A DNA stretch of 64,000 bases from Methanofollis fontis (lineage in GTDB: Archaea > Halobacteriota > Methanomicrobia > Methanomicrobiales > Methanofollaceae), in the NCBI RefSeq assembly GCF_004297185.1, contig NZ_PGCL01000002.1, forward strand, positions 496,001 to 560,000, in the 5' to 3' direction. The notes below the pieces were generated by a model. The model did no database searches, was not told where the DNA came from, and saw only the letters and a program-made list of their open reading frames with translations. A program made the position numbers and the translations under genes. Of the stretch, positions 1 to 64,000 are shown one piece after another. Position 1 is the stretch's first letter, and every line of letters starts with the position of its first letter.

Positions 1-1109
1 TCTGTCTCATCGAAAAACGGCCCGCAATCGGCGTTCCGGTGCGCTGTGCCGAGGGTGTCGGAAAAGAGCTCCTCAGGGAGTATATGGATCCCGATCCACG
101 CTGGATCTCCGCGGACATCAGGCGGGCCCGGATCGTCGCCCCGGACGGTACGGCTGTCGAACTCGATGAGAGAAAGGCCGGTGCCGAAGTGGGATATGTG
201 CTTGACCGGAAGATCTTTGACCGCGAACTGGTCTGGAAGGCCTCCGAGGCGGGTGCCGACGTTTTTGTGAAAACCCGTGCAGTCGCACCGATCATCGAAG
301 AAGGAGTTGTGAAGGGTGCAACCGTCGAGTTTTGCGGTGAGAGAAAGGATATCCGGGCGAAGGTAACGATCGCCGCCGACGGTGTTGAGTCGAAGTTTGC
401 CCGCTGGTGCGGCATCGACACCACCGTACCGCTCAGGGAGATGATGAGCTGCATCCAGTACCTCGTGACCGACATCGACATCGACCCGCACTCCAACGAC
501 TTCTATCTCGGTTCCGATGTCGCCCCAGAGGGCTACCTCTGGGTGTTTGCCAAGGGTGAACGGAGCGCCAACATCGGCATCGGGATCCCTGCGTCAAAGA
601 ACCGTCCCGAAATGCGGGCTAAGCACTACCTCAACCGGTTTATGAAGGAACACTATCCGGACGGCAAGATCATCGAGTGTATATTTGGCGGGGATCCGGT
701 CTGCAGGCCCCTCCCCTGCACGGTCTCCGACGGACTGATGATCATCGGCGATGCGGCCAGGGTCGTCGATCCCATCACCGGCGGCGGCATTGGCAATGCG
801 ATGTACACCGGCAGACTCGCAGCAGAGATTGCGGCACGTGCGATCTCAGCGGGCGACACCTCAAAAGAGGCATTGATGCCGTATGATACGGAATGGCGCA
901 CATCAAAGATGGGCAAAACACTCGAACGCAATTATAAGGTCAAGGAGTTTTTCATCACCCTCAACGACGAGAAACTGAATGATCTCGCACGCTCCATTGA
1001 GGGGATCAACTTCAGCGACATCACGGTCATGGGTCTGCTCACCGAGATCATCAAGAGAAACCCGAAGATGCTCATTGAACTGAAGGGACTGACGAACGCC
1101 CTCAAGTGA
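1..1109 (+). CDS. Geranylgeranyl reductase family protein (5' partial)
   Basis: FAD-dependent reductase of the archaeal digeranylgeranylglycerophospholipid reductase family, which saturates the isoprenoid chains of membrane lipids. The reading frame is open to the left edge (codons from base 3 read [10 protein letters not shown]), so the N-terminal GxGxxG FAD loop lies outside the window and the first internal Met is not the start. Seen here are the family's RCAEG motif near the edge and the second FAD motif [22 protein letters not shown] at bases 736-801 (GDAA, then TGGGIGNAM). The C-terminal helical part is complete and ends [10 protein letters not shown]. The family assignment is strong; which isoprenoid lipid or quinone is the substrate cannot be told from sequence. 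Confidence 0.9.
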
Positions 1110-1484
1110 ACAGAGCAGGTTCGGATGAATCGCACAGGAATGTGAGATTCAGGTAAATAGGATAAACCCGGAAGTATAGACCCCTTCAATTCTTCATTTC
1201 TTTTTCATGCTCTCCGGTGGGTGGGGGTTACCCTGTTCACGATTCTATGACGTCCGGATGCTCATCTCATCATCGAACAATCCTCCTCCAGCAATAGTAT
1301 GTCAGGACACCCGTCCCGAAATTCGTTGCATTGACTTCACTTAGGCCAATAGATTGGAATTTAGAGGCATTATCCGAAATAAAAAGGGTAAGAGGGACGC
1401 TGAGGGGTGAAAATCAGGAGGGGGCTAATATTAATATTCAGTACGCACCCACGTGCTGATCTGACATGAGCAGGGGGGTACTAC
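1110..1484. other. Intergenic region with promoter of the secreted protein gene
   Basis: About 375 bases without a convincing gene. A T-rich stretch near 1190-1207 (cttcatttctttttc) may end transcription of the reductase gene. The AT-rich run ctaatattaatattc at about 1426-1440 is a plausible TATA region, some 50 bases before the GTG start at 1485. I see no RNA gene in it. Confidence 0.4.
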
Positions 1485-2282
1485 GTGATCCGTAAACTAT
1501 CGACATTGGTGATCCTTCTCCTCCTTCTATCGACGCTGAGCATACCGGCAACCGCCGTCGGCGGAAGCGGAGGTTCGGATGGGTCGGATGGAGCAGGTTC
1601 AGAAGGGCCAGGGACACCTGGAAATAGCGGCGATTCAGCCGGAGACGGGACTGCGCCATCTGATCCCGAAGGTCCCCAGGACCAGAAAACGCAGGAAGAG
1701 CAGGAGCGCAATCAGCAGGAAACCATCGAACAACCCGGCGTCCAGATCAACCAGCAGGACCGGGACCAGACGCAGGGAAGGACCAATGTCAGCACCGATG
1801 ATGAAGCAATCATCCAGCAGAGAGACCGCGATCAATTCCTCGATCAGGTGAGCATGCGGGAGCAGAACCTTTCGGTTCAGAGAGAGGAAACATCGGTGGA
1901 AACCGCACTCTATGTGCTCTCCATCTCGGGCAATGTTACCGGGAGCAGCGGACCCGAACTGACCCGTCTTGGAACAGAACTGAACACCTCATTTGCCGCC
2001 GCATACGGGGCAGAACAGAAGATCAAGAGTCAGAACTCTCTGATGCGCATACTCTATGGCGGAGATCAGGAAGCCGCCGGACTGCTGATCCAGCATGCAG
2101 ACCAGAACCAGCAGCAGATTCAGGTGATGGAGCAGCTGATAACAAACTGCTCGGACTGCGACCCGCAGGTGCGCCAGGTGCTCCAGGATCAGGTGCTGGT
2201 GCTCTCGCAGGAGCAGAACAGGCTTGCCGTTCTCGGGAGGGAGGAGCAGGCCAATAAAGGGCTGTTTGGCTGGCTGATCTGA
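1485..2282 (+). CDS. Secreted Gln-rich protein of unknown function
   Basis: Unknown function; 265 residues. A signal peptide is clear: MIRK followed by a Leu-rich core and a PATAVGG cleavage region (residues 1-25). Next comes a low-complexity Gly/Ser/Asp linker (about 26-60), a Gln-rich acidic part with QQ repeats (about 65-130), and a C-terminal helical region still rich in Gln with one NCSDCD cysteine pair (about 217-222). The protein is probably exported. The start is GTG at 1485, chosen because GGGGGG at 1473-1478 precedes it by 6 bases and the signal peptide begins right there. It stands alone, flanked by intergenic regions of 375 and about 420 bases. Confidence 0.75.
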   Translation: MIRKLSTLVILLLLLSTLSIPATAVGGSGGSDGSDGAGSEGPGTPGNSGDSAGDGTAPSDPEGPQDQKTQEEQERNQQETIEQPGVQINQQDRDQTQGRTNVSTDDEAIIQQRDRDQFLDQVSMREQNLSVQREETSVETALYVLSISGNVTGSSGPELTRLGTELNTSFAAAYGAEQKIKSQNSLMRILYGGDQEAAGLLIQHADQNQQQIQVMEQLITNCSDCDPQVRQVLQDQVLVLSQEQNRLAVLGREEQANKGLFGWLI

Positions 2283-2704
2283 GGCTCCGGCACCATCGGG
2301 CAGAGCGGGTCGGTTCAGGCGCCCTTGCCCGGTGATCAGGTAAAACCGTCGTGGAATAATTCCCCACGAAAGGGCCCGTATGCAAACGTCCGTATCGAAT
2401 GCATACCGCCCACCCCCCCCAATCAGGCATTATCCCGAGGTTGTGCAGTGCAGTTCTCCAGCACCATACTTTTCGTATCATATCCCTCTCTAATCCAGGC
2501 CTGATTCTGCATCCAAACCACGATGGACCGTCGCCTTCACCATCCCTCCAGGAAGATCCGGTCGTCACTCTCTCAGGTGAGGGAGAAGCCCGTCCAGAGG
2601 GACGTGCAAGGGATGCCCCCATGGGGAAAGTACTTTATAGTGGCCACAAATATTCCGGGTGTTTACCGGTCCGTATCCGGACGACATCTGCGAGGTGTGA
2701 ACAG
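2283..2704. promoter_or_regulatory. Intergenic region with promoter for the 2705 gene
   Basis: No supported gene. An inverted repeat TCGTGG-N9-CCACGA lies at about 2349-2369 and could act in termination or as an operator. A TATA-like box ctttata sits at 2633-2639, and GAGGTG at 2692-2697 is a ribosome binding site 7 bases before the ATG at 2705. The longer open frame running through this region lacks codon bias before 2705. Confidence 0.45.
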
Positions 2705-3196
2705 ATGGTGCGCATAAAAGATATTCCCGAGGGGACACGGTGGCTCATGGCCACCCACGTCCTGACCCGCCTGGTCGTTGCGCTCGGGCGGGCACCCGCC
2801 GAAGGGGGAACGATTCCTCCAGACATAGAGCGGCTATTCTCTGAGATGGGCGATGAGATCCGCATCATCGCCGACCGCTACGGGATGCCGCGCCAGCACG
2901 CCGCCGACCTGGTCCAGACGCTGGGCGCCGTCTCGGTCGTCCTCTTCGGACCGGCGTTCGAGACGCGTTTTATTGAGGGGTTTCCCGAAGAAGGTGTGAT
3001 ACGACTGACCGAGTGCGCCATGTTCAGGGACGAAACCGGCAGCGAGATCTCTCCTGCGGGCGTGCACGCCGTCTGCACCGCCTATGTCAGGCACGCCATT
3101 GAGGCCCTCAACCCGGCATATGAGATCACCACCACGCGGTCGAGGTGCGGCGGAGACCCCTTCTGTGAAATGGTCATCGAGCGGAAGAAAGGCTGA
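2705..3196 (+). CDS. V4R / ATC-hydrolase-like small-molecule-binding protein
   Basis: A 163-residue soluble protein. The C-terminal RCGGDPFCEMVIERKK, with Cys-Gly-Gly-Asp-Pro-Phe-Cys, resembles the ending of V4R (4-vinyl reductase) and L-2-amino-thiazoline-4-carboxylate hydrolase-like domains, which fold around small ligands and often sit in regulators. The middle part is helical. The ATG at 2705 is preferred over upstream starts because GAGGTG lies 7 bases ahead and the sequence before it looks non-coding. It is monocistronic with its own promoter. The exact family and ligand are uncertain; no substrate can be claimed. Confidence 0.6.
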   Translation: MVRIKDIPEGTRWLMATHVLTRLVVALGRAPAEGGTIPPDIERLFSEMGDEIRIIADRYGMPRQHAADLVQTLGAVSVVLFGPAFETRFIEGFPEEGVIRLTECAMFRDETGSEISPAGVHAVCTAYVRHAIEALNPAYEITTTRSRCGGDPFCEMVIERKKG

Positions 3197-3396
3197 CGCC
3201 ATACGTCGTCCCGCAGTTCACATGCGATCCTGAGACCGGGGTGTGTCCGTCCACGACCGGGGCAACCCCCCCCTCATGCCAGAGATCCCCGTCCGGGCCA
3301 GTGACCCGCGGAGCAGTGGGTCACCTGCACCGGCATACCGGAGCCAGAACAGAGTAGAGGATCTTCAGGAGAGATTCCGGACAATCTCCGGCCCGG

Positions 3397-4065
3397 TTAA
3401 TCCCCGGCACGCTTCAGCTGCCGGTTCAGGATATCTATGCACTCTTTTTCTGCCTCTTTTTTCGTGAAAACCGTGATGATGTCACCGGGGCGGATCTTCA
3501 CATTCCCGCTCGGGATGATCAGTTCCCCGCCTGCCCTCCTGATCGCAATAAAGACGAAATTCTTCACCTCGAGTTCCTTGATCTCATGATCAATGAACGG
3601 CGCATTGTCCTCTGCCACGAATTCGAAGATTGTTCCGCCGGGAATCGAGGCCAGTTGCTGCATATTGGGATTTTCCGCCCAGTAATACAGGCGGGTGGCC
3701 ACAAGTTCATCGGGATTTTCACTGATCTTCACCCCCACCTCCTTGAAGAAGGCGGAGTGACCCTTCTGGTTTACGATGGAGACGACATTCGCCACCTTAT
3801 AGCGTTTCGCAAGCCAGCACGTCATCAGGTTGACCGCATCGTCGCTCGTCGTCGCCACCAGACTCTGGGCGCGATCGATTCCGGCGTCCTCCAGGATCGA
3901 GCTGTCGGTTGAGTTGCCGGTAATGGCGAGCACATCATATCGGTCCAGGATATCGTTGCACTTTGACTCGTCCTGATCGATAACAACAACACTATCGCCA
4001 TGTTCCGCCGATATCGCCGCCAGGTTGCGCCCTATCCCGCCAAGACCAACGATGATGATGTACAT
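3397..4065 (-). CDS. trkA: TrkA-type potassium channel/transporter regulatory protein
   Basis: A 222-residue RCK protein. The N-terminal Rossmann domain begins MYIIIVGLGGIGR with the GxGxxG nucleotide loop at residues 7-12 and an acidic VVVIDQDE strand end. The C-terminal TrkA-C domain (about 140-215) ends with VKIRPGDIITVFTKK. Such proteins bind NAD(H) or nucleotides and gate K+ uptake. No TrkH or channel gene is nearby, so it must act with a partner elsewhere. The start at 4065 was chosen because the Rossmann strand begins there and the divergent RNase HII gene starts 55 bases away; the longer frame would run into that gene. Confidence 0.9.
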   Translation of the reverse strand: MYIIIVGLGGIGRNLAAISAEHGDSVVVIDQDESKCNDILDRYDVLAITGNSTDSSILEDAGIDRAQSLVATTSDDAVNLMTCWLAKRYKVANVVSIVNQKGHSAFFKEVGVKISENPDELVATRLYYWAENPNMQQLASIPGGTIFEFVAEDNAPFIDHEIKELEVKNFVFIAIRRAGGELIIPSGNVKIRPGDIITVFTKKEAEKECIDILNRQLKRAGD

Positions 4066-4119
4066 CCACACCAGTTTGCCGCCCCACGCTTGAAATATCT
4101 TGTGCATCCACCATTGAGC

Positions 4120-4758
4120 ATGATCTGCGGTGTCGATGAAGCCGGAAAGGGTGCGGTGCTCGGCCCGATGGTCGTGGCGGCGGTCGGATGCCGGGAGATG
4201 GACGACCTCCCCGCAGGTGTGCGCGACTCCAAGACTCTCACCCCCAAACGGCGGGAGAGCCTGTATGATGAGATCACCACCGCATTCCCCTTCACGGTTA
4301 TTGAGGTGACGGCAGGAGAGATCGATACACTCCGCAAGGAGGCGAGCATGAACACGATCGTCGCCCGGATGCATGCACGGGCGATCGCCGCCCTCGCCCC
4401 TGAAACAGCCTATTGCGATGCGTGTGACGTTGATGAAGAACGCTATGGCAGGACCGTTGCAGCATTCAGCGGCATATCATGCAGGGTCATTGCCCGCCAC
4501 CACGGAGACGCCCTCTATCCTGTGGTCAGTGCCGCCTCGATCGTCGCAAAGGTAACAAGAGACAGGGAAATTATAAAATTAGCCGAAGAATACGGACCAA
4601 TAGGGAGTGGATATCCATCTGATTCCCGCACCATTGCCTTTATCGATGACCATATCGAGGCACGAGGGCATCCCCCCTCCATTGCCCGTCGGAGCTGGAA
4701 GACCGTGGAATCGTTGATGGAAGGGCGGCGTCAGCGAACATTCGGTGATTTTAGGTGA
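4120..4758 (+). CDS. rnhB: Ribonuclease HII
   Basis: A 212-residue enzyme that cleaves the RNA strand of RNA-DNA hybrids. It carries the family's N-terminal GVDEAGKG motif (residues 4-11) with the catalytic Asp-Glu, the DSKTL motif near residue 36, the acidic CDACDVD strand around residue 100, and VVSAASIVAKVTRD near 135-148. Its length is typical of archaeal RNase HII. The start at 4120 gives MICGVDEAGKG, matching the family's beginning. It is transcribed divergently from trkA with a 54-base gap containing a short AT-rich box (gaaatatc). Its last 8 bases overlap the end of the convergent small gene at 4751. Confidence 0.95.
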   Translation: MICGVDEAGKGAVLGPMVVAAVGCREMDDLPAGVRDSKTLTPKRRESLYDEITTAFPFTVIEVTAGEIDTLRKEASMNTIVARMHARAIAALAPETAYCDACDVDEERYGRTVAAFSGISCRVIARHHGDALYPVVSAASIVAKVTRDREIIKLAEEYGPIGSGYPSDSRTIAFIDDHIEARGHPPSIARRSWKTVESLMEGRRQRTFGDFR

Positions 4759-4984
4759 CAATTAGGGCCGCAAATCGCTTGATCTCGATCACCGACAGGG
4801 TACACCCGGGCAACACCACCGTCAACAGAAAACCGGTCGGTGTCAGCACATACGCCGAAAAGATACTGAGCAGCGGAACCCCGTCAGGGTCAATACCAAA
4901 GTGGATAACAAGAACAGTCGCTGAAGCGGCGGCGAACACCACCAGAAGACAGATCATACAGGCCATTATCACTTTCCTTCTCAT
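4751..4984 (-). CDS. Small two-helix membrane protein
   Basis: A 77-residue hydrophobic protein of unknown function. It has two predicted membrane segments (about residues 6-27 and 38-62) joined by a short acidic loop with GIDPDGVP. The basic N-terminus MRRK suggests the N-end is cytoplasmic. It converges with rnhB, overlapping by 8 bases. The clear hydrophobic pattern makes it more credible than the frame on the opposite strand. I recognise no family. Confidence 0.55.
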   Translation of the reverse strand: MRRKVIMACMICLLVVFAAASATVLVIHFGIDPDGVPLLSIFSAYVLTPTGFLLTVVLPGCTLSVIEIKRFAALIVT

Positions 4985-5275
4985 ACCTATCGTCCCCGTG
5001 TTTCACACCCTCCCCTCGATGTATAAGGAGTCATGACAGCACACAATCCCCCCCTCACAGTGAAGGCGGCAGATGACCAATAAACACAATAACATAAAAT
5101 AGTTTCTATAAAAATACAGCCATCAGAATCCATCGGGCACCTCATTTCAGGAGAACAGACCTCTATTCTACATTATGTCAGCAATTCATCCCATTATCCT
5201 GAGAGGGACAGAAGGGATCGGACCGGTCACCGGGAAGAATCATTATCATGACCGGGGAACCACCAGTATCATCAG
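4985..5275. other. AT-rich intergenic region
   Basis: About 290 bases between a leftward and a rightward gene. An AT-rich stretch at about 5080-5115 (aataaacacaataacataaaatagtttctataaaaatac) probably holds divergent promoters. I see no gene or stable hairpin. Confidence 0.35.
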
Positions 5276-6580
5276 ATGGACTGGTTACTCATCCTCATCG
5301 CCCTCATCCTGATCTATATCCTTGCCGCCGCATACGTCAGGATGACAGGGCGCTTTTCGGACCATATCTCCTTTTATGGTCCGATCATGATGATTAAAAC
5401 ATCAAAGGTCGGTTTGTTCGATCGTTTCAGGCCCTATTCAACACTGCTCAGGGCCTATGGGACATTCGGCGTCGTGATGGTGGTGATCGCCGCCGTGCTG
5501 ATGACTCTGATGCTCGTCCTCTCCTTCCGGTTGACCCTGATCGTCCAGCCCGAACCCACCGGGATCTACAAACCCCAGAACATCCTGCTTCTTCCCGGTA
5601 TCAATGAGTATGTCCCCTCTACCTTCGCTGTCTGGTTCGCCTTCTTCCTGACGCTTGCCGTCCACGAATTCGGACACGGGGTGCTCTGCAGGATCGAGAA
5701 TATCAGGGTGAAGAGCGCCGGTCTCCTCTATGCCGTCATACCCATCGGCGCCTTTGTCGAGCCCGACGAGGAGGACGCGGAACGGGTTCACGGCATGCCC
5801 AAGGCACGGATGCTCGGTGCCGGCATCACAAACAACATCGTGCTGGGCGTCATCTGTTTCATCTCCTTCATTGTGATCGTGGGAATGGCGACACCCCTGA
5901 ACACCCCGGCGATCTACGGCGTGTATGAAGGAGGGCCCGCCAATAGTGCGGGGGTGCCGACGCAGAGTGTTATCACGGAGATCGACGGCATCGATGTCTC
6001 AACGCGTGATGATGTCTCCGCCCTGCTCAATCAGACGCTTCCGGGGGAGACCATCGACCTCACCGTCGACAAGGACGGTGTCACCACGGAGTATCCGGTG
6101 ACACTCTCAGAATGGCCGCAGGAGATCACCGATCAGATCGGACCGCGGGAATCGGGCTATATGGGCATCTATTATTATGACGCAGGTGCAGTCCAGGGGA
6201 TTGTCGGGCAGATGTTCTCACCGATCGGATTCCTGCGCTTTGTGACCATTCCCTTCGACATGTCGATCGGCGGGCAGCAGTTGAAGGTGCTCGCCTTCAC
6301 CACGCCGGCAACGGCCTATTATGAGGTGCCGTTCCCGATGTTCTGGGAGGTCGTCCACCTCCTCTTCTGGTCGGCATGGATCAATATCAACGTCGGCATC
6401 TTCAATGCCATACCCATGGTCCCCCTCGACGGCGGATATATCCTCAAGGAGGGGGTGGACCGCCTGCTCCAGCCGCGAGGACTCGGCCGCTATGCCCAGA
6501 CGATCGTGTTTGTGGTCTCATGGCTGCTGCTCTCGATGATGATCGGACTCATCGTCCTGCCCTATCTCCTCCATATCTGA
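5276..6580 (+). CDS. Site-2 protease family (M50) membrane metalloprotease with PDZ domain
   Basis: A 434-residue intramembrane protease. There are two N-terminal membrane helices (about 2-20 and 62-85), then HEFGH at residues 130-134 (zinc-binding HExxH), several further membrane spans, and a PDZ-like domain (about 220-285, GVYEGGPANSAGV... EIDGIDVSTRDD). The second signature, NAIPMVPLDGG near residue 385, supplies the third zinc ligand Asp. This is the M50 site-2 protease layout, which releases membrane-bound regulators by cleavage inside the bilayer. No obvious substrate such as an anti-sigma-like protein is adjacent. The gene appears monocistronic. Confidence 0.93.
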   Translation: MDWLLILIALILIYILAAAYVRMTGRFSDHISFYGPIMMIKTSKVGLFDRFRPYSTLLRAYGTFGVVMVVIAAVLMTLMLVLSFRLTLIVQPEPTGIYKPQNILLLPGINEYVPSTFAVWFAFFLTLAVHEFGHGVLCRIENIRVKSAGLLYAVIPIGAFVEPDEEDAERVHGMPKARMLGAGITNNIVLGVICFISFIVIVGMATPLNTPAIYGVYEGGPANSAGVPTQSVITEIDGIDVSTRDDVSALLNQTLPGETIDLTVDKDGVTTEYPVTLSEWPQEITDQIGPRESGYMGIYYYDAGAVQGIVGQMFSPIGFLRFVTIPFDMSIGGQQLKVLAFTTPATAYYEVPFPMFWEVVHLLFWSAWININVGIFNAIPMVPLDGGYILKEGVDRLLQPRGLGRYAQTIVFVVSWLLLSMMIGLIVLPYLLHI

Positions 6581-6650
6581 GACGCCCATACCTTTTTTAT
6601 AACGCCGCACCCATCCCCACTCCGCTGGAAAACGGCTGTATCCACCCCCT
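6581..6650. terminator. Possible T-rich terminator after the protease gene
   Basis: The sequence just after the stop reads cccataccttttttataacgcc, a T-run of the kind that ends archaeal transcription. No strong hairpin precedes it. The same bases could act as a rightward TATA box, but no good rightward gene follows. Confidence 0.3.
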
Positions 6651-6812
6651 TCACTCCTTCACCGTTCCGGCCGTCGGGTCGACGCCGGCGATGTCCGTGT
6701 CTGGAAGGACCCTCGTCCCCCCGAGCGACGCAACCGGCCCTTCTGAAAGCCCGAAGGTGAGCACCCGATACCTCCTGTTCTTCGGAAAACTCCTGTTCGT
6801 ATCAGAGACCAT
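6651..6812 (-). CDS. Possible short ORF or gene remnant
   Basis: A 53-codon frame (MVSDTNRSFPKNRRYRVL... ending DPTAGTVKE) downstream of the SPFH gene on the same strand. Third codon positions are mostly G or C, as in real genes here, and the residue mix looks protein-like. There is no good ribosome binding site and the frame stays open for 22 codons upstream without a start. It could be a small gene, a decayed gene end or chance. I recognise no family. Confidence 0.3.
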   Translation of the reverse strand: MVSDTNRSFPKNRRYRVLTFGLSEGPVASLGGTRVLPDTDIAGVDPTAGTVKE

Positions 6813-6962
6813 CGAGACCGCGAGCGGTGTCTCCCAGTCGGCAAAAGAAGAGCATGCAAAAGAGATAGACCCGATCTTTCATCCGTTCGCCGCAGATAAG
6901 AGTTCACAGGCCGGGATGAAGAATGTGCACGGCTGCTGGAACCGGAGTCCCGAAAAAAAAGA

Positions 6963-8036
6963 TCACGGGTCTTTGTGCATCGGCCCGGTCTTCAACTCCT
7001 CTATCGTCTCACCACTCTCCACCTCCTGCTCGAGCTGCTTGAGGAGACGCTCTACCTCCTCGGGCTTCGGGATCTCGCCCAGGATCCCCTCATCCAGTCC
7101 GGCAGTAGCGGGAGCCTCTTCTTCGGCCATCTCTTCTGTCATCCCCAGGAAACGGGCGCTCTGTTTCACCAGGCTGGTGATCTCGAACGGGAAGATGATC
7201 TTTGTCGCCTGTCCGTCGGCCATCGCCCGCAACGCATCCAGGGAGAGGACCGTGATCGCCTTTTTGTCGAGCGGCTGTGATCCAAGAGAGAGGATCCGCA
7301 GCCCCTGCGCCTCGCCCTGCGCCTGCAAAATCCGGGAAAGCCGTTCGCCCTCGGCGCGGAGAACCTTGCTCTGCCGTTCACCTTCCGCTTCGAGGATGAT
7401 ACTCTGCCGGTTCCCCTCGGCGCGAAGGATTGCCGAACGCTTGTCGCCCTCGGCACGGAGGATCGCCGCACGCCGCTCACGTTCGGCCGCCGTCTGTTCG
7501 GTCATCGCCTGTTTGACCGCCCCGACCGGATCGACCTCCTTGATCTCCACCCGCTCGACCTTCACACCCCACTGATCGGTCTCACGGTCCAGGATATCCC
7601 GCAGGCGGGTGTTGATCAACTCCCGGTTGTAGAGCACCTCGTCGAGCTCCATGTCGCCGATGATCCCTCGGAGACTTGTCTGGGCGAGGGCGACCGTCGC
7701 CATCCGGTAATTCGAGACCTCAAAAAACGCCTTCTCCGGATCGACCACGCGCGTATAGACAATGGCATCAACATTGGTCGGCGAATTGTCCTTCGTGATC
7801 ACCTCCTGCGAGGGCACATCCATCACCGTCGTCCTGAGATCGAGCTTTTCGACGATCGTGATCAGGGGAATGACCCAGCGAAAACCGGGGTTCAATCGTC
7901 CAACATATTTTCCCAGACGGATCTGAAGCCCCTGCTCATAGGGCTGAACGATCACGACCCCTCTCGACATGATATAGATGATGACCAGGATCAGAAAGAT
8001 CGTGATCAGGTTGTTGAGGATTTCTGCCAGAACCAT
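6963..8036 (-). CDS. SPFH/stomatin-prohibitin family membrane protein
   Basis: A 357-residue protein with one N-terminal membrane anchor (about 8-25), an SPFH/Band 7 domain (about 27-200: VVIVQPYEQGLQIRLGKYVGRLNPG and MDVPSQEVITKDN), then a charged helical segment. The helix has five 11-residue repeats of the type AILRAEGxxxS (about 195-249), a hendecad coiled coil typical of stomatins that form membrane microdomain oligomers. It is the second gene of an NfeD-stomatin operon: its ATG directly follows the TAA of the NfeD gene. This pairing is widely conserved in bacteria and archaea. Confidence 0.93.
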   Translation of the reverse strand: MVLAEILNNLITIFLILVIIYIMSRGVVIVQPYEQGLQIRLGKYVGRLNPGFRWVIPLITIVEKLDLRTTVMDVPSQEVITKDNSPTNVDAIVYTRVVDPEKAFFEVSNYRMATVALAQTSLRGIIGDMELDEVLYNRELINTRLRDILDRETDQWGVKVERVEIKEVDPVGAVKQAMTEQTAAERERRAAILRAEGDKRSAILRAEGNRQSIILEAEGERQSKVLRAEGERLSRILQAQGEAQGLRILSLGSQPLDKKAITVLSLDALRAMADGQATKIIFPFEITSLVKQSARFLGMTEEMAEEEAPATAGLDEGILGEIPKPEEVERLLKQLEQEVESGETIEELKTGPMHKDP

Positions 8037-8492
8037 TTATTTCACCTCACGGACGACCACATGCACCCCTTCCGAGTGCACAACCGAGACCTTCGAACCT
8101 GCCGGGATAGCCTCCCCCTCTGAACGGGCGGACCATTCAACACCATCGATCAGCACCTTGCCGCTGATGCTCTCGGCATCGACATCTCGTATCACCCTCC
8201 CCTCTCGACCCGCCACCGAATCACGACTGATGGTCGTTGGTTTCTCATCAGGGGTGATGCGGGAGTAGAGCCAGACGGTGACGGCCGCCGCTGCAAGGGC
8301 CGCTCCGACACCGGCAACGACCCCGAGGGCCGATCCGAAGACATCAAATCCCATCACAAAGAGGACACCCAGGATGATCATCACCGTTCCAGGAACGGCG
8401 ATAAAAAAACCGGGGTTTGTTGCCTCGATCAGGAGAAAGACCGCACCAAGGACGATCAGAATCCAGCCGATGGAAATGCCCAGCAACTCCAT
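8037..8492 (-). CDS. NfeD family membrane protein
   Basis: A 151-residue protein. The first half has three to four closely spaced hydrophobic segments (MELLGISIGWILIVLGAVFLLIEATNPG and following), and the C-terminal half is an OB-fold NfeD domain (about 90-150: SVAGREGRVIRDVD... SGKVLIDGVEWSAR). NfeD proteins partner with SPFH proteins, and the SPFH gene follows with no gap. The start at 8492 is chosen because a strong TATA box lies 20-30 bases upstream and the family begins at this point; the longer open frame lacks coding character. Confidence 0.9.
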   Translation of the reverse strand: MELLGISIGWILIVLGAVFLLIEATNPGFFIAVPGTVMIILGVLFVMGFDVFGSALGVVAGVGAALAAAAVTVWLYSRITPDEKPTTISRDSVAGREGRVIRDVDAESISGKVLIDGVEWSARSEGEAIPAGSKVSVVHSEGVHVVVREVK

Positions 8493-8510
8493 GAGTGATG
8501 ATGCGGCAGG

Positions 8511-8522
8511 TGGGCATATAAA
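8511..8522 (-). promoter_or_regulatory. TATA box of the NfeD-SPFH operon
   Basis: On the minus strand this reads aattttatatgc. Its centre is about 25 bases before the ATG at 8492, and no ribosome binding site separates them, so the transcript is probably leaderless. Confidence 0.5.
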
Positions 8523-8612
8523 ATTGTCTCGTACGTCTGATGAAGAGAGAAGAGCAGATTTGCAAACAATTTTCCGATTGCCATGATGGAGAGGATCAGG
8601 ATGACCATGCAC

Positions 8613-8953
8613 CCAGCGCCAGGGAGTGCCGGCATGGGGGTGACAGCAGCACCAAACTCAGCGACACCTCTGGCAGCATTCCTTTCCGTTGGTCTTTTCT
8701 GGAATACTAAAATCATGTAACAGTCTGGATTCAACGGTGAAAACGTGCGGGTAAAACAGCAGCAGGGATGATCCCTCATCTACTCCCCGAACAGCCAACC
8801 GATGAGAATATTGGCATATGTTGCTCAACTCCAAAATTTAGAGAGAAATCCACATCAAAATCTATATATGTCGCATAACAAATAATCGAAACATACAAAA
8901 ATATTAAATATAAAATACAACATTAGTTGTTATTATCAGACTATCGTGATCCA
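8613..8953. other. Intergenic region, promoter of the TPR gene
   Basis: Mostly non-coding. It becomes very AT-rich from 8830 to 8925. The box ttaaatataaaa at about 8903-8914 is a strong TATA element that would start transcription near 8935, shortly before the ATG at 8954. I see no RNA gene. Confidence 0.4.
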
Positions 8954-9661
8954 ATGTTCGATGTCCCCCGTCAGAAGAGGTATGCACTTGGCTGGTACAA
9001 TGAAGGGATCACCCACCTGTCCATGCAGGAATATGAAGAAGCGCTCTCATTCTTCGACCGTGCACTTCGTGCAGTCCCTGATCACCCCGACTTTCTCATC
9101 GGAAAAGGCGAGGTGCTGCTGGCGGTGGGGAAGTATCAGGAGGCATACCCACTGTTCCTCCATGCGGCGACAATCGAACCGGATAACCTTCGGGCGCTGA
9201 TACTGCTCGGCAACGCCCTTGTCAAACTTGAGATGTTCGAACCGGCAGACGAAGCCTTTCTGGCGGCACTCACCATCAACCGGTATGACGGAGAGGCCTG
9301 GCTTGGACATGGCATCGCCAGTTTTCACCTGCACCGGACCGATGAAGCCAGAGAGGCATTTGAAAAAGCGCTGAAAATGAAGCCCGGTCAGCCCGAGCTG
9401 CTCTATTATTGCGCACGAACCGCCCGAACGGACAACGCGGCCATCGAATACCTGATCCGCGGCTGCCGCCTTGACCCGAACAATATCGATCTCCTCACCG
9501 AGATGTCGGAGCGACTTATCAAACTCGGCAGATATCGGGAGGCCGCTCTTTTCTGTTCTCGGGCCGAACAGCAATCGCCCGGGAATCCCCGTATCGAAGC
9601 GATCATCAGCCGGTGCATGGAGGCGATGATGACACAGGAAGGAGAGGCGGTCACTCCCTGA
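8954..9661 (+). CDS. Tetratricopeptide repeat protein
   Basis: A 235-residue soluble protein made of about six TPR units (residues 15-220), with the usual pattern of G/A-Y/F-A-P, for example YNEGITHLSMQEYEEALSFFDRALRAVPDHP and LGHGIASFHLHRTDEAREAFEKALKMKPGQP (positions about 17-47 and 119-149). TPR proteins scaffold protein-protein contacts; the partner is not evident. I prefer ATG 8954 over TTG 8927 because the TATA box places the transcript start near 8935. Its 3' end overlaps the convergent DUF89 gene by 11 bases. Confidence 0.85.
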   Translation: MFDVPRQKRYALGWYNEGITHLSMQEYEEALSFFDRALRAVPDHPDFLIGKGEVLLAVGKYQEAYPLFLHAATIEPDNLRALILLGNALVKLEMFEPADEAFLAALTINRYDGEAWLGHGIASFHLHRTDEAREAFEKALKMKPGQPELLYYCARTARTDNAAIEYLIRGCRLDPNNIDLLTEMSERLIKLGRYREAALFCSRAEQQSPGNPRIEAIISRCMEAMMTQEGEAVTP

Positions 9662-10508
9662 GAAGGGCAACAGCCGATCCCTTCGGGACACCGGTCATCT
9701 CTGCGATTGTCTCACACTTCACCGCCATCAGATGGACGACCGGCAGAATATCATTGTAATCGGTGAGTGATTCATAGTTCGCCATCCCCTTGGCGATGAC
9801 CAGTGTGCACCGTTCGAGCGCATCGGCCAGGTCTTCGGGGATCAGGTCCAGATTCACCCCCAGTTCCCGCTCACCCCGGGTGGTCGTAGTCAGGCGATCG
9901 GCCACCGCATCAAGACCGAGGGCGAGGGCATCCGCGATCGTGGCGTCATTCAGTATCGGTGCGCCACGCACCACAAACGTCACGTCACTCCCCATAGACT
10001 TCAGATAGCGGATCAGGAGACGGTCGAACACGATCTCCCCGCAGTTATCGGCAATATAGACCACCCGCCTGCAGAGAGGGAGGACACGGTCGGTATCGTC
10101 GATCGCAAGCCCCTGCCTCCGTCCGGCAGAGAAAAACGAGAGGTAATCGCGCGTGACATGATGGGAGGCAACACCATAGTCAAAGGTGTTCCCCAGCACC
10201 GCCGCCAGAACATGATCATGAAAAGTCAGGAGCTCCGGGCCGATCGCATCCGCCGCCACCAGTGCCTCGGCGTTGTCCCGCTCCTTGAGGCGCAGGTATG
10301 GGTCATCGCATCCGATCAGGTCATAGGCACAGCGGTGAACGGCGCTCGCCAGCACCGGTGCCGGCACCCGCTGCTGCTGCCCGCCCTCAAGAACAGATTC
10401 AGCGGCCTTTCGGATCTCCATGATCCGGACCGGGTCATCCAGAATAAGACCCGCTTCATATTCCACCCGTGAGAGGAGGCACTCCCTGCACCGAGGCTGA
10501 AATTGCAT
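9651..10508 (-). CDS. DUF89 damage-control phosphatase family protein
   Basis: A 285-residue protein of the DUF89/ARMT1-like metal-dependent phosphatases, which hydrolyse damaged or overflow phosphometabolites. Seen: an N-terminal RCRECLLSR Cys pair as in the archaeal subfamily, a DNCGEIVFD metal-site motif (about 150-158), and KGMANYESL (about 240-248), which holds another conserved Asn. The start at 10508 is favoured over the GTG at 10517 because AGGTG sits 6 bases ahead on the minus strand. It lies directly downstream of tRNA-Pro on the same strand. The substrate is unknown. Confidence 0.85.
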   Translation of the reverse strand: MQFQPRCRECLLSRVEYEAGLILDDPVRIMEIRKAAESVLEGGQQQRVPAPVLASAVHRCAYDLIGCDDPYLRLKERDNAEALVAADAIGPELLTFHDHVLAAVLGNTFDYGVASHHVTRDYLSFFSAGRRQGLAIDDTDRVLPLCRRVVYIADNCGEIVFDRLLIRYLKSMGSDVTFVVRGAPILNDATIADALALGLDAVADRLTTTTRGERELGVNLDLIPEDLADALERCTLVIAKGMANYESLTDYNDILPVVHLMAVKCETIAEMTGVPKGSAVALLRE

Positions 10509-10530
10509 AAAAAACACCTTTGAAAAAGAA

Positions 10531-10605
10531 TGGGGTCACCGCGATTCGAACGCGGGTCAGAAGACCCCCAGTCTCCTAGGATGGTCCAGGCTACCCTATG
10601 ACCCC
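10531..10605 (-). tRNA. tRNA-Pro (anticodon GGG)
   Basis: On the minus strand a full cloverleaf folds: acceptor GGGGTCA/TGACCCC, D stem GGGT/ATCC, anticodon stem GGAGA/TCTTC around loop CTGGGGG (anticodon GGG), T arm CCGCG-TTCGAAT-CGCGG, discriminator A. The CCA end is not encoded. No intron. It lies just upstream of the DUF89 gene. Confidence 0.95.
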
Positions 10606-10744
10606 ATGCGACTCTATACATTTCGACGTCGCCATATATGTACCCTTCCGTCGGGAGGAGCGTTATCCGACCAAATGAGGGGACAGAAAACAGGTGCGTT
10701 CATGGGGGCGCAGAACGCCCCCGATGGAAAATGGAGAGGTGTGA

Positions 10745-10951
10745 TCAGATCCTGAGCTGCTTGAACTTCTCTACATTCTTGGTCAGCGCTTCCAGTTCAC
10801 TGTCGGTGATGCGCATCCTGCTTCCCAGAACGTCCACTTCCTTGAGGAGCTGCTGGATTCGCACATACATGATGTACATGATGAAGAGCTGCAGGACTAT
10901 AACAATTCCAAGAATTATGAGGAGAATTCCTCCCATGCCAAATGCTTCCAT
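10745..10951 (-). CDS. Small membrane-anchored coiled-coil protein
   Basis: A 68-residue protein with one membrane helix (about 8-29, ILLIILGIVIVLQLFIMYI) and a charged helical tail (about 30-68) with coiled-coil spacing. It follows the MinD gene, whose stop ends one base before this ATG, so the two are surely co-transcribed. A role as membrane partner of the MinD ATPase is inferred from position only. No family is recognised. Confidence 0.65.
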   Translation of the reverse strand: MEAFGMGGILLIILGIVIVLQLFIMYIMYVRIQQLLKEVDVLGSRMRITDSELEALTKNVEKFKQLRI

Positions 10952-11737
10952 TTACCGTTTCCCCCTGAAGAGAGTTTTGGCCAGGCGTTCGATGAAGCCT
11001 TCACGTTCTGAGGCGGCGTCTTCCTGATAGTCACACCCGGCGATCTCAGCCGCAATTTTTTTGATCGCACGCGAGGCACCCGATGTGGGGTGTTTAATCA
11101 CAACCGGTGTTTTATACGCAGCTGATTCACGAACAAAAGTGTCCTCAGGGATGGTGCCAAGGCAGGCAACACCCAGAGAACGCTCAATTTTCTGTTCGAC
11201 GAAGTCAAGATTGTCCTTTCCGGTACGGTTGATGATTGCATACTGGACGTGTCCCCCCACCAGTTCCGTCAGGATTTTTGTTTTCAGCGCATCGACGATG
11301 GAGGAAAGTTCCGGGTTCACGACCAGTATCACCTCATCGGCCACCGCGAGGGGCACCACACCGTCCCTGCTGATCCCTGCCGGCGCATCAATCAGCAGAT
11401 AATCACACCGATCGACCAGTTCGTGCATCACCTCCCGCAGGCGGTCAGGGTTTGCATCCTGGAACCCCTGCAGGGAGATGCCGCTCGGCACCACCTTCAG
11501 TCCGGCCGGACCGTCATAGATGGCCTCATCGATGGAGGCCTTTCCGGCAAGCACCTCATGGAGGGTCACCGGGGCGTTCTCCAGCCCGAGGAGGATCCCG
11601 ATATTTGCCATTCCTACATCTGCATCCAGGATAAACGTCTCCTTCCCGAGCTGCGCAAGGGCGGTGCCGAGATTAACCGTAACGGTCGTTTTCCCGGTGC
11701 CGCCTTTTCCAGATGCAATTGTATATGCTCTGATCAT
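10952..11737 (-). CDS. minD: MinD/ParA-type ATPase
   Basis: A 261-residue deviant Walker A ATPase. SGKGGTGKTTVTVNLG (about residues 9-24) contains the signature lysine of MinD/ParA; DADVGMANIG follows, and LLIDAPAGISRD is the Walker B region (about 114-125). The C-terminus GFIERLAKTLFRGKR is a plausible amphipathic membrane-targeting helix. MinD-family ATPases position complexes on the membrane; in archaea they are tied to motility arrays rather than division. A GAGGT ribosome site precedes the ATG. It sits third in an operon with a duplicated-domain protein and a roadblock-like protein. Confidence 0.9.
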   Translation of the reverse strand: MIRAYTIASGKGGTGKTTVTVNLGTALAQLGKETFILDADVGMANIGILLGLENAPVTLHEVLAGKASIDEAIYDGPAGLKVVPSGISLQGFQDANPDRLREVMHELVDRCDYLLIDAPAGISRDGVVPLAVADEVILVVNPELSSIVDALKTKILTELVGGHVQYAIINRTGKDNLDFVEQKIERSLGVACLGTIPEDTFVRESAAYKTPVVIKHPTSGASRAIKKIAAEIAGCDYQEDAASEREGFIERLAKTLFRGKR

Positions 11738-11783
11738 CTCATACCTCGCCAGTTGGTTCTCATTTCCACTCCTCTATCTGCCG

Positions 11784-12377
11784 TTACAACCACTGCTTCA
11801 GAATGGATACGACATCGTCCTCCATCCCCTGAACCCAGTTTTCAGGGATATTGTGTTTTGTTCTGATGATCCCGACCATATCGGAACCCTTATGCCGGAT
11901 GCCAAAGAGCATCACCTGAGGGTCATCGGGGAGATTCCCGCTGGCGAACACATGGCTGTAGCGCGCGGCGTCGTCGGTTGCATCTTCCTCCGATGAAGCG
12001 ACCAGGAGACCGTCATCGGTCGCAACCGTGAAGGCATCAAGGTAATACTTCTCACACAGGGCATTCATGCTCTCCAGGATGTTGGAGCGCCCCGTGATCA
12101 GTTCGATCTTCTTCGGGGGCTTATCCAGCTCCACCTGCCGTGTCCGTTCGATATGTTTGAACAGCCTGAACATATCCACCGGCGCCTGTGCAGGACCACC
12201 GATCATCGACCGCAGCTGGGCGGCCTGTTGTCGTTCCTGACCTTCTTTCCGGATTGCATCGAGCTGCTCCCTGATCCTGATCAGGTACAGCATGCATCCG
12301 GCGACACCCACACCTATCAGCGCAAGGATGACCACACCGATCTCACCGAGCGCTACGAGCATTGCTCCATCTTCCAT
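11784..12377 (-). CDS. Membrane-anchored roadblock/LC7-like protein
   Basis: A 197-residue protein: an N-terminal membrane helix (about 12-33), a charged helical linker (35-60), then a domain (about 90-197) with an alpha/beta pattern like roadblock/LC7 (NILESMNALCEKYYLDAFTVATDDGLLVAS). Roadblock proteins dimerise and regulate small GTPases or P-loop switches such as MglA. It lies between the duplicated-domain gene (15 bases upstream) and MinD (46 bases downstream). The roadblock assignment is by fold pattern and is moderate. Confidence 0.6.
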   Translation of the reverse strand: MEDGAMLVALGEIGVVILALIGVGVAGCMLYLIRIREQLDAIRKEGQERQQAAQLRSMIGGPAQAPVDMFRLFKHIERTRQVELDKPPKKIELITGRSNILESMNALCEKYYLDAFTVATDDGLLVASSEEDATDDAARYSHVFASGNLPDDPQVMLFGIRHKGSDMVGIIRTKHNIPENWVQGMEDDVVSILKQWL

Positions 12378-12392
12378 CGTCTGATCACACTC

Positions 12393-13412
12393 CTACTCTT
12401 TCTCCTCATCGACAAGATGACCAAGTTCGAGGCGGTCCAGGATTGAGATATAACCGGCCTTCAGATCTCTGGCCATCTCGAGTGCATCGATTGAATCGAG
12501 GGCGGCGAGGTGTTTTAGAGTCGGATCGATTCCTTCACTCCGAACCCCCACCCTCTCCTGTATTCTCTCAATTTCTGGCTTTGGCGCCGGTTTTGGTCGG
12601 AATGTCGCCGATCGTGTGAGGGAATGCCGCGCCATACCGGCATTCTCCCTGACCGCCGTACCGGACCGAACCGGAGGTTCGGGCACCGTCCCCCTGACCG
12701 AACCCCCCTTTATCGGACCTTCGATCAGGAACCGCTGATTGAACTCACATGCCAGGTTGATCTGTGCGGCGGTGAGCGAGTAGATGCTGACACCGAATCC
12801 ACCGGAAAGGTGTTGTGCATCCTGCAATGCATCAGAACCACACAATCCTGCTGATTCAGCAAGGATACAGATTCCGCCTGAAAAAACCAGAGAGAATGTC
12901 CCTGATTCTCCTGAAAATATGCCATAGCCCGTAAAACCTTCACTGGCAAACTCCTCAAGAACTTCCCGGACAAACACTCCTTTTTTCATTTCGCTGAAGG
13001 ATCCGCGGGGGACCTGGAGGCGGGAGACACCAACTGATCTCCCGGTCCTGCCAGAACCCTTATCTGATCGGCGCCCCGGCGTACTGCGTTCCTGCTGGAC
13101 GGCCGGAGGCGAAATCCGTGCATGCGCATTGAATTCAATCGCCAGCCCGATCTGCTGGGACGTGAGTCGATATACCCCGACTTCAACCGACGTATTTCCG
13201 ATTTTCTGGATTTCCATTAATGCTTTGTCTCCTTTGAGACCATTGCACTCTGCGAGGACGCAAGCACCTTCGGAAAAGACCAGTATCACCATATCACCCC
13301 CATATCCCGCCTGCAGGTAACCGGAAAAACCGGTTTCCGTGGACTCGGCGAGGAGGGAGGACAGAGGAGTATCTCGCCGGATAGAAGAGAAGGTACCTCT
13401 CGGAATATCCAT
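12393..13412 (-). CDS. Duplicated-domain protein, DUF2226-like
   Basis: A 339-residue protein with two copies of a roughly 97-residue domain (3-100 and 134-230). Both begin PRGTFS or PRGSFS and share F-x-GY, LVFSEGACVLAE or LVFSGGICILAE, and a Y-LT-QI-LA-EFN end. A low-complexity linker follows, then a C-terminal helix (about 297-334). It resembles archaeal DUF2226-type proteins found beside MinD and roadblock genes; the name is tentative. It is first in the leftward operon, and a TATA box (gttataatatc on the minus strand, about 13433-13443) lies about 27 bases before its ATG. Confidence 0.6.
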   Translation of the reverse strand: MDIPRGTFSSIRRDTPLSSLLAESTETGFSGYLQAGYGGDMVILVFSEGACVLAECNGLKGDKALMEIQKIGNTSVEVGVYRLTSQQIGLAIEFNAHARISPPAVQQERSTPGRRSDKGSGRTGRSVGVSRLQVPRGSFSEMKKGVFVREVLEEFASEGFTGYGIFSGESGTFSLVFSGGICILAESAGLCGSDALQDAQHLSGGFGVSIYSLTAAQINLACEFNQRFLIEGPIKGGSVRGTVPEPPVRSGTAVRENAGMARHSLTRSATFRPKPAPKPEIERIQERVGVRSEGIDPTLKHLAALDSIDALEMARDLKAGYISILDRLELGHLVDEEKE

Positions 13413-13766
13413 TAATATGGTGTAGTGATTGTAGATATTATAACTCTATGTTTATCATCGAAAAACGAATGACATATATATGATCATTCAGGAGTAGTAG
13501 AATCAACATTAAAGGATACCCATTCGGCATTATCAGGAGAACAGACCCCCCATGCCAAATACCAGAAGATACATGAGAATATAACAATGAGAGGCATCAA
13601 TAATCCAGAAATAATGGAGGTCGGACTATTTTTCCAGTAAAAACGGTCAATTTTTCAGGCCAGGATCCAGGCAGGGCAAGACCAACGCATATTGGGTATC
13701 ATGCCCCATTTGAGCAGAAAGAAAAACCAAAAAGAATTATATGAACAAGCATAAGGTACACTGGGC
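13413..13766. promoter_or_regulatory. Divergent promoter region between the two regulatory operons
   Basis: About 350 AT-rich bases. A leftward TATA box lies at about 13433-13443. A rightward one, aattatatg at about 13735-13743, has its centre close to 28 bases before the ATG at 13767, which suggests a leaderless roadblock/response-regulator mRNA. No gene is supported inside. Confidence 0.5.
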
Positions 13767-14141
13767 ATGTCAGAACATCAGGGATTAAAGGAGAGGATCA
13801 ATCGATTCATCCAGCAGATAATGGATGTCAGAGGCATTACCGCCTGCGTTCTTGCCTCACGCGACGGCATCCTGATGGGCAAGGCATTCGCACAGGGAGT
13901 ATCAGTTCCCTCGTTTGCCGCCATGAGTGCAACCATGCTCGCATCTGCAGAAGCAGCAGCCAGCATATCACATATCCAGCCCCCGGACATGATCCTGGTC
14001 AGAAGTCCCGACGCCATGCTGCTCGTGATGAGCGCAGGCGAACGCACCCTCCTGACGGCCGTCCTGGATGCGCAGACGGAGGCAGACGCCACCTATGCAG
14101 CCCTCCTCCCCATTACGGCCGAGATTGCGGAGGTGCTCTGA
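13767..14141 (+). CDS. Roadblock/LC7 domain protein (MglB-like)
   Basis: A 124-residue single-domain roadblock protein: an N-terminal helix (RINRFIQQIMDVRGITACVLASRDGILMG), then the central helix with the Ala/Ser-rich MSATMLASAEAAA, and a C-terminal strand pair with LLVMSAGERTLLTAVL. Such proteins act as homodimeric GTPase-activating or adaptor proteins for Ras-like GTPases. The response regulator follows after one base, so they are translated from one mRNA. With the divergent MinD/roadblock operon it probably forms one regulatory locus. Confidence 0.85.
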   Translation: MSEHQGLKERINRFIQQIMDVRGITACVLASRDGILMGKAFAQGVSVPSFAAMSATMLASAEAAASISHIQPPDMILVRSPDAMLLVMSAGERTLLTAVLDAQTEADATYAALLPITAEIAEVL

Positions 14142-14142
14142 G

Positions 14143-14772
14143 ATGTACACAGTCCTCGTTGTCGATGACAGCCCCTTTATCGTTGACGTATTTGTAACGA
14201 TGCTCGAACGCGGGGGCTATCAGGCGATTGCAGCCTATAGCGGCGAAGAGGGGCTGGAAGTACTCAAGACCGTCGTTCCTGATCTCATCCTGCTCGACAT
14301 TATGATGGAACCGATGGACGGTTGGGAGACACTCGAGAACATCAAAATCAACCCAAGAACACGCGACATCCCCGTCCTGATGCTGACAGCAAAACAGCTG
14401 ACACCAGACGAAGCGGAAGGTTACGGATCCTATATCGAGGACTATATTCTCAAACCGATCACCCACCGCGAACTCTATGACGCCATTGAACGGGTGCTGA
14501 AACGTCGGGAGACGATCATCAGAGATGTTGAACGGGCAAAAGAGGCAGGCCTCGATAAAAATCTGGTCGACGAATATGCACGCCTTGCCAAGGGAGTGGA
14601 CGTCAACAACAGGCTGCTCCGTATTCTTGAGACGACCTACAATATCAATGATTCCCGGGCAAGCGAGAAGATCTCGCTCGCCATACGGAATATGGAGAAC
14701 AGCATCAGGTTCCAGCAGAGTCGCCTTGCACAGATAAAAGAAGATATTGAAGGCCTTCAGAAAAGCCAGTAA
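14143..14772 (+). CDS. Response regulator with helical output domain
   Basis: A 209-residue protein. Receiver domain residues 1-120: acidic pair D8/D9, phosphoacceptor D52 (LLDIMMEPMDG), T82, and K104 (ILKPI). All needed residues are present. The C-terminal part (about 122-209) is long helices with no DNA-binding motif, likely a coiled-coil or dimerisation output. The start at 14143 follows the roadblock stop by one base. No histidine kinase is adjacent. It may link phosphorylation to the roadblock/MinD system; that is an inference from position. Confidence 0.88.
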   Translation: MYTVLVVDDSPFIVDVFVTMLERGGYQAIAAYSGEEGLEVLKTVVPDLILLDIMMEPMDGWETLENIKINPRTRDIPVLMLTAKQLTPDEAEGYGSYIEDYILKPITHRELYDAIERVLKRRETIIRDVERAKEAGLDKNLVDEYARLAKGVDVNNRLLRILETTYNINDSRASEKISLAIRNMENSIRFQQSRLAQIKEDIEGLQKSQ

Positions 14773-14800
14773 AACGGCACTCAAGGCCGCCTTCGATCCT

Positions 14801-15226
14801 TCACCTCTCTTTTCCTACAAGATACACGGCAGCAGTAAGCACGGCAATCACGGCCACGGTCCCCATCACATCGATGATGTCAGTGGGTTCGAGCCCATAG
14901 ATGAGCACCTTCCTGACCATCGCCGTCATTCCCGCAATCAGTATCGGACGCACCTGAAGACGGCTTGTCCTGAAATAGGCGATCACCGTCTCAAGAATCT
15001 CGATAATGATGATCGTGACGAGCAGGGCATGAAGAACCTGAAGAACATTGTCTGTCAGGGTTCGGCCCACCAGGACATCCAGAAACTGGAGCAGAACATC
15101 ATATAATGAGACAACGGCGAGCAGGACGAGCACGACTGCAATGCACAGATAAATTATATTGTTGACGCGGACGATGGCGTCGATCGCCCAGCGCATCTGG
15201 GGAATATTGTCGTCAGGCCCATCCAT
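14801..15226 (-). CDS. PsiE-like membrane protein
   Basis: A 141-residue protein with four membrane segments (about 20-42, 62-80, 88-108, 118-137) and a loop YFRTSRLQVRPILIAGMTAMVRKVLIY that matches the phosphate-starvation-inducible PsiE family. The function in archaea is unknown. A TATA-like box (agatttaac on the minus strand, near 15250-15258) lies about 30 bases before the ATG. Confidence 0.75.
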   Translation of the reverse strand: MDGPDDNIPQMRWAIDAIVRVNNIIYLCIAVVLVLLAVVSLYDVLLQFLDVLVGRTLTDNVLQVLHALLVTIIIIEILETVIAYFRTSRLQVRPILIAGMTAMVRKVLIYGLEPTDIIDVMGTVAVIAVLTAAVYLVGKER

Positions 15227-15318
15227 TATCGATTAATCAGAAGCGGAGCAGTTAAATCTTATCATGACCCATAGGAGAGTATCCCAGGCGATTCCGGAGG
15301 ACCGAATGGTCCCGATAA

Positions 15319-15328
15319 CTTTATATCC
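15319..15328 (+). promoter_or_regulatory. TATA box for tRNA-Lys
   Basis: ctttatatcc lies about 40 bases before the mature tRNA 5' end, placing the transcript start a few bases upstream of the tRNA. Confidence 0.6.
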
Positions 15329-15362
15329 CCAAACGACATTGTAATAGTGCTGTCTGGACGAT

Positions 15363-15436
15363 GGGCCCATAGCTCAGTTAGGTAGAGCGCCTGGCTTTTA
15401 ACCAGGTGGTCGGGGGTTCAAATCCCTCTAGGCCCG
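15363..15436 (+). tRNA. tRNA-Lys (anticodon UUU)
   Basis: Cloverleaf: acceptor GGGCCCA/TAGGCCC, D stem GCTC/GAGC, anticodon stem CCTGG/CCAGG with loop CTTTTAA (anticodon TTT), T arm GGGGG-TTCAAAT-CCCTC, discriminator G. No CCA encoded and no intron. The acceptor stem has a C6-A67 mismatch where a Watson-Crick pair is expected. It precedes the RNA polymerase operon by 75 bases. Confidence 0.95.
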
Positions 15437-15511
15437 CTGCCATGGCACAGTCTGTGGTTTTTATGTGGTGATACATCTGAATTTGACTCTTTCTCGTCTG
15501 GGGGACTAAGG

Positions 15512-15763
15512 ATGAGCACCAGATTTAATGTTCTGGAACATGTAATGGTGCCGGATCATCAGAACATGAGCGAAGAGGAGATCGCCGAACTCCTCAAACG
15601 CTTTGCGATTACACTCGACCAGCTACCCCGCATCTACAGCGACGATCCCTCCACCAAGGCGATCGGTGCAACGATCGGGGATGTCATCAGGATTACACGG
15701 AAAAGTCAGACGGCAGGGGTTGCCGAGTCCTATCGGTATGTCGTCAAGAGACCGAAAAAATAA
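15512..15763 (+). CDS. rpoH: DNA-directed RNA polymerase subunit H
   Basis: An 83-residue archaeal subunit H (homologue of the C-terminal domain of eukaryotic Rpb5), which helps the enzyme grip downstream DNA. Typical features are [25 protein letters not shown] and the end [37 protein letters not shown] stretch gives the ribosome site. First gene of the classic operon rpoH-rpoB''-rpoB'-rpoA'-rpoA''-rpl30e-nusA, 8 bases before rpoB''. Confidence 0.97.
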
Positions 15764-15771
15764 CGGGGCGG

Positions 15772-17343
15772 ATGAATCTGTTGGACAGAAGTATATTATC
15801 GAGGGCGTACTTCTCAGGGGAACACGTCGCCCGCCACCAGCTCGACTCATATAACTATTTTCTTCAGCACAACCTGCAGAAGGTCGTGGATGAACAGCGT
15901 ATCATCGAGACCGACATCGAACACAGGGGTAGAAACAGCGAACCGGTATGGGTGGAACTTGGCACGATCAGGATCCTGAAACCGATGGTGAGGGAGGCCG
16001 ACGGATCGCAGAGTCTTCTGCATCCGGCCGAAGCGCGCCTGCGCAACCTCACCTATGCAGCACCGATCGAACTTGACATGACCCTGGTGCAGGGCGACGT
16101 GCGCGGGGAACCGTTCACGACGACCGTGGGGCAACTTCCCATCATGGTCGGATCGGTCGCCTGCAACCTCTATGGCCTCTCGGACGACGAGCGGGTCGAA
16201 CAGGGGGAGGATCCGCTGGACCCGGGCGGCTATTTTATCGTAAACGGATCCGAGCGGGTGCTGATGACACTCGAGGACCTGGCGTCGAACAAGATCATGA
16301 CCGAGTTCACCGAGCGCTACAATGAGCGGATCTATGTGGCGAAGGTCTTCTCCCAGTTCAGAGGCTATCGTGCCCTGGTGGTTGTTGAGAAGAACAAGAA
16401 GAACCTTCTCGAGGTGTCATTCCCCTCGGTTGCAGGCCATCTGCGTTTTGTTGACCTGATGAGGGCACTCGGCCTCGGGAGCGACCGCGAGATCGTCGAG
16501 GCAGTCTCGACCGACGAGGAGATCCTCACTTATATGATGCAGAACCTCGAGGAGTCGGAGTGCGACTCGGTGGAGAGCGGCATCATGTATGTCGGCAAAA
16601 AACTCGCCCCGAACCAGACCCGCGAGTACCAGCGGCGCAGGGCGGAGTTTGTGCTCGACTCATATCTCCTGCCTCACCTCAACTACCTGATGCCCGAGAA
16701 GCTCAAGGAAGATGACCCGAACTATGAGGAGATTGTCACCGGCGTTCGCCTTGCAAAGGCCCATTTCCTGGGCAGAATGGCCGAGGCATGTTTCGACCTC
16801 GTGCTCGGGCGCCGCAAGATCGACGACAAGGACCATTACTCAAATAAACGGCTGAAGCTGGCCGGAGACCTGATGGAGGACCTCTTCAGGATCTCCCTGA
16901 ACCGCCTCACCCGCGACATCAAATACCAGCTCGAACGGGCAAGCATGCGGCACCGCGATCTCTCCATTTCGACCGCGGTCAGGGCGGACGTCCTCACCGA
17001 ACGTCTCCTCCACCCCCTTGCCACTGGCAACTGGGTGGGTGGACGGACCGGTGTTTCGCAGCTGATGGACCGGACAGACCGGATGAGCGTGCTCTCCCAT
17101 CTGCGCCGCGTCATCTCGCCGCTCTCCCGGTCACAGCCCCACTTCGAGGCCCGTGACCTGCATCCGACCCAGTGGGGCAGGATCTGCCCGTCCGAGACCC
17201 CTGAAGGTCCAAACTGTGGTCTGGTGAAGAATTTTGCCCAGATGGTGGAGATCTCGAAAGGCTATGACAATACAGAGGAGGTCAAGACCATCTTCTACAA
17301 CCTCGGCGTGGAGCCGCTGACCCTCGGAGGGGACAGACCATGA
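15772..17343 (+). CDS. rpoB2: RNA polymerase subunit B'' (N-terminal half of beta)
   Basis: A 523-residue N-terminal half of the split archaeal beta subunit, containing the protrusion, lobe and fork regions. Seen: [13 protein letters not shown] (about 153-165), the fork-loop [46 protein letters not shown] near 443-488 with the conserved [12 protein letters not shown]. The split from B' is normal for methanogens. Its TGA overlaps the ATG of rpoB' by 4 bases (translational coupling). Confidence 0.97.
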
Positions 17344-19154
17344 AGAAATCACGTGTATTTCTGGACGGTTCGCTGATCGGACTCGTCGAGAACCCGGTCG
17401 AACTCGTGGAAAAGGCGCGGGCAATGCGCCGGCATGGCGCAATCTCAAACGAGGTGAACATTGCCTATGAGGAGTTCAACGGCGACGTGGTGATCAACAC
17501 CGACCGCGGCCGTGCCCGGCGCCCGTTGATCGTCTTGAAGGACGGAAAACCCCTGATCACAAACGAAGATCTCGCCGATCTCGCCAGTTCAGAGGCCACG
17601 TTCGGGGATATCATCCACCGCGGCCTGATCGAGTTTGTCGATGCCGAGGAGGAGGAGAACCTCTTCATTGCCATCACCGAGGATGCGGTCACCCCCGACC
17701 ACACCCATCTCGAGATCGATCCCTCCCTGATCCTGGGCATCGGGGCGGCGCACGTGCCCTTCCCGGAACACAACGCATCGCCGCGTGTCACGATGGGCGC
17801 TGGCATGGTCAAACAGGCGCTCGGTTTCGCCGCCTCCAATATGAAGCTCCGCCCGGACACCCGTGCCAACCTCCTCCACTACTGCCAGAAGCCGATGGTC
17901 TATACGCAGGCATCCGACCTGATCGGATCCGATGACCGTCCGGCAGGGCAGAACTTCACCGTGGCCATTCTCTCCTACGAGGGCTACAACATTGAGGACG
18001 CCCTCATCTTCAACAAGGCCTCGATCGAGCGCGGTCTCGGCCGATCCCATTTCTTCAGGACCTATGAGGGAGAAGAACGGCGTTACCCCGGTGGACAGGT
18101 GGACCGCATCCAGATACCGGACGAGGAGGTCTCAGGGGCCCATGGCGCCGAGTACTACCAGAACCTCGATGACGACGGCGTGATCAATCCCGAGACCGTG
18201 GTGCGCGAGAAGGACGTCCTGATCGGAAAGACCTCACCTCCGCGTTTCCTTGAGGAACCGAGCGGCGAATTGATCGCCGTCGAAAAAAGGCGCGACACCT
18301 CGGTGACGATGCGCTCCAACGAGCACGGCATCGTGGATACGGTGATCATCACCGAGGGAGAGAACTCCTCCAGACTCGTCAAGGTACGGACCCGCGACCT
18401 GCGTGTACCAGAGGTGGGAGACAAGTTCGCATCCCGTCACGGTCAGAAGGGTGTCGTCGGCTGGATCGTCCCGCAGGAGAACATGCCCTTCAACGAGATG
18501 GGGATCGCACCCGACCTCGTCATCAACCCGCACGCTGTCCCGAGTCGGATGACCATCGGGCACATGCTCGAGATGATCGGGGGCAAGGTGGGCGCACTCG
18601 AAGGGCGCCGGATCGACGCCACCCCCTTCAGGGGAGAGAAGGAGGAGGAGATGCGCGAGTCGCTGAAGGCGCTCGGCTTCGCCCATACCGGCCGCGAAGT
18701 GATGTACGACGGTTATACCGGCAAGCAGTTCCATGCGGATATCTACATCGGCGTGATCTACTACCAGAAGCTCTACCACATGGTCTCATCGAAGATGCAC
18801 GCCCGTTCCCGCGGCCCCATCCAGGTGCTCACCAGGCAACCGACCGAGGGTCGTGCCCGTGAGGGTGGTCTGCGGTTCGGTGAGATGGAGCGCGATGTCA
18901 TGATCGGTCACGGTGCGGCGATGGCCCTCAAGGAACGTCTCCTCGACGAGTCCGACAAGGTCCAGCAGTTTGTTTGCGCCCGTTGCGGCATGGTTGCAAT
19001 GCTCGACAAGAAGCGCAATGTCACCCGGTGCCTCAACTGCGGTTCTGAAACCGACATCTACTCGGTCGAGATGAGTTATGCATTCAAACTCCTTCTCGAT
19101 GAGATGAAGAGCATGGGGATTGCACCGCGCCTGCGGCTTGAGGATATGGTATAA
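17340..19154 (+). CDS. rpoB1: RNA polymerase subunit B' (C-terminal half of beta)
   Basis: A 604-residue C-terminal half of beta, holding the hybrid-binding and wall regions. Landmarks: [24 protein letters not shown] (about 201-224), [12 protein letters not shown] (about 360-371), [14 protein letters not shown], and a C-terminal zinc ribbon CARCGM... CLNCGSE (about 545-570). All catalytic-core motifs are intact. Cotranscribed with rpoB'' and rpoA'. Confidence 0.97.
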
Positions 19155-19168
19155 GGGGGGAACAGGAT

Positions 19169-21808
19169 ATGACAAGCCCAAAAAGAATTGGAAGGATCGA
19201 GTTCGGCCTCCTCTCGCCCAAGGAAATCCGCGAGATGAGCGTCAGGAAGATCATCTGGGCCGACACCTATGACGACGACGGTTACCCCTACTCACAGGGA
19301 TTGATGGACCTCCATCTCGGTGTGATCGATCCCGGCATGCGCTGCAAGACCTGCGTCCAGAAGGCAAGTGACTGTCCGGGCCATTTCGGCCATATCGAAC
19401 TCGCCAAACCGGTGATTCATGTCGGCTATACCCGCCTGATCAGGAAACTGCTCCGTGTCACCTGCCGCAGCTGCGGCAGACTGCTCCTCTCGCCCGAGGA
19501 GATCTCAAAGATCGTCGGGCCCGATGAGGAGAGCAGCGATCTGGTCACGGAGAAGGACATCAAGAAGGAGCGCGAGTGCCCGTACTGCGGCGAGCAGCAG
19601 TTGAAGGTGAACTTCGAGAAGCCCACCACCTTCTCCGAGGTGATCGTGGAGGAGAACGGCAAGAAGGGTGAGCACAAACTCACTCCTGCCGACATCCGCG
19701 CCCGCCTCGAACGGATCCCGAACGACGACCTCAGACTCCTCGGGATCAACCCGGATGTGGCGCGGCCAGAGTGGACGATCCTGACCGTCCTCCCGGTTCC
19801 GCCGGTGACGATGCGTCCGTCAATCATCCTGGAGAACGGACAGCGTTCAGAGGACGACCTGACCCACAAACTCGTGGACATCATCAGGATCAACCAGCGC
19901 TTCAAGGAGAACCAGGACGCAGGCGCCCCGCAGCTGATCATCGAGGACCTCTGGGAACTGCTCCAGTACCATGTCACCACCTACCTGGACAACGAGGTGG
20001 CGGGGTGCCCGCCGGCACGCCACCGCTCGGGTCGCCCCCTCAAGACCCTCTCCCAGCGGCTGAAAGGGAAGGACGGCCGGTTCAGGGGATCTCTTTCCGG
20101 AAAGCGTGTGAATTTCTCCGCCCGTACGGTTATCTCGCCCGATCCATTCCTGGATGTGAATGAGGTCGGCGTGCCGCTGGCAATCGCAAACGAGATGTCG
20201 GTGCCGGTGCGGGTGACGACCCATAACATGGATGTGGCCCGGTCCTTTGTCAGAAACGGCCCGAACAGGGAGCAACTCCAGGACCCGCCAGGCGCGAACT
20301 ACGTGATCCGGGCGGACGGACGCCGTATCCGCATATCCGATGAGAACCGCGAGGAGGTCGCCGACCAGATCGAGCACGGCTGGACGGTGGAACGGCAGCT
20401 CCGCGACGGGGACATCGTCCTCTTCAACCGTCAGCCCTCCCTGCACCGGATGTCGATCATGGCCCACCACATCAAGATCATGGGTGGGAAGACCTTCCGC
20501 CTGAATCCGGCTGTCTGCCCGCCATATAACGCCGACTTCGACGGGGACGAGATGAACCTGCACGTCCCGCAGACCGAAGAGGCGATGGCCGAGGCCGAGA
20601 TCCTGGTGAACGTTCAGGAGAACATCCGCTCGCCGCGTTTCGGCGGCCCGATCATCGGCGGCATACATGATCACATCTCCGGGATCTTCCTCCTGACCCA
20701 CGAGCTCCGCTGGTTCACGAAGGACGATGCCCTCTACCTCCTCAAGCATGCGGACGTCCGCCACCTCCCCGAACCCGGCAGGATCGAGGGCGGTGTGCCC
20801 TACTGGAGCAATAAACAGGTCTTTTCCGCCATTCTTCCTGACCGGATCAACATGGTCTTCCGCGCCTCCTCCTGCCAGCACTGCGAGACCTGCAAGAAGG
20901 GGGAATGTGACCGCGACGCCTATGTCCAGATGCGCGACGGCGAACTGCTCACCGGCACCATCGACAAGAAGGCAATCGGTGCCTTCGACGGCGAGATCGT
21001 GAACCGGATCATCCGCCAGTACTCACAGAAGCGGGCGGCGCAGTTCATCAACGACGTCACCCGCCTCTCGATCCGCTCGATCATGTATGACGGTTTCTCG
21101 TTCGGTATCGACGACGAGGACCTCAGCAAGACCGAATACGGTATGATCGACGAGGTGCTCGACAACGCCGAGCGCGATGTCCGCCGCCGGATCCAGATCT
21201 ATGAAGAAGGGCAGCTCGAACCGATGCCCGGCCGTACCGAGGAGGAGACGCTGGAGATGCAGATCATGCAGGTGCTCGGCAAGGCCCGTGACCGCACCGG
21301 TGAGATCGCCTCCCGCCACCTCGGTCTCTCAAACTCTGCCGTGGTAATGGCGGTCTCTGGTGCTCGTGGCTCGATCCTGAACCTGACCCAGATGGCCGGT
21401 TGTGTCGGTCAGCAGTCGGTGCGTGGCGAGCGGATTGTGCGTGGCTACGACCAGCGCACCCTGCCGCACTTCAAGCGGCAGGACCGCGGTGCCGACGCCC
21501 ACGGCTTTGTGCGGTCTTCCTACAAGCGGGGGCTTAACCCGACCGAGTTCTTCTTCCACGCCATCGGCGGTCGTGAAGGTCTTGTGGATACGGCGGTTCG
21601 TACCTCGCAGTCTGGTTACCTGCAGCGGCGGATGATCAACGCCCTCCAGGACCTGAAGGTGGAATACGACCGTTCAGTTCGAACGACCGGCGGTCGGATG
21701 CTCCAGTTCATCTATGGTGAGGACGGCACCGACCCGACAAAGAGCAGTTATGGCGAACCGGTGGACGTGAAAAGTGTCGTTGAAAATGTTTTGAAGGAGG
21801 AGGTCTGA
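19169..21808 (+). CDS. rpoA1: RNA polymerase subunit A' (N-terminal part of beta')
   Basis: An 879-residue subunit with the clamp zinc site [17 protein letters not shown] (about 52-68), a second Cys-rich clamp motif CRSCGR... CPYCGEQ, and the Mg-binding catalytic loop [12 protein letters not shown] (about 454-465). Length is usual for archaeal A'. Its stop overlaps the ATG of rpoA'' by one base (TGATG). Confidence 0.97.
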
Positions 21809-22977
21809 TGGACGAATCAATGCTGGCCGCGATCCATGCGACCGACCTCCCTGAGGCGACCAAGAACGAGCTGATAAACAGCCTTGAGAGCAGAGAGGTC
21901 TCGGACGAGCAGTTCTCCCTGATCATGAACGGGGTGCAGGAAGAGTACAGACGTACACGGATCGAACCCTGCGAGGCATGCGGTATTGTTGCCGCCCAGT
22001 CGCTGGGTGAACCGGGCACGCAGATGACGATGCGTACCTTCCATTATGCCGGTGTGGCCGAGATCAACGTCACCCTCGGTCTGCCCCGTCTGATCGAGAT
22101 CATGGACGCCCGCAAGGAACCATCCACACCGACGATGACGATCCATCTCGAGCCCGAGTACAGCAGTGACCGCGACCGCGCCCGTGAGGTCTCATGGCAG
22201 ATCGAGGCGGCCCCCCTCCACGAGTTCGGGGATATCGTCACCGACATGGCGAACATGCAGGTGGTGATGCACCTGAAGAAAGAGGTCTGCGACAAGCGGA
22301 AGATCCCGATGGCCGAGATCATGGAGCGTGCACCCCAGAAGATCCGTGAAAAACGTCATTACAGGGATTTCGAATCGGATTCCGATGAACACACCGGAAA
22401 CCTCATCTTCACCCCCAAGAACGAAACCTACCAGAACCTCTTCCAGCTGGCGGATCATGTCCGGAATGTCATTGTTCAGGGGATCGACGACATCGAGCGG
22501 GTGGTCGTCCGGAAAGAGGGTGGAGAGTATATACTTTATACTGAAGGCTCCAACCTAAAGGACGTGTTCGAGGTCGAAGGTGTCGACACCACCCGTACCC
22601 GCACCAACAATATCAATGAGATATCTCAGATCCTCGGGATCGAAGCCGCCAGAAACGCCATCATCGATGAGATGAAGAGCACCCTCGGCGAGCAGGGTAT
22701 CTCGGTCGATGTCCGGCACATCATGCTCATTGCGGATATGATGTGTATGGACGGCGAGGTCAAGCAGATCGGCCGGCACGGTATTGCAGGCGAAAAAGAG
22801 AGTGTGCTCTCCCGTGCCGCCTTTGAGGTGACGGTAAACCACCTCCTCGACGCGGCGGTCGCAAATGAAACCGATATTCTCAACGGCGTGACGGAAAACG
22901 TCATTGTCGGCCAGCCGATTCAACTCGGCACCGGGGATATCAGGCTGATCGCCAAACCCATAAACCAGGAGAATTGA
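21808..22977 (+). CDS. rpoA2: RNA polymerase subunit A'' (C-terminal part of beta')
   Basis: A 389-residue subunit containing the trigger loop ([27 protein letters not shown], about 52-78) and the C-terminal jaw/cleft regions with [26 protein letters not shown] (about 299-324). Intact and typical. One base separates its stop from the L30e gene. Confidence 0.97.
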
Positions 22978-22978
22978 T

Positions 22979-23269
22979 ATGGACTTTAACGAGTCTTTGA
23001 GAAGAGCCATAAAAACCGGAAAGGTCTTCCTTGGACAGAATTCAACCGAAGAATGTGTCAATGCCGGAAAGGCCCAGCTTGTTGTAATTGCACAGAACTG
23101 CCCCGCAGCATTCAAAGAGGTGCTGCTCGCACGGGAAGATGTTTCATCCTATGTCTTTGACGGTTCAGGCATGCAGCTCGGAAAGGCATGCGGTCGCCCG
23201 CATGTCGTGAGTGCGCTTGCCATCGTCGAACCGGGCGAGTCGGACATTCTCAGCATCAAGAGGGCCTAA
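22979..23269 (+). CDS. rpl30e: Ribosomal protein L30e
   Basis: A 96-residue L7Ae/L30e-fold RNA-binding protein (TGKVFLGQNSTEECVNAGKAQLVVIAQNCP, with the G-x-N-x-E/T-x-x-x-x-A/G pattern). Component of the large ribosomal subunit, placed as usual between rpoA'' and nusA; the nusA ATG follows directly. Confidence 0.96.
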   Translation: MDFNESLRRAIKTGKVFLGQNSTEECVNAGKAQLVVIAQNCPAAFKEVLLAREDVSSYVFDGSGMQLGKACGRPHVVSALAIVEPGESDILSIKRA

Positions 23270-23722
23270 ATGGCAGAGATAACGTTAACCGAAGACTGCA
23301 TGCGGCTGATCTCCCAGTTCGAGAACATGACCGGTGCCGGGAGCCGGGACTGTATCGTCGACGAGCGGAACGACCGTATCATCTTCGTGATCAATCCTGG
23401 TGACATGGGCCTTGCAATCGGGAAGAAGGGTGTGACAATCAAGAAGGCATCAGACACCTTCGGCAAGCGTATCGAGGTTGTCGAATATTCATCCGATGCC
23501 GAGCAGTTTCTGAAGAACTGTTTCCTTCCGGCGCAGGTCACCTCGATCTCGTTCTCGACAGACGGAGACGGCGAGAAGATCGCCCATGTCGACGTCAGGG
23601 CAGAGGATCGCGGGCTTGCTATCGGCAAGGAAGGAAAGAACATTTTTAAGGCAAAGAGGCTCGCATCCAGGCAGCATGACATCTCCGATGTCCAGCTCGT
23701 CCAGGATGACGAGGACTTCTGA
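23270..23722 (+). CDS. nusA: NusA-like transcription factor (two KH domains)
   Basis: A 150-residue archaeal NusA consisting only of tandem KH domains (GDMGLAIGKKGVTIKKAS at about 44-61, and DRGLAIGKEGKNIFKAKRLA at about 110-129 with GxxG loops). It lacks the N-terminal and S1 domains of bacterial NusA, as usual in archaea. Last gene of the polymerase operon here; a ccttttttagc T-run right after the stop may terminate it. The expected rps12 gene does not follow. Confidence 0.95.
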   Translation: MAEITLTEDCMRLISQFENMTGAGSRDCIVDERNDRIIFVINPGDMGLAIGKKGVTIKKASDTFGKRIEVVEYSSDAEQFLKNCFLPAQVTSISFSTDGDGEKIAHVDVRAEDRGLAIGKEGKNIFKAKRLASRQHDISDVQLVQDDEDF

Positions 23723-23798
23723 ATCCTTTTTTAGCGACGTTATTTACACCGATGGACCACCATCGGGCACATGGGACTCTCAGCACCGTTTCCGAACT

Positions 23799-24082
23799 GC
23801 ACCGTACCCACCGGCAGTCTCGAATACGGAGGCGCTGATCCGGAAGGCGGAAACGATTTTTCACGACCTCGGCGTGGAAACCGAAGTTGTAAGGGTGAAC
23901 GATTACCGGCAATGAGGACGGAGCGCATAGGGTGGCGGCACCCACCCGGGAGCACGATACCGCCGAACGCCGACTGCTACCGGGTCGGGGATGCGGGTCC
24001 GGGACCGGGTTATATCGAGGCAGGAGGCGAGGAGAGTGAGCAGACAGGGAAGTCTCCGGGCCGGCACCCGAATGCATTTTAA
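23799..24082 (+). pseudogene. Remnant of a flavodoxin-like FMN reductase gene
   Basis: Two pieces of what looks like one flavodoxin-fold protein stand in different frames. The first (about 23817-23915, ending in a stop) reads SNTEALIRKAETIFHDLGVETEVVRVNDY, much like the first helix and strand of iron-sulfur flavoprotein/NADPH-dependent FMN reductases, but without the usual GSPR loop. The second (about 23975-24082, another frame) reads GDAGPGPGYIEAGGEESEQT, like an internal part of the same type of protein. The middle is missing. I read it as an inactivated, internally deleted gene; the family link is by pattern memory only. Confidence 0.5.
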
Positions 24083-24127
24083 AAGGAAAGGGGAACTGAT
24101 GAAGATGTGTTCAGGAGAGTACGTGCC

Positions 24128-24637
24128 ATGAACGAGGTGTTTTACCGAGAAGTCCAGCATTTCCGGCAGGTCTGGGTCTGGGCGATCCTGCTGGTGATCA
24201 CCGCCATCTCATGGTGGATGGCAGTGCAACAGTTGATCCTGGGCAGGGCGTTCGGCCCCAACCCGGCGCCGGACTGGGCGGCAACCCTGATATTCATCGT
24301 CTTCGGTATACTCTTCCCACTCTTTTTCATCGTGCTCACCCTCACCCTTGAAGTGCGGACCGACGGTTTATATTACCGTTTTTTCCCGCTTCACCTCTCT
24401 TTCCGCCGGATTGGCTGGGAGGAGACGGAGGAATACAGGCCGATCACCTACTCGCCGTTGCGGGAGTACGGCGGATGGGGGATCCGCCGGGGGCGGCACG
24501 GGTGGGCGTACACCACCGGCGGAAACCGGGGCGTCCTCTTCAGGCTGTCAGATGGCAGATGCCTTCTTTTCGGTTCGGACGATGCGGACGCCCTTGCCGC
24601 AGCGGTCCGGTCGGCATCCGGGAAACGGCGCGGATAG
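24128..24637 (+). CDS. DUF6141-like membrane protein
   Basis: A 169-residue protein beginning MNEVFYREVQHFRQVWVW, with two membrane helices (about 17-38 and 54-78) and a C-terminal soluble domain (about 85-165: GLYYRFFPLHLSFRRI... GGWGIRRGRHGWAYTTGGNRGVLFRLSDGRCLLFGSDDADALAAAVRSA, about 136-160). This resembles the DUF6141 family of unknown function. A TATA-like ttttaaaag at 24077-24085 and a GGAG at 24114-24117 support the start at 24128. It converges with the DUF475 gene 17 bases away. Confidence 0.7.
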   Translation: MNEVFYREVQHFRQVWVWAILLVITAISWWMAVQQLILGRAFGPNPAPDWAATLIFIVFGILFPLFFIVLTLTLEVRTDGLYYRFFPLHLSFRRIGWEETEEYRPITYSPLREYGGWGIRRGRHGWAYTTGGNRGVLFRLSDGRCLLFGSDDADALAAAVRSASGKRRG

Positions 24638-24654
24638 CAGCCCACCGCTCCCCT

Positions 24655-25590
24655 TCATGCCGAGCGCCGCTGTCCCATATACCGGGAGAAGCGGAAGGAT
24701 TTCCAGAGGAAATATCCGACGACGGCAAAGGTGATCACCGGCGAAAGCCATGAGGGGATGTGAACGCCGAAGGAGTCCAGGAGCATGATCATCCCCAGGC
24801 AGAGGATGGAGTACATCGCCCCGTTCTTCAGGTAGACATATTTCCTGATCTCTTCGATATTCCTGATCGTCAGTTCGCGGACGACGACGGCGCCGAGTCC
24901 GTTGCCCAGAATGATCAGCGGCACCGAGAGCGTGAAGGCGAAGGCGCCGAGCACCCCGTCGATGGAGAAGGTGGCGTCGATCACCTCAAGGTAAAAGATC
25001 TTGCTGATGTCGGAGAGGTGCCGGGTCTTGAGCTGCTGTTCCTTTGCATCGGCGTTCATCCTGAATCCCTGAACGATGAAAAACGCCGTCGAACCCATCA
25101 CCGCCCCGAATGCCATGAGGGGACGCATGCCGAGGGCAAACCAGACAATTGTAGCGAGGACGATCGAGACCGCCGCATAGAACCAGACGCCCTTTCCGGC
25201 AAAATAGTGCTCACCCCGCAGCCCGAAGTGTTTGGGTTCAAGAAAGAGCCAGTGGAGAAAGAGAAAGATGAGAAAAGTCCCGCCACCGATGAGCAGCACG
25301 GGAGCGGAATCTTCGATCGCCGCCGAGACCGCGGGGTCGTCTGAGAAGGTGGCGGTGAGCGCCCCCACCGGCCCGAGGACGGGGGTGGTCGCCCAGACGA
25401 TCAACCACGGCAGGACGCCTCGAACAACAAAGACCGCAAAAAGAAGGCCCCAGAGCAGGAACCAGCGCCTTGCACGCTCCCCCATCGTCCCGAGCACCTC
25501 GGCGTTGATGATGGCGTTGTCGATGGAGCTGATCGTCTCGAAGAGGCAGAGACCGGCGACCGTGAGGAGCAGGGCGGCGAACCCGGACAT
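24655..25590 (-). CDS. DUF475 (TerC-like) integral membrane protein
   Basis: A 311-residue polytopic membrane protein with about eight spans. The signatures ETISSIDNAIINAEVLG (about 18-34) and EVIDATFSIDGVLGAFAFT (about 195-213), with conserved acidic residues inside membrane helices, match the DUF475/TerC superfamily, thought to move metal ions (for example Mn). The specific ion is unknown. A small membrane protein gene lies upstream (54-base gap) on the same strand. Confidence 0.88.
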   Translation of the reverse strand: MSGFAALLLTVAGLCLFETISSIDNAIINAEVLGTMGERARRWFLLWGLLFAVFVVRGVLPWLIVWATTPVLGPVGALTATFSDDPAVSAAIEDSAPVLLIGGGTFLIFLFLHWLFLEPKHFGLRGEHYFAGKGVWFYAAVSIVLATIVWFALGMRPLMAFGAVMGSTAFFIVQGFRMNADAKEQQLKTRHLSDISKIFYLEVIDATFSIDGVLGAFAFTLSVPLIILGNGLGAVVVRELTIRNIEEIRKYVYLKNGAMYSILCLGMIMLLDSFGVHIPSWLSPVITFAVVGYFLWKSFRFSRYMGQRRSA

Positions 25591-25644
25591 GGCGATGGGG
25601 AGATGGGGCGAGGGAGCGGATAAAGATAGGGGGAGGCATGCCCC

Positions 25645-25914
25645 TCACCCCTCCGCCGCACCAGGACGCCCCATAAGGATCAGGGCGATGAACGTCGAAA
25701 CCAGCGCCCATACGCCATTTTTCACCAGACCGACGGGATCGGACGGACCCGGAGCGGCATACAGGGCTGCCGCAAGCGCACTGTCCCACCACTCGCCCCC
25801 CATACCGACGGCTGCAGCGCCGAGCGGTGTGATCAGGATGCCAAACACCGTATAGATGATGAAAAATTCGATGAAGAACACCCACACCTGACACAGCCAC
25901 CCGGAGAGATCCAT
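25645..25914 (-). CDS. Small membrane protein
   Basis: An 89-residue hydrophobic protein with two membrane segments (about 8-35 and 62-83) and Gly/Ala-rich loops. Position upstream of the DUF475 gene suggests an operon, which is inferred. A TATA-like ctttttactatg on the minus strand (about 25936-25947) lies roughly 26 bases before the ATG at 25914; a GTG at 25920 is another possible start. No family recognised. Confidence 0.6.
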   Translation of the reverse strand: MDLSGWLCQVWVFFIEFFIIYTVFGILITPLGAAAVGMGGEWWDSALAAALYAAPGPSDPVGLVKNGVWALVSTFIALILMGRPGAAEG

Positions 25915-25953
25915 GACCACTCAGGGCCGATCCTCATAGTAAAAAGTGCTTCG

Positions 25954-26412
25954 TCAGCCCACTCGCTTCCCGGTCATGCCGATGATCCTGATTCTGAAAA
26001 CGCAGACCATGGCGAGGACCTCTTCTGTGAAAGCATGGCCTCCCCGTCCAGAGTACTTCGCCATGATCAGGTTCAGCGCCCGTGCCTTTTCCGCGGAATC
26101 ATCGATCATCTCGGCCGTCCCTGTACCGCACACGCTATGGTAACGCATCCCCCAGCCACACGGTGTCTCAGCAGGGAGGAGTTCTGCACCGACGACCGCA
26201 CTAAAACCGACCACAGGGTTTTCTCTGAGGATCTCCACCTTCCTGCCTTCAAGGGCCGAATGGATATATATGGCCCCACAGTGATGGGCAAAGTTCAGAG
26301 GTACGGCATAGGGTCCGTCATCGCCACAGAGGGCGAATGTGGCATAAACCGCCTCATTCAGGGCCATTTCCAGTTCAGCCTGATCTGTAATCTCCCTGTC
26401 AGCCCGTCGCAT
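25954..26412 (-). CDS. Pyridoxamine 5'-phosphate oxidase-like FMN-binding protein
   Basis: A 152-residue split-barrel flavin protein of the NimA/PNPOx-like group. MRRADREITDQAELEMALNEAVYATFALCGDDGPYAVPLNFA (positions 1-42) and YIHSALEGRKVEILRENPVVGFSAV (about 49-73) are the usual landmarks; the FMN-contacting H-S/G-A-x-x-G-x-K pattern is present as HSALEGRK. These proteins bind FMN or F420 and act on small molecules. The start at 26412 matches the family's beginning. It stands alone; substrate unknown. Confidence 0.85.
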   Translation of the reverse strand: MRRADREITDQAELEMALNEAVYATFALCGDDGPYAVPLNFAHHCGAIYIHSALEGRKVEILRENPVVGFSAVVGAELLPAETPCGWGMRYHSVCGTGTAEMIDDSAEKARALNLIMAKYSGRGGHAFTEEVLAMVCVFRIRIIGMTGKRVG

Positions 26413-26587
26413 AAAATCAAGGTGATGAGTAGCCGTTAAGGAAGAAATACATGCTGGTCCCAGGGCATTCGACAGCGCAGGAGAACAATCAGGCCCACAT
26501 CGGTCGAGAACTGCGGTTGAAGGAGACCTTAATACCAATCCTTATACAGGCGCAGGTCAAACGCCGCTGTACATTACCTGCCGAACC

Positions 26588-27007
26588 ATGACGACCTCCA
26601 TCCAGATCTGCCTCTCCTCATTCGACCCATCCGGACCGCCCCTCTGCAGGGAGCGTCCTGCCCTCAACGGGTATATCGGCCTCTGCATCCACTGCCCCCA
26701 TGCCGACCGGGGAGGGGGGAGGCTGAGGTGCAGGCGCTATTCCCGCCGGATCACGGTGCGGGAGAAATACGCCCTCCCGGCATGGAAACGCCTGCGGCGG
26801 GAGATCGTTGATCGGGACGGGGGACAGTGCGTCGTCTGCGGCAAGGGAGATCACCTCCATGTGCACCATATCGACGGCGACCCCTCCCACGACGACCCGG
26901 GGAATCTTGTCAGCCTCTGCGAGCACTGCCATGCCCGCGCCCACCTGGAGATTCGGAGGGGCGGCGAGGAGCGGGTGAGACGCTTTCTCCATCATTCACA
27001 GCGGTGA
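26588..27007 (+). CDS. HNH endonuclease family protein
   Basis: A 139-residue protein. An N-terminal Cys-rich part (LCIHCPH... RLRCRRY) is followed by a classical HNH domain: QCVVCGKGDHLHVHHIDGDPSHDDPGNLVSLCEHCHARAH (about 80-119), with CxxC-CxxC zinc knuckle, the HH of the first catalytic motif, and the Asn and His of the second. Probably a DNA nuclease; whether it is a stand-alone mobile nuclease, repair or defence factor is unknown. Its end overlaps the convergent cooC by 16 bases. Confidence 0.85.
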   Translation: MTTSIQICLSSFDPSGPPLCRERPALNGYIGLCIHCPHADRGGGRLRCRRYSRRITVREKYALPAWKRLRREIVDRDGGQCVVCGKGDHLHVHHIDGDPSHDDPGNLVSLCEHCHARAHLEIRRGGEERVRRFLHHSQR

Positions 27008-27849
27008 TCCCTGAGGCGCACCGAGAGATCCCGGACACCCCGGAGGAATGCGGAATCACCCCCGAGCAATGAAGAAACATCGGGTTCGGTCAGGCGGACG
27101 GAATCGTCATACGGGAGCCAGACGACCGATGTGAAGCACACGGCAGAACCGATCAACCGTTCCGCCCGTTCACGCTCGATGTTGTCCCTCACCCGGTTCA
27201 CGACGAGGTGAACCGCAGGGATCCCCAGACCGTCTGCCAGTTCTGCCGCATGCCGGGCGACGGATATGGCGTTATACGAGGGATCGGCGACCACGACCGC
27301 ATCGGAAAAGCCGTGGGCGAGCGCCCGTCCGAAATGCTCCACACCGGCCTGCGTATCGAGGAGGACGGCATCGCCGTCTCCGAGGGCGATCGAGCGGACC
27401 AGTCCTCCAAGAAGGGCGTTTTCCGGGCAGAGGCACCCGCTCCCGGCGCGGCCCACCGTACCCATCACCAGCAGGGTGAGGCGGTCAGAGAACCGGATCC
27501 CGAACCGATCGACGGCGTCATCGACGTCGGGGTTGAGGGTGAGCATGCCCCCCCACCCGCCCGGCCGCGCCCCGACCTTCTCCTCGATGTATGAGGCGTT
27601 TTCGGACAGCGGCACAATTACATCGGATTCAGGACAGCCAAGCGCATACGCAAGATTCTCCTGGGGGTCGGCGTCCACGGCAAGCACTCTCTCCCCTGCT
27701 CGGGCAAGAAGATGGGCAAGGAGGGCGGTGATCGTCGTCTTGCCCACGCCTCCCTTGCCGGTGATCACAACCCTCAGCCCCCCGTCGACTGTCCCCCGCA
27801 CATCCTTCAGGGCATCTGCGGCCTTCCGGATCTCCTGTTTTCCTGCCAT
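26992..27849 (-). CDS. cooC: CO dehydrogenase maturation ATPase (CooC type)
   Basis: A 285-residue MinD/CooC-type ATPase with deviant Walker A GKGGVGKTTITALLAHLLARAG (about 31-52), DADPQENLAYALG (about 59-71), a CLCPEN Cys pair (about 154-159) typical of the nickel-binding CxC of CooC, and VLLDTQAGVEHFGR (about 178-191, Walker B). CooC helps insert nickel into the C-cluster of CO dehydrogenase. It follows cooS by one base, in the same operon. Start 27849 chosen as the frame upstream lies in cooS. Confidence 0.9.
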   Translation of the reverse strand: MAGKQEIRKAADALKDVRGTVDGGLRVVITGKGGVGKTTITALLAHLLARAGERVLAVDADPQENLAYALGCPESDVIVPLSENASYIEEKVGARPGGWGGMLTLNPDVDDAVDRFGIRFSDRLTLLVMGTVGRAGSGCLCPENALLGGLVRSIALGDGDAVLLDTQAGVEHFGRALAHGFSDAVVVADPSYNAISVARHAAELADGLGIPAVHLVVNRVRDNIERERAERLIGSAVCFTSVVWLPYDDSVRLTEPDVSSLLGGDSAFLRGVRDLSVRLRDHRCE

Positions 27850-27850
27850 A

Positions 27851-29806
27851 TCAGATCCCGAGCCCGCTCCGTTTCTCCTTGATATGCGCCTCGATGAGGT
27901 CCGCCGCCCGCACCGGATCGGGCTCAACGGCAAAGGTCGCATGGACAAGACCGTCCAGTCCCCGGGTGAGCAGGTCGACGACCGCAGGGCTGCCGGTGAT
28001 CTTTGGCATCACGCCAAGCACCGTATAGACACCGGACGCTACAAAATACGAGGCGATGGAGACCGCTTTCTGGGAATACCACTCAGGCGCCGCCCCGGCG
28101 ATCGGGAGACGGTGGATGCCGACGCCGATCTCCCGGGCCAGTCCCGCGGCCAGTACCAGAATACGGGAGCAATCCACGCAGGAGCCCATATGGAGGACGG
28201 GCGGGATGCCAAATGCCCTGCAGACGTTAGCAAGCCCGGGCGCTGCCATGTCTGCCGCCTCCGGCCGTAACAGTCCCGCCTTCCCGGCGGCGATGGCGGC
28301 GCACCCGGTCTCCGCCACCAGGATGCCGCGCCGGATCAACTCTCGTGTCAGGGTGACATGCCCCTCGTCATGGCGCACCTTCGGGTTGTTGCAGCCGACG
28401 ACCCCGGCGACGCCCAGCACCGATCCTTCTGCGATGGCATCGACGAGAGGGCTAAATCCACCGAAGTGTCGTCCGATCGCCTCCACCGAAAACCCGGTCA
28501 TCGCCTCAACAGGTTGTCCGGGGATGAGCACGCGGGCGGGGTCGCGCTCCGGGAAGGCCTCGATGCCGAGTCTGACGATCTCCCGGGCCGTCTCCAGCGC
28601 CGACTCCGGGTAGAACGGGAAATAGAGGGACCCCGGCACACGGGACTTCGGGCTTGTGGAAACGATCCGGGTATGATAACAGCTTGCCGTGCGGGGCAGG
28701 GAGGGGAAGATGCACTGGTAATCGATGATCATCACCTCCAGTGCGCCCGTTGCGATGATCAATTCCTGGTTGAGATGGTTGCCCGCCTGCGGAATCCCTT
28801 TCCGCATCAGGAGTTCGTTGCCGGTGCAGCAGAGACCGACCAGGTTGATCCCGTCGGCCCCGGCTTCCCGGGCCAGATCGAGCATTTCCGGCTCTCCCGC
28901 TGCCCGGACGACCATCTCCGAGAGCACTGGATTGTGCCCGTGCAGGGCGATGTTCACCCGGTCGTCCTTCAATACGGCGAGGTTGACATGGGAGGTGTTC
29001 AGATCGGGTGTCCCGAACAGGATGTCCGAGGTGTCGGTCGCCATCAGGGAACCCCCCCAGCCGTCGCCGAGGGAGGTCCGGAGACCGTGGACCAGAATAT
29101 TTGCATAATCCGCACCAACACCCATCTGGACGCGGTGCATCGCCTCCACGATCTCACGGTCCACGCTCCTCGGCATGATCCCGGCCTCGTCCCAGACCTG
29201 GCGAGTGGCGTCGGGTGCACGGCGCGTGAAACAGATCTCGTTCTTGATCGTCCCGTATTCCTCGAGCATGGCAAGGGACACGTCGGCAGCAACTGAGAGA
29301 TCGTCCCGGCCAGCGCCATCGATTCCGTACTCGCCTGCGATCCGCCGGAGTTTTCCGGGGTCACTGATCATATAGCCGGCGGCTTCACCGGTGGCCGTTT
29401 TATGGAGCGTCTCCACGATCTCGCGGCCGTGGTCGGAGTGCGCCGCCGCACCGGTAGCGATCATATCCAGCAGGTTGCGCGCCACAATCAGGTCGGCATC
29501 GGCACCGCAGACACCCCGGAGACGATTGTGTTCAGGTATGATCCGGCACGGCCCCATGGCACAGCGGTTGCATGACACGCCGGATGCACAGAACCGGCAC
29601 GGCGGTTGCTGCTGTTCAAAGCGATCCCAGACCGTCTCTATCCCCTCCTCCAGGGATAGTTTCAGGAGCGGTTTTGCCGTCTCATCGATCGTCCGCTCTT
29701 CGGCCTTCGCCTCAATCACTGCCGGGTTCATCAGCGACAATTTCGCCCGTTCAAGGGCAGTGCAGGCTATCCGCTCCCGGATATAGGTCCCTTTCTTCTG
29801 CTCCAT
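27851..29806 (-). CDS. cooS: Anaerobic carbon-monoxide dehydrogenase catalytic subunit
   Basis: A 651-residue monofunctional Ni-Fe CO dehydrogenase (CO + H2O to CO2 + 2 electrons). N-terminal cluster ligands: C70, C73, C79, C82, C87 (PCRFCASGVSCNRCAMGPC). C-cluster motifs: HGHNP (about 289-293), GLCCTGNE, GVVGCNN, ETGCAA, and GSCVDCSR. The D-cluster region has CX2C (C70/C73) with Ser78 in place of the second Cys of the more common CX7C. The start 29806 was set by the family's beginning (EQKKGTYIRERI). No CooF ferredoxin gene or CdhA-type complex is adjacent, only cooC, so electrons must go to a partner encoded elsewhere. Confidence 0.95.
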   Translation of the reverse strand: MEQKKGTYIRERIACTALERAKLSLMNPAVIEAKAEERTIDETAKPLLKLSLEEGIETVWDRFEQQQPPCRFCASGVSCNRCAMGPCRIIPEHNRLRGVCGADADLIVARNLLDMIATGAAAHSDHGREIVETLHKTATGEAAGYMISDPGKLRRIAGEYGIDGAGRDDLSVAADVSLAMLEEYGTIKNEICFTRRAPDATRQVWDEAGIMPRSVDREIVEAMHRVQMGVGADYANILVHGLRTSLGDGWGGSLMATDTSDILFGTPDLNTSHVNLAVLKDDRVNIALHGHNPVLSEMVVRAAGEPEMLDLAREAGADGINLVGLCCTGNELLMRKGIPQAGNHLNQELIIATGALEVMIIDYQCIFPSLPRTASCYHTRIVSTSPKSRVPGSLYFPFYPESALETAREIVRLGIEAFPERDPARVLIPGQPVEAMTGFSVEAIGRHFGGFSPLVDAIAEGSVLGVAGVVGCNNPKVRHDEGHVTLTRELIRRGILVAETGCAAIAAGKAGLLRPEAADMAAPGLANVCRAFGIPPVLHMGSCVDCSRILVLAAGLAREIGVGIHRLPIAGAAPEWYSQKAVSIASYFVASGVYTVLGVMPKITGSPAVVDLLTRGLDGLVHATFAVEPDPVRAADLIEAHIKEKRSGLGI

Positions 29807-29885
29807 GGATCCTGTCCCCCCTTCAGGATGAGTCCATGACCTCCACAGGCAATAAAGAGCGCGCCTCAATGAACAGAGGGGAGAA

Positions 29886-31064
29886 TTAGAGCAGAGACCT
29901 GACCACGCGGGCCAGGCGCTCCATCCCCTCCCTGATGGACGTGGTGTCCGCATTCGAGAAGTTCAGCCTGACGGCATTCCCCCCGCCGCCGTCCGCATGG
30001 AAGGGGGCATCGGGAAGCACCGCCACACCCTGCCGGACGCCTTCCCTGAAGACCGCCATCGATCCGACACCGTCAGGGAGGAAGAGCATCATGAACATCC
30101 CCCCCTCCGGCGAGGTGCGGCCGACGCCCGGCGGAAAGATGTCGTCGATGAGGTCGCACATCAGGCGACAGCGTTCTCCGTAAATCCCGGCGACACGGCG
30201 GACATGGGCGTCGAGATCGGCCGTCGAGAGATAGCGGTGGAGGATCATCTGGCAGAGCAGGTTGGAGTGGAGGTCGGCCGCCCCCTTTGCCACATTGAAC
30301 TGCCGGAGCACGGGTTCGGGAGCGCAGATCCAGCCAATGCGCATGCCGGGAGCGACGATCTTCGAGAACGAACCGGAGAGCATGGTGCCGTCCGGGAGGT
30401 AGCGCTTCACCGGGGGACGGGGGCGCCCGTCGAAGAAGAGGTCGCCGAAGGCATCGTCCTCATAAAAAACCGTCCCGCTTCCGTCCAGGATCTCCGCAAT
30501 CTCACGCCTCCGTTCGTCGGAGTAGGTGGCGCCCGAGGGGTTCTGGGAGTTCGGGATCCCGTAGAAGAACTTCGGGGCGCGCTCCCTGATGAGGGAGGCG
30601 AACGCCGCCGGGTCAGGCCCCCCTTCGATGAGGGGGACGGTGCAGATCTCGGGTTGATACAGGGAAAAGGCCTCGATCGCACCCAGATAGCCGGGACGCT
30701 CCATGCCGACGACGTCGCCGGGGTTGAGAAAGATCTTGGCGGTCAGATCAAGGCACTGCTGCGAACCGTTCACGATCTGGATCTCATCAGGGTCCACCTG
30801 AATGCCGAGACGGCGCCGATATCTCGCGGCGATGAACTCCCTCAGCGGGAGGTGTCCATCTGTCGTCGAGTACTGCAGGGCGGCCCGCCCCTCCTCCTCC
30901 AGCACCTCCCGGGCGGCACGGGCGATGCCGTCGAGATCGATGAGGGAGGCGTCCGGCAGTCCGCCGGCAAAGGAGATGATCCCGGGCAGATTTGAAACCC
31001 GGAACAGTTCTCCAATAAAGGATTCAGGCACCGAGAACATTCTGTCTGCAAAACGGTATTTCAT
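29886..31064 (-). CDS. PLP-dependent aminotransferase (class I/II, LysN/MocR-like)
   Basis: A 392-residue fold-type I aminotransferase. Motifs: PGIISFAGGLPDASL (about 26-40), IVNGSQQCLDL (about 97-107), GIPNSQNPSGATYS (about 165-178), FYEDDAFGDL (about 199-208) and SGSFSKIVAPGMRIGW (about 227-242) with the PLP-binding lysine in SFSK. Similar enzymes are 2-aminoadipate or aromatic/branched-chain aminotransferases; substrate not assignable. The ATG at 31064 fits homologues starting MKYRFADRM; ATGs at 31088-31097 are alternatives. It precedes cooS on the same strand, 79 bases away. Confidence 0.9.
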   Translation of the reverse strand: MKYRFADRMFSVPESFIGELFRVSNLPGIISFAGGLPDASLIDLDGIARAAREVLEEEGRAALQYSTTDGHLPLREFIAARYRRRLGIQVDPDEIQIVNGSQQCLDLTAKIFLNPGDVVGMERPGYLGAIEAFSLYQPEICTVPLIEGGPDPAAFASLIRERAPKFFYGIPNSQNPSGATYSDERRREIAEILDGSGTVFYEDDAFGDLFFDGRPRPPVKRYLPDGTMLSGSFSKIVAPGMRIGWICAPEPVLRQFNVAKGAADLHSNLLCQMILHRYLSTADLDAHVRRVAGIYGERCRLMCDLIDDIFPPGVGRTSPEGGMFMMLFLPDGVGSMAVFREGVRQGVAVLPDAPFHADGGGGNAVRLNFSNADTTSIREGMERLARVVRSLL

Positions 31065-31150
31065 CGGATCTTTACCGGGCGCGAACATCATCTCCATATC
31101 GGTGTGAGTGGCAAAAAGGGCTTTGAAGGGGGAAAAGCATATGCCCCCGC

Positions 31151-31507
31151 ATGAAGGCATGGATCTGTCTGTTCCTGATGGCAGCGGCGATCACCGCCGG
31201 ATGCACCGGGGCGCCGGAGAGCGTGACGGTCGGAGTGGAGGAGAACGGCACAGAGGTCGCCGTCGCACTGGGCGGTCAGGTGACGATCCGCCTCCCCGAA
31301 GATCCCTCGACCGGCGATGAGTGGCAGACCGATCTCTCGGACGGACTGGTGGTCGTGGACGAACGGCGCACACCGGGGTGGCGGGAGTGGACGGTTGAGG
31401 CGTTTGAACCAGGCACCCACCGGTTTTCGGCATATCTGACCGGGCGGTTCGACCCCCCATCGTCCGCCGAAGAATGGTATACCATCAGCCTGCGTTTTGT
31501 CGGATAG
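31151..31507 (+). CDS. Lipoprotein with chagasin (I42) family inhibitor domain
   Basis: A 118-residue protein. Signal peptide with lipobox: MKAWICLFLMAAAITAGC, cleaved before Cys18. The domain (about 25-118) has the chagasin pattern: GGQVTIRLPEDPSTGDEW, close to the L2 loop L-x-E-N-P-T-T-G-Y-x-W, then a W-R-E-W... G-T-H-R-F segment. Chagasin-like proteins block papain-type cysteine proteases; here it would sit on the outer face of the membrane. Divergent from the aminotransferase gene. Confidence 0.8.
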   Translation: MKAWICLFLMAAAITAGCTGAPESVTVGVEENGTEVAVALGGQVTIRLPEDPSTGDEWQTDLSDGLVVVDERRTPGWREWTVEAFEPGTHRFSAYLTGRFDPPSSAEEWYTISLRFVG

Positions 31508-31579
31508 GGAGGGATCCGGAAACACGGGCATGCGGGAGCAAAGCACCCTTTTTTTCTCCCGGCACCAAATATCGATCAT

Positions 31580-31798
31580 ATGGTCAAGCGTCCGGGAAAA
31601 GAGATGACAGTCCTCTTCGTCGCCGTGATCGCCGGTCTGGGTGCGAACCGGTTCATCCGATCGGTCTGGCCGGATACGGTTGTTGTGGTGATCGTGACCG
31701 CATCCGTGATCGTGGCGACCGATCTCCTCCTCACCGCCATCCTGAAACAGATGGGATGGTGGGGCGCAAGGGAGGGGGATGGGGGCGGCCCGCCATAA
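31580..31798 (+). CDS. Small membrane protein
   Basis: A 72-residue protein with two hydrophobic segments (about 10-28 and 31-55) and a Gly-rich C-terminus. Start ATG 31580 follows an AT-rich box (caaatatcgatcat). No family recognised; lies between the chagasin-like gene and the PAP2 gene on the same strand. Confidence 0.5.
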   Translation: MVKRPGKEMTVLFVAVIAGLGANRFIRSVWPDTVVVVIVTASVIVATDLLLTAILKQMGWWGAREGDGGGPP

Positions 31799-31893
31799 CC
31801 CGGACCTGATGGAACACCGGAGAGGTGCGGCCCCGCTACCCCGATCGAGAACGGGAACGGCTATCAGCCAATCCCCCCAAACCATCGGATCAG

Positions 31894-32925
31894 ATGGACA
31901 CCCTCCAGACTGAGATCGGTGCCGTGCTGTTTGTGCAGGCGCACCTGATCTGGCTGACACCGCTCATGGACCTTTTCACCTTCACCGGCATGCCGCTCTT
32001 CTTTTTCATCGCCCTGCCGACGATCTGGTGGTGCGTCAGCCCGCGCCTCGGGCTCCGTCTCGGTGTTCTGATCGCCCTCTCGGGCGGGCTGAATGGCACG
32101 CTCAAACTCCTCTTCCATACGCCGAGGCCCTACTGGGTGAGCACGGAGGTGCGCACCCTCACCACCCATCCGACCTTCTCGATGCCCTCAGGCCATGCCC
32201 AGAGTGCCGTCTGTTTCTGGGGCTATATCGCCGCCCGGGTAAAACGCCACTGGTTTTCCGCCGTAGCAGTCCTGATCATCCTGTTCACCGGTTTTTCCCG
32301 CGTTCTGGCCGGCGTCCATTTCCCTTCAGACGTCATCGCGGGCTGGACGATCGGTGCCGTAGTCCTCATCGCATTCATCACACTCGAACGCCGCTACTCG
32401 GGCGCCATTGCAGCGCTCCATCCGGCGGTCCAGACCGGGTGCGCCATCGGGGCCTCCCTCCTCATCCTCGTCCCGGCGCTGGCCCTCTCCACATACGGCG
32501 CACCCCTCCCGCCGGAATGGATCGAGACGGCGACCACCGGCTCTGGCCTTCCGGCAGAGGTCGTCATCAACCCCTACAATCTCTCTGTCGTCATCTCACT
32601 TGCCGGGATCCTCCCGGGAATCGGGGCGGGGGCGGCATGGGAACGAGGCAGATTCTCTGCCGGGGGGAGCATCAGGAGGCGACTGGCGCGACTCGCCGTC
32701 GGGATGCCCGCAGGCATCCTGATCTGGGTCTGCACCGCTCCTCTCACCACATCCAGCCACGGAACGCTCGGACTCGCCGCCACCTATCTCCAGGCGGCGA
32801 TCATGGGGTTCTGGATGGCGGGGGCGGCGCCGCGCCTCTTTTCGGTGCTCGGCATCGATGGAGCGGGGGGCAGGCAGGAAAGAGGCCATTGTGCGGATGG
32901 GTTTGAGGGGATCAGAGAACAATGA
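31894..32925 (+). CDS. PAP2-family membrane phosphatase
   Basis: A 343-residue membrane protein with about nine to ten spans. It carries the three PAP2 motifs: KLLFHTPRP (K-x6-R-P, about 75-83), PSGH (about 101-104), and SRVLAGVHFPSD (SR-x5-H-x3-D, about 136-147). Such enzymes dephosphorylate lipid phosphates, including isoprenyl pyrophosphates. The C-terminal half adds five spans beyond the PAP2 core. Start 31894 (MDTLQTEIGAVLF) is preferred over the upstream ATG at 31825, whose extension lacks coding character. Confidence 0.88.
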   Translation: MDTLQTEIGAVLFVQAHLIWLTPLMDLFTFTGMPLFFFIALPTIWWCVSPRLGLRLGVLIALSGGLNGTLKLLFHTPRPYWVSTEVRTLTTHPTFSMPSGHAQSAVCFWGYIAARVKRHWFSAVAVLIILFTGFSRVLAGVHFPSDVIAGWTIGAVVLIAFITLERRYSGAIAALHPAVQTGCAIGASLLILVPALALSTYGAPLPPEWIETATTGSGLPAEVVINPYNLSVVISLAGILPGIGAGAAWERGRFSAGGSIRRRLARLAVGMPAGILIWVCTAPLTTSSHGTLGLAATYLQAAIMGFWMAGAAPRLFSVLGIDGAGGRQERGHCADGFEGIREQ

Positions 32926-32972
32926 CAGACGGGATGGGCCATTCACGGCACACAATATATCCAACAATATAG

Positions 32973-32990
32973 AAATTATTTTATTTATGA
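32973..32990 (+). promoter_or_regulatory. Promoter of the tubulin-like operon
   Basis: The run aaattattttatttatga contains an AT-rich TATA box whose centre is about 25 bases before the ATG at 33007. No ribosome binding site intervenes, so the first gene probably has a leaderless mRNA. Confidence 0.5.
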
Positions 32991-33006
32991 GATCCCTCTC
33001 TGGGGT

Positions 33007-33774
33007 ATGGTCCGGACCGAGAGGAATATACGGAAGACCGCAGTGGCGGGGAGTTCAGCCGGCGCCCTGTACAGATTGCTGATCCTGTGCATCGTGCTCG
33101 TCTGCCTGCCCGCAGGTGCGGCGGCGCTGCAGGTCGAAATCGATGGGGACGTCCCTGAAGAAGTGGTTGAGGGCGAACTCATCGACTTTACCATCACGCT
33201 CTCCGGGATCCCGCCGGCAGCAGATATGCTCCATCTCGACACCGACCTGCTCCGATTCGGCGACGTCCCGCTCTTTGTACCCGCAGAGGGGGGGAACGCC
33301 ACCAATACAACGCCCCTCAATCTCCCCGTCCCTCCGGGCAGCGGTCCGATGAGTGTTCGCCTTCAGGGTCAGGTGCCGGCGGTCACAGAGATCACGCAGT
33401 GCGGGGCGGTCGTGCTCACGACCTTCGACCCGAAACGGAGCGGTTATACCTATTATCGGGTCCGGTTCACCGATGACGACGGCAACACCCTGACCGAGAG
33501 CGACACCCGCCTCTTCTCGATCAGGGTCGAGACCATCGATACATTCAGGGACAAACTGAACAGGATCGACGATCCCTTCATGCGGTCCTATCTCCAGGAG
33601 ATCTTTGAGAAGGGGCTGGTGAATGAGGCAAACACCCTCGCCAACTATGAACTCGGGCGGGAAGATGGGATCCCGATCATCTGGGCGGCGGCCGGCATTG
33701 TGGTGACGGCGATCGCAGCACTGATCGCGGGGATCTGGATCGGCGGACGGGAGATCGGGGGTGGCGAAGAATGA
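33007..33774 (+). CDS. Exported single-anchor protein, first gene of the tubulin-like operon
   Basis: A 255-residue protein of unknown function. N-terminal signal peptide or signal anchor (about 22-40, LYRLLILCIVLVCLPAGAAA), an extracytoplasmic beta-rich domain (about 41-165; LQVEIDGDVPEEVVEGELIDFTITL with NATNTT glycosylation-type sites), a helical stretch (about 175-215), and a C-terminal membrane helix (about 223-247) with a short charged tail. The topology suggests a surface domain tethered to the membrane with its end in the cytoplasm. Its stop overlaps the ATG of the tubulin-like gene (ATGA), so translation is coupled. Confidence 0.75.
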   Translation: MVRTERNIRKTAVAGSSAGALYRLLILCIVLVCLPAGAAALQVEIDGDVPEEVVEGELIDFTITLSGIPPAADMLHLDTDLLRFGDVPLFVPAEGGNATNTTPLNLPVPPGSGPMSVRLQGQVPAVTEITQCGAVVLTTFDPKRSGYTYYRVRFTDDDGNTLTESDTRLFSIRVETIDTFRDKLNRIDDPFMRSYLQEIFEKGLVNEANTLANYELGREDGIPIIWAAAGIVVTAIAALIAGIWIGGREIGGGEE

Positions 33775-36700
33775 ATGGTGAACGGCGGTCAGGGGCATCA
33801 CTCCAGCTCCCCCTGGACCTGACGATCTGCGGGCTTGGCGGGTGCGGGAAAAAAATGGTCGGCGAAATCTGCAGAATGGAGTGGTTCCTACAGCACTATT
33901 CCGCCGCCAGCAGGCATCTGCGAATCTATACGATGGACACCGATGCCAACGAGCGATTCCAGGACGAAAAACAGCGCGACGAAGTGCTTGAACGTGTCGA
34001 AACACTCGGGGGACGGGGAAACGTCGAATATGACGCCCTCTATCTCCCCAACCTGGCGAATATCAGTCAGGTCTCGGACCTTGCCGGGGCGGAGATCGCT
34101 GAGAAGATCAAGGGGGCCAAGGCCGAACCGGGAGCAACCGTCTGGTGGCTGAACGATCCGTCCGAAGAGGGACTGCGTTTCGACGAACTCCGGACGATTG
34201 ATCCCTTCATTATCGACGATTTCGGGGGTGGGGTCCACCGGCGACGGGCGATCTCCAAGGCCATCCTGTACAAGGTGATCAACGAAGGGCAGGCGAGCGG
34301 TTTTCCGATGTTCTCCACGATGGGAACGACTGCCATCGTCGTCGGTCTCGGCGGCGGGACAGGGTCGGGGATGTTCATCGATCTCGCCCGGTATATCAGA
34401 GGTCAGCGCGGGGAAACAGCCCAGATATGGCTATTTGTCGTCCTCCCGACCACGATGGAGGGGGAGAAGGAGCAGCTGAACGCCGCCGTCGCCCTGACCG
34501 AACTCGAGTATCTCAACCAGAACGAGCGTCTCTTCAACTACATCGTGCTCACCTCACTGGGCCCCACCGGCTATAAGAAGGGCGAGGAGGCGCGTGTGGA
34601 GGTGCACGAGTTCGATGCGGTCTTCCCCTCCATATTCACCAACGTCCTCCACCTCGAAAAGGGCGACATCAACATCGGTGACGCAAAAAAACCCTTCACA
34701 TCGTTCATGTGTGCGGATGCGCACGTGATCACCTACCCGGTCGAGGAGCTCAGGAGTCTGAAGGGCAGCTACGAGCGGATCATCGGGGCGATGGAGGAGA
34801 TGACCGCACACAGAAAACGGCTGAACGGCGCTGTCGGCGACCTGATGGATGAGATCGGACTGAAGCGGGAGGCACCGCCAACACGGAGCGAGTTCGATTA
34901 CATAAAAAAGGAGTATGCCACCGTCGAAAAGGTCTGGAAAAATGAGATAGGCGGTTTGCTCCAGTACCAGACCACCGTCGCCGTCGAGTTCTTCATCGAG
35001 AACAATATTCCTGCCGAACTCAGACCCGATGCCGTCAGGACCTTTGACGACCTCGCCGATTTCATCGCAAAGGTGGCGACCTTCTCGCAGGCGGTGAAGG
35101 AAGAGGAGTTGAAGGACGAGATCGACCGGAAACTCTTCAGGCTCCTGCCCGAGACCTTCCACGCCCTCGAAACAACGGCCAGGATCATGAAACGGATTGC
35201 AGCGGTCGAGGACGAGGCCCTTCACACCGCACTCATGGAGACGCTGAAGGGGAGGGAGGAGATGGCCCCGTTCATCAGGGACATCGCCGCCGCCAGAAAG
35301 GAGGTGACGGAGGAGATCCGAACGCTGGAGGGTGCCCTTCAGGACAGGCGGGCGGAGACGGAAAAATTACAGGAACAACGCAATCGGATCGGCGAGAAGG
35401 CGGATCAGGTGCTTGCCGGCACAGACGTGATGCTCGACCAGTACGTCACCCTGAAGGAAAAGGCACACACCGCCGAATCGGCAGAACCGGAGATTCAGCA
35501 GGCGATCAATACCGCTATCGTAGACCTCAGGGAAAAACGGGTCAGAGGGGGCGACCGGAACACCTGGCTCGCCGCCGCCGGGGTGCCAGATATCCAGCGC
35601 GAAATTTCGGCGCTCTCCCACGAGATCGACGAGGACCTCGACGGCCTGAACGAACTCGTCGAGACGATCGCCCTCTTTTCCTTTTATGATATGCGCATCC
35701 GGCGGATCGATGCCGGCGGTATCGGGTCGAAGATTGTGGGGATCATCAACAAACGACCGGCACGGGAACGGAAAAAATTCGAAGCGCTCAAACGCGAGAG
35801 CGAGGAGTCGATCAAGGCAAATGCCCGCTACTGGAACCTCGTCATCAATGCGCCCTTCGAACTGGAGATGCCCGGAGATTTCCTGAGCCGCAGCCTGCAC
35901 AGACGGGCGGAGGATATCAGGAGACGGATCCTCGACGAGGTGTTCGGCACCGTCGATGCCGGGGACGCCGGGGAACTGGCGACCATCTTCGAGGAGGCGG
36001 AACGGGGCCGGATCCGAAATACACTGAGGGAGCGGCTGATCGACGCCCTGCTCGGGCAGGAGGAGTATGCAGAGCGGTATGCAGCAGTGGAGAAGGAATC
36101 CGGCGACCTTGCTGCACGGCTGAAGGAGCGCTCCTCCTACAAAAACGCCCTGGAGAGGACCGAGGACGTGGCGGACGAGACCTTCCCCTCCCGCAGGGAG
36201 AGCAACCGGAACGCCCGGATCTTCCTGGCGACTCTTGTCGAGATCTCCGAACACGGCAAATCACGCGGCAAAACAACCAAAGGACTGTATACCACACGTT
36301 TTGGCGAGATCAATCCGCGGATCCTCTCCCTTCTCCACGAGGGATCATCGCTTCGGGACCTGGACTGGGACGAGAACGGGCAGCGAGAACTCGATAAACT
36401 TCTCTCAGAGGTCGCAACCGCCTACAAGCACCTCCTTGACAACTACAAGCTCGGCATCCATAACCTGCTGATCCCGATCACCGCCACCGAGCGCTGGAAC
36501 TTCGGCAAGGTCGGTCTGGTGATCGCCTCGCCCTCCGAGTATCTCTCCCGGGCCATCACCAGCTCCCGGGTCGGCGACGAGATGAGACGGGATATCAACG
36601 ACACCCTGGCCCTGCGGAACATCAATGATTCCCGTCTGGTCACCCATCAATATGCCCGACCATGGGAGATCACCCTGACGTTCGTTGCCGCCGCGGGGTT

Positions 36701-36944
36701 CCTGGACAACATATCCCCCCTCATCGCAGGCGGCGGATACTGGGAGATCTATGAGAGAAACCGGGACAACATCCTCCATCATGTCATCAGGATGCATGAC
36801 GGCGAATACATCACCAGAACCAGACTGATGGACCTCAGGGAAGCCGGACAACTCTCCAACCGCGAGAAAAAGGGAGAAAATGTATCTGAATCGGTGCTCG
36901 GCCTCTACACTGTCAGGGGGATCAGGGAGGCACTGCAGAGATGA
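33771..36944 (+). CDS. Giant tubulin/FtsZ-superfamily GTPase-like protein
   Basis: A 1057-residue protein. The N-terminal 320 residues show a tubulin/FtsZ nucleotide-binding fold: a glycine loop GLGGCGKKMV (21-30), an acidic MDTDAN strand end (55-60), the tubulin signature GLGGGTGSGMF (192-202), VVLPTTMEGE (223-232), and LNQNERLFNYIVL (248-260) like the T6 region. A long helical part (about 330-700) with heptad-like Lys/Glu patterns forms coiled coils, followed by a large C-terminal region (about 700-1057) without a domain I recognise. It resembles Tubulin_2-type proteins, not FtsZ or CetZ, which are near 370-400 residues. ATGA overlaps join it to both neighbours. Assembly into filaments is plausible but unproven. 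Confidence 0.8.
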   Translation: MNGERRSGASLQLPLDLTICGLGGCGKKMVGEICRMEWFLQHYSAASRHLRIYTMDTDANERFQDEKQRDEVLERVETLGGRGNVEYDALYLPNLANISQVSDLAGAEIAEKIKGAKAEPGATVWWLNDPSEEGLRFDELRTIDPFIIDDFGGGVHRRRAISKAILYKVINEGQASGFPMFSTMGTTAIVVGLGGGTGSGMFIDLARYIRGQRGETAQIWLFVVLPTTMEGEKEQLNAAVALTELEYLNQNERLFNYIVLTSLGPTGYKKGEEARVEVHEFDAVFPSIFTNVLHLEKGDINIGDAKKPFTSFMCADAHVITYPVEELRSLKGSYERIIGAMEEMTAHRKRLNGAVGDLMDEIGLKREAPPTRSEFDYIKKEYATVEKVWKNEIGGLLQYQTTVAVEFFIENNIPAELRPDAVRTFDDLADFIAKVATFSQAVKEEELKDEIDRKLFRLLPETFHALETTARIMKRIAAVEDEALHTALMETLKGREEMAPFIRDIAAARKEVTEEIRTLEGALQDRRAETEKLQEQRNRIGEKADQVLAGTDVMLDQYVTLKEKAHTAESAEPEIQQAINTAIVDLREKRVRGGDRNTWLAAAGVPDIQREISALSHEIDEDLDGLNELVETIALFSFYDMRIRRIDAGGIGSKIVGIINKRPARERKKFEALKRESEESIKANARYWNLVINAPFELEMPGDFLSRSLHRRAEDIRRRILDEVFGTVDAGDAGELATIFEEAERGRIRNTLRERLIDALLGQEEYAERYAAVEKESGDLAARLKERSSYKNALERTEDVADETFPSRRESNRNARIFLATLVEISEHGKSRGKTTKGLYTTRFGEINPRILSLLHEGSSLRDLDWDENGQRELDKLLSEVATAYKHLLDNYKLGIHNLLIPITATERWNFGKVGLVIASPSEYLSRAITSSRVGDEMRRDINDTLALRNINDSRLVTHQYARPWEITLTFVAAAGFLDNISPLIAGGGYWEIYERNRDNILHHVIRMHDGEYITRTRLMDLREAGQLSNREKKGENVSESVLGLYTVRGIREALQR

Positions 36945-38359
36945 GGGTGAGGGACCGGGAGCGTCTGGCCCTTGAAGGGGGAATCGCAGCCACCGGTCTC
37001 GCCCTCTCGATCGCCCTGCTGCTGGTGGTGCCGGATGCAGTGTCCGGACCCCTGCATCCATTCCTCTCCTACCCGATCGGCTTTTTCATCGGATTTCTGG
37101 TCCCGGGCGTCTGCGGACTCATGATAGAAGGGCAGGCGAGAAAACACGGGACGAACCTGCTTGCCCTTATCACGCCCATCGCCGCCGTCTATCTCATCCG
37201 TTCAGCTGATCCGGCTATTCCAGCCGTTGCCGCAGGGATCCTTGCAGCACTGACCGCAACAGCTCTCACCCTCGTCCAGAACCGCTTTGATACCCTGGCT
37301 GAATCAATCCGCCTGATGTTCATGCTGCTCTTCGCAACATGTGCCATCTCCACCATTCTGCTGATCCTGTCCAGTCCCCCCCTCCTGGTGGCGGGCGGGT
37401 GCGCCCTCCTCTTCATTATGGCGCTGTTTGTACGCAGGATGGGACCACAGATCCGCCCCTCCGAGATCTTCATGATCGGTCCGACGGGTTCGGGCAAGAC
37501 GCTGCTCATGGTCGCCCTCTACACCTATATTGTGGGCGAATACGCCGGGACCAGACGGAGCGTGATCCTCAGCGGAGAGGGGCAGGAGGAGACGATGCGG
37601 ATAGAGCACCTCATCTCAGGTCTCGAGAGCGGACACCTGCCACCCCCCACCCGGGGCACCGACCTTGCGATATATCGGTTTTCCGGAAAAAAATACGGGG
37701 TCATCCCGGTAGAGACAGGCATCGTCGATTATGCGGGATCTCATGCCGCCTCGATCGATGATTCCGCCGGCTTTGCTGCCGCCGTCGAGACCATCGCAGG
37801 GGGAATCGGGACCGAACCGGCAGAGATCATCGCCCATATCGGTGGGTTCGACTATATGAAACAGCTGAAAGAACGGCACGCATCAGATATTGCCGGGATC
37901 ATGGACGCTGTCGTCACCGCCTGCATCTTCCGGAGGGCAGAGACCGCAACCAGAATCCTGTTTCTCATCGACGGTGATGATATCGTGCACTTCCATACCA
38001 CCGGGAGGCAGCGACTGACATCCCTCTTCGGATACTATACACAGGTGATGGACCTCCTGGGCAGTGAGCGGGCGTACGGTTTCGTCGTCACAAAGGCCGA
38101 CAGGATTCGCAATATACGTGATATCGAAGAGCGATCGGATGAAGCGCTCCGGATCGAACAGGAAATCTATGAGATACTCCTGCCGATCAGCACCTTCCAC
38201 GAGATCCATAACCGTGCCCTCACCATCCCGATCCATTTCTATGCGGTCAGCGTGAACGCCATGCTTGAGCCCGAGGATCAGGAGAGGGAGGAGGGAGAGA
38301 CAGGGTTCCGGCAGGTCTATCCCTGGGGCATCGGGGAGGTGGCGAGGTTCGGGATCTGA
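36941..38359 (+). CDS. Polytopic membrane protein with TRAFAC-like GTPase domain
   Basis: A 472-residue protein. The first 165 residues hold about six membrane helices. The cytoplasmic domain has G1 GPTGSGKT (180-187), a HLPPPTRGT segment (232-240) in the place of the switch I Thr, G3 DYAG (263-266), and G4 TKAD (384-387), a set typical of TRAFAC GTPases; RILFLIDGDD (338-347) is a further acidic strand. The L-x-x-G-x-L-P-P-P-T motif recalls GTPases of bacterial multi-gene conflict systems. It is the last gene of the three-gene operon, coupled to the tubulin-like gene by an ATGA overlap. Probably the membrane-seated switch of the system; inferred. Confidence 0.75.
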   Translation: MRVRDRERLALEGGIAATGLALSIALLLVVPDAVSGPLHPFLSYPIGFFIGFLVPGVCGLMIEGQARKHGTNLLALITPIAAVYLIRSADPAIPAVAAGILAALTATALTLVQNRFDTLAESIRLMFMLLFATCAISTILLILSSPPLLVAGGCALLFIMALFVRRMGPQIRPSEIFMIGPTGSGKTLLMVALYTYIVGEYAGTRRSVILSGEGQEETMRIEHLISGLESGHLPPPTRGTDLAIYRFSGKKYGVIPVETGIVDYAGSHAASIDDSAGFAAAVETIAGGIGTEPAEIIAHIGGFDYMKQLKERHASDIAGIMDAVVTACIFRRAETATRILFLIDGDDIVHFHTTGRQRLTSLFGYYTQVMDLLGSERAYGFVVTKADRIRNIRDIEERSDEALRIEQEIYEILLPISTFHEIHNRALTIPIHFYAVSVNAMLEPEDQEREEGETGFRQVYPWGIGEVARFGI

Positions 38360-38465
38360 GACGCAAAAAGAGGAGGGCGCTCAGGGAGCAAAAGCAGGAG
38401 GAGCAGCAGAATAAACCTTTTCCGGCCGGATTAGAGGCTGTTTCCACACACCCGGAACGGTATAT

Positions 38466-39248
38466 TTACATCATCATCCGGCCGAGAATCTCCTCAAGGC
38501 CGACGATATAACCGATGCCCCGGTCCTGCCGGTCCTTGATCTGCGACACCGTCAACCGGGCATTTTTGGTCTTGCCGCTTCTTGAGGTGACGGTGACGGT
38601 ATAGGTCTGTTTGAGCATGGCGGCGGTCAGGAGGTCCTGGAGGAGTGTCGCCTTCCCGAACCGCACCGGCGACTGCCGGTCCTTCATCGTCAGGACGTGC
38701 ACGATATTGACCAGAAAGGCCTTTGCGTACGACGCACCGGTGATCCGCTCGGCATAGGGGTTCATGAAGATGATCGTCCCCGTCTCATTGATCAGGATAT
38801 AGGCGTCATCGCTTGCCATCTTATCCAGCACTTTCCGACGATTTTTACTCATTTCAGGATTATTCATCAGAAAAGCGTTGTAAGCAACCTCGATTGTGGC
38901 GCAGATCCCCTCCTTGGTGAAGGGTTTTGTGACGTAGCCGAACGGTTCCGCACTCTTTGCCCGTTCAAGAACCTCCATATCGATGTTCCCGGTCAGGAAG
39001 ACGACCGGCGTATTGAAACTGTGATAGATGTAATTTGCACCGTCGATACCGTCGAACTTCGTTCCGAGATTGATATCCATCAGCACGAGATCAGGGGCAT
39101 ACTGAACCACATGCTTGAAGGCATCCTGAACATTCGATTCGCATCCGCTCACCTCATATCCCATCCGCGTGAGCATGGTCTTCGTGAGGGTCGAGAGGAT
39201 GGCATCATCCTCGACTATCAGAATAACGGGTTTTTCCTGGGGATTCAT
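38466..39248 (-). CDS. Response regulator with PAS domain (REC-PAS)
   Basis: A 260-residue protein. Receiver domain (1-125): acidic pair at D14/D15, phosphoacceptor D58 (LVLMDINLG), K108 in YVTKPF. The second half (about 140-255) is a PAS domain (DDAYILINETGTIIFMNPYAERITGASYAKAFL). There is no DNA-binding domain. Such REC-PAS proteins are common in methanogens and act in phosphorelays. It converges with the tubulin-like operon across a 106-base gap; no kinase is adjacent. A TATA-like cttatatagt box on the minus strand lies about 50 bases upstream. Confidence 0.88.
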   Translation of the reverse strand: MNPQEKPVILIVEDDAILSTLTKTMLTRMGYEVSGCESNVQDAFKHVVQYAPDLVLMDINLGTKFDGIDGANYIYHSFNTPVVFLTGNIDMEVLERAKSAEPFGYVTKPFTKEGICATIEVAYNAFLMNNPEMSKNRRKVLDKMASDDAYILINETGTIIFMNPYAERITGASYAKAFLVNIVHVLTMKDRQSPVRFGKATLLQDLLTAAMLKQTYTVTVTSRSGKTKNARLTVSQIKDRQDRGIGYIVGLEEILGRMMM

Positions 39249-39349
39249 GGTTCAGGACACCGGATATAGCAGTAGCTGAGTATTTTCGCACCATACTATA
39301 TAAGATAATTGAAACAGGCGTTACCACAAACCCGTTATTCCAATTTCTG

Positions 39350-40375
39350 TCATCCGTCCCTTCTTTTTTTCCAGATTTCCACTAGTCCAAAACTCCCGGT
39401 AAGCATCATGTCTCCATATGCAGCCGCCTGCCATGCATCAGGGAGGAGACGACGCCGGTTCGGTCCGGTGACGGCAACCGGCGTCTGTCCAACCGCTTCA
39501 TACATGGCGGCGCCGTGCCCACCGTCATCGAAGACCTCCCGGTTCGTGAGCGTTCCCTCCTGAAGACGGCGGATGAGCCCCTTCAGTGTCGGTGTATCGA
39601 GTGCGGCGGTGTGGTGCTCAAACATCCCGCAGACGCAGGTGCCACGGAGGGTGAAACAGAGGGTGTGACCGTTGCCGGCATTCACAATGGTAATGCCGCC
39701 TCCTGCCCGTTCTGCAACCCAGGGATCCAGGAGGGCGCCGATCGCCGCCGCCGGACCGGTGTCGGTGACGAGCGCTCCGGGGGCGCCGGAGAGCACTGCC
39801 TGCATCCTGGTCATCGAGGGATGGGGGGGGTCGGGGGCGAGGGCATAGAGGTCCCGGTCTCCGGACTCGAGGAGATCCCTGAAGACTTCGAAGCGGTGGA
39901 GGCGGTTGGAGACCTTCGGCGAGTATCCATGGTCCTGCACCGCCACCGCCACCTGTTCAGGATAGGTGACGCCGAACAGTGAGAGGGCCGTCCGGATCTC
40001 CTCCTCCATATAGTCGCCGGTCCGCACCCGCATCGCACCTGCAGCCGGTTCGTCCGTGACCCTGACGCCCATCCTCTGCACCCGTTCAGGATCGTCGTGG
40101 ATGGTCGGTGCGGCCTCAGGAGACGCCGTCACCGAAAGACCGGCACCGATCGCCGCCATCACCGCAGAGACGCTTCCACCGCCGCCCATGCACGTCCCCT
40201 CCAGGTGGACGGGCCGACCGACCTGTGCGGCGCTCCGGATCGCATTCCCGACGATGACGGTCGGGGAGGGGAGGACGAGCCTGAAGGAGTTTTCTGCCGG
40301 GATATCGGGATCATAGATCAGGATGTCCTGTGTTCCCCTCCCGACGTCCACGGCAAGAATGCGGCGGTCGCTCAT
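39350..40375 (-). CDS. DUF1786 family protein (ASKHA-like fold)
   Basis: A 341-residue protein starting ILAVDVGRGTQDILIYD (about 6-22), an ASKHA-type phosphate-1 loop, with EGTCMGGGGSVSAVMAA (59-75), TDTGPAAAIGALLDP and GGGITIVNAGNGHTLCF (about 227-243). Matches DUF1786, an archaeal and bacterial family of unknown role. Its ATG overlaps the stop of nrdD (ATGA), so it is the third gene of a glutaredoxin-nrdD-DUF1786 operon, which hints at a part in ribonucleotide reductase or radical-enzyme function. Confidence 0.82.
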   Translation of the reverse strand: MSDRRILAVDVGRGTQDILIYDPDIPAENSFRLVLPSPTVIVGNAIRSAAQVGRPVHLEGTCMGGGGSVSAVMAAIGAGLSVTASPEAAPTIHDDPERVQRMGVRVTDEPAAGAMRVRTGDYMEEEIRTALSLFGVTYPEQVAVAVQDHGYSPKVSNRLHRFEVFRDLLESGDRDLYALAPDPPHPSMTRMQAVLSGAPGALVTDTGPAAAIGALLDPWVAERAGGGITIVNAGNGHTLCFTLRGTCVCGMFEHHTAALDTPTLKGLIRRLQEGTLTNREVFDDGGHGAAMYEAVGQTPVAVTGPNRRRLLPDAWQAAAYGDMMLTGSFGLVEIWKKRRDG

Positions 40376-43300
40376 GTCCGTACACCGGCCGGGGTGTCGG
40401 TCTCCAGATGGCCGGGCACCTTGCGGCCGCCCCGATAGTCCTTGAAGCGCCTGAGGGAGACCGTGAGGTCTCGGGTGAAGGCGAAGTAGCCAATCTGGGT
40501 CTTTCTGCAGAGGTTCATCGCCATGTCATAGAGCCCCCTGGGATCGGGTCTGGCTTCGCCGAGCCAGATATGGAAGATGTTGCCACCATCGACGATCGGG
40601 AAGAAGACATGCTCGATCTCCATCCGCTTTGTGAGGGGGACGTCGGCGCCCGGCGCCACATGGGTGCCGTTGGTGTAATACACCGGCAGATCCCGGGTGG
40701 TGCCGCAGTCGGCGACTGCTGTCTCGACATCGCCCTTCATCACGCTGAGGGCCGCATCCCTGAAGCGCTCGTCGATCATGTCGGCGACAGAGAAACGCTG
40801 ACCGGTCGTCTCGGCCGGTGTGCGCGCCAGCGCGATCGTCATGCCGGTGCGGGCGCTGATATCACGGGCATACAGCTCCAGCTCGGTCATCGCCCGCACC
40901 GCCAGCCTGAACGAATCTTTTGATTCGTGGAGCTGACTGCCGGTATGGTGCTGGACCATCTCATTGACGCCGACCACACCGATCGTGTAGACGAGGCCCT
41001 CGAGGTCGACCGCCACCTCACCCCGCTCCCCGGTGTTGGGATCCTTCGGGCGCTGCATGGCAAAGGGCATCCGCCCATTGGTGCGGATCGTCTCCATCCA
41101 GCGCCGCTTGATCGTGAACACCTCGACGGCCACATCCATCAATGCCTTCAACTCAGCAAACAGGCGCTGGTCGTCACCTTCAGCCCTGAACGACGCCCTC
41201 GGACAGTTGATCGAGACCACCTGCCACGAACCCATCGAGAAATGCCTGCCGTCCCTGAAATAGAGTTTGTCCTCAAACTCCGAGTCCTTGTCGAAGGTTG
41301 CGGAAAATTGATACGCACAGCATTGATAGCACGAAATCCCGTTCCCTGCCCCCCGATAGGGCGGGAGCTGGTTGTCGTAGTAGGGGGTGCCGAACTTGGA
41401 GGCGAGCTCAAAGGTGAGGAGGTAAAGGTCCTGGTAGGTGGGGAGGTCGGGGTGCTGGCGGTTGAACTCCTCGTCCTCGTCCATGAAGTCGGGTTCGATG
41501 GATATCTCGGGTTTCGGGAAGGAGAAGGGTTTGCCCCAGGCGTCGCCCTCGAGCATCACCTCCATCATTGCCCGGAAGAGCAGGCGGACCTCCCGTTCGA
41601 ACTCCCCGTAGGTCCGTTTCGGTGCCTGCGTCCCGTCCCAGACCTTCCCCTTGTAGACACAGGGCTTGTCCCGCCAGAGGCTCGGGACGCCGGGAGAGAG
41701 CTGCACCGAGGAGAAGACCAGCTGACCGCCACGCGCCACCATCATCTGGGTCATCTCATAGACGAACATCTGCATCAGCTGCCTGATCTCCTCATACGCC
41801 ATCCCCTCAAAGAAGGGGGCAATGAAGGTGAGGAAGTTGTAATATCCCTGCCCGCCGGCGAAGTTGGTCTGGGCGCTTCCGAGGGCCTTGACCGCATGGA
41901 GGACCGCAACCTCTGGACGCTTTGCCGGTCCGGCCACGCTCGCCTTCGTGCCGTTGCCGTCCGGCATCAGGCCGTAGTAAAAGAAGTAACGGAGGTCCCA
42001 ATCTTGACAGTTATGCACGAGAAGCCCATCGGAGGCGAAAAATGTATGACTTTCCTCTGAACCGTCCCCCTCAAGAAAGAGATCATAGACCCATTCACCG
42101 GAAGGAACCGCCTCATCGACGGTAACGACCTCCTCTCCCCGGTGTGCACGCCCCATCGGTTGTACAGCGGCACAGAACCGATCGAGGTGATCCTGCCGCT
42201 CATCCAGGAAGCGTGCAATTCGGGCAAAGGTCCTGATGTTTGCAGAACCATTGAACTGGATGCGGTAGAGTGTCGTGCGAGCATCATCCGAATAGAGATC
42301 GAGAATATGCGACCGGATCCCGAACGAAGAGAGCAGGAGGGAGATTTCCTGCCTGAGGGCGGGCGAGGCGGTGGTGTAATTGACAATACAATCAGATTTC
42401 TCCGGTCTGTAATACACAGAACCGTCGCCGGTGAAGAGTGCCGACAGGAACTCTCTCTGGAGGGCATCGTCAAGGTGCCAGACAATCCAGGGGAGGCGCT
42501 TGTTTTCAGCTCCCTCCGGTACGGCAAAGACATATCTGAAGAGGAGCCAGCCCAGTTTCCCGCCGAAATAGACCTGCATCGCACGGTTGTGCTCAACACG
42601 GGCGCCATAGATCTCGGTCACATCAGGTGTGCCGCCGGAGAGGGTCGCATAGCCTCCGAGCGCCGTTCCGACATCGTTGATGATCGCCCCCGACTGATGA
42701 TTCTCGGTGATGGCGAGGTTGTAGGTGCTGCCAGGGACAACATCATAGTTCCCTTCCGATACAAAGAATCCGAGAAGACGGCAGAGGGCAGGGGTCACCG
42801 GCATGACAGCAGGGAGTTCGTGCTCGCTGCCGGCGACGCCGATCCTGAGATCTCCATACTCCTCAATACCATAGTGTTCGGAAAAGGCCCTGAAGAGCGT
42901 GAGAGGCATGCTCCCGCGGGTGAACCAGTCCTTTTTATGTGCGACGCCGAGGGCACGGGATATGCCGGCAAAACTTCCCTCCATCTCCGAGATCCGCTCG
43001 AACAACGGGCGAGCGCCCCGAACCCAGACCGTATCCAGGAGGTCTGCAGGCACCGATCGGGAGAATTCCCGGATCAGGTCGATCGAGGAGACCGACGGCC
43101 CCCGGATCTGTTGATCTCTATCCGTCCCGTAGAGCACGTCACCCGCACCGATATCGGCGGCCTTTTTGATCTGCATCGCCCCATCGACCAGGACCGGGAT
43201 CCGGTGCTCGCCGGTAACACGAATGCTCTTTCCGGTGGCGGTACGGATACAGAGCATCTCACCCTCCGCAACAGGACGCCGGGTGACCTTGCATACCCGC

Positions 43301-43980
43301 CGATATCCGCCCGGGGTGAGGGCCTCAAGAGCGTCCGGGCGATATTCCTCCCCCTCAAGAGGCAGTTCGTCAAGTCGGATTGTCCGATGACGCCCTGAAT
43401 GACGGAAAGGAACGATTGTGCCGCCGTCCAGACAGAACGGGCGTGAACCAAAGTATTCGAGGTCATGGATATGGAGGTCGCCCGCCAGGTGGCGGTCTGC
43501 GAGGTCGGGCGGGAGCTGGAGGAGGTACTGCTCCTTGCTGATCTTGTCGGCCTTCTTTTTATGGGAGGTCTCGGCGTTCTCCTGGAGGTTGGCGTTGTCG
43601 TGGGCCTCAAAACCCCGACCCACATCAATGAGGTGGGCGTCAAAGACAGGGGTGCCGACGCGTGTGCAGACATTCCTGTACTCGACCATCCCGCGCTCAA
43701 GGAAGGTCATGTTCACGATCTCACGGATGAGCGGACCGGAGAGGGAGCGCAGACCCAGTTTCAGGATCCGCTCCTCCACGGTCCTGGCGATCTCCTCGGA
43801 CTCCTCGCGGCTGGCACCGGAATACCCATAGAACTCCTCAACAAGACGGGTCTCCTTCTCGATCTGGGCGACGATCTTGGAGCGGTCCCACTCAAAGATA
43901 TGCCCCTCCGATGAACGAACCTTCGGCATCGGGGGGAGAAAAACGCCGTCGAGGGTCGCCTGTTTGCTATGCCGCTCCAC
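40372..43980 (-). CDS. nrdD: Anaerobic (class III) ribonucleoside-triphosphate reductase with intein
   Basis: A 1202-residue precursor; removing the intein (residues 183-657) leaves 727 residues, normal for NrdD. It begins with an ATP-cone-like domain (about 18-110: KVRSSEGHIFEWDRSKI). The core shows DLHIHDLEYFGSRPF, CYQCCAYQFS, and SINCPRASFRAEGDD, with FFPIVDGGNIFHIWLGE near the end. The usual C-terminal zinc ribbon and RVxGY glycyl-radical motif are not visible: the protein stops soon after QIGYFAFTRDLTVSLRRF. It makes dNTPs under anoxia. Upstream is a glutaredoxin gene two bases away; no activase gene (nrdG) is in the window. Confidence 0.93.
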   Translation of the reverse strand: MERHSKQATLDGVFLPPMPKVRSSEGHIFEWDRSKIVAQIEKETRLVEEFYGYSGASREESEEIARTVEERILKLGLRSLSGPLIREIVNMTFLERGMVEYRNVCTRVGTPVFDAHLIDVGRGFEAHDNANLQENAETSHKKKADKISKEQYLLQLPPDLADRHLAGDLHIHDLEYFGSRPFCLDGGTIVPFRHSGRHRTIRLDELPLEGEEYRPDALEALTPGGYRRVCKVTRRPVAEGEMLCIRTATGKSIRVTGEHRIPVLVDGAMQIKKAADIGAGDVLYGTDRDQQIRGPSVSSIDLIREFSRSVPADLLDTVWVRGARPLFERISEMEGSFAGISRALGVAHKKDWFTRGSMPLTLFRAFSEHYGIEEYGDLRIGVAGSEHELPAVMPVTPALCRLLGFFVSEGNYDVVPGSTYNLAITENHQSGAIINDVGTALGGYATLSGGTPDVTEIYGARVEHNRAMQVYFGGKLGWLLFRYVFAVPEGAENKRLPWIVWHLDDALQREFLSALFTGDGSVYYRPEKSDCIVNYTTASPALRQEISLLLSSFGIRSHILDLYSDDARTTLYRIQFNGSANIRTFARIARFLDERQDHLDRFCAAVQPMGRAHRGEEVVTVDEAVPSGEWVYDLFLEGDGSEESHTFFASDGLLVHNCQDWDLRYFFYYGLMPDGNGTKASVAGPAKRPEVAVLHAVKALGSAQTNFAGGQGYYNFLTFIAPFFEGMAYEEIRQLMQMFVYEMTQMMVARGGQLVFSSVQLSPGVPSLWRDKPCVYKGKVWDGTQAPKRTYGEFEREVRLLFRAMMEVMLEGDAWGKPFSFPKPEISIEPDFMDEDEEFNRQHPDLPTYQDLYLLTFELASKFGTPYYDNQLPPYRGAGNGISCYQCCAYQFSATFDKDSEFEDKLYFRDGRHFSMGSWQVVSINCPRASFRAEGDDQRLFAELKALMDVAVEVFTIKRRWMETIRTNGRMPFAMQRPKDPNTGERGEVAVDLEGLVYTIGVVGVNEMVQHHTGSQLHESKDSFRLAVRAMTELELYARDISARTGMTIALARTPAETTGQRFSVADMIDERFRDAALSVMKGDVETAVADCGTTRDLPVYYTNGTHVAPGADVPLTKRMEIEHVFFPIVDGGNIFHIWLGEARPDPRGLYDMAMNLCRKTQIGYFAFTRDLTVSLRRFKDYRGGRKVPGHLETDTPAGVRT
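42010..43434 (-). mobile_element. Intein with LAGLIDADG homing endonuclease inside NrdD
   Basis: A 475-residue intein (NrdD residues 183-657). It starts at Cys183 (CLDGGTIV) after the extein GSRPF, has block B TGEHRIPV (256-263), endonuclease blocks LCRLLGFFVSEG (399-410) and EFLSALFTGDG (510-520), and ends LLVHN (653-657) followed by Cys658, the +1 nucleophile. All splicing residues (Cys1, TxxH, His-Asn, Cys+1) are present, so it should splice. Both LAGLIDADG motifs keep their acidic residue (Glu409, Asp519), so the nuclease may be active. Confidence 0.93.
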
Positions 43981-43982
43981 CC

Positions 43983-44252
43983 TTACTCACCCGCGGCGAT
44001 GCCGTCGACAACCTCGCCGCGCACGCGGCCGTCCTCAAACAGATCCGCAGAGGTATAGAAATCGTCGCCCCAACGCAGCACCGGCGCTTCGTTGACAAAG
44101 ACACCATTCATCCGCATTTCAGTGAGGGATTCGGCGGAGGACATGTCAGCCTCCTCGTAACGATAGCCCTTCTCTTTCAGGTATTCCTTCAGGAGTTCGC
44201 AGTTCGGGCAGAACTCAAGCGTATATACGATAAAATGTGTCTGGTCGGCCAT
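43983..44252 (-). CDS. Glutaredoxin/NrdH-like redoxin
   Basis: An 89-residue thioredoxin-fold protein with the redox motif CPNC at residues 15-18 (FIVYTLEFCPNCELLKEYL) and a cis-Pro loop VNEAPVLRWGDDFYTS (about 52-67). It directly precedes nrdD, so it likely supplies electrons to this reductase; in methanogens class III enzymes are known to use such redoxins instead of formate. A GGGAGAG ribosome site lies 7 bases before the ATG. Confidence 0.88.
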   Translation of the reverse strand: MADQTHFIVYTLEFCPNCELLKEYLKEKGYRYEEADMSSAESLTEMRMNGVFVNEAPVLRWGDDFYTSADLFEDGRVRGEVVDGIAAGE

Positions 44253-44420
44253 AGATTACTCTCCCGCAGATCCCGTGGTATGACGGGGATTCCGCCCGTA
44301 GGTATCGGGGTGATCCCATATGGATTGATCCCACAGAATGAATCAAATTTTTTCTGGGAATGAATCAAGGTTGTGATCCGTCGATGAGGCTTTGTAGTTT
44401 GCTGCCGATACTGTGCTGCT
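44253..44420. other. Divergent intergenic region with short direct repeat
   Basis: The 11-base sequence GAATGAATCAA occurs twice, at 44336-44346 and 44358-44368 (22 bases apart, two helical turns), in the region between the leftward glutaredoxin-nrdD operon and the rightward thpR-cca pair. It could be a binding site; I know no matching regulator. Confidence 0.3.
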
Positions 44421-44969
44421 ATGGTGCGGGCCTTTGTCGCAATAGACCTCTCCGATGCTGTGAAGACCGAACTCGGGCGGATGCAGGGGCACCTGAGACG
44501 GAGCGCTGCCCGTCTCTCCTATGTTGACCCGTCCCTCGCTCACATCACCCTTCTGTTTCTGGGAGAGGTAGAGGATTCACGGCTGGAAAGCGTGAAGGAA
44601 GCGCTTCTGGGCATTCAGGGGACGACCTATGACCTGGCGGTCACCGGCGTCGCCGGGAACAATCCGCGCCGCCCGCGGGTGATCTGGTGCACCGTCGAGG
44701 ACGGGGGCGCCACCGCCCGTCTGGCAGACGCCGTCGAGGGGGCGCTCAGGCCCCTGGGGTTCAGGAGGGACCGTCGAGAGTTCACACCGCACATCACGCT
44801 TGCGCGGGTAAAGGAGTTTGATCCCTCCCTGCTGGAGGGGATCGCGGACCTGGCGGATGAAACGGCAGGTCTGTGCACTATCGACCGGATCGTCCTGAAA
44901 CAGTCCACCCTCACCCCGAAGGGGCCGATATACCAGACACTGCTGGAGGTGCCCCTCGGTGCGCACTGA
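44421..44969 (+). CDS. thpR: RNA 2',3'-cyclic phosphodiesterase (2H family)
   Basis: A 182-residue 2H phosphoesterase. Two HxTL motifs are clear: HITLLFLG (about 41-48) and HITLARVK (about 125-132). It opens 2',3'-cyclic phosphate ends of RNA or processes tRNA ends. The following CCA-adding enzyme gene overlaps it by 11 bases, linking both to tRNA processing or repair. Confidence 0.93.
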   Translation: MVRAFVAIDLSDAVKTELGRMQGHLRRSAARLSYVDPSLAHITLLFLGEVEDSRLESVKEALLGIQGTTYDLAVTGVAGNNPRRPRVIWCTVEDGGATARLADAVEGALRPLGFRRDRREFTPHITLARVKEFDPSLLEGIADLADETAGLCTIDRIVLKQSTLTPKGPIYQTLLEVPLGAH

Positions 44970-46329
44970 TGCCGAAAAGGAGGCGCTCCAGCGGATCAGG
45001 CCCCTTACCGATGAGTACGACGAAATCCTGGGTGTGGCGGCGAGGATCAAGGAGGAGGTCAACAGTTCCGGGATTGCCGAGGCAATGCTGGTCGGATCGG
45101 TGGCGCGGGGGACCTGGGTGCGGGGCGACCGCGACCTCGACATCTTCATGCTCTTCGATCCGGCGCTGTCGAGAGAGGAACTGGAAGAGAAAGGGCTTGG
45201 ACTCGCACGGCGGGTTGCAGACCGACTCGGGGATGAGTGGCGTGAGAAGTACGCCGAACACCCCTATATCAACGCCACGATCAATGGTCTCGACGTGGAC
45301 CTCGTACCCTGCTACCGGGTGGCGAGCGGTGCCGAGATCAGGAGCGCCGTCGACCGCACGCCGTTTCACACCCGCTATATCAGGGAGCGGATCGCCCCCT
45401 TTGTCGACGACGTCCTGCTCTTCAAGCAGTTTGCCAAGGCGGGTGGGGTCTATGGGTCCGACCAGATGACCGAAGGGTTTGCAGGCTACCTCTGCGAACT
45501 CCTCATCCTCCACTACGGCGGTTTCACCCCTCTGATCAGGGCGGCGACGCACTGGAAGCCCGGTCTCCTCATCGACATCGAGGGGCACGCATCGCGTGCG
45601 TTTGACGAACCGATGGTCGTCGTCGACCCGGTGGATCCGAAACGGAACGTCGCCGCCTCGGTCTCCCTCGACCAGATGTTTGCATTCGTCGAGCTCTGCC
45701 GGGGTTATCTCGACGCACCATCAGGGGCGTTTTTCTTCCCGACCCGTGAAGAACCCCTCTCAGGAGCGGCGTTTGGAGAACACACCGGAGAGCGGGGGAC
45801 ACACCTCTATGCGGTCACCTTCGCCACGCCCCCCTTTATCCCCGATGTCGTCGTCCCCCAGCTGCGGCGGAGTCTGGAGGGCATCAGGGCGTTGCTCGAA
45901 CGCTCCGGGTTTGTTGTGAACCGCGCCAGTGAGGCGATGGGGGAAGAGCGGTGCATCCTCCTCTTCGAACTCTTCTGCGACGAGATGCCGCACATCGTCA
46001 GGCACATCGGTCCTCCCCTCTGGAGCCGCGCCAATGCCGAGAAGTTCGCACGAAAATGGCGGGAGAGCGACTGTTTTGCCGGCCCCTATATTGAAAATGG
46101 GAGGTATGTCGTCGAGGTGGAACGCCGCTATACCCGTGCTGGAGACCTGCTCGCCTCGCCGCAGATGCTCGGTGTAGGACTCGGCAAGCATGTGAAGCGG
46201 GCGATGGAGCAGGAGTGGGTGGTGCTCAGAGGAGAGGAGTGCTGGAGCCCGGAATTTGCCGGATTCCTGACAACATTTCTCAGGAAGGAGTCACCCCTGA
46301 CCCACCTGGTGCGGAGCGGACAGGCGTAG
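44959..46329 (+). CDS. cca: CCA tRNA nucleotidyltransferase (archaeal class I)
   Basis: A 456-residue enzyme adding CCA to tRNA 3' ends; needed because the tRNA genes here do not encode CCA. The nucleotidyltransferase core has VGSVARGTWVRGDRDLDIFMLF (about 44-65) with the catalytic DxD, NATINGLDVDLVPCY with the third acidic residue, and KQFAKAGGVYGSDQMTEGFAGYLCELL (about 156-182). The start is GTG at 44959, supported by GGAGGT at 44945-44950, 8 bases ahead. Overlaps thpR. Confidence 0.95.
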   Translation: MRTDAEKEALQRIRPLTDEYDEILGVAARIKEEVNSSGIAEAMLVGSVARGTWVRGDRDLDIFMLFDPALSREELEEKGLGLARRVADRLGDEWREKYAEHPYINATINGLDVDLVPCYRVASGAEIRSAVDRTPFHTRYIRERIAPFVDDVLLFKQFAKAGGVYGSDQMTEGFAGYLCELLILHYGGFTPLIRAATHWKPGLLIDIEGHASRAFDEPMVVVDPVDPKRNVAASVSLDQMFAFVELCRGYLDAPSGAFFFPTREEPLSGAAFGEHTGERGTHLYAVTFATPPFIPDVVVPQLRRSLEGIRALLERSGFVVNRASEAMGEERCILLFELFCDEMPHIVRHIGPPLWSRANAEKFARKWRESDCFAGPYIENGRYVVEVERRYTRAGDLLASPQMLGVGLGKHVKRAMEQEWVVLRGEECWSPEFAGFLTTFLRKESPLTHLVRSGQA

Positions 46330-46877
46330 ATTTTACTGCCATATCAACCAGGAAAAGGTACACAAAGGCCCCATTGGGCCACCACCTGCGCTCCCTCCCC
46401 GGAGGTCTCTGGGATCCTGATCCACCGATCTCGGATTGTTCAGGGTGAAACGACGACCTTCCCTTTTTCAGAGGTTCAGAGGTCATCCCGGAGATGGGCA
46501 ATTACGTTGGATAAATCCCCAATTAACGGCATGAGATAGCAGTATTGCCCGATCGTGGGTGCCGCACACCGAATCCCGTGATGACGATCAACAGGGGAGT
46601 GTGCTCCAGGCGATGATCTCTGGCCTGGACGATTTTATAGCATAATTTACACCCATTTTCGAATGACACCTGAAAAGATATAATATGCATTTTATTTAAT
46701 AAAATAAAAGATATCAATAATAGAAACCATTATATATCAAAATTAATATTTACACACAATGTGGGCATCTCGATACCGAACACCACAGAAACCACACAAT
46801 AAAGCCTGAAATGCATTTCAGGCCAAAAAAAAGGCATCTAAAGGAAAAAAGCCAGATGTCCATACGCGAGGGATGAG
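46330..46877. promoter_or_regulatory. Long AT-rich regulatory region before the histidine kinase
   Basis: About 550 bases with no convincing gene. From 46660 to 46760 it is very AT-rich (atttaataaaataaaag, attatatatcaaaattaatattta), so it probably contains the kinase promoter about 130-150 bases before the ATG. A perfect palindrome follows at 46804-46823. A weak leftward frame at 46523-46717 shows no coding features. Confidence 0.45.
46804..46823. repeat. Perfect 20-base palindrome upstream of the kinase
   Basis: GCCTGAAATG|CATTTCAGGC, both arms identical in reverse complement, 55 bases before the kinase ATG and followed by an A-run. It could be a dimer-binding operator or an mRNA hairpin in the leader. 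It is not placed as a terminator for either flanking gene. Confidence 0.6.
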
Positions 46878-49589
46878 ATGATACCGGAAGAAGAGGTGAG
46901 GAGGGAAACGCAGGACCGGCGTATCTTTGATAGCCTGGCAACTCCGGCATGCATCTTCAACAGCATCACCCGCACGGTGGTCCAGGGCAACAAAATCTAT
47001 TCAGCCCAATTCGGTCACCTGCTGAAAACAGTGGATGAACTCTTCTGGAAGAGCAGGGAGGAGTATGATGCATTTATCCACCAATTGCAGACAGATGGAT
47101 CTGTCACGGACCACGAGACGGTCTGCGAATCCCGTGACCTTTTCATCTCTGCCTCACCGTTCTCCCGCACCGAGGTCCTCCTGACCATCTCAGATATTAC
47201 CCAATGGAAAAAGAAAGAAAGAAACGCACGCATCCAGCGTGACCTCGGGATCGCTCTGGCCTCCTGCTCATCGATCAAAGACGCATTAAAACTCTGTTTT
47301 AATGCGGCAATTGCAGTGAGCGGCATGGAATGCGGAGGGATCTATCTTGTAGAAAAAGAAACGGGCGACTTTGTTCTCGCCCACTGGGACAACCTCTCAG
47401 AGCATTTTGTCAGAACAGTGTCCCGTATGCCCCATGATGCCAGTTACACACGCCTGATTCTGGACGGAAAGGCACTATATTCCTGTTTTAACGACATACA
47501 GGCATTTTTCAACCCTGCGGCGCGTCAGGAGGGGTTGTGTGCCATCGGACTGATACCACTCTGCCACCGCCGTCAGGTCATCGGTACCTTCAATATTTCC
47601 TCGCGGCACCTGAAAAAAATCCCTGAATCTGCCAGAAATAACCTTGAAATAATTGCATCCCTGGTCGGAAACGTGATCGCCCGCATCCAGGCGGAAGAGG
47701 AGATTGCAAAGAGCAAAGCGGACATGCAATCGTTTTTCGACTCGATCAGGGACTATATCTTTGTTCTGGATGAAGAAGGGGGGATACTGCATACAAATCA
47801 GGCAGTGCAGGAATGTCTCGGCTACACCGATGAAGAACTGCACACCATGAATGTCCTTGATGTGCATCCCCCCCGGAGGAGAGATGAGGCCCTCGCCATT
47901 GTTACCGAGATGCTTGACGGCAGAAGGGACGTATGCCCGATCCCCCTGCTAAAAAAGGACGGCGGACTGATACCTGTTGAAACCAGGGTCACTCCGGGTC
48001 GCTGGGACGGAAAAAAAGGGCTGTTTGGCCTCAGCAGGGACATTACAGAGAGAGAGAAGGCAAAGGAGCAGCTCAAAAGACACGATGATATTTTGCAGGC
48101 GGTCGGTCTGACTGCCCATAGTTTTTTGCAGAATGAACGATGGGACGAGGAGATTGACCGGGTGCTTGAGCGACTCGGGGAGGCAACAGGAGTCGATAGG
48201 ATCCATATCTTCCAGAACCATGAAGCCGATGGCGGAGAACTCCTCTGCAGTCAGCGGTTCGAATGGTGTATCCCTGGTGTCGAATCCCGGATGGATAATA
48301 CCACCCTCCAGAATATTCCCTATGAAAAAGCAGGCTTTTCACGCTGGATACAGGAGTTACAGAACGGCCGCGTTGTTGCAGGCAATATCGAGACATTCCC
48401 TGAAGAAGAGAGAGCGTTCCTCTGTTCGCAGGGGATCCGGTCTCTCGTCACCGTCCCCATCGTTTCAGATTCACACTGGTGGGGTTTTATCGGATTCGAG
48501 ACATGCAGGGAGGAGCGGGTCTGGTCTCAGGCAGAGAACGATGCATTACGTGTGGCGGCAGACATCTTCGGCGCCGCCATCCATCAGACGATGATGAATG
48601 AGGTGTTCAAGCAACCGGTTGAACAGTCGCTCCTCGGCACCTATCTGATCTGTAACGGCACATTTGAATATGTCAACCCCCGGTTTGCGGAGATCTTTGG
48701 ATATGAGGTTCACGAACTGGTCCACACAGAGAAAATCGAGAACCTCACGCATCCAGAAGACTGGTCCCTCGTTATTGAACAGATGCAGAAGAGACTGTCC
48801 GGGGAGGCGGAGTCCGCCCATTACGAATACCGGGCCCTCACAAAAGGGAATGAAATCATATATATCGAGGCATATGGCTCATCCATAGAATACAGGGGAA
48901 AACAGGCCATTGTCGGCAACATAATGGACATTACCGAGCGAAAACACTATGAAAACGAACTCAGGGATTCACTTCAGGAAAAAGTGGTGCTCCTCAATGA
49001 GATCCACCACAGGGTCAAGAACAACCTGCAGATCATATCGGCACTCCTCAGATTGCAGACCATGAACCTGAATGGCGATTCAGCCCTTCAGGGACTCATA
49101 GACTGCGACAATAGAATCTTAACAATGGCGCTCATCCATGAGAGCCTCTATAAATCTGAGAACTTTATGCGGATTGAATATAAGAGCCATGTCAATAGTT
49201 TAACCAATAATTTTGCCTCTTCGGATGACGGTTCCGGAGGGGTGTCATATGATCTGGACATTGGCGACATCATCCTTGACCTTGACACGGCGATCCCCTG
49301 CAGTCTGGTGATTACTGAATTCATGATACTATCCCAGAAGGATTCTGTCAGGGGGAAGGGGAAGCGAAGGATCGGCATCCGGATGAATAAGAGTCCGGAT
49401 TCCCAGTATTCGCTGGTCCTCAGTGATGACAGACTGTGTCTGCCAGCAGATATCGACCCCGATTCATCAAAAAAATTCGGACTGAACCTGGTCCACAAAC
49501 TCGTCACCGACCAGCTGAAAGGTACAATCGAGGTCCGCACGGGTGCTGGGACGCAATTCGAGATCCATTTCCCGGAAATCAGGGGTTAA
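46878..49589 (+). CDS. Soluble multi-sensor histidine kinase (PAS/GAF, HisKA_2)
   Basis: A 903-residue cytoplasmic sensor: N-terminal PAS-like domain (about 15-110), GAF (about 120-275), PAS (about 285-400), GAF (about 405-575), PAS (about 590-695), then a HisKA_2 dimerisation domain with EIHHRVKNNLQ (phosphoacceptor His711). No membrane segment. The ATPase domain looks eroded: the N-box reads IPCSLVITEFMILSQKDSV where an Asn is expected, and the G1 box reads SDDRLCLP instead of the usual DNGxG-P; the G2 region FGLNLVHKLVTDQLKG is intact. A response regulator gene follows 4 bases later and is its likely partner. Confidence 0.88.
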   Translation: MIPEEEVRRETQDRRIFDSLATPACIFNSITRTVVQGNKIYSAQFGHLLKTVDELFWKSREEYDAFIHQLQTDGSVTDHETVCESRDLFISASPFSRTEVLLTISDITQWKKKERNARIQRDLGIALASCSSIKDALKLCFNAAIAVSGMECGGIYLVEKETGDFVLAHWDNLSEHFVRTVSRMPHDASYTRLILDGKALYSCFNDIQAFFNPAARQEGLCAIGLIPLCHRRQVIGTFNISSRHLKKIPESARNNLEIIASLVGNVIARIQAEEEIAKSKADMQSFFDSIRDYIFVLDEEGGILHTNQAVQECLGYTDEELHTMNVLDVHPPRRRDEALAIVTEMLDGRRDVCPIPLLKKDGGLIPVETRVTPGRWDGKKGLFGLSRDITEREKAKEQLKRHDDILQAVGLTAHSFLQNERWDEEIDRVLERLGEATGVDRIHIFQNHEADGGELLCSQRFEWCIPGVESRMDNTTLQNIPYEKAGFSRWIQELQNGRVVAGNIETFPEEERAFLCSQGIRSLVTVPIVSDSHWWGFIGFETCREERVWSQAENDALRVAADIFGAAIHQTMMNEVFKQPVEQSLLGTYLICNGTFEYVNPRFAEIFGYEVHELVHTEKIENLTHPEDWSLVIEQMQKRLSGEAESAHYEYRALTKGNEIIYIEAYGSSIEYRGKQAIVGNIMDITERKHYENELRDSLQEKVVLLNEIHHRVKNNLQIISALLRLQTMNLNGDSALQGLIDCDNRILTMALIHESLYKSENFMRIEYKSHVNSLTNNFASSDDGSGGVSYDLDIGDIILDLDTAIPCSLVITEFMILSQKDSVRGKGKRRIGIRMNKSPDSQYSLVLSDDRLCLPADIDPDSSKKFGLNLVHKLVTDQLKGTIEVRTGAGTQFEIHFPEIRG

Positions 49590-49593
49590 GAGC

Positions 49594-49980
49594 ATGAAGA
49601 GGAAAAAAATACTGATTGTTGAGGATGAAGCGCTCATCGCGATGCTGCTGGAAGACATCCTCACAGAATCCGGATATAACGTGGCGGGCCCGGTGAGCAA
49701 CGGGATGGACGCCATCAGACTGGCGGGTGAAGAGGATCCGGATCTGATCCTGATGGATATTCGCATCGAAGGCGATCTCGACGGTGTTGAGACCACAATC
49801 AGGATTCGCGAACTCTACACCATTCCGGTGATCTTTGTGACCGCCCATTCAGATCCTGATACATATAAGAGGGCCATGAGGACCGAACCCTTCGGTTTCT
49901 TGCTCAAACCCTTCAATGCAAATGATCTGACATCAACGGTTGAGAGTGCGATCCAGAGACACCAGGAAACCCAGATATAA
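49594..49980 (+). CDS. Stand-alone response regulator (REC only)
   Basis: A 128-residue receiver domain: IVEDEALIA (acidic pair about D10/E11), phosphoacceptor Asp in LILMDIRIEGDLDG (about residue 54), Thr/Ser in VTAHSD and Lys in FLLKPF. The D-I-R/x-L/I-x-G-x-x-D-G pattern is typical of CheY-like regulators partnered with HisKA_2 kinases in methanogens. Start at 49594, 4 bases after the kinase stop. No output domain. Confidence 0.88.
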   Translation: MKRKKILIVEDEALIAMLLEDILTESGYNVAGPVSNGMDAIRLAGEEDPDLILMDIRIEGDLDGVETTIRIRELYTIPVIFVTAHSDPDTYKRAMRTEPFGFLLKPFNANDLTSTVESAIQRHQETQI

Positions 49981-50089
49981 CTCTGGTGGAGAGTTTCTCC
50001 GTGCGATTGGGATACCCCGGCATCTGCAGGAGAGCATGCCCCGCCATCAACGACAGGACGAAGTTTGTCATATAAAATGAGGTCAGGGC

Positions 50090-50776
50090 TCAGAGGCCGT
50101 TCAGAAAATTCCCGATGATCCGGCGTGAGAGGTGTTCGCATTCCTCGCTCCACCCCCCCGCATACTGGAGCACCGTCCCGGCGGGGAGGTCGGCGCGCCT
50201 GAGGTCGGCGGCATAGACCTCCACCCATTCCTCGAGCATCGCCATCGTCACCTCGGGATGGAACTGGAGCCCGAGAGCGTTCCCGAACCTGAATGCCTGA
50301 TGTCGGCAGTGGCGCGAGGTGGCAAGGAGTCTTCCCCCCGGCGGCAGCGCAAAGGTGTCGAAATGCCATTCGATCGTCGGGATAGTCCGGGGCACCTCAT
50401 GGAACAGGGGATCGTGTCTCCCCTCCCGGGTGAGGGTGACAGGAAACAGCCCGATCTCGGGGACTGCGTTCCTGGTGACCGGGGCCCCGAGCGCCTTTGC
50501 AAGGAGCTGTCCACCCAGGCAGAAACCCAGGTAATGGCCGCCACCCTCCACAAAGGTCCGGATCGCCCTGTCGAGGTCGGCGAGGTAGGGGTAGCGCTCC
50601 TCTTCATAGACGTTCATGGGACCGCCAAGAACGATCATCGCATCGCACTCGGCGGGGACCGGGTCCCCCAGGTCCATCCGTGCGACCGAGACCGTGCAGC
50701 CGCGCTCGCGGAGCAGACCGTCAAGGAGGGGTCCGGGCCCCTCGCACTCGATGTGCTGGATTATTGCAACATGCAT
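50090..50776 (-). CDS. Class I glutamine amidotransferase-like protein
   Basis: A 228-residue GATase1 domain with the nucleophile elbow GFCLGGQLLAKALG (Cys about 86), oxyanion strand VLGGPMNVYEEE, and His-Glu of the triad in LQFHPEVT (about 174-181). Similar to stand-alone GMP-synthase-like amidotransferases; some of these cleave gamma-glutamyl compounds. No synthetase partner is adjacent. Start 50776 (MHVAIIQHIECEGPG) fits the family. It sits just before the nitrogen-assimilation genes but on its own. Confidence 0.88.
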   Translation of the reverse strand: MHVAIIQHIECEGPGPLLDGLLRERGCTVSVARMDLGDPVPAECDAMIVLGGPMNVYEEERYPYLADLDRAIRTFVEGGGHYLGFCLGGQLLAKALGAPVTRNAVPEIGLFPVTLTREGRHDPLFHEVPRTIPTIEWHFDTFALPPGGRLLATSRHCRHQAFRFGNALGLQFHPEVTMAMLEEWVEVYAADLRRADLPAGTVLQYAGGWSEECEHLSRRIIGNFLNGL

Positions 50777-51041
50777 CTTTATCACAGGCGTTGTGCCGCA
50801 TCGGCGGCGTTCTGAGTTATGGAAAAAACATGCCCGGGGAGAGGCAGGACGAATGGAGGGATGTGGATACGAATAGGTTCCCCGGGCTCTATATGTGCTG
50901 TTTACCATTTCTGGTACGGTAGGAACGTGCAGCTCAGTTCAATGACCACCAGGTCTCCCTCTGGATCCTCCTTCTTTTAAATATCGATCTCGAAATCGAT
51001 GGCACTCATGCGTCTGTTCAGAGAAAAAGGGTGACGATGGT
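50777..51041. other. Intergenic region after amtB-glnK
   Basis: No gene seen. It holds a TATA-like ttttaaatat at about 50975-50984 and two ATCGAT palindromes at 50983-50988 and 50995-51000. Their role, if any, is unclear. Confidence 0.25.
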
Positions 51042-51380
<339 letters not shown>

Positions 51381-52739
51381 TTACTCAGCCTCCATTGCCG
51401 GTTCGGTGACCACGAAGTTCGGGTAGGCGGACATGCCATGCTCGCCAATGTCGAGACCCTGTATTTCCTCGGCCTCCGAGACCCTGATGCCGATGGTCGC
51501 CTTCAGGATGCCGAAGAGGATCAGCCCCATGCCAAACGCCCATGCAAAATTCACCACGGTGGATAGCACCTGCACGACGAAGAAGTCTGCGCCGCCGTAG
51601 AGCAGACCGGCGACACCGCCATAGGTGCCGTCCGCAAACAGCCCGAGGGCGATCAGACCCCATGCACCGTTGATGCCGTGGACCGATATCGCACCCACCG
51701 GGTCATCGACCCGGAGCTTCCAGTCAAGGAACCAGACACCCGCCACCAGCAGGATGCCGCCGATGATCCCGATGAGCACCGCCGACTGGGGGTTCACCCA
51801 GGCGCATCCGGCCGTGATTGCCACAAGACCGGCGATCGCACCATTGCCCGCCATCGAGACATCGGGTTTGCCGTGCCAGAGCCAGGTCAGGATCATCGCC
51901 GTCACGAGCGCCGCTGCAGCGGCCAGCGTGGTGTTCGCGGCGATCACCGAAATCCTGAGGTCGTTGCCGACCAGGGTCGAACCGCAGTTGAAGCCGTACC
52001 AGCCAAACCAGAGGATGAACACACCCAGGACACCGAGCGTCACCGAGTGGCCGGGTATTGCGCGGGGCGTGCCGTCTTTGGCATACTTCCCGATGCGAGG
52101 ACCGAGCAGGAGCGCACCTGCAAGGGCGACCCATCCGCCGAGTGCGTGAACAACGCCCGAACCCGCAAAGTCCAGCGCCCCCATGCCCGACAGCCATCCG
52201 CCGCCCCAGATCCAGTGACCGTAGATCGGGTAGATGATCGCCGTGATCGCTATGCTGGCGAGGATATAGGTCGAGAACTTGCACCGCTCGGCAACCGCCC
52301 CGGAAACGATCGTCGCTGCCGTAGCCGCAAATACCATCTGGAAGAACCATGACTCCACGGTGGTCACATCATAGGCGTCCCCCATCAGGAAGAACCCTGA
52401 CCATCCCATGAGCCAGTCCATGCCCTGCATGGTGCCGTACATGATGGCAAAACCGATCGCCCAGTAGGAGAGTGCACCGATGGAGAAGTCCATCATGTTC
52501 TTCATCATGATATTGGCAGCGTTCTTGGCCCTCGTAAAGCCGGTCTCGACCATCGAGAAGCCAGCCTGCATGAACATCACAAGGAAGCCGCAAATCAGTA
52601 CCCAGATAAAATCCAGGGCTGCTCCCGGGTTCTCCGCAATCGTCGCTTCCCCTGAGGGGTCCGCCGCCGCAACCGGTGCGACGACGAGAAGGATGACACA
52701 GAGCGCCAGGAGCGCCCACATACCATGCTGCCGTTTCAT
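51381..52739 (-). CDS. amtB: Ammonium transporter (AmtB), copy 1
   Basis: A 452-residue channel with a signal peptide (about 1-25) and 11 membrane helices. FMQAGFSMVETGFTRAKNAANIMMKN is the family signature; the first pore His is in GVVHALGGWVALAGALLLG and the second in SVHGINGAWG, so the twin-His pair is complete. The C-terminal tail (IQGLDIGEHGMSAYP) is the part that contacts GlnK. First gene of an amtB-glnK operon under a GGAA-N6-TTCC operator. Confidence 0.96.
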   Translation of the reverse strand: MKRQHGMWALLALCVILLVVAPVAAADPSGEATIAENPGAALDFIWVLICGFLVMFMQAGFSMVETGFTRAKNAANIMMKNMMDFSIGALSYWAIGFAIMYGTMQGMDWLMGWSGFFLMGDAYDVTTVESWFFQMVFAATAATIVSGAVAERCKFSTYILASIAITAIIYPIYGHWIWGGGWLSGMGALDFAGSGVVHALGGWVALAGALLLGPRIGKYAKDGTPRAIPGHSVTLGVLGVFILWFGWYGFNCGSTLVGNDLRISVIAANTTLAAAAALVTAMILTWLWHGKPDVSMAGNGAIAGLVAITAGCAWVNPQSAVLIGIIGGILLVAGVWFLDWKLRVDDPVGAISVHGINGAWGLIALGLFADGTYGGVAGLLYGGADFFVVQVLSTVVNFAWAFGMGLILFGILKATIGIRVSEAEEIQGLDIGEHGMSAYPNFVVTEPAMEAE

Positions 52740-52771
52740 GAATCTTCACCTGCTCCTATCTGAGAGGAGTT

Positions 52772-52785
52772 GGAAAGATGTTTCC
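52772..52785 (-). promoter_or_regulatory. NrpR-type operator at the amtB1 promoter
   Basis: GGAA-AGATGT-TTCC matches the GGAA-N6-TTCC operator of the archaeal nitrogen repressor NrpR. A TATA box (tttttaaatg on the minus strand, about 52791-52800) lies just upstream, so bound repressor would cover the transcript start. Confidence 0.75.
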
Positions 52786-52991
52786 TTCCATCATTTAAAA
52801 ATATTTTCATTTCCTGTCCCCCGACAGAGGAGATAGGGCACCCTATATAAAAAACGCGGTAACAGCATCACCTGCCGCATCAAAAAAAGAGCCAGAGCGC
52901 CCCACATCTCCCGAATACCGGGCACAGACAGATCAGGGGATACAGAATCAGAAAATCATACAAAAGAGAACATTATGGGGCTGAAAAAAAA

Positions 52992-54011
52992 TTATCCGGA
53001 TCGTTCAGCCTTTTTTTGTGCAAGCGCCTCGACCTTTGAAAGGTCAACCTCTCCGCCCGTCGCCAGCAGACCGGAGGAAAGGGCGCCCTCGACAAAGCCC
53101 CTGCCCACAGGCGTGCGGATGAGCAGCGTCGTATATCCCACCGGACTGCCGATGGCGCCTGCCGATATGTCGGCAGTCACCGCCGCAAAGTCCGTGCACC
53201 GCAGGCACCCGGCAGGGATGCACCCCTCAAGATCCCTGAGCGGAATGTCGGTGATCTCCCCGTCGGCCGCTGTCACCTCCAGTTTTCCCTTCACGTCGAG
53301 ACGGGCGATCTCCCAGGGATCGATCCCGAGTTCGCCCCGGAGCTTACCCTCCACCAGTTTCTCATAATCAAAACTCTCCGTGCAGAATAGCCCGATAAGA
53401 AGGCGGACCGCCTTTCTGTACGGGGCGAGAAGGTCGAAATCGCTCGCCCGCATCCGGGCGACCGCATCTGCAGCACAGGGCACGGCGACGACGGCGACAC
53501 GCCGGTACTTCCTGACGACAACCGCCTCTTTCAGGGCGGCGAGCATCGGCACCCACCAGTTGTAGCGGCTTCCGGCCTGCGCCACGAGGACCTCGCGATC
53601 CGTGATCACCGCTGAAGACGGTTTCTTTGTCCAGCGATCTTCAGAGACCGTGACCACGGCGTCGATGAGTCCGGCGTCGAGAGCATATGCCAGGATGGCC
53701 GTCACGGCGCCGCCGCTCTGTTTTCCGGGAATGGAAAAGGTCGCCTGTGCGGCAATCGCCGAGAGATACTCACCAAGGAGCGGCGACGACACCTCGCCAC
53801 CCTCCACGCGCGGGCAGACCCGGTAGCAGGCGCCGCACAGAACACCATCGTTCTCCATCTTGCAGTAGCCCGAGGACGACGGGTGGTCCGGCGACCCCGG
53901 AGAAAAGGAGAGGGCGTCGGCCGGGCAGACCGCAATGCACGCCCCGCAACGGGCGCAGAGCCCCATATCCCAGACCTCGGATTTCAGATCCTTGTAACTT
54001 TTATCTGCCAT
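52992..54011 (-). CDS. F420H2-oxidising subunit (FrhB family) of glutamate synthase
   Basis: A 339-residue FrhB-type iron-sulfur flavoprotein. N-terminal ferredoxin motifs CARCGACIAVCP (about 19-30) and C-x7-CGACYRVCP (about 50-67), then the F420-dehydrogenase domain (GKQSGGAVTAILAYALDAGLIDAVV) with conserved Cys in PCAADA and CTDFAAVTADIS. It would oxidise F420H2 and pass electrons via Fe-S clusters to the FMN subunit. Last gene of the gltB-like operon. ATG 54011 has GGGAG 9 bases ahead; a GTG at 54017 is possible. Confidence 0.88.
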   Translation of the reverse strand: MADKSYKDLKSEVWDMGLCARCGACIAVCPADALSFSPGSPDHPSSSGYCKMENDGVLCGACYRVCPRVEGGEVSSPLLGEYLSAIAAQATFSIPGKQSGGAVTAILAYALDAGLIDAVVTVSEDRWTKKPSSAVITDREVLVAQAGSRYNWWVPMLAALKEAVVVRKYRRVAVVAVPCAADAVARMRASDFDLLAPYRKAVRLLIGLFCTESFDYEKLVEGKLRGELGIDPWEIARLDVKGKLEVTAADGEITDIPLRDLEGCIPAGCLRCTDFAAVTADISAGAIGSPVGYTTLLIRTPVGRGFVEGALSSGLLATGGEVDLSKVEALAQKKAERSG

Positions 54012-54017
54012 CTCCAC

Positions 54018-54755
54018 TCACTCCCAGACATATTTTCCGGCGAACGGTCTGGCGCTCGCCGGACCGATCCGCGTGTAGTCGGCCGCGATCAGCGGGGCCG
54101 GATCTTCACCGAAATACCGACAGAACTCCTCGATCAGGGGACGAATCCGCGCCCGGCGCTCCTCGTCAAGGGGCAGCACCTTCGCCCCGATGGCGAGACA
54201 ACCGGGATCGACCTCGCCCCTGATATAGACCTCGCCGCCATGGATCCCGCTTGCGATCCCCCGCTCGACAAACGGCCCCGTGTCGCCCAGTCGGAGCAGG
54301 AGGACGATGCCACCGGCCATGTACTCGCCAAGATATGAGCGAGCACTCCCGCCGACGACAAGACAGGGGCGTTTCTCCTCGTATTCTTTCATGTGGATGC
54401 CGCCGCGGTAGCCGATGTCGTCCCTGACAAAGACCCGCCCACCGCGCATCGAGTGGGCGACGGCATCGCCGGCGCTGCCATGGATGATGATCGTGCCGCC
54501 GTCCATCGTATTGCCCGGCGCATGATCGGCATTGCCGTTGACAATCACCGTCGGGCCGCGCATGAACATCCCGAGGTCGCCGCCCGGCACGCCGTTGACC
54601 GTGATCCTCACCTCACCGCAGAGCCCGTCGGCGATGAAACGCTGACCAAGAACATTGTCGATGACGATCTCCGTCTCCCCGTCCCGGACCGCCGCCCTGA
54701 CCTGCCGGTTCAGGGGCGTGTAGTGGAGACCGGTTGCATCTATCCGTAGAACCAT
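54018..54755 (-). CDS. Glutamate synthase GXGXG-domain subunit
   Basis: A 245-residue right-handed beta-helix protein equal to the C-terminal domain of glutamate synthase large subunits. Repeated G-x-x-G-x-x-x-G turns are plain: GDLGMFMRGPTVIVNGNADHAPGNTMDGGTIIIHGSAGD (about 58-96). It structures the ammonia tunnel between the amidotransferase and FMN domains. Begins two bases after the FMN subunit gene. The longer upstream frame lies in that gene and is not real. Confidence 0.92.
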   Translation of the reverse strand: MVLRIDATGLHYTPLNRQVRAAVRDGETEIVIDNVLGQRFIADGLCGEVRITVNGVPGGDLGMFMRGPTVIVNGNADHAPGNTMDGGTIIIHGSAGDAVAHSMRGGRVFVRDDIGYRGGIHMKEYEEKRPCLVVGGSARSYLGEYMAGGIVLLLRLGDTGPFVERGIASGIHGGEVYIRGEVDPGCLAIGAKVLPLDEERRARIRPLIEEFCRYFGEDPAPLIAADYTRIGPASARPFAGKYVWE

Positions 54756-54757
54756 CT

Positions 54758-56269
54758 TCAGGCCCCCACCGGTTTGACGTCCAGCACCTTCAGCATCCCC
54801 TCGTCGAGGAGGTAGCCGCGCAGTCGGTCGCGGTTGCCCCGCAGACTCTCGATCGCATTGATTCCGGCCGCCCCCATCAGCTCGGAGACCTCCATCGTCC
54901 ATGCATGGATGAGGTTTGCGACATGCTCACCCTCCTTCTCGGGATCGAGGCGGGCGACAAGGTCAGGGCGCTGGGTGGCGATGCCCCAGGGACAGAGGCC
55001 GCGGTAGCAGTTGCCGCAGACCCGGCAACCCATCGCCACCAGCGCCGCCGTCCCGATATAGACGGCATCTGCCCCGAGTGCGATCGCCTTGGTGACATCG
55101 GCGGCATTTCTGATACCACCCGAGGCGACGACCGAGATCTCGTTCCTGACCCCCTGGTTCCGGAGTTTCTGGTCCACTGCAGAGATCGCCGCCTCGATCG
55201 GAATGCCCACATGATCACGGAAGACCTTCGGGGCGGCGCCGGTGCCGCCCCTGAAACCGTCCACGACGACGGCGTCGGCACTCGAACGCGCGATGCCGGC
55301 GGCAATGGCGGCGACATTATGGACAGCGGCGATCTTCACGAACACCGGCTTTTTCCATTCTGTCGCCTCCTTGAGAGAGCGGACGAGCTGGGCGAGGTCC
55401 TCGATCGAGTAGATGTCGTGGTGCGGCGCCGGGCTGATGGCGTCGCTGCCCATCGGGATCATGCGAGTACAGGAGACGTCGGCACAGACCTTTTCGCCCG
55501 GGAGATGGCCCCCGATGCCGGGTTTTGCCCCCTGCCCGATCTTGATCTCGATGGCCGCGCCGCGGTTCAGATAATCGACGTCCACCCCAAAACGACCAGA
55601 GGCCACCTGCACGATCATGTTGTCCTGATACGGGAAGATTGCCGGGTGCATCCCGCCCTCCCCGGTGCCCAGGAACGTCCCTGCCCCATGCGCCCCCTTT
55701 GCAAGCGCCAGCTGGGCGTTCAGCGAAATCGCCCCATAACTCATGTGCCCGATCATGATGGGAGTCTCCAGCATGAGGTTCGGGGTGAGCTCGGTCCGCA
55801 GGTCCACATCTCCATCAGGCGTTCGGGAAAACTCCAGTTTCGAGGGTTTTTTCCCGATGTAGGTCCGCAGCTCCATCGGCTCGCGCAGGGGATCGATCGA
55901 GGGGTTGGTGACCTGACAGGCGTCAAGCAGGAGGGAATCAAATATCGGCGGCAGGGGTTGCACATTCCCCATACCGGCAAGAATAATCTTGCCACTGCGT
56001 GCCTGGTTGTAGATCGCCTCACGCGCATCACGGGTCCAGAGGGGATGCGAACGGTAATCGCAGGGATACTCGGCAAGAGAGATGGCGTCACGCGGACACA
56101 TGGCGATGCAGCGGTGGCAGGCCGTACAGTTGCGAGAATCGACGACGATTCTATCCCCTTCCCACCGGAACGTCCCGTACGGGCAGTTCTCCACGCACCG
56201 CCCACACTCCATGCACCGGTCACGGTCGATCGTGATCCGGTAGCGGAGGGGCACACTTCCAACAGCCAT
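54758..56269 (-). CDS. gltB: Glutamate synthase FMN-binding catalytic subunit
   Basis: A 503-residue subunit. Two 4Fe-4S ferredoxin motifs at the start (CMECGRCVENCP and CTACHRCIAMCP, about 18-65), then the FMN-binding TIM barrel: IKIGQGAKPGIGGHLPG (about 234-250), VVDGFRGGTGAAP (about 335-347), ASGGIRNAADVTKAIALGADAVYIGTAAL (about 385-413), and a CRVCGNCYRGLCPWG motif for the 3Fe-4S cluster (about 419-433). It reduces 2-iminoglutarate to glutamate. Second gene of the operon; its ATG directly follows the amidotransferase gene. Confidence 0.95.
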   Translation of the reverse strand: MAVGSVPLRYRITIDRDRCMECGRCVENCPYGTFRWEGDRIVVDSRNCTACHRCIAMCPRDAISLAEYPCDYRSHPLWTRDAREAIYNQARSGKIILAGMGNVQPLPPIFDSLLLDACQVTNPSIDPLREPMELRTYIGKKPSKLEFSRTPDGDVDLRTELTPNLMLETPIMIGHMSYGAISLNAQLALAKGAHGAGTFLGTGEGGMHPAIFPYQDNMIVQVASGRFGVDVDYLNRGAAIEIKIGQGAKPGIGGHLPGEKVCADVSCTRMIPMGSDAISPAPHHDIYSIEDLAQLVRSLKEATEWKKPVFVKIAAVHNVAAIAAGIARSSADAVVVDGFRGGTGAAPKVFRDHVGIPIEAAISAVDQKLRNQGVRNEISVVASGGIRNAADVTKAIALGADAVYIGTAALVAMGCRVCGNCYRGLCPWGIATQRPDLVARLDPEKEGEHVANLIHAWTMEVSELMGAAGINAIESLRGNRDRLRGYLLDEGMLKVLDVKPVGA

Positions 56270-57319
56270 TTAGCGCACCCTCCCGATCACCGGTTCTCCG
56301 GCCCGCGGCATCCAGACACGGTCGAGTTCAGGCTCCATGCAGCGTATCGCTGCTTCCTCCGATGAGATATAGAGGCGATCCCCCTTTTCAGCGGCGATAA
56401 GCGGGCGGAGCTTGATGCGGTCGGAAAAGCCGCAGATCCCCTCGCTGTTTGCCACCACAATTGCAAACGGGCCGTTCATCATCGCCGATCCATAGGCGAG
56501 ACGGATTGCCAGGTTCATTTCTTTCTCCTTCCGGGGCATCGCATCGATGTCATCCCAGAACGGCGGTGCAAGTGCCCGGACAGCCATTTCCTCATCGAGG
56601 CCATGTTTGCGGGCAAGCAGATCCACCAGATATGCGACAACCTCGGTATCCGTGAACATCGTGCACCGGTAGCCAAAACTCTCGATATAGCGGCGGTTCG
56701 TGCCGTAACTGGTGATCTCGCCATTATGGATCACACTCCAGTCCAGCAGGTTGAAGGGGTGCGCCCCGCCCCACCAGCCCTTCGTATTCGTCGGATAGCG
56801 ATTGTGGGCGAGCCAGATATAGCCCTCATAATCCTGAATGCGATAGAAATCCGCCACGTCCTCGGGCCACCCGGCAGCCTTGAAGACCCCGATGTTCTTG
56901 CCTGACGAATAGACCAGAGCACCAGGAATGGAGGTGTTCACCTTCATCACCAGATAGGTGACGATATCCTCCTCCGGCGAGGGGGTGCCGCTCATCAGGG
57001 AGGCATCAGGCCTGAAGAAGTATCGCCACGGAGTATGGACCTTCTTCAGGTTCGGCCCCTCGAAGGTCGGGATCTCCTCGTCATGCTCGATTGTACCCCA
57101 GATTTTCAACAGATCGTCCACGAAAGACTTGGTCTCGACGATATTGTCAAAAAAAACATGGAGCGCGTAACAATCCGCAAACTCGGGGTAGACCCCATAG
57201 GCAGCGTAGCCGGCACCTTCACCACTGCCGCGTTCGTCCATCAGGGATAACGCCTTCTTGATCTTTGAGCCATCCATCCGGTTGCCGGCCCGGTCGACGA
57301 CGCTGATAATTCCACACAT
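56270..57319 (-). CDS. Glutamate synthase amidotransferase (class II GATase) subunit
   Basis: A 349-residue N-terminal nucleophile amidotransferase. It begins MCGIISVVD, so Cys2 is the nucleophile after Met removal. [21 protein letters not shown] (about 172-192) and [16 protein letters not shown] are the glutamine-binding loops. It releases ammonia from glutamine for the FMN subunit. First gene of the leftward operon GATase-FMN-GXGXG-FrhB; its promoter region is shared with glnA. Confidence 0.94.
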
Positions 57320-57387
57320 GATATCTCCACTGCCGCCTGAAATGTCAGGAACTGGGCATGGTCCTGTAAAAAGATATGACCAGCAAT

Positions 57388-57418
57388 CCTATATATTATT
57401 GGGTGGAAACATGTTTCC
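57388..57418 (+). promoter_or_regulatory. glnA promoter with NrpR-type operator
   Basis: A TATA box (tatatatt, about 57390-57397) is followed by GGAA-ACATGT-TTCC at 57405-57418, a perfect GGAA-N6-TTCC site. The predicted transcript start falls at its right end, 4 bases or fewer before the ATG at 57422, so glnA mRNA is probably leaderless. The site may also affect the divergent glutamate synthase operon, which starts about 85 bases away. Confidence 0.75.
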
Positions 57419-57421
57419 ATT

Positions 57422-58750
57422 ATGTCAGCCGACGCGGTTGCAGCAATGCTCGAACGACTGGAAGCAGACCGGATAAAATTCATCCGTCTGCAGTTCTCCG
57501 ACCTTCAGGGCCAGCCAAAAAACGTGGCCATCCCGGCGATCCAGGCCGAGAAGGCACTGACTGACGGCATATCCTTCGACGGATCTTCAATTGAAGGTTT
57601 TGCACGAATCGAAGAGTCGGACATGGTCCTGAAGCCCGACATCTCGACCTACACCATCCTCCCCTGGAGGAAGGGCGAGTCCAATGTCGCACGCTTCATC
57701 TGCGACGTCTACCGCCCGAACGGCAAACCGTTCGAGGGCGACCCGCGCTACGTCCTCAAGAAGGTCTGTGCCGAGGCGGCGGAGATGGGCTACACCTTCA
57801 ACACCGGACCAGAACTGGAGTTCTTCCTCTTCAAGATGATCGACGGGAGACCGAGCACCGAGTTCCAGGACGTCGGAGGCTACTTCGATCTCGCACCCAC
57901 CGACCTCGCCGAGAACGTGCGCCGTGACATCGTCCTCGCCCTCACCGACATGGGCTTTGAGATCGAGGCATCCCACCACGAGGTGGCCGAGAGTCAGCAC
58001 GAGATTGACTTCAAGTACGCCGACGCCCTCAAGACCGCGGACAATGTGGTCACCTTCAAGTTCGCAACCAAGACGATCGCCCTGATCAACGGCCTCCACG
58101 CCACCTTCATGGCAAAACCGATCTTCGGGATCAACGGGAGCGGTATGCACACCAACTGCTCCCTCTTCAAGGACGGGAAGAACGCCTTCTACGACCCCGA
58201 GGCACCCCTCCAGCTCTCCGAGACCGCCCTGAACTTCATCGGCGGCGTGCTGAAGCACGTGCGCGGGATCACGCGGATCGCCAACCCCACGATCAACTCC
58301 TACAAGCGGCTTGTCCCCGGATATGAGGCCCCCGTGTACATCTCATGGTCCGCATCCAACAGGACCGCCCTCTGCCGGGTGCCGGCACCCCGCGGCAACA
58401 GCACCCGCGTCGAACTCCGCAGCCCCGACCCGACCTGCAACCCCTACCTCACCTTTGCGGCGATCCTGGCCGCAGGCATGGATGGTGTGAAGAACGGGAT
58501 TGCCCCGCCGCCGAGCGCAGACCGGAACATCTTCCACCTCAGCGATGAGGAGAGGAAGGCGGCCGGCATCGACACCCTCCCGGGCACCCTGATGGAGTCG
58601 AATGCAGCCCTGCTGGGCGATGAACTCCTCTGCTCCACCCTCGGAAGCCACGTCGTCGAGAACCTGGACCGCATCGCCATGATGGAATGGGATGCCTTCA
58701 GGACGATGATCCACCCCTGGGAAGTAGAGCAGTACCTCTCCAAATTCTAA
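57422..58750 (+). CDS. glnA: Glutamine synthetase, type I
   Basis: A 442-residue GSI enzyme (glutamate + NH3 + ATP to glutamine). Seen: FDGSSIEGFARIEESDMVLKPD (about 51-72), GPELEFFLF (metal ligands), NGSGMHTNCSLF (about 239-250), ATP/glutamate loop NPTINSYKRLVPGYEAP (about 288-304), and RSPDPTCNPYL. The adenylylation-type Tyr loop of bacterial beta-subtype enzymes is absent, as expected for the alpha subtype. With the divergent glutamate synthase it forms the GS-GOGAT pathway. Confidence 0.97.
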   Translation: MSADAVAAMLERLEADRIKFIRLQFSDLQGQPKNVAIPAIQAEKALTDGISFDGSSIEGFARIEESDMVLKPDISTYTILPWRKGESNVARFICDVYRPNGKPFEGDPRYVLKKVCAEAAEMGYTFNTGPELEFFLFKMIDGRPSTEFQDVGGYFDLAPTDLAENVRRDIVLALTDMGFEIEASHHEVAESQHEIDFKYADALKTADNVVTFKFATKTIALINGLHATFMAKPIFGINGSGMHTNCSLFKDGKNAFYDPEAPLQLSETALNFIGGVLKHVRGITRIANPTINSYKRLVPGYEAPVYISWSASNRTALCRVPAPRGNSTRVELRSPDPTCNPYLTFAAILAAGMDGVKNGIAPPPSADRNIFHLSDEERKAAGIDTLPGTLMESNAALLGDELLCSTLGSHVVENLDRIAMMEWDAFRTMIHPWEVEQYLSKF

Positions 58751-58770
58751 ATTTTTTTTACAACCCATCG

Positions 58771-58800
58771 TTTAAATAGTGGAGAAGGACATTTCCTTCC
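58771..58800 (+). promoter_or_regulatory. amtB2 promoter with degenerate NrpR-like site
   Basis: tttaaatag at 58771-58779 is a TATA box. It is followed by ggagaaggacatttccttcc (58781-58800), which has only one-mismatch versions of GGAA-N6-TTCC (AGAA-N6-TTCC or GGAC-N6-TTCC). The spacing from the TATA box matches the perfect site at 60094. Confidence 0.5.
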
Positions 58801-58873
58801 CCAATGGAGCGAACGCAATGCCCATAAGAACAATTCCGCCCACCAGAACAGGATGGCACAGGAGGACACACCC

Positions 58874-60070
58874 ATGACCATCGATACGGGCGACACAGCA
58901 TTTGTCTTCATCAGCACCGCACTGGTCATGCTGATGACCCCGGCCGTCGGACTCTTCTATGGCGGCCTCGTCAGACGCAAGAACATCATATCGATGATCG
59001 CACTCTCCTTCATCGCATTCTCCCTCGTCACCGTGCAATGGATGTTCATCGGATACACCCTCGTCTTCGGCACAGACATCGGAGGGCTGATCGGGGGTCT
59101 CGATCACCTTGCCCTCGCCGGCGTCGGCATGGACGGCGAGGGGATCCCGGACCTGCTGTTCATGGGATTCCAGCTCACGTTTGCAGGCGTGACCCTTGCA
59201 ATCATCACATCCGGCGCCGCCGAACGGGTGAAGATCAGTTCGTTCATCCTCTTCGGACTGCTCTGGACGACCCTCGTCTATGACCCGATCGCGCACTGGG
59301 CATGGGGCGGCGGATGGGCCCAGACAATGGGCGTGCTCGACCTCGCCGGAGGAATGGCAGTCGAAATCTGCTCCGGGTTCGCCGCCCTCGCCCTTGCGAT
59401 GGTGATCGGGAAGAGGACCGGATACGGCACATACTCGATGGAGCCGCACAACATCCCCCTCACCCTCATCGGCGGCGCACTCCTCTGGTTCGGGTGGTTC
59501 GGCTTCAATGCAGGCAGCGTCCTGGCAGCAGACGGGGCGGCGGCCAACGCCCTCATCACCACAAATGCGGCGGCGGCGGCAGGCGCCCTCGCCTGGTTGT
59601 TCGCCACCTGGTACCGCGGCAGGGCAAGTTCGGTCGGGATGGTCTCCGGCGCCATCGCAGGACTGGTGGCAATCACCCCTGCTGCAAGCTTTGTCGATCC
59701 GATGGGCGCCCTTGCCATCGGCGCCGTCGCCGGTCTGCTCTGCTACGGGGCGATGCTGCTGCGCATGAAAAAACGCCTCGATGAAAGCCTTGACGCCTGG
59801 GCAGTCCACGGCGTGGGCGGCGTCTGGGGCACCATCGCAACGGGAATTTTTGCCGTGGCAGCAGTCGGAGGCACCGCCGGACTCATCGGAGGAAATGCTT
59901 CCCAGGTACTCATCCAGTTTATCGCCACCATCGCCTCGATCGCCTACGCCTTCGGAGTCACCTATGCCCTCGCATGGATCATCGACCGCACCATCGGGCT
60001 GCGAGTGACCGAAGAGGAAGAATACGTCGGGCTGGACATATCGCAGCATGGAGAGTCCCTCCAGATGTAA
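58874..60070 (+). CDS. Ammonium transporter, copy 2, with Glu in place of the first pore His
   Basis: A 398-residue Amt protein without signal peptide, 11 membrane helices, closely similar to copy 3 (60432) along its whole length. The first pore residue is Glu164 ([21 protein letters not shown]) where copy 3 has His164; the second pore His312 (AVHGVGG) is kept. Fungal Mep1/Mep3 show the same His-to-Glu change. Start ATG 58874 is set by GGAGG at 58861-58865 and by the copy 3 start; an ATG at 58853 is less likely. No glnK follows it directly. Confidence 0.94.
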
Positions 60071-60079
60071 AAAAACGCA

Positions 60080-60107
60080 CATTTAAATATGGAGGAAAAC
60101 AACTTCC
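60080..60107 (+). promoter_or_regulatory. Promoter and NrpR-type operator of the small-protein/amtB3/glnK2 operon
   Basis: TATA box tttaaatat at about 60081-60090, then GGAA-AACAAC-TTCC at 60094-60107, a perfect GGAA-N6-TTCC site overlapping the expected transcript start. The first gene begins at 60127. Confidence 0.72.
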
Positions 60108-60126
60108 TTCCATACGCGGTGTAACG

Positions 60127-60429
60127 ATGACCGATCAAGTGCATAGAGCATATGGATGGGAGAGGTACCCCCGCTCCGGTACGCCGGACGGGGAGACCGT
60201 CACCCCATGGATAGACGAGACCGAATATCCCAACCTCAGCGCCATCGCAGTCTCCAAGCGATTCTGGGGTGAAGCCTGCCGTGCAGCGGCACTGTCCACT
60301 GCCCTCCGGGCACTGAACGGAGAGACGCAGGACACCAGGGCACTCAAGGAAGCAGCACACCGCTTCTGGGACGGGACACTGGTGCAGCAGACCGTAACAA
60401 ACCACGCTGTTGCTGTGGAGGCGATCTGA
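60127..60429 (+). CDS. Unknown small soluble protein in the NrpR-controlled operon
   Basis: A 100-residue soluble protein beginning [18 protein letters not shown]. The first 45 residues are rich in Tyr, Trp, Pro and charged residues; the rest (about 45-100) forms two helices ([20 protein letters not shown] and [19 protein letters not shown]). No Cys pair, signal or membrane segment. It is the first gene after a nitrogen operator and 2 bases before amtB3, so it is almost certainly coexpressed with the transporter and GlnK2. I recognise no family; a role tied to ammonium sensing or transport is inferred. Confidence 0.7.
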
Positions 60430-60431
60430 AA

Positions 60432-61628
60432 ATGGCAATCGACACCGGCGATACCGCCTTCATCCTCATCTGCACCGCCCTTGTCATGCTGATGACGCCC
60501 GGCGTGGGACTGTTCTACGGCGGTCTGGTCAGGCGCAAAAATATCATCTCCATGATCGCCCTGGCATTCATCGCCTTCTCGGTGGTCTCACTCCAGTGGA
60601 TCCTCTTCGGCTACTCCCTCGCCTTTGGACACGACATCGGCGGAATCATCGGAGGTCTTGATTTCATCGGCCTCTCCGGTGTGGGCATGGACGGTGACGG
60701 CATCCCCGACCTGCTGTTCATGGTGTTCCAGCTCGTCTTTGCCGGATTGACACTGGCCATCGTCACCTCCGGTGCGGCCGAACGGGTGAAAGTGAGCTCT
60801 TTCATCATATTCGGGCTGCTCTGGACGACACTGGTCTACGATCCCCTCGCCCACTGGGCATGGGGCGGCGGATGGGCCGCATCGCTCGGCGCCCTCGACT
60901 TTGCCGGCGGCACTGTCGTCCACATATCCTCGGGCTTTGCAGCGCTTGCGCTGGCACTCGTGATCGGTCGGCGGGTGGGATTCGGCACCTACTCGATGGA
61001 CCCGCATAACATCCCCCTCACCCTCATCGGCGGCGCACTCCTCTGGTTCGGGTGGTTCGGGTTCAACGCCGGTTCGGCACTCGCCGCCGACGGGCTTGCG
61101 GCAAGCGCCTTCGTGGTCACGAACACCTCGGCAGCCGCCGGCGCCCTCGCATGGCTTGTCGCCTCATGGTTCCGCGGCCGACCGAGCTCGCTCGGAATGA
61201 TCTCCGGAGCCATCGCCGGACTGGTCGCCATCACACCGGCCGCCGGTTTCGTCGACCCGCTCTCGGCGATCGTCATCGGCGCCATCGGCGGACTGATCTG
61301 CTACGGGGCGATGCTCTTCAGGCTCCACAGAGGACTCGACGAGAGCCTGGACGCATGGGCAGTACACGGCATGGGCGGCCTCTGGGGAGCAATCGCCACC
61401 GGCATCTTTGCAGTGGCGGCAGTTGGAGGCGTTGATGGCCTCATCTATGGGAATGTCAACCAGTTCCTGATACAGGTCCTGGATGCAGGCGTATCGGTCA
61501 TCTACGCCTTCAGCGTTACCTATGCACTCGCATGGATCGTCGACAAAACCATCGGACTGCGGGTGACGGAAGAAGAGGAATATGTCGGTCTCGACATATC
61601 ACAGCACGGCGAGTCCACACAGGCTTGA
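60432..61628 (+). CDS. Ammonium transporter, copy 3
   Basis: A 398-residue Amt protein with 11 helices and both pore histidines (His164 in [21 protein letters not shown], and AVHGMGG). The C-terminal tail [16 protein letters not shown] is the GlnK-contacting segment. GGAGG at 60417-60421 gives the ribosome site. It is followed by its own GlnK gene 11 bases later. Close relative of copy 2, apparently by tandem duplication with the intervening small gene. Confidence 0.96.
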
Positions 61629-61639
61629 GAGGAAGACGC

Positions 61640-61972
61640 ATGATGAAGATGATCATCGCGGTGATCCGCCCGGAAAAATTCGGACAGGTGGAGGCGGCCC
61701 TGGCAGAGAAAGGTTTCCATGCCATGACCGTCTCGGAGGTGCGGGGCAGGGGAGAACAGAAAGGGATCTCCCTCCAGTCCCGCGGCGGTCCGGTGAAGGT
61801 CGATCTCCTCCCCAAGATCAGGATCGAGATGGCGGTGTCGGCGACCTTTGCCGAGACCGTCGTCCAGATCATCAGGGAGGCGGCCCGGACCGGCAGGATA
61901 GGGGACGGAAAGGTGTTTGTCCTGCCCCTGGACATGGCTGCCAAGGTCAGGACCGAGGAGGTGAGCATCTAG
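61640..61972 (+). CDS. PII-family protein GlnK, copy 2, altered T-loop
   Basis: A 110-residue PII protein. The B-loop TGRIGDGKVFVLP and the overall fold are intact. The T-loop tip reads SRGGPVKVDLLPK where copy 1 has [13 protein letters not shown], so the usual Tyr51 is Val. It lies right after amtB3 and likely serves that channel. ATG 61640 or 61643 (a second Met) are both possible; GAGAGG lies ahead. Confidence 0.93.
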   Translation: MMKMIIAVIRPEKFGQVEAALAEKGFHAMTVSEVRGRGEQKGISLQSRGGPVKVDLLPKIRIEMAVSATFAETVVQIIREAARTGRIGDGKVFVLPLDMAAKVRTEEVSI

Positions 61973-62004
61973 ATAGGAACAAAATTTCAGTCCAGTGTAA
62001 TTGG

Positions 62005-62045
62005 GTACAGACCGTATGACGCCCGGTCTGTACATCTTTTTTTTG
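62005..62045 (+). terminator. Hairpin terminator after glnK2
   Basis: GTACAGACC (62005-62013) pairs perfectly with GGTCTGTAC (62025-62033) around an 11-base loop, followed by atc and a run of about ten T. This is a textbook hairpin plus T-tract at the end of the amtB3-glnK2 operon. Confidence 0.8.
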
Positions 62046-62123
62046 CTCGACCTCGATCCGATATTCGGTGTATGTGACAATGAATCTATCTTGTAACCGA
62101 ATTTGCGGAAAAATGGGGGATTT

Positions 62124-62867
62124 TTACTCCAGCACAACCGGTGAGGCCGTCTGGTCGAAGGGGTTGGTCCGCATCGCAAGAGAGAAGAGATATGGATAGT
62201 TGTTTTTCAGGTATTTCATGTAATCGAGCCATGAGAGCACAAGCAGGCGATATGCACGGTTGATATCGCCGGAAAGATGTTTGTGATCGGTTTCCGGCGT
62301 TGCCGCCAGGTCCTCGCGCCGCTCCAGTTCATCGGTGAGGTGAAACACCGCCCTCAGCACCTCCGTAAAATGTTCGTGCTCGAGGAGCATCGGATTCTCA
62401 AGGAGCCTGAGCAGAAAATTGCGTTTTTTCATTAAGAAGTCCTTTAGAACGATGAGATCCTCAGCGTCAACCCCGACTTCTGCGGGATAGGTTGAAAGCC
62501 GCCGGCGCACCTCTGCAAAATCGGCGTCTGACCAGTCACCCCGCACAATCAGGTCGCCCCTGATCGAATCAAGGTGAGGATCACGGTCTGAGAGACGGAT
62601 CAGAAGATGCGTCCCCACCTCCGCATAGAAGGTTCCGATCACCATATTCAGCTTCTCCAGCTTCTCCCGCTTAGCGCGCACCGAGAGGAGCTGGTTGAGG
62701 ATGAGGGTGACGAGCAGGACGTTGATCGGGAGAAACCCGAGTGCATTGAAGATATAGTAATAGGTGTTCTCAGGATTGCCCAGCACCAGGAACTTCACCG
62801 CATAGACAACGACCGATACGGCAACCAGAAATATCCCGAGCCTCATTTCCCATGTAAGACGGCGCAT
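62124..62867 (-). CDS. Two-helix membrane protein of unknown function
   Basis: A 247-residue protein with two N-terminal membrane helices (about 10-30 and 36-62) and a helical cytoplasmic domain (about 65-245: VRAKREKLEKLNMVIGTFYAEVGTHLLIRLSD). Similar uncharacterised proteins occur in methanogens. It converges with the glnK2 operon and lies 98 bases downstream of the orphan glutamate synthase-like gene on the same strand. No function is proposed. Confidence 0.8.
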   Translation of the reverse strand: MRRLTWEMRLGIFLVAVSVVVYAVKFLVLGNPENTYYYIFNALGFLPINVLLVTLILNQLLSVRAKREKLEKLNMVIGTFYAEVGTHLLIRLSDRDPHLDSIRGDLIVRGDWSDADFAEVRRRLSTYPAEVGVDAEDLIVLKDFLMKKRNFLLRLLENPMLLEHEHFTEVLRAVFHLTDELERREDLAATPETDHKHLSGDINRAYRLLVLSWLDYMKYLKNNYPYLFSLAMRTNPFDQTASPVVLE

Positions 62868-62965
62868 ACGCGTTTACCACCACAGAGGGATGGAAGGCAG
62901 GATAAAAAAAGGGCGTGGCCGAAGGGCCACTCCCGACGCGGTGTGCAGATATCTGATGGGCCCGT

Positions 62966-64000
62966 TCAGGCGTCGAGGATCTCCTCGGCGGCGTCGCGGA
63001 ACGCATCCATGACGTACGGGATGCCGGAGACCTGCGCGGCCTCGGGCGTCAGGGACATCAGGTCGTCCCTGGAGACCGACGAGAGGCTGAAGTTCCTCGA
63101 ACCGGCCATGATCTGCTGCATGCCGGTCTTGAACTTCTGCGAATAGGTGTAGAGGGCAATGGCGCCGAGCGGGATCTCTGACATGCGCTCGCCGTACTTC
63201 TCCTTGAGTTCCTCGTAGGAGACGAAGATCTCCTCGACGGAGGAACCGAACTTGGAGACAGTCTTCGGGAGTTCCCCGGCGTCAAGCCACTTCTGGATGT
63301 TCTTGCCGACCATGCCCGGGATCATCAGGGCGCGACCCATGCAGACGGCCTTGACGTAGGGCGCACCCATGGCGAGCACCTTGAATGCGTTTGCCTCATC
63401 GGCAATGCCGCCAGCGATGGCGATATCCGGAGTGCGGATGCCCCGCGCCTTCAGCCGCTCGCAGAACTCGTAGGTGAGTGCCTCGATGTAGAAGGTCGGA
63501 ACGCCCCATTCCTCCATCATCGGCCACGGGCTCATGCCGGTGCCGCCCGGTGCGCCGTCGATGGTGAGCAGGTCGATCTTCGCCTCAGAGGAGTACTTGA
63601 TCGCCATGGCAAGCTCCTTCATGGAGTAGGCGCCGGTCTTGAGGGTGACGCGCTTGAAGCCGATGTCGCGGAGACGGTCGACCTCCTCCAGGAAGCCCTC
63701 CTGGGTCACAAACCCGAGGCGGGAGTGGCGCTCGAACTCCTTGATCGCACCGGCCTTGAAGGCCTCCTGGACCGAGGGTACGGTCGGATCAGGCAGGACG
63801 ATGTAGCCGCGCTTCTTCAGCTCGAGGGCGCGCTCAAGGGACTTCACCTTGATCTCGCCGCCGATGCACTTTGCACCCTGACCCCATTTCAGCTCGATGG
63901 TTTCCAGGTTGTGCTTGGAGGCGACGTACTCTGCGGTGCCGAGACGGGTGTCCTCGACGTTCATCTGGACAAGGATCTCGCCAAAGCCCTCGTGGAACTT
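62966..64000 (-). CDS. FMN-binding glutamate synthase-like protein (5' partial)
   Basis: The C-terminal 345 residues of a glutamate synthase-type FMN barrel; the frame is open to the window edge (upstream codons read KFHEGFGEILVQ), so the start is outside. Landmarks: LKWGQGAKCIGGEIK, LTIDGAPGGTGMSPWP, AIAGGIADEANAFKVLAMGAPYVKAVCMGRALMIPG. The CxxCxxC-type 3Fe-4S motif of true GltB is absent after the barrel glycine motif. It may be a related FMN enzyme, not the main GOGAT, which is encoded at 52992-57319. Reaction unknown. Confidence 0.85.
   Translation of the reverse strand, partial: KFHEGFGEILVQMNVEDTRLGTAEYVASKHNLETIELKWGQGAKCIGGEIKVKSLERALELKKRGYIVLPDPTVPSVQEAFKAGAIKEFERHSRLGFVTQEGFLEEVDRLRDIGFKRVTLKTGAYSMKELAMAIKYSSEAKIDLLTIDGAPGGTGMSPWPMMEEWGVPTFYIEALTYEFCERLKARGIRTPDIAIAGGIADEANAFKVLAMGAPYVKAVCMGRALMIPGMVGKNIQKWLDAGELPKTVSKFGSSVEEIFVSYEELKEKYGERMSEIPLGAIALYTYSQKFKTGMQQIMAGSRNFSLSSVSRDDLMSLTPEAAQVSGIPYVMDAFRDAAEEILDA

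Follow-up and report, generated by a model that had tools for sequence, protein, structure and literature searches.

The FtsZ-like 1 (FtsZl1) family of tubulin relatives was described by Makarova and Koonin in 2010, and a role in membrane remodelling was proposed for it from independent context evidence (PMC2875224). Its C-terminal domain was originally described as mostly alpha-helical; neither the T6-H7 region nor any C-terminal similarity to FtsZ could be identified, and with half of the FtsZ fold seemingly missing the filament-forming ability of the family could not be judged at that time (PMC2875224). The partner GTPase of FtsZl1 is a divergent P-loop protein, membrane-associated in archaea, and a vWA-domain protein is encoded in the majority, not all, of the FtsZl1 operons (PMC2875224). 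Later papers only cite this description, and the literature searched, a scope leaving out most subscription journals, contained no experimental study of FtsZl1. In the bacterial DO-GTPase systems, a second described group, DO-GTPases bound to the membrane occur with PEGA domains and a tubulin carrying a coiled coil (Kaur et al. 2020, PMC7159879).

The operon presented here lies within a 64,000-nucleotide stretch of the Methanofollis fontis genome (contig NZ_PGCL01000002.1, positions 496,001 to 560,000), referred to below as the window, and represents the FtsZl1 operon in its archaeal form. Its three genes, A1, T1, and G1, and their features are as follows (window positions):

32950..32989, + strand: A+T-rich stretch 18-57 bases before the first ATG, read directly; candidate archaeal promoter region
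33007..33774, + strand: A1, ORF of 255 aa; exported, membrane-anchored Ig-like protein
33771..36944, + strand: T1, ORF of 1057 aa; FtsZ-like 1 (Tubulin_2) protein
33810..34856, + strand: T1 residues 14-362, GTP-binding half of the tubulin fold, from the secondary structure of the model and the range of the structural alignment; ends in the helix entering the coiled coil, boundary approximate
34350..34370, + strand: GGGTGSG nucleotide-binding loop of T1, residues 194-200, from the ORF and the family alignment
34857..36278, + strand: T1 residues about 363-836, helical/coiled-coil block, predicted insert within the tubulin fold, from the model and structural alignment
36279..36941, + strand: T1 residues about 837-1057, C-terminal part, predicted from the model and alignments to supply the second FtsZ/tubulin domain
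36941..38359, + strand: G1, ORF of 472 aa; membrane GTPase of the DO-GTPase2 superfamily by profile, hydrophobic helices N-terminal, then the GTPase domain
37478..37501, + strand: P-loop GPTGSGKT of G1, residues 180-187, from sequence and alignment
37727..37741, + strand: DYAGS of G1, residues 263-267 (DYxGE in relatives, the glutamate being replaced here), from alignments
38090..38101, + strand: TKAD guanine-specificity motif of G1, residues 384-387, from sequence and alignment

As an earlier note on this DNA had it, the genes are coupled by ATGA overlaps, which are four bases long and located at 33771-33774 (A1/T1) and 36941-36944 (T1/G1). The three-gene set is not a chance arrangement, since the A-T-G order with the same or similar overlaps recurs in dozens of genomes, and within Methanofollis the dN/dS values range from 0.07 to 0.46 (0.07-0.27 for T, 0.18-0.46 for A and G). 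The operon is under purifying selection, strongest on T. Scans for sigma-70 promoters, a model not made for archaeal promoters, and for terminators gave counts at chance level. PADLOC and NCBIfam searches of the operon returned only weak P-loop or coiled-coil matches, and relatives of its proteins were not found by a sequence search of the PDB.

The earlier note held that the locus matches no known system, a statement superseded by the 2010 description of FtsZl1. Like the members of that family, T1 is about 1050 aa long, begins with an FtsZ-like GTP-binding region carrying the GGGTG(S/T)G motif, continues into a long coiled coil followed by a conserved C-terminal domain, and is encoded next to a P-loop GTPase, here a membrane protein. 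The profile of the T family matches that of the bacterial FtsZl1 members with an hhalign probability of 99.5% (E 2.6e-23, template columns 17-599). The window operon differs from the described ones in that it contains neither a vWA protein nor a kinase, and its first gene encodes an exported Ig-like protein. The absence of a vWA gene from the operon and its near flanks does not exclude membership of FtsZl1, since this component is frequent but not universal. What is new here is the predicted split tubulin fold, the link to DO-GTPases, the minimal operon, and the loss of the GTPase glutamate in this genus.

The tubulin/FtsZ signatures proposed for T1 are well founded: the protein matches Pfam Tubulin_2 (PF13809) with E 6e-14, its GGGTGSG is invariant or nearly so among 29 homologues, and the "G-loop at 21-30" noted earlier is the conserved first loop, GLGGCGKK. 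In the alignment the nucleotide loops are invariant from Methanofollis through Halobacteria, as would be expected of an assembling GTPase. An AlphaFold model of T1 built with the 29 homologues as input (mean pLDDT 85.2, pTM 0.66) shows helices at residues 324-830 followed by an alpha/beta domain. When Foldseek alone was used, tubulins and FtsZ ranked at the top of the matches to this model, canonical tubulins first, with partial overlap only; the match to both ends of T1 is visible only with a second aligner. In that DALI-like alignment (VIA) the best match is CetZ of Methanosaeta, with 312 of 342 residues aligned and Z 23.1, and several FtsZ structures align over 280-291 of about 300 residues, Z for FtsZ and CetZ being about 20-23. 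These alignments span T1 from residue 14 to residues 976-1001 and place the last FtsZ strand close to residue 976, beyond the coiled coil. On this ground both FtsZ domains are predicted to be present in T1, split by a helical insert of ~470 residues with approximate boundaries. This fold is a prediction by a program that has seen many tubulins; independent support for the second domain comes from the C-terminal block, which is strictly conserved, W965, N980, G989, Y994, H1004, G1011, and R1016 being invariant across methanogens, Archaeoglobi, and Halobacteria. A lack of the tubulin fold in residues 1-320, named earlier as an observation that would speak against a tubulin relative, is indicated neither by the model nor by the CetZ/FtsZ alignment. 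Whereas the 2010 account described a C-terminal domain without similarity to FtsZ, here this domain is predicted to complete the tubulin fold, and its placement behind the insert offers an explanation of why T6-H7 and the C-terminal similarity were missed. With the seemingly missing half located in the model, the question of filament formation becomes directly testable. T1 is not a CetZ or FtsZ proper, as these are compact proteins of 350-400 aa with an uninterrupted tubulin fold, whereas the fold of the 1057-aa T1 is broken by about 470 residues. Their fold (Z about 20-23) is shared by the two outer parts of T1; CetZ and FtsZ have about a third of its length, no helical block between the domains, and different partners.

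G1 is a membrane GTPase, as anticipated from its GPTGSGKT (residues 180-187), DYAG (263-266), and TKAD (384-387) motifs and the hydrophobic N-terminal half of the protein. A further feature attributed to it, a "P-P-x-T" switch, is not conserved in the family, only T or N being kept. The DO-GTPase2 family (PF19993) is matched by 13 of the 18 G1 relatives, the best with 3.6e-6, G1 itself falling under the Pfam cut-off. The profile of the G1 family matches that of five bacterial sequences from loci found with PF19993 (hhalign 97.4%, E 1.4e-11, 208 columns) and that of the GAP1-linked DO-GTPases (96.6%, E 6e-10, 236 columns), whereas the control P-loop families (ABC, AAA, ATP synthase) match over only 14-20 columns, which correspond to the P-loop itself. 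As nothing above the cut-off was obtained when the phylum was scanned broadly with PF19993, the DO-GTPase link rests on profiles, and at that level G1, embedded in the membrane, is related to the double-GTPases of bacteria (DO-GTPase2). The conserved Walker B glutamate of this family is absent from G1 (DYAGS). According to the alignments, from which this comparison was made after a regular-expression motif census had been discarded for catching wrong stretches in some rows, every aligned Methanofollis G copy has S, R, or K at this position, and the aligned relatives, which come from Geoglobus and from methanogens, have E. With the DYxGE glutamate replaced throughout the aligned copies of the genus, GTP hydrolysis by G1 may be slow or lacking. 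Through its GTPase the archaeal system is tied to the bacterial double-GTPase systems, so that findings on either would help to understand its counterpart. The resemblance to the DO-GTPase/GAP1-N2 systems extends to a tubulin with a coiled coil, membrane helices, and, in the relatives of the operon, PEGA or Ig-type parts on the outside; the differences are the lack of GAP1 and of any FNIII or vWA component, the archaeal host, and the replaced glutamate of the Methanofollis G1. There is no GAP1 gene beside G1, and the window operon is not a member of the GAP1-N2 systems.

A1 was earlier taken for an exported, membrane-tethered protein, and its AlphaFold model (mean pLDDT 84.9) and family alignment agree with this. 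A signal helix (residues about 17-33) is followed by a beta-sandwich (40-174), three helices, and a C-terminal membrane helix (224-246). The sandwich is Ig-like, many Ig-like or beta-sandwich matches being tied at Z 6-7 and none specific.

The A-T-G order is kept in Methanomicrobiales, Methanosarcinales, ANME-2, and Archaeoglobi (Geoglobus), and the genes are adjacent, mostly overlapping, in Geoglobus and in nearly every methanogen locus holding all three. The co-occurrence of the three genes in other genomes, on the absence of which the grouping would have failed, is thus conserved. In Halobacteria T is found with a membrane GTPase of 4-6 helices. In most relatives a fourth gene, X, encoding a protein with one membrane helix, follows A-T-G; X matched no Pfam family, nor did it match the GAP1 profiles in a comparison of shallow alignments with few sequences on the GAP1 side. 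Operons of Methanomicrobiales contain a fifth gene, for a PEGA-repeat protein. In Geoglobus (L086:4107-10508) A-T-G is accompanied by genes for a 548-aa membrane protein and a 1157-aa surface protein with PKD/InlB repeats, the latter replacing the PEGA protein. The same operon is present in Methanosarcina, a genus with laboratory genetics. In the six relatives examined the Methanofollis operon consists of A-T-G only (the contig of L068 ends within the first gene), and this three-gene version, possibly the smallest form in which the system occurs naturally, may be well suited to reconstitution.

The distribution of the locus is patchy. T is present in 24 of the 98 good genomes of the order Methanomicrobiales and in nine of the 12 Methanofollis genomes, that of M. 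fontis included, and is absent from the remaining three; in both sister genomes examined for the empty site, the PAP2 gene adjoins the response regulator gene directly. From this distribution and the clean empty sites it follows that the locus is not essential housekeeping. Several members of the genus share the order PAP2, A, T, G, response regulator, DUF1786, and ribonucleotide reductase, the regulator being undetected in two of them. The locus is vertically inherited and syntenic within the genus. Broadly congruent trees were obtained for A, T, and G, and in them the Methanofollis clade, together with one further genome (L069), groups with the Methanosarcinales type, apart from the usual type of its own order. 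As L069 still has X, this gene was probably lost in Methanofollis, or else never acquired.

From gene linkage, predicted folds and topology, motif conservation, and inheritance, the operon is best explained, with a probability of about 0.5, as a minimal archaeal FtsZl1 operon for a membrane-spanning, GTP-driven scaffold serving the maintenance or remodelling of the cell envelope. T1 would bind GTP and polymerise through its FtsZ-like body into filaments beneath the membrane, from which the inserted coiled-coil arms would project at regular intervals. The membrane-bound G1 would dock on these arms or on T1 itself, and its GTPase cycle could be the switch setting where or when T1 assembles. A1, in the same membrane, would expose its Ig-like domain outside and a short acidic tail inside, and may tie the assembly to the S-layer or report its state. 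An outward link to the envelope is also suggested by X and the big surface proteins of the larger relatives, with PEGA repeats or, in Geoglobus, PKD/InlB repeats. A broader and distinctly more tentative proposal is that FtsZl1 proteins in general are split tubulins with the coiled coil inserted between the GTPase and C-terminal domains, close to helix H7 and the catalytic T7 loop, so that the position of the arm could report the nucleotide state; together with the membrane double-GTPase and the Ig-like outer protein they might then form a transmembrane, signal-coupled archaeal tubulin cytoskeleton unlike any described filament system.

Patchiness and clean empty sites are also what may be expected of a conflict or stress module, in which the Ig protein would sense an attack on the envelope, the double-GTPase-like switch would fire, and the tubulin-like protein would assemble to block the invader or kill the cell. 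Such working was proposed for bacterial systems of the GAP1-N2 DO-GTPase type that include a tubulin (Kaur et al. 2020, PMC7159879); the tubulin there has a coiled coil, and PEGA domains and DO-GTPases bound to the membrane are further parts. The homology of G1 to DO-GTPase2, set against the mere 14-20 columns matched by the control families, and a weak match of G1 to PADLOC mad8 (3e-4) point the same way. However, GAP1-N2 was found in none of 27 FtsZl1-bearing genomes, archaeal and bacterial (a set to which the window genome does not belong), X is not GAP1 as far as the shallow alignments tell, and the operon has no effector domain. Its neighbours are housekeeping genes, for CO dehydrogenase, an aminotransferase, a PAP2 phosphatase, and ribonucleotide reductase, with no adjacent defence genes, and vertical inheritance with fixed synteny, as well as the lack of T on the viral contigs searched, also argues against such a role, which is unlikely. 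Of the link to conflict-system GTPases raised in the earlier note, the homology of G1 stands, while the defence reading is weak, PADLOC having matched no system. The MADS defence system in particular was rejected: the full mad gene set is absent, A1 and T1 have no match to it, and the mad8 match of G1 is the only one.

CetZ controls cell shape in Haloferax, and FtsZ-type systems in general need membrane anchors. T1, the best structural match of which is a CetZ (Z 23.1), might accordingly be an accessory CetZ-like cytoskeleton for shape or division, its filaments shaping the cell with A1 and G1 as mere anchors. This match is not specific, since rows differing from CetZ by no more than Z 1 count as ties, and FtsZ structures come soon after. 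Absence from sister species with conserved synteny argues against a core role, and a GTPase, an exported Ig protein, X, and PEGA surface proteins amount to more than an anchor needs, so that this explanation, too, is improbable. Even less probable is a device for transport, secretion, or surface assembly, in which the GTPases would deliver or position surface proteins (A1, PEGA repeats) with no bending of the membrane. Large secreted repeat proteins do recur in the longer operons, and a case for transport, based on bacterial contexts, was made by reviewer 1 of the 2010 paper (PMC2875224), but the window operon includes no large surface protein and is linked to neither a translocase nor a channel component.

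Besides the operon of the window, the M. fontis genome carries a second one, A2-T2-G2-X2-PEGA2, followed by T3, a third and very divergent Tubulin_2 gene (L034:6975-19361; C1:714974-727360). It is located downstream of V/A-type ATP synthase genes, belongs to the order's own type, and is nearest to an operon of Methanoculleus sp. (62% identity of T). X is found in this genome only in the second operon and has thus not simply moved elsewhere to serve T1. Two genus members without T (L198 and L199) have ORFs of about 400 aa whose match to X is confined to its C-terminal third, which holds the membrane helix and the outside part. A contig labelled Bacteroidota (L057) carries the methanogen five-gene operon with a T very close to that of a Methanoculleus (L059), and is probably mis-binned; in the draft genome of Methanogenium cariaci (L081) frame breaks, which probably stem from sequencing errors, interrupt every one of A, T, G, X, and the PEGA gene. 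It is also worth mentioning that the ribonucleotide reductase gene of the window (40372-43980) contains an intein-like insert of about 475 aa, which is polymorphic within the genus, as the 727-aa ribonucleotide reductase of a sister genome (L203) is without it.

Follow-up and report, generated by a model that had tools for sequence, protein, structure and literature searches.

The window, a stretch of 64,000 nucleotides from Methanofollis fontis, encodes on its minus strand a class III ribonucleotide reductase (RNR) catalytic subunit that is interrupted by an intein and lacks a C-terminal radical domain. The features at the locus are as follows.

40372..43980, minus strand: nrdD body, class III RNR catalytic subunit without the C-terminal radical domain, from the TIGR02487 match
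43435..43980, minus strand: N-extein, residues 1-182, with a weak ATP-cone match, the NxN flap (NAN) and the HxHD motif (HIHD)
42010..43434, minus strand: LAGLIDADG intein, residues 183-657, interrupting RPFCQDWDLR immediately ahead of its Cys
40375..42009, minus strand: C-extein, residues 658-1202, with the remaining barrel, the finger loop and the body end
41317..41340, minus strand: finger loop GISCYQCC (C884, C887 and C888), containing the candidate thiyl-radical cysteine
40375..40455, minus strand: 27-residue tail in place of the Zn ribbon and radical loop, from the alignment of body ends
39350..40375, minus strand: DUF1786 gene, whose start overlaps the nrdD stop (ATGA)

The nrdD body in the window

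The nrdD product has 1202 aa with the intein and 727 aa after intein removal. Relatives without the intein have an uninterrupted RPFCQDWDLR at the insertion point. An NCBIfam profile search scored the body at 440.4 bits against TIGR02487 (cut-off, 326.35), and by its NRDD and TIGR02487 matches, above the curated cut-off, it belongs to class III NrdD. The ATP-cone match (PF03477) at the N terminus is weak, at 17.8 bits under a cut-off of 25.8. The body retains the motifs expected of class III: the NxN flap (HDNANL), HxHD (HIHD), the finger-loop cysteine and ARTPAE (TPAE). The finger loop GISCYQCC is invariant in 21/21 aligned bodies. Mean column identity among these bodies is 84%, and body dN/dS is 0.02 to 0.06 (3 pairs). 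In 15 of the 25 loci that we checked, the body is followed by a gene that by eye resembles the DUF1786 gene (RGTQD start).

The C terminus of the body reads ...QIGYFAFTRDLTVS, followed by 27 residues, LRRFKDYRGGRKVPGHLETDTPAGVRT, and then the stop. The profile match ends at position 510 of 562 in NRDD and at 529 of 581 in TIGR02487. An earlier note on this DNA had claimed that NrdD ends here without a visible Zn ribbon or glycyl radical motif, with only about 30 unrelated residues in their place. The ORF translation and the end of the HMM match confirm the claim, and the residues number 27. Its premise that a typical archaeal NrdD continues with a ribbon and R-x-x-G-Y also held: all 23 fused archaeal ends compared (22 different, because L080 repeats L065) have a cysteine-bearing ribbon segment and R-x-x-G-Y. 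Across the order Methanomicrobiales, the 27-residue tail starts with L-x-x-[FY]-x-[ED] and is variable afterwards, with no conserved Gly. It may possibly be a docking tail. The Zn ribbon and glycyl radical loop are absent from this chain and are supplied by a separate gene (described below). We therefore classed the protein as a variant rather than an ordinary NrdD.

The missing end is natural

A frameshift or a hidden downstream exon as the cause of the missing end was ruled out by six-frame searches of the genome and the window. R[VIL]xGY occurs in the six frames of the window as two strings, neither of them within 60 residues after a C-x-x-C. When we searched the window by tblastn with 20 radical-domain proteins, the matches listed had E values of 0.28 or worse throughout. 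Thus, the earlier note was right to discount a frameshift; no radical domain was found in any frame of the window, and the part that NrdD lacks is encoded on a different contig by a gene of its own. The nrdD stop and the next gene's start codon overlap (ATGA) and relatives end alike, so the ending is not a sequencing error. An assembly or sequencing artefact could draw on the draft genomes in the sample, but the identical ending in single-contig genomes and throughout the order already refutes it, and we give it a negligible probability.

A separate 120-aa protein carries the radical domain motifs

A six-frame NRDD search of the genome (98.5% complete) found the body, its N-terminal part, and one further place, G000:C1:227761-228147, which covers NRDD 462-562. 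This place corresponds to a short gene on another contig than the window:

G000:C1:227797-228156, plus strand: small radical-domain gene, 120 aa

The small protein reads MQWTEEQ...YKCHTC...CPVCG...CPLDHTHC...YCPLCGAAVCPECGCHDVSQISRVTGYLQDVSGWNAGKQQELKDRVRYTVA, and its radical loop is SRVTGY...GWNAGKQQELKDR. All 20 copies examined, our own and those of 19 relatives, have an ATG start that yields exactly 120 aa. They share 53 invariant positions, including ten cysteines and S91, R92, T94, G95 and Y96. Only the last part of the protein is recognised as NrdD by NCBIfam and Pfam (20/20); in the one member inspected, the best NCBIfam matches were NrdD models (TIGR02487 541-581). The closest PDB match is Prevotella copri NrdD, at chain positions 697-737 (E 6e-8), which fall inside the radical domain at 676-739. 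The dN/dS of the small protein is 0.01 to 0.14 over 28 Methanofollis pairs, which indicates purifying selection.

The 120-aa protein from Methanofollis sp. STE_20 (L154) was modelled with AlphaFold, with a pLDDT of 84.5 and 43 alignment rows. With this model, Foldseek gave no NrdD chain among the matches listed (best 50 of 69; best E, 1.2), and VIA-align gave none among 319 chains (best Z, 2.1). These searches with a predicted model neither support nor contradict the fold. In all three order loci tested (our own, L033, and L120 and L162), the small gene is followed by genes for CbiZ (adenosylcobinamide amidohydrolase) and an OB-fold, RPA-like protein. An OMP decarboxylase gene lies upstream of it in L120 and L162, and a hydroxyethylthiazole kinase gene lies in between at L033.

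The earlier note had proposed that either the radical glycine had moved or NrdD was a divergent subtype. The glycine did move, but out of the protein and into a separate gene, a route that the note did not name. The second suggestion stands to the extent that the split is characteristic of one order. The note had also called for a comparison of relatives and a search for a second complete nrdD and for nrdG. Relatives compared at the C terminus stop at the same place, the genome has no second complete nrdD, and it does encode an NrdG2-family activase.

Distribution of the split NrdD

In all 31 genomes compared (our own and those of 30 relatives), the body match ends at NRDD 510 to 516, and a separate piece extends to 562. 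We then searched 232 genomes of the order with the small protein and with the body. Both genes were found in 184 genomes, the body only in 13, the small gene only in 9, and neither in 26; two of the small-only genomes (G280 and G345) have weak matches, with E above 1e-5. Among the 135 good genomes, 120 have both genes, 2 the body only (G260 and G381), 1 the small gene only (G359), and 12 neither. The three exceptions are drafts of 70 to 810 contigs. Eighteen of the listed genomes match neither gene; all belong to genus g16, probably Methanocorpusculum. In every order match listed, the frame of the small protein is 120 to 290 aa long. The distance between the two genes in 21 single-contig genomes ranges from 17 kb (G175) to about 2 Mb in record coordinates.

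In a phylum sample of 245 genomes, NRDD matched in 53 genomes of the order and 99 others. The order genomes listed without a match are five, all of g16. Among the matches listed from outside the order, NRDD runs to 560-562, as in a fused NrdD, except in G075 (1-417). Within the order, G012 has an additional short full-length NrdD of another type beside the split one. The split NrdD marks the order Methanomicrobiales.

A probable two-polypeptide class III RNR

These results make it very likely that the window NrdD forms the catalytic half of a class III RNR made of two polypeptides, with the glycyl radical stored on the separate 120-aa protein. In support, both genes are conserved and occur together, each encodes the motifs expected of it and is under purifying selection, and no other NrdD or PFL-like enzyme was found in the genome. 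Counted against this reading are the lack of linkage between the two genes, the class II NrdJ of the genome, the absence of NrdD from the matches of the fold search, and the complete NrdD that G012 also holds.

In the mechanism that we envisage, the small protein would fold around zinc through its conserved cysteines, which resemble zinc ribbons, and dock onto the open top of the NrdD barrel. Docking would bring the SRVTG(95)Y loop close to the cysteine of the finger loop. The glycyl radical would be formed on the small protein in trans by a radical SAM enzyme of the NrdG type and would then pass to the body cysteine for catalysis. The genome encodes a candidate NrdG2 activase at C2:285038, elsewhere than the small gene. 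It scores 150.2 bits versus 131.15 in TIGR02495 and also matches Radical_SAM, as is expected of NrdG.

Excerpts of a study of P. copri NrdD (PMC11226230) describe a mobile radical domain (676-739) with the radical on Gly711. The domain is too disordered to be seen once dATP binds. The Tyr after Gly711 bonds to core Glu581 (PMC11226230, same excerpts). In our alignments, with a four-residue offset fixed by Gly711, Glu581 corresponds to the E of TPAE, which is kept in the body. As far as these excerpts go, the mobile domain and the Tyr-Glu581 contact, with its Glu retained here, make a non-covalent version plausible.

The intein raises the possibility that protein trans-splicing links the body to the small protein. 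However, this is a cis intein, both of whose ends lie in one ORF, and no intein model matches the body end, or the small protein at E <= 0.01. Nor does the variable tail, with no conserved Gly, fit a radical glycine that moved within the body. We consider either of these variants extremely improbable.

Another reading is that the small protein is a mere repair part for some other glycyl radical enzyme and that the NrdD body is a decaying remnant. It can point to the standalone relatives that lie beside an intact fused NrdD in 8/8 genomes (see below), and to class II NrdJ, which could carry the load. Such a remnant is at odds with the low dN/dS and high column identity of the body and with the retention of both genes together across the order. 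Another partner for the small protein was sought in this genome and rejected: it has no PFL-like match and no other NrdD. We judge the repair-part reading very unlikely. In the two-polypeptide enzyme, the radical part would be obligatory in Methanomicrobiales rather than a means of repair, because the catalytic chain has no radical domain of its own.

An obligatory part does not imply an essential enzyme. The genome encodes a class II NrdJ (TIGR02504, over the cut-off), and 28 of the 29 good genomes compared carry a class I/II-type barrel (PF02867, class not typed). With this second deoxynucleotide route, the split enzyme may be dispensable. We rejected an argument for essentiality from the lack of another RNR: the sole good genome without the barrel, the draft G026, lacks one, but the barrel is present in 6 of the 7 good genomes of its genus.

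If the two-polypeptide reading is correct, the 120-aa protein gains a likely function, and a missing motif that could be read as the mark of a truncated or dead enzyme is explained. A natural split throughout an order would also let the separability of radical storage, activation and catalysis be tested.

Standalone radical domains outside the order and in viruses

A search of 294 phylum genomes with the small protein found similar short ORFs outside the order. In 8/8 genomes (five of genus g45, G178, and the Alkanophagales G442 and G437), the standalone copy accompanies a fused full NrdD. By their likeness to named records L097 to L099, g45 and G178 appear to be Methanococcoides or near it. 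The end of the G073 copy looks frame-broken. A scan of named records kept the best 80 of 224 relatives, all in frames no longer than 255 aa, of which those of L103 and L140 start at a record end. Apart from Methanomicrobiales, the sources of these 80 are Methanococcoides, ANME-2, Methanosarcinales, Alkanophagales, archaeon GLR112, and a few MAGs labelled bacterial. Among the contigs labelled bacterial, two look viral: in L102 the standalone gene comes after the terminase small and large subunit genes, and the L104 copy is close to a phage-type DNA polymerase.

In IMG/VR, 14 virus contigs carry the standalone gene. The sole NRDD match at E <= 0.01 in each is a short frame of 109 to 157 aa, although the records may be fragments. 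One ORF, L190, has the radical loop and no cysteine ribbon, which counts against a family-wide ribbon. Terminase, primase, helicase and Sak4 genes surround the standalone gene in the six virus contigs whose neighbors were tested (10 proteins). When phage records were queried with L102 and plasmid records with L033, matches extended over at most 54% of the query. In the radical-domain tree, virus L181 groups with G022 of the order (support, 95/90), and L180, L182, L183 and L184 fall among the order's proteins with weaker support. From these positions, the hosts of L180 to L184 are probably Methanomicrobiales.

Origin of the split

C-x2-C-x4-C precedes the radical loop in 47/47 standalone rows (45 different; 17 from the order, 17 from other records and 13 from viruses, with L190 left out) and in 0/23 fused archaeal ends. 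Of the first 17 fused ends, 7 have 10 residues in between and 10 have no first C-x-x-C pair; the six further ends also lack C-x2-C-x4-C. The standalone proteins have in common a further CP-containing segment with a Cys after it. A tree with few columns and many unresolved forks separates standalone from fused domains by one split, with support of 93/97 and in 92% of bootstraps (trimmed alignment, 45 shared columns). The same split reaches 100/100 on a longer alignment, a value that is overstated because non-homologous flanks were aligned.

The ribbon spacing and the shared upstream segment favor, without proving, an origin in which a standalone domain replaced the built-in one. The competing view is simple fission, in which the order severed and retained the C-terminal domain of its own NrdD, giving a two-part enzyme that is otherwise the same. 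Fused NrdDs of family f21 (L094 and L095) are 61 to 83% identical to the body C-extein, and a tree forced to place the order's proteins beside the fused f21 ends was not rejected in the AU test (p 0.29, 45 columns). Between fission and replacement, the AU test is indecisive. With the ribbon spacing, the single split in both trees and the additional segment against it, we regard fission as rather unlikely.

On the replacement reading, a wider proposal can be made, which we hold tentatively and rate as close to balanced, with doubt slightly ahead. The class III glycyl radical may be a detachable, exchangeable protein cofactor. A standalone family, carried by viruses and in several anaerobes also a source of spares for an intact NrdD, would have replaced the built-in domain in an ancestor of Methanomicrobiales. 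Viruses of these archaea, with their 109- to 157-aa frames next to replication and packaging genes, would bring the radical part alone to run or repair the host enzyme in infection. If so, a small virus-borne part that completes a host DNA-precursor enzyme would be an unusually cheap auxiliary gene.

Comparison with known systems

In the class III RNR passages available to us, the radical always belongs to the catalytic chain. A split class III RNR is not described among the full-text matches listed, a scope that leaves subscription journals and preprints mostly outside, so earlier notice is possible. The passages of PMC3019208, PMC4390871, PMC9531940, PMC9669993, PMC8683613, PMC11528403, PMC11226230, PMC2686161, PMC9723712, PMC12288474, PMC11194802 and PMC8463856 contain none. 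The only virus-borne radical-domain gene among the full-text matches listed is T4 Y06I, which is for PFL.

Single-chain NrdD, as in Thermotoga maritima (4COI) and P. copri (8P23), resembles the Methanomicrobiales pair in the NRDD barrel, NxN, HxHD, finger-loop Cys and TPAE of the body. It also resembles the small protein in the cysteine ribbon, RxTGY and WNxGKxxELxDR, and an NrdG-type activase is present here as well. However, here the parts are encoded by two genes far apart, and the small protein has an additional N-terminal Cys-rich part and a shorter ribbon.

Catalytic subunits in two chains are known from other RNR classes. The class I NrdA of Aeromonas phage Aeh1 is fragmented into two chains, as here, but it was broken by a homing element. 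In the split class II NrdJa/NrdJb of Pseudomonas, the separate part is not known to hold a radical, and the enzyme differs from ours in its class and in its B12 radical. It is likewise an RNR of two polypeptides, the second of which bears a C-terminal part with a Zn finger (excerpts of PMC9669993).

YfiD/GrcA and phage T4 Y06I are free small glycyl radical domains that complete an enzyme in trans, as proposed here, and they too occur in a phage (excerpts of PMC8683613). The 120-aa protein is likewise a free small protein with a glycyl radical motif. However, it is of the NrdD type and not of the PFL type: 20/20 small proteins match NRDD, and Gly_radical (Pfam) is not among the 13 families that they match at E <= 0.1. 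By analogy, it may work like GrcA/YfiD without being a member of that family. A further difference is that its partner in Methanomicrobiales has no domain of its own, which would make the part obligatory and not a repair. According to the excerpts of PMC8683613, YfiD and Y06I serve cleaved PFL and are the only two validated cases, and parts for other enzymes are a matter of speculation. The split NrdD would thus give an RNR counterpart of the PFL spare part, hitherto speculation in those excerpts.

Inteins in ribonucleotide reductase genes

The NrdD body, which is the class III ribonucleotide reductase (RNR) subunit without a C-terminal radical domain, carries an intein.

42010-43434: intein in the NrdD body, insertion before RPF|C

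The presence of this intein varies among relatives, some having it and some lacking it. In the NrdD of some relatives (genomes G007, G014, G019, G011, and G029), there is a second-site break near positions 259 to 263 of the Pfam model NRDD. The other RNR of G002, G003, G004, and others, which has the PF02867 barrel, is probably also intein-bearing, because its match spreads about 345 model positions across about 2 kb, and the frames are about 1,100 aa long.

Neighboring genes

39350-40375: DUF1786 gene, overlapping the nrdD stop

Pfam describes DUF1786 as a putative pyruvate formate-lyase activating enzyme. By eye, a similar-looking gene follows the NrdD body in 15 of 25 loci. Also by eye, 33771-36944 encodes a large protein with GGGTGSG, a tubulin/FtsZ-like signature, and the gene at 36941-38359, which overlaps it, has membrane-like and GTPase-like stretches.

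Copy number and distribution of the NrdD body and the radical domain

Both the NrdD body and the small radical protein were absent from the 18 genomes of genus g16 (family f6) that are among those listed in both order-wide searches. The single-contig genome G127 has the NrdD body twice, with equal scores, 15.7 kb apart (G127:C1:285019 and 300739). The small radical protein was matched four times within genome G409; these are perhaps proviral copies.

The standalone NrdD-type glycyl radical domain is present on virus or virus-like contigs (L177-L190, L102, and L104), and replication or packaging genes adjoin it on those whose neighbors were tested. The NrdD body was not found on any of the 14 virus records (L177-L190).

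Methanococcoides-like, Alkanophaga, and ANME-2 records (L085-L092, L097-L101, and others) also carry the standalone domain. All eight genomes checked have a complete fused NrdD alongside it. We suggest that a standalone radical domain beside a complete fused NrdD is a candidate spare part for the RNR.
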